Below, piece after piece: positions 1 to 42,671 of a stretch of 42,671 bases of DNA. Location: IMG/VR virus record IMGVR_UViG_3300049032_000049, positions 1 to 42,671 of that record, one strand, 5' to 3'. The DNA is from a virus. A model generated the notes under the pieces. It was not told the DNA's origin and searched no databases. It worked only from the letters and a program-made list of their open reading frames with translations. Made by a program: the position numbers and the translations under genes. Every line of letters begins with the position of its first letter. The first letter of the stretch is position 1.

Positions 1-127
1 TCTTCCTCAAGCGAATCAAGCAGCCCACGTTTATTTTCAGGATCTTGCATTTTTGCAAGCTGCCCTTGCAATTCGACTAGCTTTGTTTGCGCAGCAATAA
101 GCTCTTCGCTTTCTTTCTTTATTTTTT
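1..127. repeat. Terminal direct repeat, copy 1 (assembly overlap)
   Basis: These 127 bases are identical to 42545-42671 at the other end. The odd, assembler-like length of 127 and the location inside the tape measure gene suggest a k-mer overlap from a circular or circularly permuted molecule. A biological terminal repeat is less likely. The unique genome length is then 42,544 bp. Confidence 0.95.
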
Positions 128-857
128 CAGTGTTATCGACAAAATCGAATTCTTGTCTAGAAGGAACTCCTGCAAGACCACCAAAGCCAGATGAAGGCGT
201 AAGTGTTAGACTGTCCTGAGATTGCTTTAACTTTTCAACTTCTTTTCTTTGCTTTTCAATTGCAGACGTTTGATCTTCTATTGACTTTGTTTGCTTTTCA
301 ATCTCAATTACAAGCGCAGCCTCAACTATTTTCTTTTGCTCATCATTGAATGATTTTAGCTCTTGAACAAGCTTCATAACCCTGTCACGAACATCTTCGG
401 CAGCTTCACCAGTATTCGTGAACCCAGATAAAAGAGCGCCACCAACAACACCTGCTATGGCGACAAACATACCCAAAAGAGGATTGAATGCGCTAGCTAG
501 CTGTGAACCCTGCTGGCTGAAAACAACAGCCGCACTTGTTCCCATTTGAAGCTGAACAATGGCATCCTGCATCTGCCACCCAAAGTTTTGCATTACTCCG
601 CGTGATTGGTTTTGTGCTGCCCTAGCTGATTTTTCGACATCATCCTGAATTTTTCTTGCGGCGCGCTCAGCCTCTTTGGCCGACTCCCTAAACGCAGCCC
701 CCTTTCTTGCCTCAGCCTGCTCAACAACTTTTGCTGATGATTGCGCACTATCGGCCAGCTTCTGTCCTGCTATCGCTGCCTTATTGAGATCTGCTGTACC
801 AGCCTTTACCGAACTGGTGTCCATCTCGATTCCGATAGTAGCGATATCAATAGCCAT
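1..857 (-). CDS. Tape measure protein, N-terminal part (continues at the right end)
   Basis: ATG at 857-855 directly follows the TAA of the GT chaperone. These 285 codons run off the left edge and continue in frame at 42544, giving a protein of 1349 residues. It begins MAIDIATIGIEMDTSSVKAG, the usual tape measure opening, followed by Ala/Lys/Glu-rich helices. A hydrophobic segment near residues 130-155 (LLGMFVAIAGVVGGALLSGF) follows, then more coiled coil. The protein sets tail length during assembly, lies in the tail lumen and is expelled during DNA injection. By the usual rule of about 1.5 angstrom per residue the tail would be near 200 nm, which is inference. The position after the G/GT pair is diagnostic. 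Confidence 0.95.
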   Translation of the reverse strand, partial: MAIDIATIGIEMDTSSVKAGTADLNKAAIAGQKLADSAQSSAKVVEQAEARKGAAFRESAKEAERAARKIQDDVEKSARAAQNQSRGVMQNFGWQMQDAIVQLQMGTSAAVVFSQQGSQLASAFNPLLGMFVAIAGVVGGALLSGFTNTGEAAEDVRDRVMKLVQELKSFNDEQKKIVEAALVIEIEKQTKSIEDQTSAIEKQRKEVEKLKQSQDSLTLTPSSGFGGLAGVPSRQEFDFVDNTEKIKKESEELIAAQTKLVELQGQLAKMQDPENKRGLLDSLEE

Positions 858-1633
858 TTATTTGCTGCTCTCTCTGAATACTTTTAACGCTAATCCATCG
901 AGCGATTTGATAATGTTTAATTCAAATTCACTGATACGATAACCGGTCAAACTGAAGTAGGAATTTATTTCTGTGTAACTAATTGGCAGTGCGCTAAATC
1001 CGTTATTGCCGCGTGAGTAGTGGAGCGCTTTAAAGTCATTCCACATGTCTATGAAAATATCCGGCAATTCTGTTTTGATTAGGTCAGCGTCTGTTTTACC
1101 TGCCGCCCTTAGTGTTTCCCTGCGAGTGAACCCGTCTTTTAGAACAACGCCGAGCTTTAAATATTCCTCGGCGTGTTCGTATAGATTGATTAACTCGCTT
1201 TCGTAAAATTTCTCAGGTCGTTCGAGAATTCAATGATTTGAGTAATCCAGTGAGGATTTTTCTTTATCGCGGCCTTTAGCAAATCCTTAGAAAATTCCTG
1301 TTGAACATTTTTCCAGCCGACAACACGAATCAATGCAGATTCGATATTGCTTTCATGTATTTCCTCAAGAGTCTTTTGCTTAACCTCTTTTCCTGTTTTT
1401 CTAGCTAGCATTTCCTCTTGCATACGCTGGTTAAATGCTTTGTTTGCATGCTTAGCTACCACATCGGCTTGCGCACCAAGAACCAAGAATGCAACATTGT
1501 GTTGAATTATCTTTTCGTCTTCGTCAATCTCTTCTGACGCAACAATAGGTAGTCCATCAATATCCAATACATCCATTTCTGCCGCGTGCGCGCATCGTTC
1601 AACTGAGTTAATTTTGCTGATATCAAAAGTCAT
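858..1633 (-). CDS. Tail assembly chaperone GT (-1 frameshift fusion)
   Basis: A ribosome that slips -1 at 1205-1211 reads through the G stop and continues to the TAA at 860-858. The product is 258 residues: 143 from G plus 115 from the second frame, beginning YESELINLYEHAEEYLKLG. The extension is open from the slip site to the tape measure start and has no convincing start codon of its own. This is the G/GT arrangement of siphophages, where GT binds the tape measure protein and recruits tail tube subunits. The fusion is inferred from the slippery site and frame geometry; no protein data are available. Confidence 0.85.
1190..1633 (-). CDS. Tail assembly chaperone G
   Basis: 147 residues, acidic and helical, lying between the tail tube and tape measure genes, where tail chaperones are encoded. 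It starts MTFDISKINSVERCAHAAEM and ends NDLRNFTKAS after the slippery site. The family coats the tape measure protein and is absent from finished virions. No motif identifies it; the call rests on position, size and the frameshift into the downstream frame. The Shine-Dalgarno is weak (GAGA about 8 bases upstream). Confidence 0.85.
   Translation of the reverse strand: MTFDISKINSVERCAHAAEMDVLDIDGLPIVASEEIDEDEKIIQHNVAFLVLGAQADVVAKHANKAFNQRMQEEMLARKTGKEVKQKTLEEIHESNIESALIRVVGWKNVQQEFSKDLLKAAIKKNPHWITQIIEFSNDLRNFTKAS
1205..1211 (-). promoter_or_regulatory. Programmed -1 frameshift heptamer A_AAT_TTT
   Basis: On the minus strand the zero-frame codons AGA AAT TTT ACG contain AAATTTT, which fits X_XXY_YYZ. 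After slipping, the tRNAs re-pair on AAA and TTT and reading continues with TAC GAA. It sits four codons before the G stop, the typical place in siphophage tail chaperone genes. Confidence 0.85.
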
Positions 1634-1644
1634 AATCGTAGTCT

Positions 1645-1711
1645 CTTTGCGGGAAAGTTAATTGCCCTTGCTCCCCCGCTGCTTCCCGCAAAGAAAGCAG
1701 GTGCAGGGGAG
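1645..1711 (-). other. Competing hairpins between tail tube and chaperone G
   Basis: Two alternative structures share bases. One pairs 1671-1679 with 1703-1711 (CTCCCCCGC/GCAGGGGAG, one wobble in RNA) with an inner CTGCTT/AAGCAG stem. The other pairs TTTGCGGGAA at about 1646-1655 with TTCCCGCAAA at about 1683-1692. No U-run follows, so neither looks like a plain terminator. They could stabilise or partly attenuate the abundant tail tube message. Confidence 0.5.
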
Positions 1712-1727
1712 TAGGTGCGAGTTTAGG

Positions 1728-2915
1728 TTACAGCGTGGTATCGCTGATAGCCAAAGTGGTATTGAGAGTGCCGGGATCGGTTCCGGTATACTCAAGCATA
1801 TCAAAGTTGAGCGTGATGATTGTGGTGGTTTCACCGTCATCATAGCTCGCGTCATTGATTTTCAAGCGTGGAGCAAACAGGCCAATTGCCTCGCCATCCT
1901 GAGCAGTCAAAACGGCGATAAATTCGATCTCTTGCTCATTAACAAACTTGACCATCAGGTCTTCATTGTCCATAACGAAAGTGGCTGAACCGCTCGCCAG
2001 AACCTTGCCGCGAGAGCGGGCACCCTTGCCTTCACACAAAACCATATCGGTCATGGTGGCGTTGTTGTTGACGTTAATGGTCATGCTGGTCATGCGGCAA
2101 GATTTTGAACCGTCAAGGATAGCAATACCGGAAGCCGCTGACATTGTGCCTTCGCCAGGTACAGCGGTTGGGCTGGAAAAGTAGCGGGTGTCGCTTGGGG
2201 TTTCAAAGTCCTTGCCCATGAAGTCAAAGGTAACGCCAACCATACTATTGGGCGACAAGCTGATCGAGAAAGTATTCAGCACCAAGCCCAACGTAATAAC
2301 GCTCACGCTCGCATCGGCCATCCATTCTTCAGCGGTGAAGCTGTCAAAGGTGTGACCGGTTTGCGGGGTATATGTCCACTCGCCAGCTTGTGCAATGGTA
2401 ATGGTATCGCCGGATGACTGAGCAACCCACGCATTGCCATTCAACAGCAGCGCATCAAGAGTTAGCGCATCAACATCGATAACTACGGCGCGGCCTGAGT
2501 TTAAAGGCTCATCTGGGTTTGTTACATCAATGATCATGCCCTTTTTGAAGCCATCAGTAATGAAACTACCAGCAGCGCGGGTAAATGCAGGGATGCCGGT
2601 GCCAACGGTGATATTGGTCAATGCTCCGGTTGTGATTGATGTGGTGCCAAAGTCGCGGCGCAGACCAGCGGCAAACAATTCTTTGTAAGCCCCGCACATT
2701 AGCTCGGACGACAAATTGCCAACCGCACTATGGGTTCCATGACGAGAGTCGCGCATCTGCTGCGATGGATTCATCAAAGCCGATTGATAGGATGGAATTG
2801 AAGGGCGGAATGTACCAGTAACGCGGGGCATTAATTGGCCGCCAGTGTTAGCAGGTTTCAATCCCCAAGTGACTTCTTTCTTGAGCGTGATTAACTTATT
2901 AATACCGTCAGCCAT
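1728..2915 (-). CDS. Major tail (tube) protein
   Basis: 395 residues, beta-rich with many Thr, Ser, Gly and Val. It opens MADGINKLITLKKEVTWG, a start common in phage tail tube proteins of the Phage_tube_2 type, where the N-terminus describes a modified capsid-like tube subunit. The length and the place between the tail terminator and the chaperones fit. It polymerises around the tape measure protein to form the non-contractile tail tube. The central part (about 90-190) may be an inserted Ig-like decoration, but this is not certain. Confidence 0.88.
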   Translation of the reverse strand: MADGINKLITLKKEVTWGLKPANTGGQLMPRVTGTFRPSIPSYQSALMNPSQQMRDSRHGTHSAVGNLSSELMCGAYKELFAAGLRRDFGTTSITTGALTNITVGTGIPAFTRAAGSFITDGFKKGMIIDVTNPDEPLNSGRAVVIDVDALTLDALLLNGNAWVAQSSGDTITIAQAGEWTYTPQTGHTFDSFTAEEWMADASVSVITLGLVLNTFSISLSPNSMVGVTFDFMGKDFETPSDTRYFSSPTAVPGEGTMSAASGIAILDGSKSCRMTSMTINVNNNATMTDMVLCEGKGARSRGKVLASGSATFVMDNEDLMVKFVNEQEIEFIAVLTAQDGEAIGLFAPRLKINDASYDDGETTTIITLNFDMLEYTGTDPGTLNTTLAISDTTL

Positions 2916-2930
2916 GATGCTATCCTCAAA

Positions 2931-3335
2931 TTAGCCGAAAACATCGGCTTGCCAGTTAATTGATACAACGATTTTAAATACAGCGCCATCAGCGCCTAAA
3001 ACTTTTTTGGCTGGAGTTCGGATCACTTGCACCCATTGCCCGCCGCTTACTAATTTGGTTGAGCGCTTAAAGTGCTCGATGATTAAATTTGCCCTTGCTT
3101 CTGCTGGTGCAGCGCCTTTATCGATTGGGTAATTTAATGTGATCTGAAAAATACCTTGTTCGATTCTTCGGTCGCAGCCCATGTATCTGTTGTCGGGTGC
3201 TGCCATCAATAAATTTACGCGCTGGTATGGCGTACCGTTTACCGGTGTGAATGCCACATTTTCCCATGCGGTCGATAGCGCTGGCGTCATTGCGTTAAGG
3301 TGCGTTTCAAGTGCTGCGCGAATCTTATCGGTCAT
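2931..3335 (-). CDS. Tail terminator / tail completion protein (DUF4128-like)
   Basis: 134 residues starting MTDKIRAALETHLNAMTPAL, with the pattern PYQRVNLLMAAPDN then GIFQITLNYP, followed by paired strands. This layout is seen in lambda gpU-like tail terminators. Its start overlaps the upstream gp10-like gene by 4 bases and it lies just before the tail tube gene. It would cap the tail tube and form the joining surface for the head. Family assignment is by layout and sequence feel. Confidence 0.75.
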   Translation of the reverse strand: MTDKIRAALETHLNAMTPALSTAWENVAFTPVNGTPYQRVNLLMAAPDNRYMGCDRRIEQGIFQITLNYPIDKGAAPAEARANLIIEHFKRSTKLVSGGQWVQVIRTPAKKVLGADGAVFKIVVSINWQADVFG

Positions 3336-3793
3336 TTCAGTTTTGCCGCCTGCTCTCTAACGTACTGCTCAAATTCCATCGCGGTTATTCGCACCATTCC
3401 AGCGGGCGCTTGGCTAGACCACCCTTCATATTCAAGGCGCTGTGCGTATGGTAGCGAGTTGGTAATAAAAACCTTATCGCCCATTTGGTAGCCTTCAATC
3501 TTGCCCTGTGCGCGTGCCAATGCAGCCTCGCCGGTCTTGTCTATATCTTCGGTGGTGCTTGCGTCAATAGAACCTATGGATAGATTCCAATTCGCTCTAA
3601 ATCTTCCGCCTGTGTATCCGGGCGGTGCCGGTAGTGATGATTCTGCCCACAATGTTGGATCACCAACAGGGCTTTTTTCCTCTACCGCATTCATCACTTC
3701 AAATGCTGATTTTTTTACAACCAGCTCGGCCTTGTCGCCCGCCGCCTTGAGCATCTTTGCAAAATCAATCGCGAATCTTTGCGGGTTGCTCAC
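3332..3793 (-). CDS. HK97 gp10-like neck / head-tail joining protein
   Basis: 153 residues. The N-terminal helix (RFAIDFAKMLKAAGDKAELV) and the block GGRFRANWNLSIGS, then NSLPYAQRLEYEG, match the HK97 gp10 family, which often shows the YA..LEYG motif. Such proteins sit at the head-tail interface or act as tail completion factors. It is translationally coupled to the downstream tail terminator and lies 2 bases from the upstream gene. Confidence 0.8.
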   Translation of the reverse strand: MSNPQRFAIDFAKMLKAAGDKAELVVKKSAFEVMNAVEEKSPVGDPTLWAESSLPAPPGYTGGRFRANWNLSIGSIDASTTEDIDKTGEAALARAQGKIEGYQMGDKVFITNSLPYAQRLEYEGWSSQAPAGMVRITAMEFEQYVREQAAKLK

Positions 3794-3795
3794 GG

Positions 3796-4152
3796 CTAAA
3801 CCCTCAATATGCCTTTGTACAAAACCGATAATCCAGACACTTTAATCTTCATGGCCGATTGCACGTTGTAGGTAACGCTATCAACGGTTAACCGGTCATT
3901 CACTGCCGGTGCTGTAACGCCCACAACGCTCATAATAAATCGGCTATCAGTGCGCAGGACGGTCGTGTCTTTCATGTCTTCGGCATCAACAGCGGAAACG
4001 TAAATCTTGCACGCCTGAGTTGCTGTAGTTTCTGCATTGGTGCCGGTTGCCGGATCATAAGCGCTGCCAGTCACGCGAATAAGCGAACCAACCTCGCCGT
4101 ATTTCTTTAGCAGGCGGTCAGCTACGTTAATGGCAGAATTGGATAGCGCCAT
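3796..4152 (-). CDS. Head-tail connector / neck protein
   Basis: 118 residues with an N-terminal helix (NVADRLLKKYGEVGSLIRV) followed by a beta-rich body. Size and position between a gp6-like adaptor and a gp10-like protein fit the head closure (stopper) slot. The start overlaps the upstream stop by 1 base. There is no decisive motif; the role is inferred from synteny. Confidence 0.65.
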   Translation of the reverse strand: MALSNSAINVADRLLKKYGEVGSLIRVTGSAYDPATGTNAETTATQACKIYVSAVDAEDMKDTTVLRTDSRFIMSVVGVTAPAVNDRLTVDSVTYNVQSAMKIKVSGLSVLYKGILRV

Positions 4153-4640
4153 TACTTAACCACCCGATGATAACCACTACCGCCAAACACATACTTTTGC
4201 AGCAGCTTATCAATCGCAGGGAATCTCTTTTGCCCATTGTTCGAGTATTCGGAGTATTTAACCGTAATAACGTCAACCGTTTCCTCAGTCACATTACCAG
4301 GCTCAATATCAGCCGTTAAATCCTCAGTGACAGCCCGTAATGCAGTCTCAAACTGTGCGCGCTTGATTGCTGTAGGAATGGTTGCACTATCTACCGAAAA
4401 TCCATCAACAACAACGCCAGTACGCGGCCACTGTAAAGCTTGAGTTGACGTAACAACTGAGCCAATAAACGCATAGCTTGAATCAATGAACTGTGTTGCA
4501 CGGCGTAATGCAGGCTCCTTTACCGAATCATCCAAGTCAGCCCAGTCAGCATTACCAAAGGCAGCATGATAAGTATCAGCCTCGGCAATCGTGCCATAGC
4601 TATCAGAATTAGCGCCGCCTACTGTTACGTCGAGAGCCAT
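4152..4640 (-). CDS. Head-tail adaptor (gp6-like, DnaT-like domain family)
   Basis: 162 residues with the signature of phage head-tail adaptors often labelled DnaT-like ssDNA-binding. Features are an N-terminal SYGTIAEADTYHAAFGNADWADL, then EPALRRATQFIDSSYAFIGS and QALQWPRTGV, then helices ending in a Tyr-rich tail. The helical body docks on the portal ring. It overlaps both neighbours by one base. The ssDNA-binding label of the family is historical and not evidence of DNA replication function. Confidence 0.8.
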   Translation of the reverse strand: MALDVTVGGANSDSYGTIAEADTYHAAFGNADWADLDDSVKEPALRRATQFIDSSYAFIGSVVTSTQALQWPRTGVVVDGFSVDSATIPTAIKRAQFETALRAVTEDLTADIEPGNVTEETVDVITVKYSEYSNNGQKRFPAIDKLLQKYVFGGSGYHRVVK

Positions 4641-4963
4641 TAAACTTTAACCCTGCGGCAAATGTTTACATTGAAAGGAACAGAGGCGCTGGTAAATGTG
4701 ATTTTACCAAGCGCAAAGCTTTCGATTTTTCTTTTACCGCCAGCAATAGCGAAAGTGCCATCAGTTAACGCAACGGCGGCACTATTACCAAATGGCCCAG
4801 TGCCGGTCATTGTTACTGTTGCCGCATTGCCAACAACCTCAACATCAAAATCAGCAATATCAAAGACAAGCATTGACTCAACTGCCGCCCCCATAAGTCT
4901 TAGATCAACTTCGTAAGGACTGGCTGAAGCCGTGTATTGCTTGGAGTGAGTACGATTGTTCAT
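4640..4963 (-). CDS. Hypothetical capsid-module protein, beta-rich
   Basis: 107 residues starting MNNRTHSKQYTASASPYEVD. ATG at 4963 overlaps the upstream TGA (TGATG); the in-frame GTG three bases upstream is less likely. It is Val, Ala, Thr and Gly rich with a repeated strand pattern, so a small beta-sandwich is plausible. Its location after the capsid gene suggests a decoration or connector role, but I do not recognise the family. Confidence 0.7.
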   Translation of the reverse strand: MNNRTHSKQYTASASPYEVDLRLMGAAVESMLVFDIADFDVEVVGNAATVTMTGTGPFGNSAAVALTDGTFAIAGGKRKIESFALGKITFTSASVPFNVNICRRVKV

Positions 4964-5244
4964 CACTTGCCCCTAACGAATGTTTGCCCTTTTACTTTGG
5001 CAGCTTGATAGTTGATTTGCTCATTAATCATTTGCTGCTCGCGCAACATATCAAGATTGGATTTTGGCTTTTGCTCGGCCTTTTCAGCCTTACCATCACC
5101 TACACCAAGAGCGGAAAGCGCAGCAGCGGCTTCATCCGCATATTTCTTTTCTTTAGCCTCAGCCTCTTCCTGCTCAGCTTTTAACTTGTCAGCAGCGGCT
5201 TCATCGATTTTTTTCTGTTCGGCTTCTGTAACTTGCTTTGACAT
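4963..5244 (-). CDS. Small coiled-coil protein in capsid module
   Basis: 93 residues, extremely rich in Ala, Glu and Lys. Residues 1-45 form one charged helix (MSKQVTEAEQKKIDEAAADK onward), followed by a short Gly/Asp linker and a basic tail. It lies just downstream of the major capsid gene and its hairpin. It may be a head assembly or minor capsid component. No family recognised. Confidence 0.7.
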   Translation of the reverse strand: MSKQVTEAEQKKIDEAAADKLKAEQEEAEAKEKKYADEAAAALSALGVGDGKAEKAEQKPKSNLDMLREQQMINEQINYQAAKVKGQTFVRGK

Positions 5245-5260
5245 AAATCCCCCAAAAGTA

Positions 5261-5282
5261 AGGGCGACAATGAAGTCGCCCT
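5261..5282 (-). terminator. Hairpin after the major capsid gene (partial terminator)
   Basis: A perfect 8-bp GC-rich stem, AGGGCGAC/GTCGCCCT, with a 6-base loop lies 5 bases after the capsid stop. On the minus strand it is followed by TTACTTTTGG, an impure U tract. It is probably a leaky terminator or 3' end stabiliser that sets a high capsid to connector ratio. Confidence 0.6.
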
Positions 5283-5287
5283 ATCAA

Positions 5288-6319
5288 TTAACCGTTAGTA
5301 ACAAGGAACGCGATTGGGATATTTTTACGGGCAATTACACGCGACCAAGTGGTAGCAGCAGCCAATTCAGCTTCAGTAAAGCCGCCTTCGCCAGATGGAG
5401 TGCCGGTATTCTGATAGCCGAAAGGATGCAGAATCCAAGTCTTGCGAGTCCATAAGGTTTCAACACCGGCACCATTGCCTTGTTGTGCTTCTCGCTGAAC
5501 TTCTACTGGGTTAATCGGTGAGCCTTCGCCATAACCAAATGCGCCAGCGCCGAACAGGATTGAAGTGTATTGAGGTGCATCATCTGCGCCACCAGTTCCT
5601 TCAGCAGGAACGTATGGAAGGGTGTCATCCATAATAATGCGGCGACCCAAATACGTCTGAACGATGATATTGCCATCTTGATCGCGGATGGTATCAATAT
5701 CGCCATTGTCAACCATGCGCTTCATAATTGTGGAGTGAACTGCAATCGCAGTAATACCTTCAACCATATCGCCCATGCTGAAAGCAGCAGTGGTGAAGTT
5801 GGTGCGAGTAAACACAGTGTTAGCAGTGATGCCGCTGTTCAAGGTAGATGCAACGTTGTAAACCATGTCACTGGAGTTTGATGCAACGTTATCAGCTAAA
5901 ACACCCTTAGCTGAAGCAATCAAACGACGCTGCCATTGGCGCATCCAGTAGCGATCTGTGCGCGCACGAATATGCTCCATTGCACGAGGCCCCATAGCCA
6001 ATTCTGAAGCCAAGTCAGAAGCAGAAAAACCTTTGTTAAGGTTAGCCTTGCGAGAAATCTGCTCGCTTTGCGTTACCTTGATTGGGGTGGCCGATACGGT
6101 AGGGTCTGAGCTGGAGATATTGGGAGCAGAACTCTCATCAATGTCATTCCAGAAAGGCAGCTCTGCGGTTTTACCTGCTGCACTTGCAAGACCATTCAAC
6201 AATGGCGAGCTGGTAACAATGCCAGATTCAAAAAAAGCAGTTTTCTCAACACCGTTGACAGATGGCAAGTCTTGAAACACTTTTACATCAATAATATCCG
6301 CTAACTGTACTGTAGCCAT
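5288..6319 (-). CDS. Major capsid protein
   Basis: 343 residues starting MATVQLADIIDVKVFQDLPS, with a Shine-Dalgarno (TAGAGG) 8 bases upstream. Blocks such as GKTAELPFWNDID, KVTQSEQISRKANLNKGFSA and DRYWMRQWQRRLIASAKGVL, and the ending IPIAFLVTNG, are typical of coat proteins that follow a separate scaffold gene in phages of this type. The HK97 fold is inferred, not shown. It is flanked by the scaffold upstream and connector genes downstream, with a hairpin at its 3' end. Confidence 0.88.
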   Translation of the reverse strand: MATVQLADIIDVKVFQDLPSVNGVEKTAFFESGIVTSSPLLNGLASAAGKTAELPFWNDIDESSAPNISSSDPTVSATPIKVTQSEQISRKANLNKGFSASDLASELAMGPRAMEHIRARTDRYWMRQWQRRLIASAKGVLADNVASNSSDMVYNVASTLNSGITANTVFTRTNFTTAAFSMGDMVEGITAIAVHSTIMKRMVDNGDIDTIRDQDGNIIVQTYLGRRIIMDDTLPYVPAEGTGGADDAPQYTSILFGAGAFGYGEGSPINPVEVQREAQQGNGAGVETLWTRKTWILHPFGYQNTGTPSGEGGFTEAELAAATTWSRVIARKNIPIAFLVTNG

Positions 6320-6324
6320 GAGCT

Positions 6325-6972
6325 TTAACCTCTAGAGTCATTAAATTCTTTGTGTAGGCGGTCATATTCGGCGGGGTTTGATGCCCGTAAATCCTTCAAT
6401 TCTTGCCCTGTCATTTCGTTAAACTTGCGAGCCGCGCCGCCACCTTTTCCGCCCAGTGCGCCACCCCCACTATTTGAAGGGGCTGCAATGAATTTTGCCG
6501 CTGCCGGTGTAGCTTTCCACTCAGCAATAGCATCCTTCAGGGCTTTATCACCAACCTTCACAACACGCGCATCGCCTTCGGTTTCCACTTTTGATGATGG
6601 AATAAACTTGGCCATTAGCGTATCTAAAAAGTCGGTATCGGTAACGCCAGCATCTTGCAGTTCTTTGCGCAGATTTGATTCAACCAGTGACTTAGCAGTG
6701 TAAGCGGATTCACCCTCATAAAGCCCTTTGTACTTCTCGACCTCTGTTAAAGCGGCTTTATTCGCCTTGGTAACTTCGGTCAATTTTCCTTCCAGCTCTT
6801 CGACTCGATCCAAAGCCTCTTGGTGAGCCTCCGGGGTTATCTCCGAATTCTTTTTAAGCTTCTTGTTTTCGGCTAACAGTTGGTCACGCTTATCGACTAA
6901 TGGCTTTGTGGCCGCGTCAATCATTTCCTGTACTGCCGCCTTAACTTCTGGATCGTTCAAATCTAACGCCAT
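6325..6972 (-). CDS. Capsid scaffold protein
   Basis: 215 residues. Residues 10-90 are a long charged coiled coil (DQLLAENKKLKKNSE, EELEGKLTEVTKANKAAL). A Gly-rich low-complexity segment (GGGALGGKGGGAARKF) and a short basic C-terminal helix follow. This is the classic scaffold build: a helical core and a positive C-terminus that binds the coat. It is placed directly upstream of the capsid gene with AGAGG about 8 bases before ATG. It is expected to be lost from the mature capsid. Confidence 0.8.
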   Translation of the reverse strand: MALDLNDPEVKAAVQEMIDAATKPLVDKRDQLLAENKKLKKNSEITPEAHQEALDRVEELEGKLTEVTKANKAALTEVEKYKGLYEGESAYTAKSLVESNLRKELQDAGVTDTDFLDTLMAKFIPSSKVETEGDARVVKVGDKALKDAIAEWKATPAAAKFIAAPSNSGGGALGGKGGGAARKFNEMTGQELKDLRASNPAEYDRLHKEFNDSRG

Positions 6973-7039
6973 TTTCTTGACCTCTGGTCGGTTGTGGCCT
7001 CTGGCCGAATACTATGACCCCGCTGGAGTCGATAGCCTG

Positions 7040-7067
7040 ATTTTACACCTGTTTTAGAATTAATCAA
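7040..7067 (-). promoter_or_regulatory. Candidate promoter upstream of scaffold-capsid genes
   Basis: The minus strand reads TTGATT, 16 bases, TAAAAT (-35 at 7062-7067, -10 at 7040-7045). It overlaps the end of the MuF-like gene and precedes a leader of about 65 bases before the scaffold ATG. It could boost capsid expression inside the late operon. Only moderate similarity to consensus. Confidence 0.35.
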
Positions 7068-8088
7068 TTGACTTTAATTCTTTGATAGTTAACTCCCTTC
7101 CGGTTCCGTCAACCAAATCCGCTAATGTGATTTTTCCATCGCGGTAAAGCTTGGCGCGGCCTTTTCCTAAATAGTTATCCTGCCATGCCTGTGACTTTCC
7201 GTCGAGAAATTCAGGAAAGGATGTGCCCTGCGGTATCTGCCCGTCCATACTTGCGCGGGTCGATGGCTTAAACTCATCAAATGGCAATCCCATCTCATCC
7301 CATCGCTTTAGCAGTGCTTGCCACCATGACCGGCAACCAAAGTGCCTGGGGATTTCAAGATAGGGCAGCTTATTTCCTTCAATCGGTTCGTTATCAAGGT
7401 TGTAGGCGGCTTTGTCATATGAAGCACAAACGAAGGTAGTGTGCGAATCGAGCGTTGCCAGCGATAACTTGCCCTTAACAACATCACCATTGGCCTTCAG
7501 TGTTTCATTGCGCGCCTCGACTGCTATTGCTTGTGTCGCAGTCTTGCCAAGCGTGAATGCGTGACGCTGTGCCACTCCAGAAGCCTCCCGGACACGGTTA
7601 GCTATTTGCTGGATGGTTTCTGACTGCGCCAACCCAGCGCGAACGGCGCGGGATATTTGGAATGCGTAATCTTGCTCCTGCTTTCCAAGCCAGTCGCCAA
7701 TAGTTGAGCCTGTAACTAGCGTGTCACGGGCAATAGATGCCAGCACGGCAGGAGATGGCATGGCGCGCATAATATCGACAGTGGCCGCATTGTTGATGCT
7801 GGACATTTGCCAGCCCGACTCTATCTCGCCAAGATCCGTTAATTCGTCCAGCATCTTGGCGCTTATCGATCCATACGCCTCGCCGATCAATTCGTTAATC
7901 TCGCGCAATTGACGCGCTAGCCTTGCCTTAGTAACTACTCCGCCGGTTTCCGGCAGTCTGCGAATAATATCAGCCTGAGCCTCACGCAATAGCTTAACGA
8001 CATCACGCCCAAGACCAGCACCATAGCGGTTAACTATCAATGCTCGCTCAATAGTTAAATCGCCTAATTGTTCATTTACGCTTGTCAT
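7060..8088 (-). CDS. MuF-like head morphogenesis (minor capsid) protein
   Basis: 342 residues. The N-terminal helical half (ERALIVNRYGAGLGRDVVKL) resembles phage minor head proteins. The C-terminal half carries the MuF-like block LDSHTTFVCASYD followed by PYLEIPRHFGCRSWW, with Cys and His at the spacing expected for this domain. These proteins bind the portal and are packaged in the procapsid, and some are ejected. It overlaps the upstream small gene by 4 bases (ATGA). Confidence 0.82.
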   Translation of the reverse strand: MTSVNEQLGDLTIERALIVNRYGAGLGRDVVKLLREAQADIIRRLPETGGVVTKARLARQLREINELIGEAYGSISAKMLDELTDLGEIESGWQMSSINNAATVDIMRAMPSPAVLASIARDTLVTGSTIGDWLGKQEQDYAFQISRAVRAGLAQSETIQQIANRVREASGVAQRHAFTLGKTATQAIAVEARNETLKANGDVVKGKLSLATLDSHTTFVCASYDKAAYNLDNEPIEGNKLPYLEIPRHFGCRSWWQALLKRWDEMGLPFDEFKPSTRASMDGQIPQGTSFPEFLDGKSQAWQDNYLGKGRAKLYRDGKITLADLVDGTGRELTIKELKSID

Positions 8089-8336
8089 ATGGTGCGCTTC
8101 TCTTCTTCATCCCAGCCGGTCAGGATCATGAATGCGTAGAACATGGTGTGCGCCTGCCTGCGGGTTAGCGTCTTTGATTTACCGGCCACTATTGTGACCG
8201 TCTCGCCATCGCAGACTATCCGCGTACCGCTGACATTATCAGTCACCCCGCCATTGGTGTACGACAGATCAATCCTATCGCTCACAGGTGGCGGATTAAA
8301 TTGCAGGGGCTTGCGCACGTATGCGATCCTGCTCAT
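8085..8336 (-). CDS. Small hypothetical protein overlapping the portal gene
   Basis: 83 residues starting MSRIAYVRKPLQF. The beginning of the gene overlaps the portal 3' end by 41 bases in another frame, and its end overlaps the MuF-like start by 4 bases. Content includes SDRIDLSYTNGG and a helix TRRQAHTMFYAFMILTGWDEE. The chosen ATG at 8336 is the first ATG; an upstream TTG is also in frame. Function unknown, probably head assembly by position. Confidence 0.65.
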   Translation of the reverse strand: MSRIAYVRKPLQFNPPPVSDRIDLSYTNGGVTDNVSGTRIVCDGETVTIVAGKSKTLTRRQAHTMFYAFMILTGWDEEEKRTI

Positions 8337-9657
8337 CTTCAAACGTAGTGCCTGGCTCGTACATCTCGCCGCGCTGCATGTTGTAGAAGTAGGTCTGCTC
8401 GCTTATCGCACCGCCTTGAAGCATTTGGAATAGAGCTGTTTTATCCTGCGGAGATAGTCCAGCCTCATCAAAGTCGGTATTGATAGCCACGGTTATCTCG
8501 CCAGATACGCCCTGCCATGCAGCCATGAGCCTGAGCATATCCTGCATTTGAGTTGAGCGCTTATTGACGATATTGGCCAATACTGATGTTTCACCAGTGC
8601 GGCGTAGCTTGACAGTTTCCAGCGCCTCGACACCAGACTTTTCAGCCTCAAGGAATCGCGCACCAAGGATGGACATTTGCTCGACCATTTCCTTTTTTAT
8701 TTCGCGTAGCTCTGTTAGCCCAGCGCCTTCAAACTCAAGGAAGCCCCATGTAGCATCTGGGTTTTGGGATGCATAGCCACCAGTAGCGCCAAGCCTGAAA
8801 GGATCTGATTCGGCAAACTGAAAACCAGCAAACATAGGTGTCGGAGTGCCAATAAAGTGCGCCGCGTTTTTGTGCTCCACATCCATAGCGAAGTGATGCA
8901 GGTTTACATTGGCAAGATCAAGGATGGGCGGGCGATGTGACTCAAGGTCGCAGAAAAAAGGAATCTGCTTCAGCGGCTCACCATTCATCAGTGGGATTTT
9001 ATCCACGCCAAATTGGGTGCCTTGTCGATATATGCGCTGAACGTATTGACCATCAATCAATAGCAGGCGGCGCTCTTGCTGAATCTCTGTACGGGTTACC
9101 ATATCATCGCCCCAGCCCTCTACGGTTTCAATTAGCCGAACCATAGTTAGCTGGGAGCCATTTCCAACACGCTCATAGCGCCAGTCAATAATGGTTTCGG
9201 CTAGGTACTCGGCAACATAGGGGCGAATCATTGACGCCTGAAGCTTGGCTGCGCTCATCCCTGCGGTTGATACATCTGGGTATTCGACAAGATAACCAAC
9301 TCGACCGACTGTTACGTCCTCATCAAGCCCACGACGACACAAATCATTAAGGCTTACTTTGTTGTCGATGCTCAGCATCATGTCATCAATGATTGGCTGT
9401 AGCGATGAGGGGGCCTTGACCACGATAGGCTTACGAAATGCCATCCCTATCAATCCATCAACTGTGCGACCGGTAGCGCCGAAGTATGAGCCGCGCGAAA
9501 CCATTGCTGTATATTCTTCATCGGTCTGCTCCGACAATGGCGGGACAATGGTCTTCAGCATGTCCGAACGCTTAATCGCGTCCTCACCCTCCACCGCCAA
9601 CCGGCACTTTTTCCATATCGGTAACATAGCGGTGTAAAGTTTATTCTGGCTAATCAT
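8296..9657 (-). CDS. Portal protein (DUF4055-type)
   Basis: 453 residues starting MISQNKLYTAMLPIWKKCRL, with a GAGGG about 9 bases upstream; a GTG lies immediately before the ATG. Landmarks of the DUF4055 portal family are visible: VEGEDAIKR, a YFGATGRTVDGLIGMAFRKP block, DVTVGRVGYLVEYP, and the long helix near KKEMVEQMSILGARFLEAE. It forms the dodecameric ring at the DNA entry vertex. It is downstream of terminase and upstream of the MuF-like gene, the standard order. Confidence 0.88.
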   Translation of the reverse strand: MISQNKLYTAMLPIWKKCRLAVEGEDAIKRSDMLKTIVPPLSEQTDEEYTAMVSRGSYFGATGRTVDGLIGMAFRKPIVVKAPSSLQPIIDDMMLSIDNKVSLNDLCRRGLDEDVTVGRVGYLVEYPDVSTAGMSAAKLQASMIRPYVAEYLAETIIDWRYERVGNGSQLTMVRLIETVEGWGDDMVTRTEIQQERRLLLIDGQYVQRIYRQGTQFGVDKIPLMNGEPLKQIPFFCDLESHRPPILDLANVNLHHFAMDVEHKNAAHFIGTPTPMFAGFQFAESDPFRLGATGGYASQNPDATWGFLEFEGAGLTELREIKKEMVEQMSILGARFLEAEKSGVEALETVKLRRTGETSVLANIVNKRSTQMQDMLRLMAAWQGVSGEITVAINTDFDEAGLSPQDKTALFQMLQGGAISEQTYFYNMQRGEMYEPGTTFEDEQDRIRAQAPAI

Positions 9658-9688
9658 CACAAAACCCTCATAAGTTTTGGCTATTGTA

Positions 9689-10969
9689 TCACCGACCGGT
9701 TAATTTGATAGAGCTGGCGATTCTTTGTGCTATTGCGTACCTGTGCGCAATGAAGTATCCCCCAGCGTCAACAGGGTCTTCAGCTCCATCCTTCTCTGGC
9801 ATACCGTTGTCGTCATATGGTTGGCGCTCCAATAGCTCAGTATAAACTGGGCATAGGTCAGTGTTGACCTTATAACGGCGATCACCAGCAGCATTACAGA
9901 ACATCGCATTCATTGACATAACCCTATCGCGTATAGCCGGATTGGATGGATTGGTCAGCAGCGTGAACTTTGCAGCCCGCAATAGCGTGTGGTCTGTCTC
10001 TGTGCTGTTTACAGTCTTTCGTGCGTTACCGCTAGCATCAGGGTAAACCGTTATATGGTGCCCTTTGTATCGCTCATTTAGTGCGACAATCATCGCTGGC
10101 GTGTCAGCAATCTTCGTAAGCTCGCCCAGTGCCAAAGGAAGCCCATCACGTACAACATGAATAACAGCGGCCATGCGGTTGACGTTAAAGTCCATTCCAA
10201 CATGTAAAGGCTCGTGATCTTTGATTGTTTCGTTTGTGTGATTTAGCCTTCGGTCAAAGTTTGGATAAACACTACCGCTATTTAGGTTTACAAATTGCCC
10301 CTTTAGGTACGCTGATATTAACTGAGGCGGATAAGAATCAAGTAGCGACTGAATGTAGTCATCTGGCAAGTTCTTTTCGTTCTGGTATGTTGATCCGTGG
10401 ACTATTCCGTAACTTCCTGCAAGTTTTGGATTATCTCGCACAGCCTTTACGAATAGCTGATAGGTTGCCTTAAATCCCTCAGGCGTGGTGGCTATGTCTA
10501 TACCATTGCGCAGCCCATCAACGTTGTAGCGCATCCTAGCCTGAACCTTACGCCATGCAAGCAAGGCCTTTTTCAGTGCTAGCAGGTCGAATTCATCAAG
10601 GAGAGCGTGGCCAATCTTAAACCCTACTATATTGCCAGGGTTATCCATTGACCTGCATATCGTGGTTGATCGGTATTTCTTTCCGCTGTAGTAGTGCACC
10701 TCTTTGTTGGCTTCACGTATCTCTACGCGCAAGCCCCAATCAAACGCAACCTCTTCAACAGTAGGATAGAAAATATCTCTGATATGGGGAAAGGTTGGGG
10801 CAAAGTATCCGCTGTTGATTCGCGGCCACTCCCATACGTGCTTCATTATCGCAGCAGAGCCGCCCCATGTTTTACCAGTACCGAACCCGCATACCATTGC
10901 CCTGTACTTTTGAGGCAGCGCCAAGAATTCAGCTTGTGGAACGTTTAGGCGCGGATTAATCCCCGTCAT
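9689..10969 (-). CDS. terL: Terminase large subunit
   Basis: 426 residues. Walker A is CGFGTGKT at residues 27-34 and Walker B is HALLDEFD at about 121-128. C-terminal nuclease acidic residues appear in HVGMDFNVN, VYPDASGNA and EDPVDAGGYFIAHRY. It cuts concatemers and pumps DNA into the procapsid through the portal. The start overlaps the small subunit gene by 14 bases. The packaging strategy (cos or headful) cannot be decided, although a circular assembly is compatible with either. Confidence 0.93.
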   Translation of the reverse strand: MTGINPRLNVPQAEFLALPQKYRAMVCGFGTGKTWGGSAAIMKHVWEWPRINSGYFAPTFPHIRDIFYPTVEEVAFDWGLRVEIREANKEVHYYSGKKYRSTTICRSMDNPGNIVGFKIGHALLDEFDLLALKKALLAWRKVQARMRYNVDGLRNGIDIATTPEGFKATYQLFVKAVRDNPKLAGSYGIVHGSTYQNEKNLPDDYIQSLLDSYPPQLISAYLKGQFVNLNSGSVYPNFDRRLNHTNETIKDHEPLHVGMDFNVNRMAAVIHVVRDGLPLALGELTKIADTPAMIVALNERYKGHHITVYPDASGNARKTVNSTETDHTLLRAAKFTLLTNPSNPAIRDRVMSMNAMFCNAAGDRRYKVNTDLCPVYTELLERQPYDDNGMPEKDGAEDPVDAGGYFIAHRYAIAQRIASSIKLTGR

Positions 10970-11405
10970 TTGGTTTTGATGCGTCTTGGACGCTTACAGT
11001 GATGTGCACAGGTGTTGGCGCCAAATCATCGCCATCAGGCTCAGGCGTTGCTCTAAACTCTTCCGGCAATCGGTTCTTTAGCCAAAATATGCACGCGGTA
11101 GTATCAGGTGGGTAATGCTTGACTGTAGGAGTTATGACAACCTCGCCATTTACTACGCGAATATCATCCTCCGGGTGTGAATAGCCATTTGCTCTGTGAT
11201 AAAGGGAAAGCTTTACCCTGTCGTCTGCTGGCGCCTTACCGACCTTTATGGACTCCGAAAACGCCTCGTGCTCGACCTTCCAAAGGTTTATTGTTGATAC
11301 CGAAACCTGAAAAAAATCAGCTAATTCTGCGTCAGTTGCACCTAGTGCGCACAGCTTTTTAGCTTGCTCAGCATACTTTACGTCGTACTTCGACGGTCTT
11401 GCCAT
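10956..11405 (-). CDS. terS: Terminase small subunit
   Basis: 149 residues from ATG at 11405, with CAGGG about 8 bases upstream; a TTG 15 bases further upstream is also in frame. Residues 24-45 (ATDAELADFFQVSVSTINLW) form the helix-turn-helix of terminase small subunits, followed by a helical oligomerisation part and a Pro/Asp-rich tail. It recognises the packaging site and loads TerL. It is the first gene after the late promoter. Confidence 0.9.
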   Translation of the reverse strand: MARPSKYDVKYAEQAKKLCALGATDAELADFFQVSVSTINLWKVEHEAFSESIKVGKAPADDRVKLSLYHRANGYSHPEDDIRVVNGEVVITPTVKHYPPDTTACIFWLKNRLPEEFRATPEPDGDDLAPTPVHITVSVQDASKPNDGD

Positions 11406-11430
11406 TATTAGCCCTGCCAATAACGTTATG

Positions 11431-11463
11431 ATCCACTGGATCGGGTTTGCCCCTCGGGGGCGT
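11431..11463 (-). other. Small inverted repeats in the terminase leader
   Basis: GATCCACTGGATC at about 11431-11443 is a palindrome with 6-bp arms and a single central base. CCCCTCGGGGG at about 11452-11462 forms a GC hairpin. Both lie between the late promoter and TerS, where a packaging or regulatory site could be. No function is established. Confidence 0.35.
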
Positions 11464-11471
11464 GTTACGTG

Positions 11472-11480
11472 ATTATACCA
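11472..11480 (-). promoter_or_regulatory. Candidate late promoter (extended -10)
   Basis: The minus strand reads TGGTATAAT: a perfect TATAAT at 11472-11477 with the TG of an extended -10. The -35 position overlaps the upstream terminator stem and is poor. It lies about 65 bases before TerS and immediately after a terminator, so it is placed to start the whole leftward late operon. Confidence 0.6.
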
Positions 11481-11485
11481 CTAAT

Positions 11486-11507
11486 AAAAAAGCCCGACTA
11501 CTCGGGC
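11486..11507 (-). terminator. Intrinsic terminator ending the early/middle leftward operon
   Basis: On the minus strand, GCCCGA, a 4-base loop and TCGGGC are followed by six T and then ATTAG. The upstream arm encodes the last residues of the preceding small gene, whose TAG stop is in the loop. It separates the nin-like region from the late promoter and would need to be bypassed for readthrough. Confidence 0.85.
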
Positions 11508-11707
11508 GAAGGTGCGGACTGGCGAGATGATTTGCTATCAGGATCAATTCCCATATCAATACAGCGCTTTCTGGCTGTAGTTGACCCAACTCCGAAAAGC
11601 TCGGCACAAAGAACCCAGTTCTGTACTGAGGTTTTTTTAATTAATCGCCTAGCATTAGCCATTATAATTCTGTCTCTTTCGCAAAAATCTGACTTTGCGT
11701 ATTCCAT
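11498..11707 (-). CDS. Small HTH-like protein before the late promoter
   Basis: 69 residues, basic. RDRIIMANARRLIKK, then NWVLCAELFGVGSTTARKRC, looks like a helix-turn-helix (LFGVGSTTARKRC as turn plus recognition helix). A GGGGG stands 4-8 bases before ATG. The gene ends inside the terminator hairpin next to the late promoter. That position could suit a late regulator, but similarity to a known Q-type antiterminator is not visible. Confidence 0.7.
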   Translation of the reverse strand: MEYAKSDFCERDRIIMANARRLIKKTSVQNWVLCAELFGVGSTTARKRCIDMGIDPDSKSSRQSAPSPE

Positions 11708-11741
11708 AAATCCCCCTATATCGCATTATCCGGATAGCCGA

Positions 11742-11975
11742 CTAGCACCATTCACAATTTACGCCAGCAGCTTGAAGCACGGCAACAAGGTCATCATATC
11801 CATTGCTTGAGCCGTATTTCTCATCAAGCGCCTCGACGATATTGTCTTTTTCTTCATCACTAGCGCTATCATCAAGTACGGCAAAATATGAGCCGTCATT
11901 ATCCATAACAAGCTGGATTTTTTCCTTGTCGATAGTTCCGTCATTAAAGTCTTTGATAAGCTGTTCGTAATTCAT
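11742..11975 (-). CDS. Hypothetical acidic protein
   Basis: 77 residues starting MNYEQLIKDFNDGTIDKEKI, with GGTG 6 bases before ATG. It is very acidic (DDSASDEEKDNIVEALDEKYG) and ends in AGVNCEWC. No family is recognised. It is one of a set of short leftward genes between NinG and the terminase. Confidence 0.7.
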   Translation of the reverse strand: MNYEQLIKDFNDGTIDKEKIQLVMDNDGSYFAVLDDSASDEEKDNIVEALDEKYGSSNGYDDLVAVLQAAGVNCEWC

Positions 11976-11992
11976 AATTGCACCTAAGTTAG

Positions 11993-12223
11993 TTAAATTG
12001 CATTATCCGGCCAGTAATACCCTCTGCACGGCTCTACCGGGCGTGATTGTGTTTCCCAAAACTTGTGCGCGATTGGCGCCTGGTTGGCCTGAGCCAGAAT
12101 CTGCGCGTGGAACTGGTTTCGCGGCTTTGGAGGCTCCAGTTCCTCAGCCTCTGGAAGTGTGATTTCATTGTTCATTGTCATCAGTAAAGCCTCTAGCGCC
12201 CGCGCTTCAATTACATTTTTCAT
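11993..12223 (-). CDS. Hypothetical protein
   Basis: 76 residues from ATG at 12223 (MKNVIEARALEALLMTMNNE). An in-frame GTG at 12244 would add 7 residues. It has a helical N-terminus, then a Pro/Glu-rich middle (ITLPEAEELEPPKPRNQF) and an ending WPDNAI. It overlaps the upstream 56-codon gene by 17 bases. Function unknown. Confidence 0.65.
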   Translation of the reverse strand: MKNVIEARALEALLMTMNNEITLPEAEELEPPKPRNQFHAQILAQANQAPIAHKFWETQSRPVEPCRGYYWPDNAI

Positions 12224-12377
12224 TGTATTCCAACCAACCACCACGAACTAATGCGCGGAACTTTACGGGGTTATTCAAAAACAGCTTAGGCATTGAGTTC
12301 TTTCCCAATCCTAAAAACTCCTGGCACTCCTTCAAAGAGCGCCAGCCTATTTGTTTTGCGTATTGTGATGGACTCAT
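12207..12377 (-). CDS. Small basic protein
   Basis: 56 residues starting MSPSQYAKQIGWRSLKECQE, with AGAGG about 9 bases upstream of ATG. The sequence has a helix-turn-helix feel (SLKECQEFLGLGKNSMPKLF) and ends LVRGGWLEYNEKCN. It follows the upstream gene by 2 bases and overlaps the next. A DNA-binding role is possible but unproven. Confidence 0.65.
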   Translation of the reverse strand: MSPSQYAKQIGWRSLKECQEFLGLGKNSMPKLFLNNPVKFRALVRGGWLEYNEKCN

Positions 12378-12379
12378 GG

Positions 12380-12682
12380 CTAGATCCTCTCAAAAACAAA
12401 ATCATCTAATAGATCATCAATTTTTGTCGGCGCAACCGATGGCTCGCACCAATCTATCCACCGATTTCCATCTTTATCAACAGAAAAGTAAACTTTCGAC
12501 TTTGCATTAATTCCAACAGCAGGATTGCTGAACATGTAATAACCATCAACTAGACATTTAGCATATTCGTCTGTGTTTTCTCTTGCTCCACAAAGACTGC
12601 AAACACCATAACCATCAGGCGTTTTATTCCCTCTGTGCTCGTGTCCTAATGTATTTTCCTGGTATCCATTTGATATGTTCAT
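12380..12682 (-). CDS. Hypothetical zinc-ribbon-like protein
   Basis: 100 residues. A CxxC pair (YGVCSLCGARE) after an N-terminal HEHRGNK suggests one metal-binding knuckle; a beta-rich part follows (SKVYFSVDKDGNRWIDWCEP). The tail DDLLDDFVFERI is acidic. Role unknown; it lies in the small-gene cluster. Confidence 0.7.
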   Translation of the reverse strand: MNISNGYQENTLGHEHRGNKTPDGYGVCSLCGARENTDEYAKCLVDGYYMFSNPAVGINAKSKVYFSVDKDGNRWIDWCEPSVAPTKIDDLLDDFVFERI

Positions 12683-12719
12683 AATTTTCCTACCCGATTA
12701 GCTTTGCCGCACCAGGCGG

Positions 12720-12857
12720 CTATTGAACTACAAAGCCTAGTGCTATAAATGCATCAACAACTGGCTGATCCGATTCATGATAACCAAGGCGATAATGGCA
12801 AGGAATATCAGAATTAATAACGTAATTATCCCAATAAACAAACCTTAAATTTTTCAT
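12720..12857 (-). CDS. Hypothetical small protein
   Basis: 45 residues from ATG at 12857 (MKNLRFVYWDNYVI), with AAGGAGAG 5-12 bases upstream. The first A of the ATG is the last base of the upstream TAA (TAATG coupling). Aromatic-rich with HYRLGYHESDQPVVDAF. No family recognised. Confidence 0.65.
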   Translation of the reverse strand: MKNLRFVYWDNYVINSDIPCHYRLGYHESDQPVVDAFIALGFVVQ

Positions 12858-13021
12858 TAAAACTCTCCTTTTGCAGCTTTTCTTGCTGAAATTGCTACCC
12901 AATCCGCCAAAGTCGCATAACTTTCTGCACTCCACTCATTTACAGCCCATACAAGTATTTTCTTAACCTGCTTGGTGTACTTGTTTTCTATTTCTACTAT
13001 GTGAGGCCATAACATTTCCAT
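12857..13021 (-). CDS. Hypothetical small protein
   Basis: 54 residues starting MEMLWPHIVEIENKYTKQVK, helical with several Trp (VWAVNEWSAESYATLADWVA). It starts directly after the upstream TAA and ends in TAATG with the next gene, so translation is coupled on both sides. Function unknown. Confidence 0.65.
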   Translation of the reverse strand: MEMLWPHIVEIENKYTKQVKKILVWAVNEWSAESYATLADWVAISARKAAKGEF

Positions 13022-13264
13022 TTACATAGCCTCCAACATTGCCTGCTCTCGGCGATAAAGAAAATTCTGAGAATACCGAATCATTGCGCACAAACGGTCG
13101 GCAAGGATTGGATTTTTTGGCTCTTTAATATTTAGAAGGCGATCAGACCAATCAATTATAATTTTAATTGCACCATTTCTTTCGTTTTCAGACATGGCGC
13201 CGTTGTAGTCCATAATTGAATCTCTAACTATTTCGATGGCTTCGATAATATCTGCATTTTTCAT
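13022..13264 (-). CDS. Hypothetical helical protein, first gene after a promoter
   Basis: 80 residues from ATG at 13264 (MKNADIIEAIEIVRDSIMDY), with TAGGAG 10 bases upstream. The frame stays open further upstream but that part spans the promoter and is unlike protein. Mostly helical (AIKIIIDWSDRLLNIKEP). It may be the first gene of a leftward transcript from 13311. Confidence 0.7.
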   Translation of the reverse strand: MKNADIIEAIEIVRDSIMDYNGAMSENERNGAIKIIIDWSDRLLNIKEPKNPILADRLCAMIRYSQNFLYRREQAMLEAM

Positions 13265-13310
13265 CTTCTTAACTCCTATCGGCTTAGCGTTATTGCTTAC
13301 CATGTGAGTC

Positions 13311-13339
13311 ATTATACGCGTATTTATTTTATTTGCTAG
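13311..13339 (-). promoter_or_regulatory. Candidate promoter
   Basis: A perfect TATAAT on the minus strand (13311-13316) has a weak -35 (CTAGCA) 17 bases upstream. It sits about 47 bases before the 80-residue gene. The stretch 13265-13486 holds no convincing gene, so this is the main signal in it. Confidence 0.4.
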
Positions 13340-13486
13340 TACTATGCTACATTTTGAAGTGTAAAGATAAGTTAAAGCCCGTTCAGGCAACATCTTGGGC
13401 GGCGATGCAATGCGGTTACAAGTCCTACCGTGCCCTACATGCTTATTCACCAGATTGCCGCAGCGAAGTGCTTGCACGGGTTTTGG

Positions 13487-13621
13487 TTAAATCTGGATTA
13501 CTGCGAACATGCGCGCTTGGATTTTGGCTGAGTGCTCTGGCCGCGACATTGCTCCAGATAACGCGAAGTTTACACCCCATAGTTGCCGCCCTTTCATGCG
13601 GCTGTCATGGTAATTGACCAC
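13487..13621 (-). CDS. Small hypothetical protein, GTG start
   Basis: 44 residues if started at GTG 13621, which shares a base with the upstream TAG (TAGTG), the same coupling geometry used by neighbours. The sequence VNYHDSRMKGRQLWGVNFAL looks like real protein. No Shine-Dalgarno is obvious, so reinitiation after the upstream stop is assumed. Function unknown. Confidence 0.45.
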   Translation of the reverse strand: MVNYHDSRMKGRQLWGVNFALSGAMSRPEHSAKIQARMFAVIQI

Positions 13622-13815
13622 TAAAACACGGGAGATAACAAGTAATCGCCGTACATGTTTAGTGCAGCCCATGCGCTCTGCTCTGTTTGCCTTTCGGCGA
13701 ATTCTTGCCAGTTTAGCGACATGGCGGTCGCGGGTGTTTTCCTGTAGTCGTCGGTTGGCATTTCCCGAAATCTAAACCAATCAAGATCAATAGCGCTTTT
13801 CTTGATCCTGCCCAT
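13621..13815 (-). CDS. Small hypothetical protein
   Basis: 64 residues starting MGRIKKSAIDLDWFRFREMP. It has a basic N-terminus and aromatic residues (MSLNWQEFAERQTEQSAWAA). It ends LLSPVF and overlaps the next gene by one base. The Shine-Dalgarno is weak. Function unknown; it is the first gene downstream of the tRNA-like region. Confidence 0.55.
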   Translation of the reverse strand: MGRIKKSAIDLDWFRFREMPTDDYRKTPATAMSLNWQEFAERQTEQSAWAALNMYGDYLLSPVF

Positions 13816-13854
13816 TCAATACTGCTTGCGCGAATTTTTGTAAGTTTTACGACA

Positions 13855-13947
13855 TTACTGGTCGGCTGTAACCCAATTTGCTGGAGCGGGTTGTCCGTTT
13901 TTGAAGACTATGAAACCCTGCTGAAACGTCAGTCTTTCGTTTTGCCA
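13855..13947 (-). pseudogene. Possible gene remnant without a start codon
   Basis: An open frame of 30 codons ends in TAA at 13857-13855. It reads like a conserved C-terminus (QQGFIVFKNGQPAPANWV) but has no ATG, GTG or TTG start. Upstream in frame there is a stop and then the tRNA-like element. It may be the tail of a gene cut by an insertion or deletion; a rare CTG start is the alternative. Confidence 0.25.
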
Positions 13948-13967
13948 TTACTGGCGAATTCTTTGAA

Positions 13968-14064
13968 GTGGATAATGGCGGCAGGATTTGAACCTGCTTT
14001 TCTTGCCCGAGGTCGCGACCCTCTCAGCTTTGTCTTGCAAATTGACGTTTCTACCAATACCCAC
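13968..14064 (-). tRNA. Degenerate tRNA-like element (possible relic)
   Basis: On the minus strand there is a perfect T-arm, GCAGG-TTCAAAT-CCTGC (13997-13981), and a D-loop-like TTGGTAGA about 65 bases earlier. Between them lies a variable-arm-like hairpin built on GGTCGCGACC. The ends GTGGGTATTGG and CCATTATCCAC (14064-14054 and 13978-13968) pair over 11 positions with one wobble and one mismatch. However, the acceptor bases directly after the T-arm do not pair with any 5' strand, and no proper anticodon stem forms. It is therefore not a clean tRNA; a relic or a recombined leucine-type tRNA is possible. Confidence 0.35.
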
Positions 14065-14071
14065 ATCAAAG

Positions 14072-14098
14072 CCGACTCGGCACATCACCGCGAGTCGG
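14072..14098 (-). other. Perfect hairpin in a gene-free stretch
   Basis: CCGACTCG and CGAGTCGG pair over 8 bp around an 11-base loop, just upstream of the tRNA-like element. With another hairpin (GCGTA/TACGC at about 14205-14219) it suggests that 13948-14236, which lacks a credible gene, carries structured RNA. No U-run follows, so it does not look like a terminator. Confidence 0.5.
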
Positions 14099-14236
14099 TA
14101 CGGTTTATGCCAACTCTTGCGAATGGGCAATGTTGTGGCCGGATGCGATCCCGGCATGCCAGCGCGGGTACGAAGCTGACGTTATTGTGTTTCCACTGAC
14201 GCTGCGTATCGCCTACGCATTCACAACAATTTCAGT

Positions 14237-14389
14237 TTAACACTTCACACAACTAGCGTTAATATCTTTGCTTTTCTTTACGGTTTCAAATTGAGCCTTG
14301 CAGCTTGCATTAGCGCAGATCGTTTTACCTGCTGCTGGCATTACGTATAGGGAATAGTGCTGGCAGTTTGGGCATTTACTTGAGTTCAT
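14237..14389 (-). CDS. Small zinc-ribbon peptide
   Basis: 50 residues, MNSSKCPNCQHYSLYVMPAA then CANASCKAQF and a final CVKC. Two or three Cys pairs (CPNC, C...C, CVKC) indicate zinc binding. It overlaps the end of NinG by 14 bases. Similar small Cys-rich peptides often accompany nin genes. Function unknown. Confidence 0.65.
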   Translation of the reverse strand: MNSSKCPNCQHYSLYVMPAAGKTICANASCKAQFETVKKSKDINASCVKC

Positions 14390-14996
14390 TTTCAAGCTCT
14401 CTGATTTGTTTATTCCAGTCTTTGCGCATTGCGATTAGCTCATCGCAAGTCCACTTTTTTACTTCGGTATTTGTTTCGCAGTAGTCAATAATATTTTTTG
14501 CTTCTTCATCGCCAAATCTATTTCGTAAGCCCTGCAAATATCCGTGCGTTGTTTTTGTTCCGTAAATGTCGCCACTTAGGTCGCTATTGCATCGCCGGTT
14601 GTGTTGTAGGTAAACGTTTTTAGGGTCAAACCTTAACCCGCTTTGAGCGCCACGGGTCTTGAAGTGTCCAGCACAAAATATATCGCCGCCTTTTGGCTTC
14701 CCGCAGCTAATGCAGGTCGGCTCCAATCCGCGATCCGCGAACCACTTTAATTCCTGCAATCTCCGGAGCTTGTTGAATACCTTTTGGCATAGCTCAAGCT
14801 GCTTTGATAGGTCGCCTTTGTAGTATTCAGTCTTTCGCACCCTGGCTGCCTTCTCAGCCTCTTTAGCCCTAACACCTTGCGCCCAGTCCAGCACACAAGC
14901 AGCATTCAAGCAGACCTTAGTAATCTTAAGTCCTATTCGCTTTGGGGTGTATAGCTCTCGGCATACGGCACAGCGGCGCTCCTTTAGTGGCTTCAT
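14376..14996 (-). CDS. ninG: NinG (Rap) recombination protein
   Basis: 206 residues from ATG at 14996, close to lambda NinG (204); an upstream start at 15023 would overlap the preceding peptide further. An N-terminal RRCAVCRELYTPKR zinc knuckle, a long charged helix, then CISCGKPKGGDIFCAGHFKTRG and LQHNRRCNSDLSGD carry the family's Cys/His pattern. Lambda Rap is a structure-specific endonuclease acting on recombination intermediates and replication forks. It overlaps the upstream peptide (ATGA). Confidence 0.9.
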   Translation of the reverse strand: MKPLKERRCAVCRELYTPKRIGLKITKVCLNAACVLDWAQGVRAKEAEKAARVRKTEYYKGDLSKQLELCQKVFNKLRRLQELKWFADRGLEPTCISCGKPKGGDIFCAGHFKTRGAQSGLRFDPKNVYLQHNRRCNSDLSGDIYGTKTTHGYLQGLRNRFGDEEAKNIIDYCETNTEVKKWTCDELIAMRKDWNKQIRELENELK

Positions 14997-15169
14997 TGCT
15001 TCCCCTTTGTTCCGTGCGCGCATGGCATCTTAGACAATGCAACAGCTTGGTTTAATCTCGCATAAACCGCATTGTAATCGTCGCCATTCATCCGGCATGC
15101 ACACTCTAGGCTGCATGTGACGGCCATTGGTAGTTTTACTTGGTTTACTTTGCAGATAGAGCAGATCAT
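14993..15169 (-). CDS. Small Cys-rich peptide between dUTPase and NinG
   Basis: 58 residues starting MICSICKVNQVKLPMAVTCS. The pairs CSIC and CSLECAC suggest a zinc knuckle. It overlaps dUTPase and NinG by 4 bases each (ATGA), a strong sign of coupled translation. The end is basic. Function unknown. Confidence 0.65.
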   Translation of the reverse strand: MICSICKVNQVKLPMAVTCSLECACRMNGDDYNAVYARLNQAVALSKMPCAHGTKGKQ

Positions 15170-15594
15170 AAAATCACCTTGTCAGTACTTCCAAACCCAC
15201 CAGCGCCGCGTTCAGTCTCGCTTATGGTTCCTGTTGCCTCAACAACTCCGTGAATCACCGGCATGAACACAATCTGAGCTATTGCCTCACCAACTCTGAA
15301 AATTAATGAATGATCCCCAAGGTTTATAAGCACAACGCCAATTTCTCCGCGAAAATCACTATCCACAAGACCTGCCATAACATCAACGCCAACCTTCACA
15401 GCAAGGCCTGATCTAGGCCATATTTGCGCCTGCGTCCATGGATAAAACTCAGTAGCGATACCGATTTTTACAAGTTTGCGTTCCATTGGTGCAAGCTCGA
15501 ATGAATCTGGCGTAAACAGGTCATAGCCCGCTGATCCTTCTGTTGCACGGCGCGGCATTATTGCGTCATCGCGAGTCTTAAATATTTTTATCAT
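15166..15594 (-). CDS. dut: dUTP diphosphatase (trimeric)
   Basis: 142 residues containing all five trimeric dUTPase motifs in order: AGYDL (22-26), PRSGLA (60-65), GLVDSDFRG (75-83), GEAIAQIVF (102-110) and RGAGGFGST (129-137). It converts dUTP to dUMP and pyrophosphate, keeping uracil out of phage DNA and feeding dTMP synthesis. Its start overlaps the RMF-like gene by 4 bases. Confidence 0.95.
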   Translation of the reverse strand: MIKIFKTRDDAIMPRRATEGSAGYDLFTPDSFELAPMERKLVKIGIATEFYPWTQAQIWPRSGLAVKVGVDVMAGLVDSDFRGEIGVVLINLGDHSLIFRVGEAIAQIVFMPVIHGVVEATGTISETERGAGGFGSTDKVIL

Positions 15595-15740
15595 ACCATT
15601 CCCCTTTTGCTATCAAAGTAACCAGCAGACCATGCGCACATTTTACCAATATCAGAAGCGCCCCACGGGTTAGAGTCTGGCAATCCGTTTTGATGTGCGC
15701 GGATGCCTCTTTCGTATTCCGATCTTAAAGCTGCGTTCAT
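15591..15740 (-). CDS. RMF/CrpP-like small protein
   Basis: 49 residues starting MNAALRSEYERGIRAHQNGL. The pattern RGIRAHQNGLPDSNPW ... CAWSAGYFDSKRG resembles the ribosome modulation factor family (R-G-x-A-x-x-x-G ... W-x-x-G-x). Such domains occur in phages, sometimes as CrpP-like proteins. Activity is not implied. It overlaps NinB and dUTPase by 4 bases each. Confidence 0.6.
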   Translation of the reverse strand: MNAALRSEYERGIRAHQNGLPDSNPWGASDIGKMCAWSAGYFDSKRGMV

Positions 15741-16264
15741 TTTTGTGCCTCTCGATATGATTCATAAGCTGCCAATCCTGCCTCGCTCCACTGTGCTCCA
15801 GCCATAGCCCCAGTCGCATAAAGCCATTCAACGAAAACCCGAGTAAGCTTCTTTCCCCACGGTATTGTGCTTGGCCTTATCGTTATGCGCTCGCCGGTAA
15901 GTGGACAAACTATAGTTCTCGGCGGGTTTGGTATCTTGATTTTTTCGTCGTTTAATTCCTTAATCTCATTGCAAAACCACATTACCAACAGTGCTTTGCA
16001 GACTTCTTCGCCAAAGTCATTCATCACAACTTTGCGGCCTGGCATTACAATCACGCCGGTTTTTTTAATGTCGCCAATCATTGCGTGAAACTTCTCGCGC
16101 TGCCCGTCACTTTTGGCCGTGTCAAAATCTGGCTCGTCGTCGGTAATACCTATTATCTTTGCAGCCTTACCTTTTGCAATTGAATCTCTAAGCCATGCAG
16201 TAAGCTTTGGCACAAAAGGATCTATCTGCACATCAGCATCGAATAACTTTTCAGCCCTAGCCAT
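15737..16264 (-). CDS. ninB: NinB (Orf) recombination protein
   Basis: 175 residues from ATG at 16264, with GGGGA about 10 bases upstream. It contains the NinB core: DGQREKFHAMIGDIKK, then DFGEEVCKALLVMWFCNEIK, STIPWGKKLTRVFVEWLYAT and a final WSEAGLAAYES. Lambda Orf is a DNA-binding recombination mediator that helps load the annealing protein past SSB. It may cooperate with the SSB and annealing protein of the rightward operon. Confidence 0.87.
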   Translation of the reverse strand: MARAEKLFDADVQIDPFVPKLTAWLRDSIAKGKAAKIIGITDDEPDFDTAKSDGQREKFHAMIGDIKKTGVIVMPGRKVVMNDFGEEVCKALLVMWFCNEIKELNDEKIKIPNPPRTIVCPLTGERITIRPSTIPWGKKLTRVFVEWLYATGAMAGAQWSEAGLAAYESYREAQK

Positions 16265-16436
16265 ACCAAGGAATCCCCAATTTCTCATCAGCCCAAGCCT
16301 CTGCGATATCATCGTCAGAGTATGTGTTTCCGTCTCGGTGTTCTTCCATAAAACGCTTGGCTGCCTCTACCGCAATATCAGGCATGCTACGGCGTATGTA
16401 CTCCCACTCAAATTGCTCGCGTTGTGATAGTGCCAT
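16257..16436 (-). CDS. Hypothetical small protein upstream of NinB
   Basis: 59 residues from ATG at 16436 (MALSQREQFEWEYIRRSMPD) with AAGGG 6-10 bases upstream. Helical and acidic (AAKRFMEEHRDGNTYSDDD). It overlaps NinB by 8 bases. No family recognised. Confidence 0.7.
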   Translation of the reverse strand: MALSQREQFEWEYIRRSMPDIAVEAAKRFMEEHRDGNTYSDDDIAEAWADEKLGIPWYG

Positions 16437-16455
16437 TGCCAACCCTTATTAATAC

Positions 16456-16671
16456 TTAGTTAAATATAGCGTAGATATTGCTGATCAATACAAAACTTAT
16501 CAACCAAAGAAAACAAAAGATAACGTATGCAACCATGGCCAGAAGAAATGCCGAAGCTGGCAATTCTATTCTAAGCGCGACAAAAACCATCGCAACAACC
16601 AAAAGAACAAAGAAAACAGAAATCCCTCTTTCTGCCATAAAATCATACAAAAAATATTCTTCAAACTTCAT
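16456..16671 (-). CDS. Small membrane protein
   Basis: 71 residues with two hydrophobic helices, about 18-34 (ISVFFVLLVVAMVFVALRIE) and 40-66 (AFLLAMVAYVIFCFLWLISF). It starts directly after the upstream stop. Likely inner-membrane; role unknown, possibly superinfection exclusion or host takeover by analogy with other early phage membrane peptides. Confidence 0.65.
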   Translation of the reverse strand: MKFEEYFLYDFMAERGISVFFVLLVVAMVFVALRIELPASAFLLAMVAYVIFCFLWLISFVLISNIYAIFN

Positions 16672-17103
16672 TTACTCGCCCTCTGGCTTTGGTGCTGCTG
16701 ATAGCATTGCTGTAAAGAATAGGTGTAGATAGAAGGATAGGGTATCGTCTGACTTGCTAAATCCAGCCGACCATGACCGAGTGCCATCACTAGCTATTTG
16801 CTCAAGTTGTATATGACCAAACTCATGCATATATAAACGCCACCCTTCCGGCATAGCTGCTGCTTGCGGTGGCGCGGGATGAAAATAAAGTTTATCGCCG
16901 ATTTTTGGTTTTGCAGCGCCAACACATGTTAATGAAAAATAGCGGTCTTGGTTAATCTGCACAACTTCGCATACAGGCTCTTGCTTAGATGCCTTGGCGA
17001 GTACTGCGCGCTCAATTGCTCTTGCATATTCATAAGCTTCATCAGCGTAAAGCGGGATAGCAAAATCACATTTAATTTCTTTGATTTCTTCATCGCTCAG
17101 CAT
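16672..17103 (-). CDS. Hypothetical protein with phage C-terminal beta module
   Basis: 143 residues. An N-terminal helix (LSDEEIKEIKCDFAIPLYAD) is followed by AIERAVLAKASKQEPVCEVV and a beta part with GDKLYFHPAPP. Proteins with this KQEPV ... LYFHPAPP layout are common modular phage early proteins of unknown function. It overlaps the upstream gene by 7 bases. Confidence 0.75.
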   Translation of the reverse strand: MLSDEEIKEIKCDFAIPLYADEAYEYARAIERAVLAKASKQEPVCEVVQINQDRYFSLTCVGAAKPKIGDKLYFHPAPPQAAAMPEGWRLYMHEFGHIQLEQIASDGTRSWSAGFSKSDDTLSFYLHLFFTAMLSAAPKPEGE

Positions 17104-17648
17104 GATGGCTTTACCTCGGATTGTGGAAATAACAAATCAATCACCTCGCAAACTTCTTCGCGAATCGCCAATAAGTACCCTTGGTCGTAAGCATCTTCCC
17201 TGAGTTTTGCGTTACCAGCTTGATTTGTAAGTCCATCAGCTACATGTTCAAGTTTTTGTTTAATATCATCCTGTATTGGCATTGCTGGCACGGGGGATAA
17301 GTAAAGTGCGCGAATAGGCCATCGACCGTCTTCAATGGTGTCATTCTTGTGCTTTTCATTTGCAAACCAGCTCCAGACGCCAAATGTAGATAAGTATTGC
17401 CATTCAACAGGCTTCTGCTCCCGCGCCTCACGAATGATCTGCTGAGATGTTTTAAGGTCATCAAGCACACTTTTAATTGCTATCTCAAGCGTAACAGCAT
17501 CAGGCAACTCAACTGCTGATGGATTTAACAGCAAGTATAAATCCTGAAACTCGCGCTTTTCAGCCTCTGCCGACTCTAGTTTCTGGCGCAACTGATCAAT
17601 CTCAATCAGCGCATTAGCCAGCGTTTTTGTATTGTCTGTTACTTCCAT
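17097..17648 (-). CDS. Hypothetical coiled-coil protein, related in build to its neighbour
   Basis: 183 residues. Residues 1-40 form a coiled coil (NALIEIDQLRQKLESAEAEK). A REQKPVEWQYLSTFGVWSWF module ending ALYLSPVP follows, then a helical tail. The KPVEW ... LYLSPVP unit resembles the KQEPV ... LYFHPAPP unit of the next gene, suggesting shared modular ancestry. ACGGGAG lies before ATG. Confidence 0.72.
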   Translation of the reverse strand: MEVTDNTKTLANALIEIDQLRQKLESAEAEKREFQDLYLLLNPSAVELPDAVTLEIAIKSVLDDLKTSQQIIREAREQKPVEWQYLSTFGVWSWFANEKHKNDTIEDGRWPIRALYLSPVPAMPIQDDIKQKLEHVADGLTNQAGNAKLREDAYDQGYLLAIREEVCEVIDLLFPQSEVKPSC

Positions 17649-17716
17649 TACAATCTCCCGTTAATTTCAGACATTCTGAAGCATTGGTGGTGGGGGTAAA
17701 GTGGTTTAACTGTTCT

Positions 17717-18346
17717 TTACGAAAACAAATCAGCAACCTTGTTTTTGTGCATTTGACTGAATATCTGTAATCCAAGCTCCGGGTGTACGCAATTCCTTAG
17801 AATCTGCGCCGGGCAATGATTATTTCCATAGTAAATATTTTCATCGTAGTGAATGCCAAGCCATTCCTGCATAGCTTTTTTACCATCGACATTGCACATA
17901 TTTATAAAATTGCTTGGCTGCTTAACTTCTTCAGCATGAAAATCAAAGTTAGACCATATTAAGTGCCTTCCAACGCGGGTCCTGGGAGCAATTAACGGCT
18001 CATAATGCGGCACTACGTTTTCAACAACCCACTTACCTTTAAAAAAGTGAGTTAAGAATAGGATCTCCTGATAAAGGCTCATATCAACATAGCGTCGTAG
18101 CTTATGCCGGGTTGCCTTTGCCATTTTGCTGTGCGTCTGGCATGGCGGGCTTGACCAAACAAAATCAAAGTGCTCATGGTTATCCAGTAAGTACTGATGG
18201 GCATCCCCAACAATAACCTCATCCTCCGGGTGAAGATTTTTATAAACAGCAGCTATCTTTGGCTCAAGCTCGACCGCCGTTACCTCGCAGCCTTCCCAAA
18301 GCTTCCTGTTTCCACCAAGCCCGGCGTATAAATTCAAAACTTTCAT
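17717..18346 (-). CDS. Compact DNA C5-cytosine methyltransferase
   Basis: 209 residues from ATG at 18346, with AGGAG 9 bases upstream. C5 motifs are clear: motif I LNLYAGLGGN (4-13), motif IV SSPPCQ (65-70, catalytic Cys69), motif VI VVENV (108-112), and a motif VIII-like PRTRVGRH (121-128). The protein is well below the roughly 300 or more residues of usual restriction-linked enzymes, so target recognition is reduced. No cognate nuclease is adjacent, so it is an orphan enzyme likely protecting phage DNA. It overlaps the upstream peptide by 4 bases. Confidence 0.88.
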   Translation of the reverse strand: MKVLNLYAGLGGNRKLWEGCEVTAVELEPKIAAVYKNLHPEDEVIVGDAHQYLLDNHEHFDFVWSSPPCQTHSKMAKATRHKLRRYVDMSLYQEILFLTHFFKGKWVVENVVPHYEPLIAPRTRVGRHLIWSNFDFHAEEVKQPSNFINMCNVDGKKAMQEWLGIHYDENIYYGNNHCPAQILRNCVHPELGLQIFSQMHKNKVADLFS

Positions 18347-18450
18347 TCTGCCCACTCCTGGCTAAAGCTATCATGCTCAAAACCTTCAATTACCTGTATG
18401 CCGTGCTTATCCATGCAGGCTAGGAAATATGCTGGGAATATATTGTGCAT
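18343..18450 (-). CDS. 35-residue peptide before the methyltransferase
   Basis: MHNIFPAYFLACMDKHGIQV, ending FSQEWAE. AAGGG lies about 8 bases before ATG, and it overlaps the methyltransferase by ATGA. The coupling and Shine-Dalgarno support translation. Function unknown. Confidence 0.6.
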   Translation of the reverse strand: MHNIFPAYFLACMDKHGIQVIEGFEHDSFSQEWAE

Positions 18451-18451
18451 T

Positions 18452-18655
18452 TTATTTACCCTTAAATAACCAATTGTAAAAACGCCTAATTGAATAGCTT
18501 CTGATATACGAAACAACAAATAAAGATGCCTGAATTTTTAAACTTGTTTCAGGTGCAACCCCAAAAATAGTTAAAACAATAAAAGCAAACAGAAGCCCCA
18601 CTATGTTTTGTGTAAGCGCTTCATAATGAGAGTGAAGCTTTGATTGCGCGCTCAT
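18452..18655 (-). CDS. Small membrane protein (DUF7220-like)
   Basis: 67 residues. SKLHSHYEALTQNIVGLLFA begins a pattern shared by a phage membrane family: an amphipathic start, a first helix (IVGLLFAFIVLTIFGV), a second helix (IQASLFVVSYIRSYSIRRF) and a basic RRFYNWLF end. Two transmembrane helices. Role unknown. It overlaps the upstream gene by 4 bases. Confidence 0.7.
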   Translation of the reverse strand: MSAQSKLHSHYEALTQNIVGLLFAFIVLTIFGVAPETSLKIQASLFVVSYIRSYSIRRFYNWLFKGK

Positions 18656-18756
18656 TCTTCACCCCAATTAAGTCCATCAATCCAATCGTAAAAAGCGCTG
18701 TAGTCAGCGAAGAGGTCGAGCTGCTGCTCTCTAATTTGAGAATATTTATCAATCAT
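18652..18756 (-). CDS. 34-residue acidic peptide
   Basis: MIDKYSQIREQQLDLFADYS, ending DWIDGLNWGEE. It overlaps the upstream gene by 8 bases and the downstream gene by ATGA. Acidic and aromatic. Function unknown. Confidence 0.6.
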   Translation of the reverse strand: MIDKYSQIREQQLDLFADYSAFYDWIDGLNWGEE

Positions 18757-18943
18757 CGCAATTAATAATCCCTGCTTTTCTCAGCTTATCAATACCTTCC
18801 AATATCACGTTACATGCGTCAATCGCATATTCGATATCACCATCGTTAGGTACATCTTTGCAGCTGCCAATAAATATCTCTTCTAGCCCGCACGCTTTTA
18901 GTTTTAGCTGATGCAAAATATTGCACTTTTCATCGTCACCCAT
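18749..18943 (-). CDS. Hypothetical protein
   Basis: 64 residues starting MGDDEKCNILHQLKLKACGL. Helical, with the Asp-rich stretch SCKDVPNDGDIEYAIDACNV and four Cys. TAGGAGA lies 7 bases before ATG. No family recognised. Confidence 0.7.
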   Translation of the reverse strand: MGDDEKCNILHQLKLKACGLEEIFIGSCKDVPNDGDIEYAIDACNVILEGIDKLRKAGIINCDD

Positions 18944-19002
18944 ACCTATCTCCTATCTGTGTTTATGTATTATCGACTTAATGGTGGGGATTGAGGGAAG
19001 AT

Positions 19003-19260
19003 TTACAAAGTTTTACACTCGCCAAAATGATCGACAGCTTTTTGGTAAATTGCTTTTATCGTTGTCCAACTAACAGGAACTTTTACGGTTACATAGTTTG
19101 TACCTTCGCAGTAAAGGCAATCTTCATTATCTTCGTCATCCATATCGACACACTCCATGCATGGCTGCTCATATTCTTCGTAGAACTCGCCAATCATTAA
19201 ACTTTTACCGCCATTTGCTGCGGTTAACTCTTTTGGAATAACTACAGTTTCATTGCTCAT
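19003..19260 (-). CDS. Zinc-finger protein with paired CxxC
   Basis: 85 residues from ATG at 19260 with AGAGGA 7 bases upstream. QPCMECVDMDDEDNEDCLYC contains two CxxC pairs as in DnaJ-type zinc knuckles, between a beta N-terminus and a helical C-terminus. Probably metal binding; function unknown. Confidence 0.72.
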   Translation of the reverse strand: MSNETVVIPKELTAANGGKSLMIGEFYEEYEQPCMECVDMDDEDNEDCLYCEGTNYVTVKVPVSWTTIKAIYQKAVDHFGECKTL

Positions 19261-19304
19261 TTTCAATTCCTCTCCAGTCTTTCGTTGTAGGCTATCTAGG
19301 CCAG

Positions 19305-19550
19305 TTAAATTCGATTAATTGCAGCTCTTGAAGCAAGCCAAATCTCCCAACAGGTTTGGGTGTCTTTATCCGCGAAAGGCTCGCCATGTGATGAATAAAT
19401 TACATCAAGGCACAGTCCTTTTTTTAAAGCCCAACCCCTAAACTGCTCTCTACATTGACCAGTAAGGTCTGTTAAATAATGATCGACAACGCAACCCTTT
19501 AGCTTGGTTTCATTTGAGCAATATATATTATCGGTTTTATCATTTTGCAT
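19305..19550 (-). CDS. Hypothetical protein
   Basis: 81 residues from ATG at 19550 (MQNDKTDNIYCSNETK), with GGAG 10 bases upstream; an in-frame ATG at 19559 is too near the Shine-Dalgarno. QFRGWALKKGLCLDVIYSSH then CWEIWLASRAAINRI recalls small phage proteins with an EIWLASRA ending. It overlaps the upstream gene by 11 bases. Confidence 0.7.
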   Translation of the reverse strand: MQNDKTDNIYCSNETKLKGCVVDHYLTDLTGQCREQFRGWALKKGLCLDVIYSSHGEPFADKDTQTCWEIWLASRAAINRI

Positions 19551-19815
19551 TTTTAACATTCTCCGAAAGCTTTGATTTAAGATCTTTAATTATTTCGCGC
19601 AATTCTTTTATATGAACCTGATAAATTGCTGCATCCGCTGCCGAATGCCATTGAGGTGTTGGGCCTCCATCTCTTGTGCATTGGCCTTCTTGGTATTCAG
19701 CAAGAACCCTTTCTTGTTCATAGCTATTAACCATCTCCCAATGCTTTTCGCACATCAAATGCTCTGGCTTGCAACCAGTTCTACAGCCTATTGCATGGCA
19801 TGTATGGTTACTCAT
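19540..19815 (-). CDS. Hypothetical zinc-binding protein
   Basis: 91 residues from ATG at 19815 with GGAGA 9 bases upstream. The start MSNHTCHAIGCRTGCKPEHL then MCEKHWEMV matches a common small phage protein type with CHAxGC and MCxxHW motifs that likely bind zinc. A coiled coil ends the protein. It lies shortly after dnaB. Confidence 0.75.
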   Translation of the reverse strand: MSNHTCHAIGCRTGCKPEHLMCEKHWEMVNSYEQERVLAEYQEGQCTRDGGPTPQWHSAADAAIYQVHIKELREIIKDLKSKLSENVKNAK

Positions 19816-19894
19816 TTCGCAGTTTCTCCAATCTTTCCAAATCAGCCTTTTCGGCATCTGTTAGTGGTTTAGGCTCTAGCTTGTCGTCGAGCAT
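19808..19894 (-). CDS. 28-residue peptide directly after dnaB
   Basis: MLDDKLEPKPLTDAEKADLE then a short helix. ATG directly follows the dnaB TAA and the end overlaps the next gene by 8 bases. A charged helical peptide. It may mainly pass ribosomes on to the next gene. Confidence 0.45.
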   Translation of the reverse strand: MLDDKLEPKPLTDAEKADLERLEKLRNE

Positions 19895-21256
19895 TTAATC
19901 AAATCCTTTCTTCTGCCGCCCATAACTTTGCTGTTCTTTACTATCTTGCCAGTCAAAAATATAACTAGATGAGTCAAAATTAATAAATCTTGCGAATTGC
20001 AACTCAGCACCTAAAACATCGGTGCCAACTTCGCCCTCCCTGAATTTCGACGTGATGAATTCAGCCATGCCTTTGTTCGGCGTGTTTTCGTTGTAGTATT
20101 CGTCGCGATAGATAAACGTGATTATGTCGGCGTCTTGCTCAATCTGCCCCGACTCCCGCAGGTCTGACATTGATGGGCGCTTGTTGCCTTGCTTCTCTAC
20201 GCCACGATTAAGCTGTGACAAGGCCATTACCGGACAGCCCAAAGTTTTTGCCATAGCTTTGATTTCGCGACTAACGCTTGATACTTCCTCGAAACGGTTT
20301 TTAGCTTTTGAGTTTGTCATCAGTTGCAAGTAGTCAATTACCACCAGCCCAAGCTTGTTGTATCGGTTAAATTTTCTCGCGATGGCCTTTGCTCGATTAA
20401 TATCAATCGCCGGAATATCCACAATATGAATTTTCAGGTCTTTCAAAATCGTTGTCGCAGTTGATAGCTTGTGCCAGTCATCCTCCAGTAGCTTTCCTGT
20501 GCGGATGCGGCCAGATGGCAACCCACCTGACGCACTCAAGAGACGGTCGGTAAGTTCGTCCTTACCCATCTCAAGCGAAAAGATCAAAACCTCTTTGCCT
20601 TGTCTTGCTTGGTTGAGCGCAACGTTGAGAGCAAATGCCGTTTTACCTTGACCTGGGCGCGCAGCTAGAACCCACATGGCAACCTGTGATATTCCCTGAT
20701 AGCGCTCATCCAGTGCGTTAAAGCCAGTCATCAGCCCGCGCGGCTTCTTGTCGTGGAACTTTTCGTCAATCTCCTTAATTCTGGCTTTCAGGATCACATT
20801 GAAATTAATAACCTCGGCACCGTCTCTGCGCTCAAGGCCTGAAAGTTCGCCGTGTAGCGTGTCTAACTTGTCGTCTACTGGGATCGATTCATCGTCGCCC
20901 AGCTCAGCGATACGCTGGCCAGCCTCGGTTATGCGGCGCTCCATTGCGCGATCTGCCAAAATACTGGCGTATGCCTTAACGTTTGCAGCACTGGGGGTGT
21001 TGTTCGCTATCTCCACCAAGTACCCAAGGCCGCCAACCCTTTCCAGTTCGCCGCTATCGTTTAATTTCTCGCTCAGGGTAATCACGTCGACAGTTTTACC
21101 AGTCGCTCCCATATCGCAAATGGCAGCGAATATGGCGCGGTTGTCGATATTGTAAAAATCGTCCGCCGTGCATATCTCCAAAACGTCATCCAGTCGATTG
21201 GGATCTAACAGCAATCCGCCAATCACGCTTTGCTCTGCTTCGATGCTGAATCTCAT
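19895..21256 (-). CDS. dnaB: Replicative DNA helicase (DnaB family)
   Basis: 453 residues. The N-terminal domain (EAEQSVIGGLLLDPNRLDDV) is followed by RPGQGKTA at about 200-207 (Walker A) and VVIDYLQLM (Walker B). The block ALSQLNRGVEKQ ... RPSMSDLRESGQIEQDADI is the DnaB H3/H4 signature. The hexamer unwinds DNA 5' to 3' at the fork and recruits host primase. It overlaps the initiator gene by 4 bases, an O-P-like arrangement with a complete helicase instead of a loader. Confidence 0.95.
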   Translation of the reverse strand: MRFSIEAEQSVIGGLLLDPNRLDDVLEICTADDFYNIDNRAIFAAICDMGATGKTVDVITLSEKLNDSGELERVGGLGYLVEIANNTPSAANVKAYASILADRAMERRITEAGQRIAELGDDESIPVDDKLDTLHGELSGLERRDGAEVINFNVILKARIKEIDEKFHDKKPRGLMTGFNALDERYQGISQVAMWVLAARPGQGKTAFALNVALNQARQGKEVLIFSLEMGKDELTDRLLSASGGLPSGRIRTGKLLEDDWHKLSTATTILKDLKIHIVDIPAIDINRAKAIARKFNRYNKLGLVVIDYLQLMTNSKAKNRFEEVSSVSREIKAMAKTLGCPVMALSQLNRGVEKQGNKRPSMSDLRESGQIEQDADIITFIYRDEYYNENTPNKGMAEFITSKFREGEVGTDVLGAELQFARFINFDSSSYIFDWQDSKEQQSYGRQKKGFD

Positions 21257-22011
21257 TTGTCCTCTCGCTTATCTCTGTTTTTCATTGCAGTCATGTTTTG
21301 TTGTCCAAGTGTCGTTAGCTGGTATCCAGTGCCATCGTTCCACCAAAGCTTAAACCAGTTGCCACGAACCGCCTTGCTGAACACTGCGCGCCAATCCTTG
21401 TACCGCTTGCTGTCATCAGTGTATCGAGCCTTGAACTCTACCCATGCTAACCGAAGGTAATCAGGATCTATCCCAGCATCTTGCGCATACTCGAATATCG
21501 GATTGTCATCAGGTATTGGTTTTTCGCCAGATTCTTTCAAGATTTCCATCCATCTAGAAAAAGTTACCAGCGGCTTGCCGGTGGGCTTATCTTTTTTTAC
21601 TGGTTCTTGGTTATTGGTTATTGGTTTATGGTTATTGGTTAGTTCATCACTTGTTGAACATGTGTTTAACGCTTGTTGATCATCTGCTTGTTTTTGTCTA
21701 GCTTCTGCTGACTTTTTTCCAGCATTTGATCGTTTTTCCTGCTTTTCCCTGTAATCAATGATTTCTTTCTCTATCCGGCCATGAATCCATTTATTATCCT
21801 GATTGACAAAATACCGGCCTAAAACATAGTCAACTTCTTGCTGGTATTCTCGTAAACCTATCAAGCGAGCAACATCTGATGAGCACCCGTTGAACGGCTG
21901 CTCAGCAAGATAATACTCATCAATTAACCTGCGATAGGCTAAGTCTTCAATTGGTGAAAGGCCTTTTGTGTGCGATGAATAGTCGCCAATATTGAATTGG
22001 AAGTAGTGCAT
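21253..22011 (-). CDS. Replication initiator (DUF1376 / YdaU-like)
   Basis: 252 residues. The N-terminal 60 (HYFQFNIGDYSSHTKGLSPI, then AYRRLIDEYYL) are the DUF1376 winged-helix-like domain of phage O-type initiators. The middle is a low-complexity Asn/Pro/Thr linker encoded by 7-bp iterons at 21601-21642. The C-terminal domain has FSRWMEILKESGEKPIPDDN and WVEFKARYTDDSKRYKDWRA. It is expected to bind the origin and load the adjacent helicase. Confidence 0.82.
   Translation of the reverse strand: MHYFQFNIGDYSSHTKGLSPIEDLAYRRLIDEYYLAEQPFNGCSSDVARLIGLREYQQEVDYVLGRYFVNQDNKWIHGRIEKEIIDYREKQEKRSNAGKKSAEARQKQADDQQALNTCSTSDELTNNHKPITNNQEPVKKDKPTGKPLVTFSRWMEILKESGEKPIPDDNPIFEYAQDAGIDPDYLRLAWVEFKARYTDDSKRYKDWRAVFSKAVRGNWFKLWWNDGTGYQLTTLGQQNMTAMKNRDKREDK
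21601..21642. repeat. Six 7-bp iterons inside the initiator gene (putative origin)
   Basis: Six contiguous 7-mers: TGGTTCT, TGGTTAT, TGGTTAT, TGGTTTA, TGGTTAT, TGGTTAG. The neighbouring 60 bases contain two CTTGTTGA-A/T-CA units and an imperfect palindrome GTTGAACATGTGTTTAAC. Iterons within an O-type gene mark the lambda origin, so this is a good candidate ori. The repeats encode the linker TNNHKPITNNQEP. Confidence 0.65.
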
Positions 22012-22013
22012 GG

Positions 22014-22163
22014 TTAAATACTCAGATACAGAGTAAGCAGAAAAGCGCGCACGGCCTTTTTCTTGCTGTAGGCGTACTTGATATTGGCGGCGGCTCGATC
22101 GGCCTTGGATTGCAATTCTGCGCAGCGCTGTAACTGCTCGGGGGATTTGTATGGGTATTTCAT
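22014..22163 (-). CDS. Small basic protein
   Basis: 49 residues, MKYPYKSPEQLQRCAELQSK then KYAYSKKKAVRAFLLTLYLS. It overlaps the upstream gene by 4 bases (ATGA) and ends 2 bases before the initiator ATG. Basic and helical. Function unknown. Confidence 0.6.
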   Translation of the reverse strand: MKYPYKSPEQLQRCAELQSKADRAAANIKYAYSKKKAVRAFLLTLYLSI

Positions 22164-22576
22164 AGCTCAGGCACCACCAATACAGTAGAGTTTCTGTGAT
22201 CGCGAGCTATGCGTGATAGGCGAGTCTTGGCGATACCGAAGCGCTTTTTAGCTGCTTTACGGTCATCTACCAATTGCTGGGTTAGCTTGCAGCATTCGCA
22301 AAGCTCTGGCTGGTCTTCGCCTTCCGGAAGCTCTGGCTCATCGCCACATTCTTCGTATGGGTATTTGGAATTGTTCCAGCGATCATATTCAAGGTGCTTT
22401 GTATTCCAATCCCAAAGCAGCTCAAAGCATTGTTTTTCAGTGTCAGCGGCACATCTTCTAACGTAGTAGCCATGCTCATTCATTCGCTGAGTAGATTCCG
22501 ATATTTGCTCGCCAAGCCGGATTATCTCAAGTCTTGCCGCGTCATACTCAAGGATTGCTCTTAGTTCGTAGCTCAT
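22160..22576 (-). CDS. Hypothetical protein
   Basis: 138 residues from ATG at 22576, sharing one base with the rha TAA (TAATG). A long helix (LRAILEYDAARLEIIRLGEQ) is followed by CGDEPELPEGEDQPELCECC, an acidic Cys-rich loop, and then a basic helix. Possible zinc binding via CECC. Position between rha and the initiator suggests an early replication-time role. No family recognised. Confidence 0.72.
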   Translation of the reverse strand: MSYELRAILEYDAARLEIIRLGEQISESTQRMNEHGYYVRRCAADTEKQCFELLWDWNTKHLEYDRWNNSKYPYEECGDEPELPEGEDQPELCECCKLTQQLVDDRKAAKKRFGIAKTRLSRIARDHRNSTVLVVPEL

Positions 22577-23244
22577 TATTTTGCACCCCACAATTTAGCG
22601 ATCCACTCCACGCCTTTAGGTGTGAATTTGGCGCTGGTGTAGTTATGATCGTTGTCGCCGGTACCGGTAGTCACGTAAAAGCGCCCAGCGTCGATATGGG
22701 GCGCGTATGGCACCCACTCGCCAGCCAGTTTGTACATGATTTGCTTGTCTTGCAGGAATGCGCGGAAGTCGTTCTCTTTGGCCTTCAGCAGCTTGCACAC
22801 TTGACGAAAGCCTAGGTTTCCCGTGGATTCCACATATCGCTCCACAAACTCAACAGCGGGCTTCTGGTGCTCGATTTGAGCGGCTTGGGCTTGGATTACT
22901 TCCTGCTGATCGGCGGCAAGGCGCAGCGCCTCGGCAAACGTTTTCGGGATTGCTTGATGGTTGCTTGATTCGAGCTCTTGCCAGCGGTCAACCAGTGCTG
23001 CGGTAAACTCCGGGGATAGGCGGGCAATGATAACCAAGCTATCGCGCTTATCGCATAGATACTCAGGATATTCTTGCTTGTTTTGTTCGTTTAGGTAGCT
23101 GGATAGTGTCGTATTTTTTAGGACACCCCCATCGATTAATGTGCTAATAAGTTTTAGAGTGTTGTCATGGCGTTTATCGGCTAACTTCGATAATTCGCGG
23201 CTAGACATTTTTGGTTGTGAATTGCTCTGAATAACTTGCAACAT
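22576..23244 (-). CDS. rha: Rha-family regulatory protein with KilAC domain
   Basis: 222 residues. Residues 10-100 fit the Rha domain (MSSRELSKLADKRHDNTLKL ... LVIIARLSPEFTAALVDRWQ). A coiled linker leads to a KilAC/ANT C-terminal domain (GFRQVCKLLKAKENDFRAFL ... GRFYVTTGTG ... FTPKGVEWIAKLWG). Such proteins are phage antirepressor or regulators, often affecting lysis-lysogeny. GGGG about 8 bases before ATG lies directly after a long terminator-like hairpin, so expression is probably controlled at the leader. Confidence 0.85.
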   Translation of the reverse strand: MLQVIQSNSQPKMSSRELSKLADKRHDNTLKLISTLIDGGVLKNTTLSSYLNEQNKQEYPEYLCDKRDSLVIIARLSPEFTAALVDRWQELESSNHQAIPKTFAEALRLAADQQEVIQAQAAQIEHQKPAVEFVERYVESTGNLGFRQVCKLLKAKENDFRAFLQDKQIMYKLAGEWVPYAPHIDAGRFYVTTGTGDNDHNYTSAKFTPKGVEWIAKLWGAK

Positions 23245-23258
23245 GGAATTTACCCCAT

Positions 23259-23348
23259 AAAAAAACCGCTTAGGCTAGCTGGGTGGCTTTTCATTATTGC
23301 CCTCGGGGTCAACTTCCCCACAATAATGAAACCAGCTAACCTAAACGG
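23259..23348 (-). terminator. Very long bulged hairpin plus U7 in the rha leader
   Basis: In the minus-strand RNA 23348-23332 pairs with 23282-23266 (17 bp, two G-U). Then 23331-23321 pairs with 23299-23289 (11 bp perfect), with a six-base bulge at 23288-23283 and an apical GGGG/CCCC stem. Seven U follow (23265-23259), then the rha Shine-Dalgarno and ATG. The two variant positions are wobbles on the minus RNA but C-A mismatches on the plus RNA. It looks like a terminator or attenuator controlling rha and replication genes. Confidence 0.8.
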
Positions 23349-23374
23349 TCTCGTTGTTGAATATTTCGGAACTT

Positions 23375-23431
23375 GCACCCCTCGCCACAAGGGGTTGCGC
23401 TTTCGCATCTCGGGTAAGATGCTACTTGCGC
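23375..23431 (-). other. Two further leader hairpins upstream of rha
   Basis: SL1: GCGC/GCGC and GCATCT/AGATGC around the loop CGGGTA (plus-strand sense), 23397-23431. SL2: GCACCCCT (23375-23382) pairs with AGGGGTTGC (23390-23398) with one bulged base. SL1 and SL2 share two bases and may compete. Together with the long hairpin they make a structured 5' leader of about 190 bases. Confidence 0.6.
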
Positions 23432-23465
23432 TTGATTAGTATAATCAACTATTCTGTAGTTGCAA
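23432..23465 (-). promoter_or_regulatory. Promoter with palindromic operator for the rha leader
   Basis: Minus strand: TTGCAA (23465-23460), 16 bases, TATACT (23443-23438). The -10 lies inside the perfect inverted repeat TTGATTA-GTA-TAATCAA (23432-23448), so a bound dimer would block it. It overlaps the end of the preceding gene and drives the structured leader. Confidence 0.65.
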
Positions 23466-23742
23466 CTGGATTTTTAAGATCACACTCAATACGCTTGGCT
23501 GCCTTCTCAATAGCAGACTGGCGAGACTTCATGGCCTTGTATTCCTGATCAAGATCAAAACGACGCTGTGACCGGTAATCGTAGTCCAAGCTCTCGCTTA
23601 AATTATCGATCATCATGCTGCCCAAGTCGTAATAATCAGCGCGCAATTCGTCACAAGTAAAATCCTTGTACTCAGTTGGTGAAACGTAGTCTGCCATTGC
23701 GATAGATGGCGCCAGGATTAAAGCTAGTGTTAAAAGTTTCAT
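23449..23742 (-). CDS. Small secreted (periplasmic) protein
   Basis: 97 residues with a signal peptide, MKLLTLALILAPSIAMA then DYVSPTEY; cleavage is predicted after Ala17. The mature part is helical with two Cys (TCDELRADYYDL ... AKRIEC) that could form a disulphide. AGAGG stands 7 bases before ATG. It probably acts in the periplasm; host modification or exclusion is only a guess. Confidence 0.72.
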   Translation of the reverse strand: MKLLTLALILAPSIAMADYVSPTEYKDFTCDELRADYYDLGSMMIDNLSESLDYDYRSQRRFDLDQEYKAMKSRQSAIEKAAKRIECDLKNPVATTE

Positions 23743-23752
23743 AAATTACCTC

Positions 23753-23780
23753 TGTATAATCAATATTTAGGATTAAGCAA
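23753..23780 (-). promoter_or_regulatory. Promoter copy C (TTGCTT-N16-TATACA)
   Basis: Minus strand TTGCTT (23780-23775), 16 bases, TATACA (23758-23753), followed closely by GAGG and ATG of the secreted protein gene. It shares the core TTGATTATACA with two copies upstream and the palindromic copy downstream. Confidence 0.5.
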
Positions 23781-23785
23781 TAAAC

Positions 23786-24163
23786 TCATTTGCTGAATGT
23801 ACGTACTACAACAACTTTTTCTTCTTCAGTGCAAGTTAGATCGTAGGCGTACTCAATCCATTCGATGGCGGAAGGCTCTGAATGCTTGCCGCCGCCATAA
23901 AAGTAAGTCCAGCCAACCCATGTACCATCTGGCATTTGCATTGCTACAGCCGATGATTCATAGTATCCCGAATAATCACACTCTAAACCGGTCTCTATAC
24001 CGCTACACCTAACCTCGCTTTTTGCATCCCAATGCTCGTCATTTTCAACCAGCGAATCATAAAGCTGATCGACGTTTTCGCATGGGTATTCAGGCGCGTC
24101 GGTCTTATTAAAGCGTGCAGCAACCTGAAGAATAAGCCACTTAACTTTTTGTTCTGGATTCAT
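23786..24163 (-). CDS. Hypothetical acidic protein
   Basis: 125 residues starting MNPEQKVKWLILQVAARFNK. Its beta-rich middle (MPDGTWVGWTYFYGGGKHSE) and acidic end resemble small phage proteins of unknown function. GAGGTG lies about 5 bases before ATG and promoter-like copy B just before that. Confidence 0.72.
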   Translation of the reverse strand: MNPEQKVKWLILQVAARFNKTDAPEYPCENVDQLYDSLVENDEHWDAKSEVRCSGIETGLECDYSGYYESSAVAMQMPDGTWVGWTYFYGGGKHSEPSAIEWIEYAYDLTCTEEEKVVVVRTFSK

Positions 24164-24176
24164 AATTCACCTCATT

Positions 24177-24204
24177 TGTATAATCAATTTCTAGGCAGTT
24201 GCAA
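24177..24204 (-). promoter_or_regulatory. Promoter copy B (TTGCAA-N16-TATACA)
   Basis: Minus strand TTGCAA (24204-24199), 16 bases, TATACA (24182-24177), inside the end of the upstream gene; the core TTGATTATACA overlaps its TGA stop. It precedes the 125-residue gene. Confidence 0.5.
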
Positions 24205-24366
24205 GCTGCTTAAGTGCTCACCTTCCATCTCTATTGCCGCTTTAATCATGCGCTCTACGCTCGCCCAGTGATGCAAATACAGATCTTCATGTGCGTGTGA
24301 TGGAATTATTTTATCCTTTACAGCCTGCTTAATTGCCGCGTGAACCATTGCGTCAGTAACTTCCAT
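24184..24366 (-). CDS. Hypothetical small helical protein
   Basis: 60 residues from ATG at 24366 (MEVTDAMVHAAIKQAVKDKI), with GAGGTGG about 5 bases upstream. Helical, ending LHHWASVERMIKAAIEMEGE. The pattern is like small phage proteins with a VHAAIKAAVK helix. Function unknown. Confidence 0.7.
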   Translation of the reverse strand: MEVTDAMVHAAIKQAVKDKIIPSHAHEDLYLHHWASVERMIKAAIEMEGEHLSSLQLPRN

Positions 24367-24379
24367 AATCCACCTCATT

Positions 24380-24407
24380 TGTATAATCAATTAATCGGGG
24401 GTTGTAA
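24380..24407 (-). promoter_or_regulatory. Promoter copy A (TTACAA-N16-TATACA)
   Basis: Minus strand TTACAA (24407-24402), 16 bases, TATACA (24385-24380), with the shared core TTGATTATACA and then GAGGTGG and ATG. It overlaps the 3' end of the preceding gene. Confidence 0.45.
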
Positions 24408-24687
24408 CAACATCGCGAGATACTGTTGCTATCATTGATACCTGCCCATCTTTTACTTTTACCTCACCAATACAATGACGCAATCGCTTTGTCAGCCCAG
24501 ATTCCATTGGCATAGTAAGCATAACTACGCGCCCAAGAAGGTCTGCTATCTCATCAAATCCACCAAAGCTTTCTGCAAAATCCTGAACAGCATCCCATGT
24601 ATCGTCGTCACTGCCCTGAAATTTTTCGGGAAATGCAGCAGAAAAAAGCTCAAATATTTCTAAATCGTCAAGCGGTTGATATTTCAT
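24391..24687 (-). CDS. Hypothetical protein
   Basis: 98 residues from ATG at 24687 (MKYQPLDDLEIFELFSAAFP), with CAGGTG upstream. It is acidic and Phe-rich at the start (DFAESFGGFDEIADLLGRVV), then basic. No family recognised. Early leftward gene. Confidence 0.7.
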   Translation of the reverse strand: MKYQPLDDLEIFELFSAAFPEKFQGSDDDTWDAVQDFAESFGGFDEIADLLGRVVMLTMPMESGLTKRLRHCIGEVKVKDGQVSMIATVSRDVVTTPD

Positions 24688-24718
24688 AATATTCACCTGT
24701 ATTTATAGCGGGTAGGGG

Positions 24719-25024
24719 TTAAATAACTGGAATGTGTTTTGATGCTGATGACTGCATTATCATGTCGCGCTTTCCGTCTTTTCGTAATTCAAGATTCTTT
24801 TTCAGGGTAAATCCACGATAAACACACTGAGGATCTAATCTTATAGATCCTCCCGAAAATTCAATCCGATCAACTTTTATAAATTCACCATGCTTTGATC
24901 CAACAATGTCACCAATATTTACTTTGTTATTGGCCTTGCAGTATTCAATAATTGCCTTTGATCTTTCTTGCTTTGCGACTCCTTCTATCTCGGATATTTT
25001 CCGATCCAATTCTTCCAGTTTCAT
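24719..25024 (-). CDS. Hypothetical protein
   Basis: 101 residues. A coiled-coil N-terminus (MKLEELDRKISEIEGVAKQE) is followed by a small beta domain (VNIGDIVGSKHGEFIKVDRI). AGGAG stands 9 bases before ATG. Build resembles small phage KOW/SH3-like proteins; function unknown. Confidence 0.7.
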   Translation of the reverse strand: MKLEELDRKISEIEGVAKQERSKAIIEYCKANNKVNIGDIVGSKHGEFIKVDRIEFSGGSIRLDPQCVYRGFTLKKNLELRKDGKRDMIMQSSASKHIPVI

Positions 25025-25052
25025 AATTCCATACTCCTGTGGTTAGTGGGGG

Positions 25053-25274
25053 TTAAGCTTTGGGATACATTAATAGTCCACCATAGCCAGAATTATCTCC
25101 TGCGCCACATTCTGGACATTTCTCCCAAGAAAACTCGCCACCTTCGCGCTGATCGAAAGTAATATGTTTTAAGTCTGATCGAAGACACTCTGCAACTGAC
25201 TTGCAGTTACGGCATGATCCTCGCCATTCTTTATCCTTTGGCGCAATTCTTTTTTCAACAATCGTTATAGCCAT
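25053..25274 (-). CDS. Small zinc-ribbon protein
   Basis: 73 residues. CRNCKSVAEC and CPECGAG provide four or five Cys for a zinc ribbon around a helical middle. AGAGG is close before ATG. Possibly nucleic-acid binding; function unknown. Confidence 0.72.
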   Translation of the reverse strand: MAITIVEKRIAPKDKEWRGSCRNCKSVAECLRSDLKHITFDQREGGEFSWEKCPECGAGDNSGYGGLLMYPKA

Positions 25275-25290
25275 AATCTCTACCTCTTGT

Positions 25291-25698
25291 TTATAGCTGG
25301 TTAACTGGCGGAAGGTTGTTGCATTCCAGGTATCTATCGCGGGCTTCTACGGCTTGCTCAGTGGTGTCGTATGAGCCAAGATAAAACCCGTTGATTATTA
25401 CCTGCGGTCGTTTACGGTTGTTGATGTACTTTAGCTTTGTGGCCTTAACCTTGCGCTGCTTTGCCTGTGCCTTCTGGCGCTTTTCCTCCATATCCGAGTA
25501 CATGCCGTAAATTGGCTTTGGCGATGGGATGCAGGCTTTAGGCTTTGGCGGCTCAATAACATCAACCTTTCCGCCGCGCTGCAAAAACTCTTTGCGCAGA
25601 CGGTCAATCTCTTGCTGCTCTTTCAGCTTCGACGCGATAGCGGAGCCATGACTAGTGAATGGATTCTGCTGGCGCACTACTTCTTCCATTATTCTCAT
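25291..25698 (-). CDS. AP2-like DNA-binding domain protein
   Basis: 135 residues. The C-terminal 50 (VIINGFYLGSYDTTEQAVEA then RDRYLECNN) match the AP2/ERF-like fold seen in phage and HNH homing proteins: strand, Gly-Tyr turn, F/Y-x-T-x-E-E-A helix. The N-terminal part is basic and coiled. Probably DNA binding, without a nuclease domain. Start at ATG 25698; a second ATG at 25689 is possible. Confidence 0.65.
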   Translation of the reverse strand: MRIMEEVVRQQNPFTSHGSAIASKLKEQQEIDRLRKEFLQRGGKVDVIEPPKPKACIPSPKPIYGMYSDMEEKRQKAQAKQRKVKATKLKYINNRKRPQVIINGFYLGSYDTTEQAVEARDRYLECNNLPPVNQL

Positions 25699-25699
25699 A

Positions 25700-25978
25700 T
25701 CACTCGCCTTTTATCGTGTATTGGATGCCAGATAATTCCATGTGATATTTAATTGATTTAAAATAATCACCCACGCGACTAAAATCATTTGGATCTGGAA
25801 GCTCAATAACTGGCATATTGCGCTTTGCCATTAGGAAGCCTTCCCATGATGCCTGAAGGTGCCAGTCATAATAAGTTCCATCTAGCTCTTGGAAATTTGC
25901 CAAACACCAAACATTTGTTGATAATAATAAATTCTTATGTTCTTCTTGCCACTTTTCGAAATTCTCTTGATCTGACAT
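25700..25978 (-). CDS. Hypothetical protein
   Basis: 92 residues from ATG at 25978 (MSDQENFEKWQEEHKNLLLS), with GGAAG 6-7 bases upstream; the upstream frame overlaps the 36-residue gene. TYYDWHLQASWEGFLMAKRN then VIELPDPND is a pattern common in small phage early proteins (the YD-x-H-x-x-A-x-W-x-x-W/F unit). Function unknown. Confidence 0.75.
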   Translation of the reverse strand: MSDQENFEKWQEEHKNLLLSTNVWCLANFQELDGTYYDWHLQASWEGFLMAKRNMPVIELPDPNDFSRVGDYFKSIKYHMELSGIQYTIKGE

Positions 25979-25979
25979 A

Positions 25980-26090
25980 TCAAACTTCCAGCATTGTGGA
26001 AAGGCGCACTTCATCGGGCGCCTGATACCAGTATTTGTGAATTACCCAGTCGAGCTTTTTTACTCGGATTTTGTAGGCGTAGGTGAGCAT
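25980..26090 (-). CDS. 36-residue basic peptide
   Basis: MLTYAYKIRVKKLDWVIHKY, ending MLEV; its stop is 1 base before the next ATG, and it starts 2 bases after the upstream stop. The compact packing and aromatic/basic composition support it, but the Shine-Dalgarno is distant. Confidence 0.45.
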   Translation of the reverse strand: MLTYAYKIRVKKLDWVIHKYWYQAPDEVRLSTMLEV

Positions 26091-26092
26091 GA

Positions 26093-26380
26093 TTAAATTG
26101 CATCCTTAATCGATAGTATTTCAATGCAGCCAGTAGTTAATGTTTCGCTACTTGCAGGCCTGAAATTTGTATTAAAATGTTTGCCAATTTCTTCGTTTAC
26201 TAAGGCTGCTTTTTCGTTTCTATATGATCCACAAAAAACAATTTTGTTCGTGTTGTGGTAAAAAGATCCCATCGGGTAAATTGTAAGTCCGTGCCTTTCG
26301 CAAACTTCTTGTAGGCTTTTAATGGTCGGCATCCCTTTTCTGATTTTCATTCCTACATCTATTTTACTGTTCGTAGTCAT
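26093..26380 (-). CDS. Hypothetical protein
   Basis: 95 residues. HGLTIYPMGSFYHNTNKIVF then CGSYRNEKAALVNEEIGKHF suggests an alternating beta-alpha fold. It overlaps the upstream membrane protein gene by 17 bases and uses AGAGG before ATG. The leader TTGATTATGTAGAGGT resembles the core repeated at 23.7-24.4 kb. Function unknown. Confidence 0.7.
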   Translation of the reverse strand: MTTNSKIDVGMKIRKGMPTIKSLQEVCERHGLTIYPMGSFYHNTNKIVFCGSYRNEKAALVNEEIGKHFNTNFRPASSETLTTGCIEILSIKDAI

Positions 26381-26612
26381 TGGTAACCTCTACATAATCA
26401 AACACCATCACACAAACCTTGTCGCGGGGGAGCGATTTCTCGCAGTCGCGCTTTAGGTTTTCCATGTTTTCGATTGAGTTGCCGAGCGCAGGAATAACAT
26501 CATCTTTGTCTATTGATTCAGCGGCAAAGTATGAACATGAAGCGAAACCGCACACGATTAAAAAAATCATTGCCCAAAATACAGTACTAATAGATTCTCC
26601 AAATCCGTACAT
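26364..26612 (-). CDS. Single-pass membrane protein
   Basis: 82 residues. Residues 9-30 are hydrophobic (TVFWAMIFLIVCGFASCSYF). The rest is a charged soluble domain with a CEK ... KVC pair, so it is probably anchored with the C-terminus in the periplasm. FASC could serve as a weak lipobox. It shares one base with the upstream stop (TAATG). Confidence 0.65.
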   Translation of the reverse strand: MYGFGESISTVFWAMIFLIVCGFASCSYFAAESIDKDDVIPALGNSIENMENLKRDCEKSLPRDKVCVMVFDYVEVTNDYEQ

Positions 26613-26785
26613 TATTTGTTTACTCCCATTTCCACAGTAAGGTTTTCGATTGCAAGGGCGATAACTTGCGATTGGCTTAAAGGCTCTTTCTTGTCCTTCT
26701 TGCGAAGCTTGTTAATCCGAGCTGTCATAAGCTTAGCCATTGCTATAGCTTCTTTGCTGGTTCGTGTTGCTGCTGTTGTTGCCAT
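26612..26785 (-). CDS. Small basic protein, first gene of the leftward operon
   Basis: 57 residues, starting MATTAATRTSKEAIAMAKLM. Basic helices and the end PLSQSQVIALAIENLTVEMG resemble a ribbon-helix-helix type recognition unit (S-x-S-x-V-I-x-x-A-I). AGGAG lies 7 bases before ATG, downstream of a near-consensus promoter with an operator-like palindrome. It could be an autoregulator; this is inference. Confidence 0.65.
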   Translation of the reverse strand: MATTAATRTSKEAIAMAKLMTARINKLRKKDKKEPLSQSQVIALAIENLTVEMGVNK

Positions 26786-26814
26786 GTGAACTCCTGGTTA
26801 GTTGGTGTAAAGTG

Positions 26815-26843
26815 ATAATAGCGCATACGCGATAACATGTAAA
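26815..26843 (-). promoter_or_regulatory. Leftward early promoter (PL-like)
   Basis: Minus strand TTTACA (26843-26838), exactly 17 bases, TATTAT (26820-26815): near-consensus sigma-70. It is 30 bases before the first leftward ATG and back-to-back with the rightward promoter. Confidence 0.8.
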
Positions 26844-26849
26844 CGTGTT
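26834..26849. promoter_or_regulatory. Operator-like palindrome between divergent promoters
   Basis: AACATGTAAACGTGTT is an imperfect palindrome (AACAxGTxxACxTGTT). It covers the whole leftward -35 and the first bases of the rightward -35, so one bound dimer could control both. The binding protein is not identified. Confidence 0.55.
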
Positions 26850-26876
26850 GACACACATATTTTTCATTGCTATATT
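26848..26876 (+). promoter_or_regulatory. Rightward early promoter (PR-like)
   Basis: Perfect TTGACA (26848-26853), 17 bases, TATATT (26871-26876). It is about 40 bases upstream of the first rightward gene, which has AAGGGGAT before its ATG. It is the strongest promoter match noticed in the window. Confidence 0.85.
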
Positions 26877-26916
26877 GAACCACATACCGCACGGGGCGGG
26901 ATTAAGGGGATTGAAG

Positions 26917-27150
26917 ATGAATAAAATACTTATAGCCAAAAATGGTTTATTTGCTCTTAATGCAGAAGATAGAGAGAAAGCATTAGATATGGGGTGCAAA
27001 GAAGAATACGTGCGGCTTATAGCAGAAGGCTCGGTTATGGTTGGGCATTCTACTATTGGGTGGATTGGAGTTTATGTTAATTTCAAAAGAATTAAACGAT
27101 TTCAAAAACTAGAAAGAGCAATTAATTTTGCGAATAAAATAGCCGCCTAG
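26917..27150 (+). CDS. Hypothetical protein, first rightward gene
   Basis: 77 residues from ATG at 26917 with AAGGGG 7-12 bases upstream; the open frame further upstream spans the promoter and is not coding. It begins MNKILIAKNGLFALNAEDRE and ends in a basic helix (FKRIKRFQKLERAINFANK). Function unknown; its position recalls Cro-like regulators but no HTH is evident. Confidence 0.7.
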   Translation: MNKILIAKNGLFALNAEDREKALDMGCKEEYVRLIAEGSVMVGHSTIGWIGVYVNFKRIKRFQKLERAINFANKIAA

Positions 27151-27171
27151 TGCGGCACAAAGAGGTGGGAT

Positions 27172-27474
27172 GTGGAAAATATTAAATTACCATTAAAACA
27201 GGGTGAATTTTTAACATGGGAAGCGTATGACGCAGACGATAAAATCTGCTTTATTGCCTTTGATGGAGACGAAGCATCGCCAGAAAAAGCATCTGCACTT
27301 GTTGGAATTGTAAACCGGCGTGATGCACTGCTTGAGGCGCTGGAGAAGGCAAAGGAGCACATTGAGGAAAATTCACGGTATGACCATGATACCGGCGAGT
27401 TTTTGGATATTGAAGTAAGAGAAGCGCTGGAAATCATCGACGCCGCAATAAAGCAAGCCAAGGGGGAATTATGA
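27172..27474 (+). CDS. Hypothetical acidic protein, GTG start
   Basis: 100 residues from GTG at 27172 with AGAGGTGGG just upstream; an ATG two bases earlier is out of frame. It begins ENIKLPLKQGEFLTWEAYDA, and the middle has RRDALLEALEKAKEHIEENS, a common helical phage module. It overlaps the next gene by ATGA. Function unknown. Confidence 0.72.
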   Translation: MENIKLPLKQGEFLTWEAYDADDKICFIAFDGDEASPEKASALVGIVNRRDALLEALEKAKEHIEENSRYDHDTGEFLDIEVREALEIIDAAIKQAKGEL

Positions 27475-28169
27475 GCATTGAAATAAAAAGTAACATGGCT
27501 ATATGGGATTCTGTATGCAAAACAGATTCAGAATACACAAAGAAGGTTAACCAGCGCGGCGGGTACACCGCAATCGATGCCACCTATCAGCAAATGAAGG
27601 CGACTGAGCTTTTTGGTTCTTATGGTTTCGGCTGGGGTTTGCGTGAAATATCCTATGACTTCACGCTTTTTGAAGCAACAAAAATGGTTTTGTGCCATGC
27701 CGTGTTTTTTTACAAACTTAATGGCACCGAGGCAAGCTTTCCAATTAGCAACGCAATCAGTGCAATGCTTGGCGCCGCAAAGCCTGATGAGGACTTTTGC
27801 AAGAAGCTGGAGACCAACACTATCAGCAAGGCATTGAGTCGCTTAGGGTTCAGCGCTGATGTGTTCTTGGGGCTGTTTGATGACCAAGAGTACATCGCGC
27901 AGCTTAAAACCGAAGAAGCAATTGCCAAGGCTGAAGACAAAGACGCAGAAATAGCTGCTAAGCGCGCAGAAACTAGCGACTATGTTTTGCGCCACATTGA
28001 AACAATTAAAACTGCCAAATCACAAAACGAAGTTAAGGGTATAGCTAAGGCTGCAACTCTACACCTTACACGACAAAAACTAATATTATCAATCGCAGAC
28101 ATTTGCGAAAAAGGCGTAGCGGCAATAGCTCGTGAATCAGAAGCAAAACTTAAGGAGCTTGCACAATGA
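27471..28169 (+). CDS. Putative single-strand annealing protein (Rad52/ERF-like)
   Basis: 232 residues. The opening IWDSVCKTDSEYTKKVNQRG, GGYTAIDATYQQMKATELFG and GFGWGLREI, then CHAVFFYKLNG and KALSRLGFSADVFLG, is the pattern of phage recombinases with a Rad52-like core. A coiled C-terminus follows. It would anneal complementary strands during recombination-dependent replication. Its place in one operon with Gp157 and SSB supports this. Distant similarity only; no exonuclease partner is encoded next to it. Confidence 0.65.
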   Translation: MSIEIKSNMAIWDSVCKTDSEYTKKVNQRGGYTAIDATYQQMKATELFGSYGFGWGLREISYDFTLFEATKMVLCHAVFFYKLNGTEASFPISNAISAMLGAAKPDEDFCKKLETNTISKALSRLGFSADVFLGLFDDQEYIAQLKTEEAIAKAEDKDAEIAAKRAETSDYVLRHIETIKTAKSQNEVKGIAKAATLHLTRQKLILSIADICEKGVAAIARESEAKLKELAQ

Positions 28170-28651
28170 CGGCACTACACGAATTAACCGGCCAGTTTTT
28201 AGAGTTGGCCAATAATGAAGATTTACCAGCCGAAGCAATCCGCGACACGCTGGAAGCTATGGAGGGCGATATACGCAGCAAGGCAGTGTCATTGGCTGAC
28301 TGGGCGCTTGATATGGATGGCAATATTGAGAAGATCGATGCAGCCATTGAGCGCCTACAGGACAAGAAGAAATCAATCGCCAAGCGCAAGGATTCGCTTA
28401 TTGAATACCTTCGCAACAACATGGAAGCAACAGGCATTAGCAAGATTCAGTGCCCACTGTTTAGCATCACTTTGGTTGCCGGACGCGAGTCTGTAGCAAT
28501 ATCAGACGAAAGCGCAATCCCTGACGATTTCCTTAATGTAAAAACGGTGATCTCGCCAGACAAAACGGCAATCGCCAAAGCTTTAAAAGACGGTCAAGAA
28601 GTTGCTGGGGCATCTTTGCAGCGCGGCCAATCATCAATCAGAATCAAGTGA
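28166..28651 (+). CDS. Gp157-like protein
   Basis: 161 residues. A coiled-coil N-terminus (IEKIDAAIERLQDKKKSIAK, then RKDSLIEYLRNNMEATGISK) is followed by IQCPLFSITLVAGRESVAIS and VISPDKTAIAKALKDGQEVA, the layout of the siphovirus Gp157 family. Members usually lie beside annealing proteins and SSB; their exact role is unclear. It overlaps the upstream gene by ATGA. Confidence 0.85.
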   Translation: MTALHELTGQFLELANNEDLPAEAIRDTLEAMEGDIRSKAVSLADWALDMDGNIEKIDAAIERLQDKKKSIAKRKDSLIEYLRNNMEATGISKIQCPLFSITLVAGRESVAISDESAIPDDFLNVKTVISPDKTAIAKALKDGQEVAGASLQRGQSSIRIK

Positions 28652-28658
28652 GATAAAT

Positions 28659-29096
28659 ATGCACTCAGTACCATTCCGACTAAACGAAAACGCCCAAGAA
28701 TTCCAAGCTGGTGAATACACTGGCTTTGGCATCCGAACTGGGATCAAATACCAGGATAAAGCCAAGCAAGACCAGTGGACAAATTACAAGGCCGCCATTT
28801 TTGCCAAGTCGCCCGCACAGGTTGATTTCTACCGCGCCAATCTGATTAAAGGCGCGCTGGTTGTAGTGACTGCCGAGAAACAAGAGGTTGAGCTATTCAC
28901 CAAGCAATCAGGCGAGACCGTGGCGGCAATTAAGTTGCTTAACGCTAATGTTGTAGCAGTTAAAACTGATCGCGCTCCAGATGCGGCACAGCAGGCTTAC
29001 AATCAGGCTCAGAAACCGGCACAAGCTCAGCAACGGCAACCGGCAGCACAGGCGCCTGCTGGATTTGATGACTTTGATTCGGATATTCCTTTTTAG
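28659..29096 (+). CDS. ssb: Single-stranded DNA-binding protein
   Basis: 145 residues from ATG at 28659, 7 bases after the upstream stop. An OB-fold-like core (TGFGIRTGIKYQDKAKQDQW, AAIFAKSPAQVDFYRANLIK) is followed by a Gln/Ala/Pro-rich linker and an acidic tip ending DSDIPF, the classic SSB partner-binding tail. It covers ssDNA and recruits replication and recombination proteins. Confidence 0.85.
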   Translation: MHSVPFRLNENAQEFQAGEYTGFGIRTGIKYQDKAKQDQWTNYKAAIFAKSPAQVDFYRANLIKGALVVVTAEKQEVELFTKQSGETVAAIKLLNANVVAVKTDRAPDAAQQAYNQAQKPAQAQQRQPAAQAPAGFDDFDSDIPF

Positions 29097-29105
29097 ATTG
29101 TCCGT

Positions 29106-29134
29106 TTGCAATTAGTAATTGTTTGTAATATGCT
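29106..29134 (+). promoter_or_regulatory. Candidate promoter after ssb
   Basis: TTGCAA (29106-29111), 17 bases, TATGCT (29129-29134). It lies 25 bases before the next ATG, which has a perfect AGGAGG. This suggests separate expression of the downstream small genes. Confidence 0.5.
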
Positions 29135-29158
29135 GCCTTCTTTAAACAGGAGGCTCAT

Positions 29159-29584
29159 ATGAAGTACTGCGGAAAATGTAAGTTAACAAAAGAAAAAACA
29201 GAGTTTGGGAAAAGAAAAGCTAGCGCCGATGGATTGGCTGCAATATGCAAAATGTGTCAAAAGGAATATGACAGCGCAAGATTGCGCGATCCTAAAAGAA
29301 TGAAGGCTAGGCTCGAATATCAAAAAACAAAAGGAAAGGATAAACATCTTGCTGCCACCAAAAAATGGGTTGCAAATAATACCGTTAAGCGAGCAGCGCA
29401 TATGCTTGTTGGAAATGCGATAAGAGAAGGTAGGCTTGTTAAACAAAGCTGCGAAAAATGCGGTAACGAAAAAACCAATGCCCATCATGACGACTATGCA
29501 AAGCCGCTGGAGGTTAGATGGCTTTGCGATGATCACCATAACGAATGGCATAGAATTAACGGAGAGGGGTTAAACGCAAGATGA
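29159..29584 (+). CDS. Zinc-binding HNH-like protein
   Basis: 141 residues with AGGAGG 6 bases before ATG. N-terminal CGKCKLTKEKTEFGKRKASA then CKMCQKEYD forms one zinc knuckle. The C-terminus CEKCGNEKTNAHHDDYAKPL then WLCDDHHNEWH matches the HNH-related Cys/His arrangement of phage proteins. Could be an endonuclease; the catalytic set is not certain. Confidence 0.72.
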   Translation: MKYCGKCKLTKEKTEFGKRKASADGLAAICKMCQKEYDSARLRDPKRMKARLEYQKTKGKDKHLAATKKWVANNTVKRAAHMLVGNAIREGRLVKQSCEKCGNEKTNAHHDDYAKPLEVRWLCDDHHNEWHRINGEGLNAR

Positions 29585-29739
29585 AACGACTACAGGTAGG
29601 CGATGAGTGCTACGTGCGAGACATAGAGACAATGATAATCATGCGCAAGGTATTTGACTTGGATATTATTTTTGGCTGCAAAATGGGTTATTGCCGCCTT
29701 GTGTACCCCTACCCAATAATCAAGCAGCTTGCTAAGTGA
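29581..29739 (+). CDS. 52-residue hypothetical protein
   Basis: MKRLQVGDECYVRDIETMII, ending PYPIIKQLAK. ATGA overlap with the HNH-like gene. Small beta-rich with three Cys. No family recognised. Confidence 0.6.
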   Translation: MKRLQVGDECYVRDIETMIIMRKVFDLDIIFGCKMGYCRLVYPYPIIKQLAK

Positions 29740-29743
29740 GGAA

Positions 29744-29965
29744 ATGATGTCATCAATGACGATAGAAGTAGAGTTTTTGGCCTGAACAAAGATAGAAGAT
29801 GCAATAACGGAGGCGATAGCAAAGGCAAAGATGCTTGATATTGCCTATGTGCAATTCAATTTTAATGGCACAAGTTTTAGCATTGGACAAAGAGCTGTGT
29901 TAGCTGACGTGATGAAAGATTGGGAGGATAGAAAAAAACACCCACACGGGATTATCCACGCTTAA
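29744..29965 (+). pseudogene. Gene interrupted by an in-frame TGA
   Basis: The frame starts ATG ATG at 29744 with GAGG just before it. It reads MTIEVEFLA, then TGA at 29783-29785, and continues open as TKIEDAITEAIAKAKMLDIA to a TAA at 29965. The part after TGA looks like a typical phage protein. A single substitution or sequencing error may have broken it; an internal start at ATG 29830 is possible. Confidence 0.5.
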
Positions 29966-30045
29966 CAAATCTAAACAAACCTTAAATCACACTTACAATC
30001 GGTGCGATATTATTGGGTCATCAATAACGCGATGAGGATGTAGGA

Positions 30046-30282
30046 ATGAAAACAATAACAGTAACTAAACTTAAAGAAGGATTTGGATACAAATACAAGG
30101 TAACAATAAAACGAGATCCCAATTTTTTATTTAAATTTTTTGGAGCTAAAACAAAATATGATGTTTATGTTGGTGATGTAATTTTTAACAAATACCCATC
30201 AGGAGAAACTTGCAGTTGGGGTATGAGTTTGTGGCTTTGTGAAATAATTGAAAAGCACAAAATGAGCAATATTAGCATTTAA
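30046..30282 (+). CDS. Hypothetical basic protein
   Basis: 78 residues, MKTITVTKLKEGFGYKYKVT, with GAGGATGTAGG before ATG. It is beta-rich with Lys and Tyr and has a C-terminal helix. No family recognised. AT-richer than the surrounding genes. Confidence 0.7.
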   Translation: MKTITVTKLKEGFGYKYKVTIKRDPNFLFKFFGAKTKYDVYVGDVIFNKYPSGETCSWGMSLWLCEIIEKHKMSNISI

Positions 30283-30301
30283 TTAACGCAAGGTGAATAA
30301 A

Positions 30302-30682
30302 ATGTCTTACTTCAAAGAATTCTGCGAGTCGATCCACAAAACAAAGGCGGGATATGTGCCGGATTTGCTGGACTTAGTTGCGCAAGGTTTTGGTGACTTA
30401 GCCATGTCTCACTTTATCGCTGATAAATACGGAGATGCTGAATACGGAAAGCGCTATATGGCAGCTAGCAACGAAGTAAAGAATACTGCTTATGGCCTAT
30501 GGGAAATAGATTGCCAAGACGCAATAGACGCATACAACCAGACCATTGACGATGCCAAAGACTTGCGCAAGATGAGTGACGAGCAGTTCTTCGACTTCAT
30601 GAATCCTTACGTAAAAACCGTGCGCTACAACCAAGCCGAAATTGACGCAGGTTTTAGCGGCACAGGCCGGGAGTTCTGCTGA
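30302..30682 (+). CDS. Hypothetical protein
   Basis: 126 residues from ATG at 30302 with AAGGTG upstream. It is a helical acidic protein (FKEFCESIHKTKAGYVPDLL ... QTIDDAKDLRKMSDEQFFDF). It overlaps the next gene by one base (TGATG). Function unknown. Confidence 0.7.
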   Translation: MSYFKEFCESIHKTKAGYVPDLLDLVAQGFGDLAMSHFIADKYGDAEYGKRYMAASNEVKNTAYGLWEIDCQDAIDAYNQTIDDAKDLRKMSDEQFFDFMNPYVKTVRYNQAEIDAGFSGTGREFC

Positions 30683-30843
30683 TGTGCAAAGTAACCATAA
30701 TCCCCATGGGCGCCACCGGAATTAAGCACCCTAACGACTGGTTCAGACTGTCAGTTATGGGCAACAAAATATCACGCGAGGCTGAAGCGGCTAAGCAGAA
30801 ACATTTACCAAGCAAGAGGATAGATTTATGCAAAACGAAATAG
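30682..30843 (+). CDS. 53-residue hypothetical protein
   Basis: MCKVTIIPMGATGIKHPNDW, then FRLSVMGNKISREAEAAKQK. It shares one base with the upstream stop and overlaps the next gene by 16 bases. The frame is open and codon use looks ordinary. Function unknown. Confidence 0.55.
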   Translation: MCKVTIIPMGATGIKHPNDWFRLSVMGNKISREAEAAKQKHLPSKRIDLCKTK

Positions 30844-31154
30844 ATAATTCATGGTATGAAAATGGAGAATTACCCCCTGTTGGGGCAATATGCGAATATA
30901 AGCTTGGTAATTTCTGGAAGCATTGCGAAGTAAAAGGGGATGCTTTTGACTATGGGCATCGCATAGTTCTTGTGCAGATAGGAGAAGGCTGCAAGGCTAC
31001 CGGTGAAGTGAAATATTTCCGCCCCACCAAATCCGACCGCGAAAAGGCGATAGAGGATATGTTAAAAATTGCCTACACACCTGAGGTTATATCAAACAGG
31101 TCGATAATGGGTGCAATTTACGATGCTGGATACCGCAAAGTGGAGGATAAATAA
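30828..31154 (+). CDS. Hypothetical protein with phage SH3-like N-terminus
   Basis: 108 residues. WYENGELPPVGAICEYKLGN then WKHCEVKGDAFDYGHRIVLV is a common phage module, often linked to proteins of unknown function. The end REKAIEDMLKI ... AIYDAGYRKV is helical and also common in phage early proteins. AGAGGATA precedes ATG. Confidence 0.75.
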   Translation: MQNEIDNSWYENGELPPVGAICEYKLGNFWKHCEVKGDAFDYGHRIVLVQIGEGCKATGEVKYFRPTKSDREKAIEDMLKIAYTPEVISNRSIMGAIYDAGYRKVEDK

Positions 31155-31155
31155 A

Positions 31156-31326
31156 ATGGAACCAAACCACATGCACAACGTAATCGCGTTTTTAATATTC
31201 TTCGCAGTGCCATTGCTATGGCTTATTTTCTGCGATCAGATCAAGCACATCCGGCGTTCGAACAAGTGCATTCAATACGGCAACGCTCAGGTAGGCGACT
31301 GCCTTAACCCAAGGAGACAGAAATGA
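31156..31326 (+). CDS. Small single-pass membrane protein
   Basis: 56 residues with hydrophobic residues 8-26 (NVIAFLIFFAVPLLWLIFCD), then a basic Cys-containing tail. It begins shortly after the upstream stop and overlaps the next by ATGA. Function unknown. Confidence 0.65.
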   Translation: MEPNHMHNVIAFLIFFAVPLLWLIFCDQIKHIRRSNKCIQYGNAQVGDCLNPRRQK

Positions 31327-31424
31327 GGCGATATGAGGATAACAACTTTGGGCAAGTGTGGGCTGTTATACTTGCGGCTGCTGTTATTGGTTGGATTTTT
31401 TATTGGTGCTGGCAGGCTATTTAG
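31323..31424 (+). CDS. 33-residue membrane peptide
   Basis: MRRYEDNNFGQVWAVILAAA, then VIGWIFYWCWQAI: one transmembrane helix. It overlaps the upstream stop by 4 bases. Its end overlaps the convergent Rz gene by 8 bases, closing the rightward operon with no obvious terminator. Confidence 0.6.
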   Translation: MRRYEDNNFGQVWAVILAAAVIGWIFYWCWQAI

Positions 31425-31902
31425 GCTGGCAAAAATCAGGATGCGAGCGGGCTGCAACTTCTGCCTGCAATCCGCTAATCATCCAAAGCGCCTTTTTCTG
31501 AGCTTCGATCAAACGGTAATAATCTGATCCGTCAATTTCTGCAAATCCGGAGGCGGAACCATTAGATCCTGTGGAGCTGATGGAGGTACCGGACACTGGG
31601 CAGGCGGATTTGATGCGCACCCTAGGAATGCAAGACTTATCAGCGATACAAGCGTGTAGCTTTTCAAGTTCTTTGGCATTTTCATTTGCTCTCTGTTGTG
31701 ATTCGATTGCGCGATTGCTTGCTGCTTTAGCTTCTGAGCGTTCTTTCGCTATCAGCGCTTCGCCAGCTTCGATTTCAGCTTGTTTAGCCTTAATCTCCAC
31801 CGCTAGCGCACCATTAGCCTGAACTTGCTTGTAAAGGCCGTACGAGGCCAATACAAGCGCAGCAGTCAAAATACCAATAGCGATCAATAGCGGCTTTGTC
31901 AT
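31417..31902 (-). CDS. Rz: Inner-membrane spanin Rz
   Basis: 161 residues. An N-terminal signal anchor (LLIAIGILTAALVLASYGLY) is followed by a long periplasmic coiled coil (EIKAKQAEIEAGEALIAKER) and a C-terminal domain with Cys. This is the i-spanin layout. It pairs with Rz1 to fuse inner and outer membranes at lysis. It encodes Rz1 in another frame and overlaps the upstream receptor-type gene by ATGA. Confidence 0.85.
   Translation of the reverse strand: MTKPLLIAIGILTAALVLASYGLYKQVQANGALAVEIKAKQAEIEAGEALIAKERSEAKAASNRAIESQQRANENAKELEKLHACIADKSCIPRVRIKSACPVSGTSISSTGSNGSASGFAEIDGSDYYRLIEAQKKALWMISGLQAEVAARSHPDFCQPK
31509..31685 (-). CDS. Rz1: Outer-membrane spanin Rz1, nested in Rz
   Basis: 58 residues encoded entirely inside Rz in the +1 frame. 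It begins MKMPKNLKSYTLVSLISLAF with the lipobox FLGC, Cys23 being the lipidated residue. A Pro-rich mature part follows (PPAQCPVPPSAPQ ... VPPPD), exactly as in o-spanins. The nested arrangement is the lambda type. The -3 residue of the lipobox is Phe rather than Leu. Confidence 0.88.
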   Translation of the reverse strand: MKMPKNLKSYTLVSLISLAFLGCASNPPAQCPVPPSAPQDLMVPPPDLQKLTDQIITV

Positions 31903-33077
31903 AATCCCACCGAAGTTAAACCGGTTGATGTAGGTGCTACAGAGGTTAGGCCGGTTGAAGTGAGTCCGCCTTCGCTTGGAGTTGGACCAACACCACTAGC
32001 GGTGAACGTCATATCGTGTAGGTACGTTTTTCCGTTTGTGCGATGAATTACCAATGTTGTTTCGTAGGGCAGATCACCAGGATCAAAATCACGCACACGA
32101 CTATCAGGATCTATTACGGCAGGCGATGGCAGTTTTGCGTAAACATACTCGCCGGTTAGCAATGGGTTACCAGCTTGATCAAACGGATACCCCAAGTAAA
32201 TCGGGCCGGTATCAATCACAATGCCGAACTGGGTGACAGCGGTTCCTGCGGGTGCGTTAAATGGCCTTGCTAATACTTCACTATTCGCCCCTCGGGTCCA
32301 AGTGAAGTTAATGCTGACAGAATTCATCACCGGGTAGAGCGTGTCATCGGCAGGAAGAGGCCATGTACCGCTAAAGGTCGTTCCGCCGCCAGCAACTGTC
32401 ATAGGTACAGCTAAACCACCAGCAGTAAGCGTACCAGCACCGTCACTAGAACCAACACAAGTACCACTAAAAGGCTGTCCTGCAACGATTGGGCTTGTCA
32501 GCGTTAGAACGTCAAATAGCTCACCAACATCAATAGATCGAGTTCTTCCTCCTGTGCCACCAACGCCGCCGTATTCCAGTCCGGTGTAAGTCGTATCGGT
32601 AAAGTTAGAGCCTACCTGTACGCCATTTCTTTTAAACTGAAAAGTACCCGCAGCTTTATCGATGCACCACAATTCAAACTGCTGACTATAGCCGGTGCCA
32701 TAACTTGTAAAGGTTTGCAATGCTGTTGCTTGTATAACCCATGCAATCATCAGTTTAAATGTGGTGGTGGTTCCTGCTTGGTCTTGCTCAAGCACATAAC
32801 CGTTACCGGATGCATTGTGCATTACGCACTGAGCTGTTGTTCCAGATGTGGTCGCATTTGTTCCATGAACACGCTTAACAACAAGAGTGTTGCCAGTAAT
32901 AGGGGTTGTATTTACAAGGCACGCGCATTGCCCTGTAGTTCCACTTGACCGAGCGAAATACTCGACTCCGCTTTGGGTTGATATTTGAACCAAATACGGA
33001 CTGGTGCGCTGCCAGCCTGTTGGATATGTCGTCCAAGGGTTAGCGGCTGTTTGCGTATCAAAATCTAAAAATGCCAT
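31899..33077 (-). CDS. Putative receptor-binding / tail-associated protein
   Basis: 392 residues, Thr, Gly and Ser rich. The N-terminal 200 look like a lectin-type jelly roll (VEYFARSSGTTGQCACLVNT ... FELWCIDKAAGTFQFKRNGV). The C-terminus ends in short repeats around GLTSTGLTSV, also visible in DNA near 31910-31965. It directly follows the beta-helix spike gene. A structural adhesin is likely but no family is certain. Confidence 0.6.
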   Translation of the reverse strand: MAFLDFDTQTAANPWTTYPTGWQRTSPYLVQISTQSGVEYFARSSGTTGQCACLVNTTPITGNTLVVKRVHGTNATTSGTTAQCVMHNASGNGYVLEQDQAGTTTTFKLMIAWVIQATALQTFTSYGTGYSQQFELWCIDKAAGTFQFKRNGVQVGSNFTDTTYTGLEYGGVGGTGGRTRSIDVGELFDVLTLTSPIVAGQPFSGTCVGSSDGAGTLTAGGLAVPMTVAGGGTTFSGTWPLPADDTLYPVMNSVSINFTWTRGANSEVLARPFNAPAGTAVTQFGIVIDTGPIYLGYPFDQAGNPLLTGEYVYAKLPSPAVIDPDSRVRDFDPGDLPYETTLVIHRTNGKTYLHDMTFTASGVGPTPSEGGLTSTGLTSVAPTSTGLTSVGL

Positions 33078-34607
33078 TTAGTTCACCTGATGCCCCGAGT
33101 AAAACCATGTTGTGGTGTCTTTCGGATATCCGCTTGCGTTAAAGTTGGCCGGGCTAGTTGATATATAGCTTGCTATCGCAGCAGTGATAAGCGATGTATT
33201 GTAATTCACAAGGTTGTTCGTAAGTATCACGTTGGCATCAAACTCATAGTTTTCTGCACCGGCAAACCTGACAAGAACATATCCGCCAACAAATGTGTTT
33301 TTGTAAACAAAGGTGTTGTAAAACTGCCCAAGCCAACCATCATCCATTGCCACCTCAAAAACTGGCGAGCCTTGAGCTGTTGGCACCTGAAAATTATTCC
33401 AGCAGACCTCATGATCATGTGGAATTGTGTCATTGGCATCGCTGTACCCTATCACGGCGCCAGCGCCTTGGCAGTTGTCAAAAGCATCATTGTTGCGGAT
33501 TGTCACAAAGCTGCTTGCCGCCTTTGGCCAATGGCCATAAGTTGTGTAACTATCTTTTGAGACATTACCTTCGGCAATAACATAATCGCCTTGGTAAATA
33601 TCCCAATAGTGGCCATTTCCAAGACCGCCGTTGTGAGTATTTATTGCCTCAAATAAATTATCTTTAATTGAAATATTCTGGTGGTGCACGCCATCCGCCA
33701 AGTCAGCCCAAAATATCGGGCCAGCATTATCGGTGCCCGCTGTTCCGTATCCCATCCCATCAAAGTGATTTTTGAAGAATGTTGATCTGTCGCATCTGTT
33801 TGTAAAGTAGAAATAATGAGCATTGGCCACATCTTGGCGAGCGTTAATGTGCCTCAAGTTATACACAAACATTTCCGGCATAGCTGTCGATGTTTGAATC
33901 TTGCCGCTTGTGTAATCAATCGTAGCAACTTCGCCTGGGTACCCCATTAATGATGGAGTTTTTGTTGTCGAGTTTAAAAATAAGTTAGGATTTCCGTTTG
34001 CCGTATCACCAACAAGAGTGTAAGTACCTTGACGGAAAACAATTATTTTATTTAAGTATGTAGCGTCGTTTACGTTGTTTTTGTACCAATCGGAAAGCAG
34101 CTTGAGCGGCGATGCAATTGTTCCGGTGCCGGAAGTTGCGACATTTGAATCCACAAAGATAAACTTTGTTGCATCAATTGTGACAGTCCAAGTTACGTCA
34201 ACAGTGCTCCCATCACTATCAGTTACTCGCACAGTAAAAGTATTAGACCCGCTTGATGCTGATGGAGTCCATTTCACAACACCGTATTCATTTGTTAGTC
34301 CGCGTTTAGTGCGGTCGTAATAGATGCCTATAGCTGCACCGGTTGGCGCTGTGATTAGCTCATACTTGAAAGGCCAGTTTCCGCCTTGAATCCCGATTGG
34401 GATTTCATAGAGCATGTTTTGATATGCCCATCTATGCCGCGCGTGTGCTCCAGCTTCACCGTCTGGCCTTGGATATACCAATCGCATTGGCATTTTTGCT
34501 GCGGGCATACGGTACTGTGATAATAATGGCCAAGGAACCGCAACGCTGCCATAGTTACCATTTACGTCTTCGACAAGCTCAAGCGTAAAGTTTTGCGGTA
34601 AGGCCAT
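33078..34607 (-). CDS. Tailspike with right-handed beta-helix
   Basis: 509 residues. The N-terminal part has an Ig-like domain (VVKWTPSASSGSNTFTVRVT). The middle, DATKFIFVDSNVATSGTGTI then repeated short strands with N-x-F and D-G-V-H-H-Q-N turns, is a parallel beta-helix of the pectate-lyase type. Such spikes bind or cleave surface polysaccharide. It overlaps the endolysin gene by one base. Catalytic residues cannot be named from sequence alone. Confidence 0.72.
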   Translation of the reverse strand: MALPQNFTLELVEDVNGNYGSVAVPWPLLSQYRMPAAKMPMRLVYPRPDGEAGAHARHRWAYQNMLYEIPIGIQGGNWPFKYELITAPTGAAIGIYYDRTKRGLTNEYGVVKWTPSASSGSNTFTVRVTDSDGSTVDVTWTVTIDATKFIFVDSNVATSGTGTIASPLKLLSDWYKNNVNDATYLNKIIVFRQGTYTLVGDTANGNPNLFLNSTTKTPSLMGYPGEVATIDYTSGKIQTSTAMPEMFVYNLRHINARQDVANAHYFYFTNRCDRSTFFKNHFDGMGYGTAGTDNAGPIFWADLADGVHHQNISIKDNLFEAINTHNGGLGNGHYWDIYQGDYVIAEGNVSKDSYTTYGHWPKAASSFVTIRNNDAFDNCQGAGAVIGYSDANDTIPHDHEVCWNNFQVPTAQGSPVFEVAMDDGWLGQFYNTFVYKNTFVGGYVLVRFAGAENYEFDANVILTNNLVNYNTSLITAAIASYISTSPANFNASGYPKDTTTWFYSGHQVN

Positions 34608-35185
34608 CAGTTAAGCTCCTGTGCGCGGGCTATTTCGGCGGCGTATGCTTTTTGCATAGACACATTATAGGGTTCTCGGCCAATCTTGTGAGCAAGCGCT
34701 GCATATCCTGCGCCGTTGTAAATCATGGCTATCTTGTGCCAATCTTTTTCAAGTATGGCCTTGTGTAGGTTTTTGTCGGTTTCAATAAATCTAATCAATG
34801 CATCAAGTTGATTTTCCTCTGATGCCGAAAAGCTATCCCACATTGCGTGCGCGGATGCGTAGCCCAACCGTTTCCAGTGAAATCCCATGATTTGAGGCAG
34901 GCCAAGACTGGTTGCTTCAATGGCTGCACTTGCATCGTGCTGGGCGGCATCGTTAAACGCTATCCACTCCGCTGACTGGCGGTCAATCTTGTTAACCGAC
35001 CAAGCCCCAGTGGGCGCGTATGAAGCTTGTTTGCGAAACCAGTGCGGCTCGAATTGAATAATCAATCGTCCATCAGGTGCAAAGCCTTTGCCGCCAGATT
35101 CAACTTGCAGGAATGCAATCAATACCGCCTTTTCAATTCCGCGAGTATCAATCAGGTTGTTGCGTATTTTGTCGATTGCTTTCAT
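34607..35185 (-). CDS. N-acetylmuramidase endolysin (DUF3380-type)
   Basis: 192 residues from ATG at 35185 (MKAIDKIRNNLIDTRGIEKA). IAFLQVESGGKGFAPDGRLI holds the catalytic Glu. FEPHWFRKQ, then TSLGLPQIMGFHWKRLGYAS and MIYNGAGYA, are the N-acetylmuramidase signature. It cleaves peptidoglycan after holin opening. There is no signal peptide. It overlaps the holin-like gene by 38 bases. Confidence 0.88.
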   Translation of the reverse strand: MKAIDKIRNNLIDTRGIEKAVLIAFLQVESGGKGFAPDGRLIIQFEPHWFRKQASYAPTGAWSVNKIDRQSAEWIAFNDAAQHDASAAIEATSLGLPQIMGFHWKRLGYASAHAMWDSFSASEENQLDALIRFIETDKNLHKAILEKDWHKIAMIYNGAGYAALAHKIGREPYNVSMQKAYAAEIARAQELN

Positions 35186-35483
35186 CTGTGCTTGCCTTTC
35201 GGTTTGAGGCCTTATCAACTAGATAGCCGGTGGTGACTGCCGCCAGAACAAGCCCGGCGATGATTTGTAGGGTATCGGCTGCTATGCGCACAATGTCAAC
35301 TTGATCGCGCCCGGTGGCCATAAGCATGGCGTATGATATCACGCTGCCAAGGCCTAGCATTACGCCGCACAGAACTGTTACAGCCAGAGCAAGGCCGAAC
35401 CTTTTAACGCTCGGGCGCCCGCTGTGCGAATCTTCAACGAAGTCGCCAAGCCAGAGAATGAATTGCTCAATCTTTTCGTGCAT
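35148..35483 (-). CDS. Holin-like protein, two transmembrane helices
   Basis: 111 residues. Hydrophobic helices lie at about 28-52 (RFGLALAVTVLCGVMLGLGS) and 72-88 (LQIIAGLVLAAVTTGYLV), with a charged C-terminal tail. Placement directly before the endolysin fits a class II holin or accessory holin. It overlaps both neighbours. Confidence 0.7.
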   Translation of the reverse strand: MHEKIEQFILWLGDFVEDSHSGRPSVKRFGLALAVTVLCGVMLGLGSVISYAMLMATGRDQVDIVRIAADTLQIIAGLVLAAVTTGYLVDKASNRKASTDESNRQNTQQPD

Positions 35484-35751
35484 AACTTGCGGCCTTTTGC
35501 CATAGCCATTTTACAAGCTTAAAAAAGCCATATTTCTCAATGATCAGCGTGAAAATCCAGAAGGATGCCATTAGCTGCAACCATGTAGGCACATCAATAG
35601 AAAAAAATACATAGTCGGCTAAATTTATGGATGGATCTTTCTTCATTGTTTCTGCGCCAACACTAACACCAAGCGCGGCAAAAACACTAATCGCCTTGTT
35701 TGTTAGAAACTGGCTTATTGCGTCCCAGACGCTTGCGATTTGCTCGGTCAT
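35467..35751 (-). CDS. Holin candidate / lysis membrane protein
   Basis: 94 residues. One clear helix at about 57-76 (WLQLMASFWIFTLIIEKYGF) and a weaker one at 17-32 (KAISVFAALGVSVGAE), with a basic C-terminus (KWLWQKAASYARKD). It shares the lysis cassette with another membrane protein, as in holin/antiholin pairs. Confidence 0.6.
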   Translation of the reverse strand: MTEQIASVWDAISQFLTNKAISVFAALGVSVGAETMKKDPSINLADYVFFSIDVPTWLQLMASFWIFTLIIEKYGFFKLVKWLWQKAASYARKD

Positions 35752-36173
35752 TGATGAGCCTCCGAACGGCGACCCATATTGAAAACGATGCTACGGTTAG
35801 CCCATAGGCCACTAGCAGAAAATGGTACAGAGTGCTCAACTGATCTTCCAATCGCCGCCCCCTGCATGCTGATTGTGATTATTAATAGCTCAATTATAAA
35901 CGCTGCTAGCATAATCTGCGCGTGATAATCGGCTATGATTGCCGGAACTAAAAATAATGTCACATTAAACAACATGCTCGCGGCCTCTATAATGATAATC
36001 GCTGACGACCAATATTCCTTAATTAAAATATTACACGTTATTACAGCTGACTGAAGCAATAGCACCGTTAATAACGCATCACCATCTGGATCAAATAAAG
36101 ATAAGTACCAATGCCAGTGATAACAAAGCAGCACAATAACGAAAATGTAAAACTGGCTTGGAATTTTCTTCAC
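35748..36173 (-). CDS. Multi-pass membrane protein in lysis cassette
   Basis: 141 residues with about four hydrophobic helices (YIFVIVLLCYHWHWYLSL, LLTVLLLQSAVITCNILI, AASMLFNVTLFLVPAIIA, LAAFIIELLIITIS). It overlaps the next gene by ATGA. It may assist holin function; no family recognised. The Shine-Dalgarno is weak, suggesting coupling to the overlapping 50-codon frame. Confidence 0.6.
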   Translation of the reverse strand: MKKIPSQFYIFVIVLLCYHWHWYLSLFDPDGDALLTVLLLQSAVITCNILIKEYWSSAIIIIEAASMLFNVTLFLVPAIIADYHAQIMLAAFIIELLIITISMQGAAIGRSVEHSVPFSASGLWANRSIVFNMGRRSEAHQ

Positions 36174-36243
36174 TTACTGGCTCCATAAAGGCTGCTTGTT
36201 TTGCAATTCTGCATGTTCTGCATGGCTTTATTCCTGGTGGCAT
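36091..36243 (-). CDS. Possible 50-residue peptide overlapping the membrane gene
   Basis: MPPGIKPCRTCRIAKQAAFM with AGAGGG 8 bases before ATG, a better Shine-Dalgarno than the membrane gene it overlaps by 83 bases. A CRTC pair is followed by a hydrophobic end. It may be a real lysis leader peptide or only a translational coupler. Confidence 0.35.
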   Translation of the reverse strand: MPPGIKPCRTCRIAKQAAFMEPVSEENSKPVLHFRYCAALLSLALVLIFI

Positions 36244-36302
36244 TTGACAACCCTCTAAAGTGTGTTAAATTTAAGTGGCTCCACAACGTTGATTTAATGC
36301 TT

Positions 36303-36326
36303 AGCCTGCCTTGTGCGGGCTTTTTT
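36303..36326 (+). terminator. Intrinsic terminator facing rightward
   Basis: AGCCTGC, loop CTTGT, GCGGGCT, then six T on the plus strand. Its orientation is opposite to the genes here, so it would stop rightward transcripts coming from the convergent 31.4 kb end through the lysis genes. Confidence 0.7.
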
Positions 36327-36642
36327 ATTCCTGCGGCTCCGGCAATATAATCGCGATAATCTGCTCTTTTGTGTATGGCGTTATTTCAATCCCGCAAATC
36401 GCGCTTGCCTGATCTTGAGTCATTAACCCAAGGTGCACAAAATACCCATACGATAAGGCTAGGCGCTGGTCACTCGGGGTGATGTATGGAGCTTGTCGCA
36501 TCACCTCATAAAACCACTGCACCATGGTGTCAGTTTTTGCCGCGTCAACAATCTTAAAACCAAATATCCCGTTGCGCTTTGCCCACTGGTCGTGGGTATA
36601 CTTTTCTGCTGATGAATCTTGATAAGTAATAATCTCACTCAT
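36325..36642 (-). CDS. Small protein after the tail fibre (possible fibre assembly)
   Basis: 105 residues starting MSEIITYQDSSAEKYTHDQW, then HLGLMTQDQASAICGIEITP. It overlaps the fibre gene by ATGA. Small proteins after fibre genes are often assembly chaperones, but no family match is visible, so this is inference. Confidence 0.65.
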   Translation of the reverse strand: MSEIITYQDSSAEKYTHDQWAKRNGIFGFKIVDAAKTDTMVQWFYEVMRQAPYITPSDQRLALSYGYFVHLGLMTQDQASAICGIEITPYTKEQIIAIILPEPQE

Positions 36643-38435
36643 TTTGCCACCATCACATATTTTGGTGTTATTGAGCCAGTATTGGGGTCAATTACCGGCC
36701 TAGCTTTGCCGACATAATCACACGCATTTATCCATGATTGTGAATATTGCCGCCCTGTAGCGCTTGTTGCGCCACAAGGAAGTGTGCCGAGGTAGCCGTT
36801 TCCAGAAAACACACAGAGCTGTGCGGTTGCAGATGCATCACAAGGGGTAGAAAGCTGCCTTGTTTCCCAAATCAAGCCATCGGTAGTATAACCAAACAAA
36901 CCCTGCGCCGCGTTTGCTCCATTGCTGGCGAGACTAGTGCCTGTTACAACCCTTGTGCCATCGTACATTAGCCAACTCGGATATCCGCCGCTCATCAAGC
37001 CGCCAACGGCAAAAAGATCGGTTGTTGCTACTGAGGTCGATCCTACAGATGGCAGAGATGAAGATGACCATGTAACACCATCGGTTGACTTTCTAATCAC
37101 GCCGCCAGTTTCTGCCGCAAGGTAAAATGCTCCTGCGCCGCAAATCCCGCGTAGGGCATTACTTGTGAATGTTCCGCTTGCTTGCCATGCACTGGCGTCA
37201 GATGCGGTAGAAACCCATCCAGCGGATGCGCTAGACTCCCTAACAACCCAGCGGGCAACACCAAGAGATGGGGCCACCGCAAGAGCAACGCTTACCCCTG
37301 AATTCAGGGTGCTACTTAGTTGGCGAAGTGTAAAGGCCGAACCGTTTGCGGTTGTCAGTATGCAGTTAACCGTGGCAGAAGCTGGAGACCACACTGCTAG
37401 CGCAACAGTACCGTCAGAGATAACCTTTACTGTTCCGGCTGCGTTCGGCGCAGGGCTTGGAGAAACGGTTGTGCCGTTAGTCCACGACGTGCCCGAAGAC
37501 GAATAGCTTGACGTTACGGCGGTTGTGCTATTTCCAAAGCCTATAAATCTTGTGGCAGCCTGAACCCATGTAACACTAACAACAGGGTTAGGATTGTTGT
37601 GCAAAACAGCAGACCATGTTCGCATGTCATCGGTACTGACAAGTACGCTAGAGGCGCTCCCAATAGGAGCAACCCACGTTCCAGTGCCGTTAGTCGCTGG
37701 CTGTCCTGTTATCGCTATAGTGCCTCCGCCAGTTGATGGAAGGCCATTTACCATTGTGCCCGTATCGACTGCCGCCAATGGATAACCAGCGGATGCTAGC
37801 ACCGTCCCGCTCCTGACAAATGTTTTACCTCCGCGCACAAATAATGTGCCCCTTTCGTTATCTGTAACCATGTCACCTATCTCATAAAGTGAATCAACCA
37901 TTGGGGCCGATTGGACGATAACCCAATCAGTATAAGTTCCTGAGCCGCCAAACATTGTGACGTTTACGGTTATGGCACCGGTTCCAGAATTAAACGCGGT
38001 TATTGCGCCATTCATCCAGTTTGCAACATTTGACGCGCTAGTTACAGAAACCCATTGACCAACAACAAACGCCTTACCAGTCTGCGCAAGCGTAAAAGCC
38101 TTTGATCCGTAGCCTATGGCCATAGATGTTGTGCTAGTGGCATTTGTACCAGGTGAATTAACTGCTGATGCCGCGCTCGCTGCTGCATCATCGGCAAATC
38201 CTTCGGCAGCTGTAGCGCTAGACGCTGCTGCTGTTTCGCTTGCTGCTGCTGCTGCTGAATAGCCGTTCATAATGGCAGATTCTGCGTTTATCTGATCAGC
38301 CAAGGTATTTTGTGATGCTATAACATCATTAAACTCCGAAACCATAAGATCGGCAGAGTCCGCAAAATCTGCTGGGTTTTGCTCTCGATTTGGCTCGGGC
38401 GTTGTGAATGTTGGTATTACTTCGGTAATTGCCAT
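36639..38435 (-). CDS. Tail fibre with Ala-rich stalk and beta-propeller-like repeats
   Basis: 598 residues. Residues 58-95 are an Ala/Ser-rich trimeric stalk (SAAAAASETAAASSATAAEG). From about 270 onward, repeated units with D/S-x-x-x-x-T-W (STDDMRTWSAV, SSSGTSWTNGT, KSTDGVTWSSS, TTDGLIWETRQ) resemble Asp-box or BNR propeller blades. Likely a receptor-recognition fibre. It shares one base with the distal tail gene. Enzymatic activity cannot be judged. Confidence 0.72.
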   Translation of the reverse strand: MAITEVIPTFTTPEPNREQNPADFADSADLMVSEFNDVIASQNTLADQINAESAIMNGYSAAAAASETAAASSATAAEGFADDAAASAASAVNSPGTNATSTTSMAIGYGSKAFTLAQTGKAFVVGQWVSVTSASNVANWMNGAITAFNSGTGAITVNVTMFGGSGTYTDWVIVQSAPMVDSLYEIGDMVTDNERGTLFVRGGKTFVRSGTVLASAGYPLAAVDTGTMVNGLPSTGGGTIAITGQPATNGTGTWVAPIGSASSVLVSTDDMRTWSAVLHNNPNPVVSVTWVQAATRFIGFGNSTTAVTSSYSSSGTSWTNGTTVSPSPAPNAAGTVKVISDGTVALAVWSPASATVNCILTTANGSAFTLRQLSSTLNSGVSVALAVAPSLGVARWVVRESSASAGWVSTASDASAWQASGTFTSNALRGICGAGAFYLAAETGGVIRKSTDGVTWSSSSLPSVGSTSVATTDLFAVGGLMSGGYPSWLMYDGTRVVTGTSLASNGANAAQGLFGYTTDGLIWETRQLSTPCDASATAQLCVFSGNGYLGTLPCGATSATGRQYSQSWINACDYVGKARPVIDPNTGSITPKYVMVAK

Positions 38436-39352
38436 TAAGAAATACCCTCAATTTGGGCGTTAAAAATCACTGTGTCTTCGTAGTTTATCACCGGCTCACA
38501 GTTTTTAACAAAGCCAAGAACTTGCATAAACTGGAATTTTTCAGTAAGAACGTAAAGACAAACTGTATCGCGCAGACTGACCATAAGGTCAAAAAAGTAA
38601 TCCGCCTCTGTTGATGATACCCAAATATTACATTGCGCTTTGTTTGAGTATCCGCGCGGAACTAATTCTCGCTCGCCAAACTGGTTGGTTTGGTTTGTAG
38701 AATAACTGATAATTCCACCGCCAGCGCCAAACTCTATGCCTTCTCCGTATACATGAACCTTACCTATAACCAAGTTCCCCACTGCCGCAGTTCCGCCTGT
38801 TCGCGTTATGGTTACGGTGAATGTAGCATTTCGATAGCTAGGCAAAGGTATGTAAATAGATTTCTTATAACGGATTGGATCAAAAAAGTATGCATACCAA
38901 TTCGCAGCAGTTGGGGGTGACTGCATACTGTAGGTTGTCAGCGGCAGAATGGTTCCTGCTACCGGATCTGTACCTGAAACCGATACTTCAAACGCATCAA
39001 CATTGGAAAGATAAAGACCGTTTACAATTGTTCCAGGCGTTATCTCAACAATAATTTCATCCTCATTTGTTGTTTGCGTTGAATTCTTATTGTCGAACAT
39101 GGCATAGGGATTTGATGCACCGCGAAAAGTCCAGTTTACAGAGTCAAGTTCTGGCGCTGTCGCTGTTGTTCCTGCCACATTGCGAACATAAATTTTATGC
39201 AGCAAAGGGCGAACAACCAAATCGCCCTCTACATAAGCCGTTGCAGCATTCCAATCGGCTGGCGGATTCTCGCTCACATTGGTTGATGTGAGCGTTGTAT
39301 CGTCTATCGTAATTGGGACAAGTATTTTAACCGCCGTATTCGCAACAGACAT
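38435..39352 (-). CDS. Distal tail / minor tail protein
   Basis: 305 residues. The N-terminus (DWNAATAYVEGDLVVRPLLH) looks like a carbohydrate-binding-type module, followed by a beta-sandwich (NPYAMFDNKNSTQTTNEDEI) and a C-terminal part of distal-tail type. It follows the tape measure gene (TAATG), the usual place for distal tail proteins. No lambda-like M, L, K, I or J genes are present. Confidence 0.65.
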   Translation of the reverse strand: MSVANTAVKILVPITIDDTTLTSTNVSENPPADWNAATAYVEGDLVVRPLLHKIYVRNVAGTTATAPELDSVNWTFRGASNPYAMFDNKNSTQTTNEDEIIVEITPGTIVNGLYLSNVDAFEVSVSGTDPVAGTILPLTTYSMQSPPTAANWYAYFFDPIRYKKSIYIPLPSYRNATFTVTITRTGGTAAVGNLVIGKVHVYGEGIEFGAGGGIISYSTNQTNQFGERELVPRGYSNKAQCNIWVSSTEADYFFDLMVSLRDTVCLYVLTEKFQFMQVLGFVKNCEPVINYEDTVIFNAQIEGIS

Positions 39353-42300
39353 TATGCAACTCGCTCTTGTGGTAACCCGTCACCATCCCACTTATCAAGC
39401 ATTTGGCGCATGTTAAGCAGCTTTGTATTGCTGGCAATTGTACCACTATTTATATCGCTTAGAAGATTTCTGATTTCGCCTAGAATTGCATCACCGTTTT
39501 TTGCCTCGCTTGCGGTCTGTACGCGCTCGCCGCGATGAAGCTTAGCGATGTAACCGTCGAATGGCACATAGTCAAGACCGGTAGCGTGAGAACCATTAAC
39601 CTTGGTGTACTTCTCAAGCTGTGACAGCAACCCGATATTTGCGCCCATGGCAGCACGGTAATCCTCACCGGTAGAGAACTTGCTTGCATCCAGTTGCTGA
39701 ATAGCTCCCAGCGCATCCTCAAGCCCAGCAAAGCCAACCAGTGACCCGCCAGCCTTAGCAACGCTTAAAGCTGATTGCAGGGTGTTTCTGGCCTGCTGCT
39801 GGGTAAGCCCTGCCAATGAATCAGACTGCCCCATCAAAGACCGGAGGGCGTCACTAATCGAATCGTGAACACCTTGGGCAAGCTTGCGCTGTTCTTCTGC
39901 TGCGCGGCGGGCATCATTAAGAGCTTCTGCCTGTGCGCGCGATGCGTCTGCGGCTGCTTGCTCGGCTAGTTTTGCCGCTTCTTGCTGATCCTCAAGCGCT
40001 TTTATCTGGTCATACAGCGCCTTATTGCTCTCGCTGATCTGGTCGCGCTCTCTTTGTCTAAGCGCATCGGTATCGCCAAGCAATTGAAGCAATTGAGTCT
40101 CCAATCCGTAGCGCTCGCTTGCTATTGCCTCGGCTCTTGCCTTTTCTGCATTGGCGGCTGACTCAATTTCATTTGCTGCCTTTTCAGCGGCGTTTGCCAT
40201 TGCTTCATTTGCTGACTTTTGATCTTCAAGCGCCCAAATCTGAATCTGAATTGACTTGTTTGACTCATCAAGCTTTTCAAGTTCGATCGCCCGCAATGCT
40301 GCAGTATTACCCTGAGCCTGTAAAAGTTTTGATTCAAGGCTTAGGCGCTGATTAGTGATAGCCTGCTCTTGTGACGCCAATAACTTGGCTGCTGCTTCTG
40401 ATTCTTTTACCGCGGCAGCCTGATCCTGAATTGCATAGATCTGCTCCTGCAATGCGCGATTGCTGGCATCAAGAGAGGCTAATTGTTCGGCGCGCTTTTC
40501 GTTTTCAGTCTGTGTCAGTTGTTTTAACTGATTCTCAAGATCGATGCGCTCTTGCAGCACGTTGTTATTGGTGTCCGCCAATTGCTCGGCAAATTCTGCA
40601 AATGATGGGTTTATCTCCAAAAGTGCAGCAAACAATCTTTGTCCTTCAGTTGTGGTTCTGTCTATGCCTTCAACCAAATCCCTAAATCCTTGTGTGGTAG
40701 TTGGCATTGATACGCCAAGCGCAGCAAAGGTTTCTGAAAGCGAGCGCTGCAACATGTCGAATTTTTCTTGATCGCTAAAAAATTTATCAACATATGATGA
40801 GGCAGCATCGGTGAAGTTATCAAAACCACCCATCATTTCAGCTATCGATTGAGCCATATCAATAGCCATGATTGAGCTAACGCCTTCCATGCTTAGCCCC
40901 ATGTTTTGCATGTAGTCGTTAAATATGGCTTGCTCTTTAGCAACACGAGTAAGGGTTTCAAAAAGCCCCTCGCCCATTTGCTGGTATTCTTTCATCGCAG
41001 GAACGACAAACCCAGTGATCAGGTCGGCCTGCTGACTAAATATGGCCTCAAGCTCGGCCTGTATTTCTTCGCCGCTCATATCCTTGAATGAAACTTTCCC
41101 TATATCCGAAATAAACGCCCATGCAGGATTTGACTGGGCAAGCTCAAGCGCTCCAGTTGCTGAATTGATAGACTCTTGGATAAATCCAAAGATGTTAGAT
41201 ATTTGACCTTGCAGCGGGGCAAGCATTTCGCGCCCGGCAATATCCTGGCTGCGGGATCCGCGAGTGACTAGGCCGCCACGGTCAATAATATCGCCAACGT
41301 ACTGATCAGCGAAGTTCACATATTTTGCTTCGGCCAATCCGCTAGCAGAAACACCAAGGGATAACTGTGCAATCCCACCATTAAATTTTGCGGTGTTTTC
41401 GCGAATAGCGCGCAGCTCAACAAGCTGGTCGGCTCCGATATCTGCATACATTTCCATCGTGTTTGCAAGTGATGCGGATTTGTCATTGCTTCCAAGAACT
41501 GAGCCGGTGCCCTGTGATTCCTGAACCGCCTGAACATTTGTCCCACCGCCGCCACCACCAACCCCGCCAACAGCAAACCCAAGGCCGGCCATTACAGCAG
41601 CCATGGCGGCCATTCGCGCCCATGCGCTGTATGGATCTCCCTTTGATTGGTTTGCAACACCTTCAGTTGCAGCAGCGGTTCCGCGAGAAAATGAAAGCGC
41701 TATTTCGGTGGCGGTGTTTTTGATTGACATAGCCAGTTCAACAGCGGAAAGCCCCATTTCAATCTGGTGTAATGTTTTGCGGGCTTTTGATTGCTCACCA
41801 AACATCTGCGAAGCCGCACCAGCCATAGACTTGAAGCCGCTTAACTGTGACTTGGTTCTTTCATCGCTTAATTTTTTCTCGGCGGCATAATAAACCTTCA
41901 TTTGCTCGGGGTTATTAATGTATTTTGCCTTATATTCAGCGTTCTTTTTCTCTTGCTCAGCAATGGCATTTTGGCGCGCCTGATAATCGTCAAGAGCGTC
42001 TGCTATAGATCCGAAGGTATCAACAATTATAGAGCCAGTGCGCGACCATGCACCGCCCAAGTTATTGACACCATCAATGAGATTTTGTGCATCTATCGGA
42101 GCCGCTTCGGCTAATTTATTTTGCTCATCAACCCATTTTTTAAGTGATTCAACATACTCATCAGTAGCCGATTTTTGAGCGCTCATTTGGTCTATGCGCT
42201 GAGCATTCAGGATTAATGATTGCGCTATTTGACCATTAAGTCCGCCCTCAACTTCAATAAGACCATTTTTAATGTCATAAGTTATTTGAGCCTCGCGAGA

Positions 42301-42671
42301 AGTTATGCCGTATAGATCTGCCTCCCGCTGCAATCCAGCGAGAAGCTTTTCAGTGTATGCGGTTTGTTTTATCTCAAGCTTTTCAATCTGCTTCTCTTGT
42401 TTTTGCGCAAGAGCCAAAGATTCTTCTTTTTGCTGTATTTCAAGATTTAGCTGAACGTACCTATCTGCCTCGGTGCCTGACAAGTTTTTAAGCGCAGCCT
42501 CTTGGCGATAAAGAGCCTCACCAACCAAACCGGCCAATGTTGCCTCTTCCTCAAGCGAATCAAGCAGCCCACGTTTATTTTCAGGATCTTGCATTTTTGC
42601 AAGCTGCCCTTGCAATTCGACTAGCTTTGTTTGCGCAGCAATAAGCTCTTCGCTTTCTTTCTTTATTTTTT
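39352..42671 (-). CDS. Tape measure protein, C-terminal part (joins the left end)
   Basis: Continuation of the gene starting at 857. Bases 42545-42671 duplicate 1-127 and count once. The middle has Gly-rich hydrophobic stretches (MAAVMAGLGFAVGGVGGGGG), and the C-terminal third has three tandem coiled-coil repeats of about 70 residues (39900-40555). It stops at TAA 39354-39352. A lysozyme or peptidase domain is not obvious. Full protein 1349 residues. Confidence 0.95.
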   Translation of the reverse strand, partial: KIKKESEELIAAQTKLVELQGQLAKMQDPENKRGLLDSLEEEATLAGLVGEALYRQEAALKNLSGTEADRYVQLNLEIQQKEESLALAQKQEKQIEKLEIKQTAYTEKLLAGLQREADLYGITSREAQITYDIKNGLIEVEGGLNGQIAQSLILNAQRIDQMSAQKSATDEYVESLKKWVDEQNKLAEAAPIDAQNLIDGVNNLGGAWSRTGSIIVDTFGSIADALDDYQARQNAIAEQEKKNAEYKAKYINNPEQMKVYYAAEKKLSDERTKSQLSGFKSMAGAASQMFGEQSKARKTLHQIEMGLSAVELAMSIKNTATEIALSFSRGTAAATEGVANQSKGDPYSAWARMAAMAAVMAGLGFAVGGVGGGGGGTNVQAVQESQGTGSVLGSNDKSASLANTMEMYADIGADQLVELRAIRENTAKFNGGIAQLSLGVSASGLAEAKYVNFADQYVGDIIDRGGLVTRGSRSQDIAGREMLAPLQGQISNIFGFIQESINSATGALELAQSNPAWAFISDIGKVSFKDMSGEEIQAELEAIFSQQADLITGFVVPAMKEYQQMGEGLFETLTRVAKEQAIFNDYMQNMGLSMEGVSSIMAIDMAQSIAEMMGGFDNFTDAASSYVDKFFSDQEKFDMLQRSLSETFAALGVSMPTTTQGFRDLVEGIDRTTTEGQRLFAALLEINPSFAEFAEQLADTNNNVLQERIDLENQLKQLTQTENEKRAEQLASLDASNRALQEQIYAIQDQAAAVKESEAAAKLLASQEQAITNQRLSLESKLLQAQGNTAALRAIELEKLDESNKSIQIQIWALEDQKSANEAMANAAEKAANEIESAANAEKARAEAIASERYGLETQLLQLLGDTDALRQRERDQISESNKALYDQIKALEDQQEAAKLAEQAAADASRAQAEALNDARRAAEEQRKLAQGVHDSISDALRSLMGQSDSLAGLTQQQARNTLQSALSVAKAGGSLVGFAGLEDALGAIQQLDASKFSTGEDYRAAMGANIGLLSQLEKYTKVNGSHATGLDYVPFDGYIAKLHRGERVQTASEAKNGDAILGEIRNLLSDINSGTIASNTKLLNMRQMLDKWDGDGLPQERVA
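42545..42671. repeat. Terminal direct repeat, copy 2 (assembly overlap)
   Basis: Identical to 1-127. Trimming it joins the tape measure frame perfectly across the ends, confirming that the molecule is circular or circularly permuted. Confidence 0.95.

Follow-up and report, generated by a model that had tools for sequence, protein, structure and literature searches.

A structured leader RNA ending in an intrinsic terminator is probably an RNA switch for phage replication genes

We analysed a 42.7-kb virus record of an uncultured phage (42,671 nt; hereafter the window) with a leftward replication operon that includes a rha/Ant-type antirepressor, a primosomal-type protein and DnaB. The RNA transcribed just ahead of this operon is a folded leader of roughly 170 bases with a transcription stop signal at its end, and it is probably an RNA switch for the replication genes (Table 1). 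Comparison with related phage contigs supports a selected RNA structure, read from sequence, that ends in a terminator before the operon. We propose that the conserved leader is a conditional transcription terminator at the operon entry, in which the two proximal hairpins (HP1 and HP2) control closure of the distal one (HP3), a proposal that we hold to be about evenly balanced between right and wrong.

Table 1. Elements of the leader and of the neighbouring operon in the window
Feature	Position	Strand	Remarks
97-aa upstream gene	23449..23742	-	End overlaps leader promoter; neighbours the leader also in L211 and L212
Sigma70-type promoter, TTGCAA-N16-TATACT	23438..23465	-	-35 inside end of 97-aa gene
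Palindrome TTGATTA-TAC-TAATCAA	23432..23448	-	Proposed operator; not kept in relatives; probably incidental
HP1	23397..23431	-	Begins at predicted +1
HP2	23377..23395	-	Stem ACCCCU/AGGGGU; loop with GUGGC (segment a, about 23384-23388)
Linker	23351..23376	-	UCAAC (segment b, about 23356-23360), complementary to HP3 apical loop
HP3, long bulged terminator hairpin	23264..23350	-	-49 kcal/mol; GGGG/CCCC apex
HP3 lower stem, 19 bp	23332-23350 with 23264-23282	-	
HP3 upper stem, 11 bp	23321-23331 with 23289-23299	-	
HP3 segment b', GUUGA	in apical loop	-	
HP3 segment a', GCCAC	3' bulge, about 23283-23287	-	
U7 tract, intrinsic-terminator tail	23259..23265	-	Immediately after HP3 stem; first bases can lengthen the stem
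Shine-Dalgarno GGGG and spacer	23245..23256	-	Ahead of rha ATG at 23244
rha/Ant-type antirepressor	22576..23244	-	phrog_63 anti-repressor, E 3e-66; first gene behind terminator
Primosomal-type protein, replication operon	21253..22011	-	phrog_9327 and others
DnaB-like replicative helicase, replication operon	19895..21256	-	phrog_19, E 1e-119

A conserved leader built from three hairpins

Six related IMG/VR contigs (L208, L212, L211, L222, L227 and L220) have the same layout before the same replication operon. Two of them bear rha, L003/L212 and L002/L208, and these are the only exceptions among 80 rha loci, which in general lack the leader; L208 is cut at the contig end so that HP3 alone is visible, and its upstream half was not found at the other contig end. 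The remaining four were reached via the upstream 97-aa gene, the helicase and the HP1 pattern. Their leader is of the same kind, the first gene of the operon encoding a protein of about 50 aa (KYPYKSPEQ...) instead of rha, followed by a further replication-type gene and then DnaB. DNA scans of viral contigs with the HP1 loop-E pattern gave mostly coding matches and, as true relatives, only L222 (also L229) and L227; the 97-aa and ~50-aa neighbour genes had no relative in genome contigs, and blastn of the leader against named phages gave no match. What is kept across the relatives is the promoter spacing, the position of HP1 at the predicted +1 and the junction between HP3, the U6/7 tract and the gene, a terminator hairpin with U6 or U7 standing directly ahead of the first gene in all seven leaders.

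All the elements that the initial annotation had described for the leader are present: two adjacent small hairpins, then a bulged helix (lower stem 19 bp, upper stem 11 bp) with a GGGG/CCCC apex, seven U, the Shine-Dalgarno and the rha ATG. The leftward leader RNA folds with a minimum free energy of -95.6 kcal/mol, compared with a mean of -60 for shuffled sequences (z -8.1; 0/200 shuffles as low), while the z-score of the opposite strand is -4.6. HP3, described at the outset as larger than a normal terminator, is by a wide margin the most stable hairpin followed by a T run in the window (the next reaches -33.9 kcal/mol); with U7 directly behind this stable hairpin, it has the sequence form of an intrinsic terminator. 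The two G-U positions noted earlier in the lower-stem arm do read U-G in the leftward RNA and A-C on the other strand; in the relatives they are U-A or unpaired, a pattern consistent, at the sequence level, with selection on the leftward RNA.

Covariation in homologous rha leaders had been suggested as a check, and it is found: HP1 and HP2 covary, as does the lower stem of HP3. HP1 consists of an outer stem (GCGC/GCGC), a loop-E-like internal loop (AAGUA/GAAA) and an apical stem (GCAUCU/AGAUGC); in hand alignments it covaries with L222, L212, L211 and L220, with two compensatory positions in the outer stem and three in the inner stem. Aligned in the same manner, the HP2 stem has two compensatory positions (its L212 counterpart is AUCCUC/GGGGAU) and the terminator stem of the other subtype has six. 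In the 19-bp lower stem of HP3, 96.5% of the cells are paired and five pairs are changed on both sides, a count that rests on three sequences only (window, L208 and L212); 1 of 500 shuffles was as good, and sliding the partner destroys the signal. Comparison of the sequences thus shows the promoter layout and the predicted stems of HP1, HP2 and HP3.

The AGUA/GAAA part of the HP1 internal loop is kept in L222 and L227, and internal loops differ between subtypes. An AGUA/GAA internal loop resembling the loop-E (sarcin-ricin) motif is seen at 23397-23431 in the window, 2496-2530 in L222 and 4401-4433 in L227; L211 and L212 have another internal loop in its place. No Rfam covariance model reached its gathering score in the window, and permissive thresholds returned nothing relevant for the window leader or its relatives. 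A weak match to RAGATH-18 (18.9 bits against a gathering score of 44.9, E 1.4), an RNA family linked to IS607 TnpB (PMC11061315) as its guide RNA, was set aside: it is explained by an AGUAG...AAA internal loop common to both, and the relatives gave no such hit.

The leaders also appear to be modular. HP1 is common to L211 and L212, which differ in HP2 and HP3; the loop-E-like HP1 is common to the window and L222, and the remainder is different. Judged by these sequences, phages swap HP1 separately from the HP2+HP3 unit, and HP2 and HP3 travel together, as is expected if these two must match each other.

Long-range pairings between HP2, the linker and HP3

In the helix listing of each leader, the HP2 loop finds its complement in the bulge that directly precedes the HP3 3' arm: GUGGC/GCCAC in the window, GUGGUG/CACCAC in L212, GUGAGAG/CUCUCAC in L220 and GUGACAA/UUGUCAC in L211, L222 and L227. 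A second complementarity, between the linker and the apical region of HP3 (UCAAC/GUUGA in the window; AGCUAAAA/UUUUAGCU, CACAAAU/AUUUGUG and GGUAAACAA/UUGUUUACC across the other leaders), spans 7-9 bp in L212, L220, L211 and L222 compared with 5 bp in the window, where both long-range helices are only 5 bp each. The segments follow each other in the order a (HP2 loop), b (linker), c (terminator 5' arm), b' (apex), a' (bulge) and c' (terminator 3' arm), meaning that a-a' and b-b' are mutually nested and both cross c-c'.

To guard against picking, all 36 pairs among nine unpaired segments were tested over four independent leaders. The HP2 loop/HP3 bulge pair gave a Fisher P of 6e-5 and the linker/apical loop pair 2e-5, the next best of the 36 reaching 0.13; these values come from segments defined after the sequences had been inspected and from only four independent HP2/HP3 sequence pairs. 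The match matrix of the linker/apical pair is less specific across leaders, and in the three rha-type leaders alone its P is 0.02-0.03. The two long-range pairings, as predicted from sequence, are in this sense statistically supported. A further candidate, pairing of the HP1 loop with the Shine-Dalgarno (UUACCC/GGGUAA in the window), is not conserved (Fisher 0.14) and was rejected. Energetically, either long-range pairing alone would cost at most about 4 kcal/mol in L212, L211, L222 and L220 before the 3' arm is present; in the window, the price of forcing the long-range helices, calculated with a nested model in which HP2 is opened, is about 7-21 kcal/mol.

A conditional terminator and the competing explanations

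The leader had been proposed to be a conditional terminator or riboregulator. The selected structure with its terminator is borne out by covariation, and the conditional part is what we infer. We find this reading the most economical: in every relative the terminator is immediately followed by the first replication gene, leaving no space for a second promoter. Transcription would start at the first base of HP1, and HP1 and HP2 would fold at once. HP3 and the U tract would then act as an intrinsic terminator directly before the first gene, so that rha (or its ~50-aa substitute), the primosomal protein and DnaB would be made only by read-through. During HP3 synthesis, the apical loop could pair with the linker, and the bulge before the 3' arm with the HP2 loop; both pairings could arise while c' is still to be synthesised, and they lie on either side of the position from which the terminator stem has to zip up. 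They may in this way delay or block terminator closure, and such antitermination is the role that we consider most likely for them. Control could be exerted by whatever binds HP1 and HP2, or by transcription speed; regulated read-through, its direction and its signal are put forward here as a model.

The predicted geometry favours the antiterminator role in the other subtype: its 24-bp stem has b' on top and b a few bases from the base, so b could hardly reach the finished apex, and b-b' pairing and a closed terminator should exclude each other. Once complete, the terminator stem greatly exceeds the alternative in stability, so antitermination could work only kinetically. Another possibility is that the pairings serve as tertiary contacts holding HP3 together, which would promote termination; in leaders of the rha subtype they might be compatible with the closed hairpin if the RNA bends sharply at the bulge. 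Only tentatively do we raise the possibility that such pseudoknot-gated terminators form a class of phage regulatory RNA not described before, with loop contacts from the 5' hairpins to the bulge and apex of the terminator deciding, in place of a dedicated protein, whether the replication operon is transcribed.

Gating of translation, suggested earlier from the closeness of the Shine-Dalgarno to the U tract, did not gain specific support: the relatives differ in how far the start codon lies from the U tract, and an identical U7-ATGGGGTAA junction is also present behind plain small terminators in unrelated phages. The junction CGGTTTTTTTATGGGGTAA was likewise discarded as a diagnostic mark, being found also behind small terminators at tail genes of enterobacterial phages. 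In these unrelated enterobacterial-type phages (L202, L203, L205-L207, L209 and L210), CGGTTTTTTTATGGGGTAA stands shortly ahead of the start codon of tape-measure or tail genes. A translated leader-peptide attenuator was rejected too: the 52-aa frame of the window is kept in part in L208 only, shifts frame or hits stops in L212, and is absent from the other subtype.

Decisions on phage replication are mostly attributed to repressors and antiterminator proteins; to our knowledge, RNA-only control is known from a few cases (put, P4 CI and IsrK). By analogy, the layout of the leader is most like that of put RNA, and it recalls IsrK and P4 CI in that antirepressor or replication genes would be placed behind a terminator controlled by RNA. 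If our reading is right, these cases would be joined by a compact RNA element, not represented in Rfam, in which a terminator set directly on the replication operon is tied physically to upstream hairpins; the pairing specificity varies between phages while the architecture stays, which makes the idea directly testable.

The put comparison leads to another explanation, in which HP1 and HP2 would bind the elongating RNA polymerase and confer processive resistance to terminators, HP3 being the first terminator overridden. Put RNA of the HK022 type acts by protein-free antitermination, binding the zinc-binding domain of the RNA polymerase beta' subunit. In place and layout the leader does resemble HK022 putL, with two adjacent stem-loops from about +1, just past an early promoter and ahead of terminators and early genes (PMC9378689); HP1 and HP2 are one unpaired base apart in the window, and the loop-E-like internal loop of HP1 is conserved in three leaders. 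However, the first stem of putL (AGACG-N7-CGUCU), present in HK022, is missing from the leader, its seven matches elsewhere in the window being at chance level, and the HP1 internal loops differ between subtypes. A put-like mode of action would also leave unexplained why the HP2 loop matches the HP3 bulge. The leader shares no sequence features with put, and it differs from put in its one large built-in terminator, whose bulge matches the loop of the second hairpin. We regard it as rather unlikely.

As a terminator, HP3 with U7 is of the classical kind, and phage tail genes offer other examples of a terminator standing right ahead of a Shine-Dalgarno; HP3 might thus be a plain leaky terminator that ends an upstream early operon and lets a fixed fraction of transcripts through, HP1 and HP2 only shielding the RNA 5' end. 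Such a terminator would not need so long a stem, nor would it be expected to have a one-sided bulge at a constant place and long-range complementarity, and a dedicated promoter lies just ahead in every leader with that part visible, so we judge this explanation improbable.

We give slightly less credit still to a trans-acting RNA, in which the terminated RNA of ~170 nt would accumulate and use the HP2 loop and the linker to pair with the HP3 of further transcripts under synthesis, and so govern how far the read-through mRNA is terminated or translated. IsrK of prophage Gifsy-1 is a unit of promoter, short structured RNA with alternative structures and intrinsic terminator, whose read-through encodes an antirepressor (PMC4825925), and the P4 CI RNA controls termination before replication genes (PMC4825925), RNA pairing in the seqA-seqC leader being linked to this termination. 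Variation of the pairing specificity between phages, as in immunity groups, would fit as well. Unlike the processed, trans-acting CI RNA, however, the leader has its complementary segments in the HP2 loop and the terminator hairpin of the same RNA, and pairing in cis would be faster; no Rfam family matches it, C4 and IsrK included, and compared with IsrK its operon contains replication proteins. Like this leader, attenuators and transcriptional riboswitches combine competing 5' pairings with an intrinsic terminator ahead of the first gene, but the window leader matches no known ligand-binding class in Rfam, its alternative structure is formed through loop contacts, not by a simple antiterminator hairpin, and it lacks a conserved leader peptide. 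Finally, a DNA-level element (cruciform, replication origin or protein-binding inverted repeat) would suit a large inverted repeat adjoining replication genes, but G-U pairs only in the leftward RNA, a U tract on that strand only, the promoter directly upstream, the compensatory changes and one U-G/U-A change make it very improbable.

The promoter and its surroundings

The promoter described in the initial annotation, with its -10 inside the palindrome, has its sequence elements on the minus strand, and the leader coordinates 23,245-23,465 fit. TTGC-N18-TATAMT occurs once in the window, with 0.29 expected. By itself the promoter match is unexceptional, but it is conserved among relatives, as TTGCAA-N16-TATAAT in L211 and L212, TTGCTT-N16-TATAAT in L222 and L227 and TTGCAC-N16-TATAAT in L220. 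TTGC and the 16-base spacer are kept in 6/6 leaders with a visible promoter (window included), and in these six the outer stem of HP1 starts about 6-7 bases past the -10, at the predicted RNA start.

The idea that an operator gates this promoter fared less well. The palindrome is missing from the leaders of L211, L212, L220, L222 and L227, and its left half belongs to a promoter-like repeat found at three upstream gene starts. Perfect 7-bp inverted repeats are not rare either: the window has 22 with a spacer of 0-10, two of them with a spacer of 3 or less.

The promoter-like repeat (TTGCxx or TTACAA, then TTGATTATAC) lies on the minus strand of the window at 23439-23465, 23754-23780, 24178-24204 and 24381-24407, ahead of four consecutive units, and is also present in L211, L212, L222 and L227. 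In three of the four units it overlaps the Shine-Dalgarno/start region (TTGATTATACAAATGAGGTGAATTATG), so that transcripts from there would be almost leaderless. L220 has, just upstream of its leader promoter, a near-perfect extra hairpin (TCATGTATAG...CTATACATGA) at 3870-3905.
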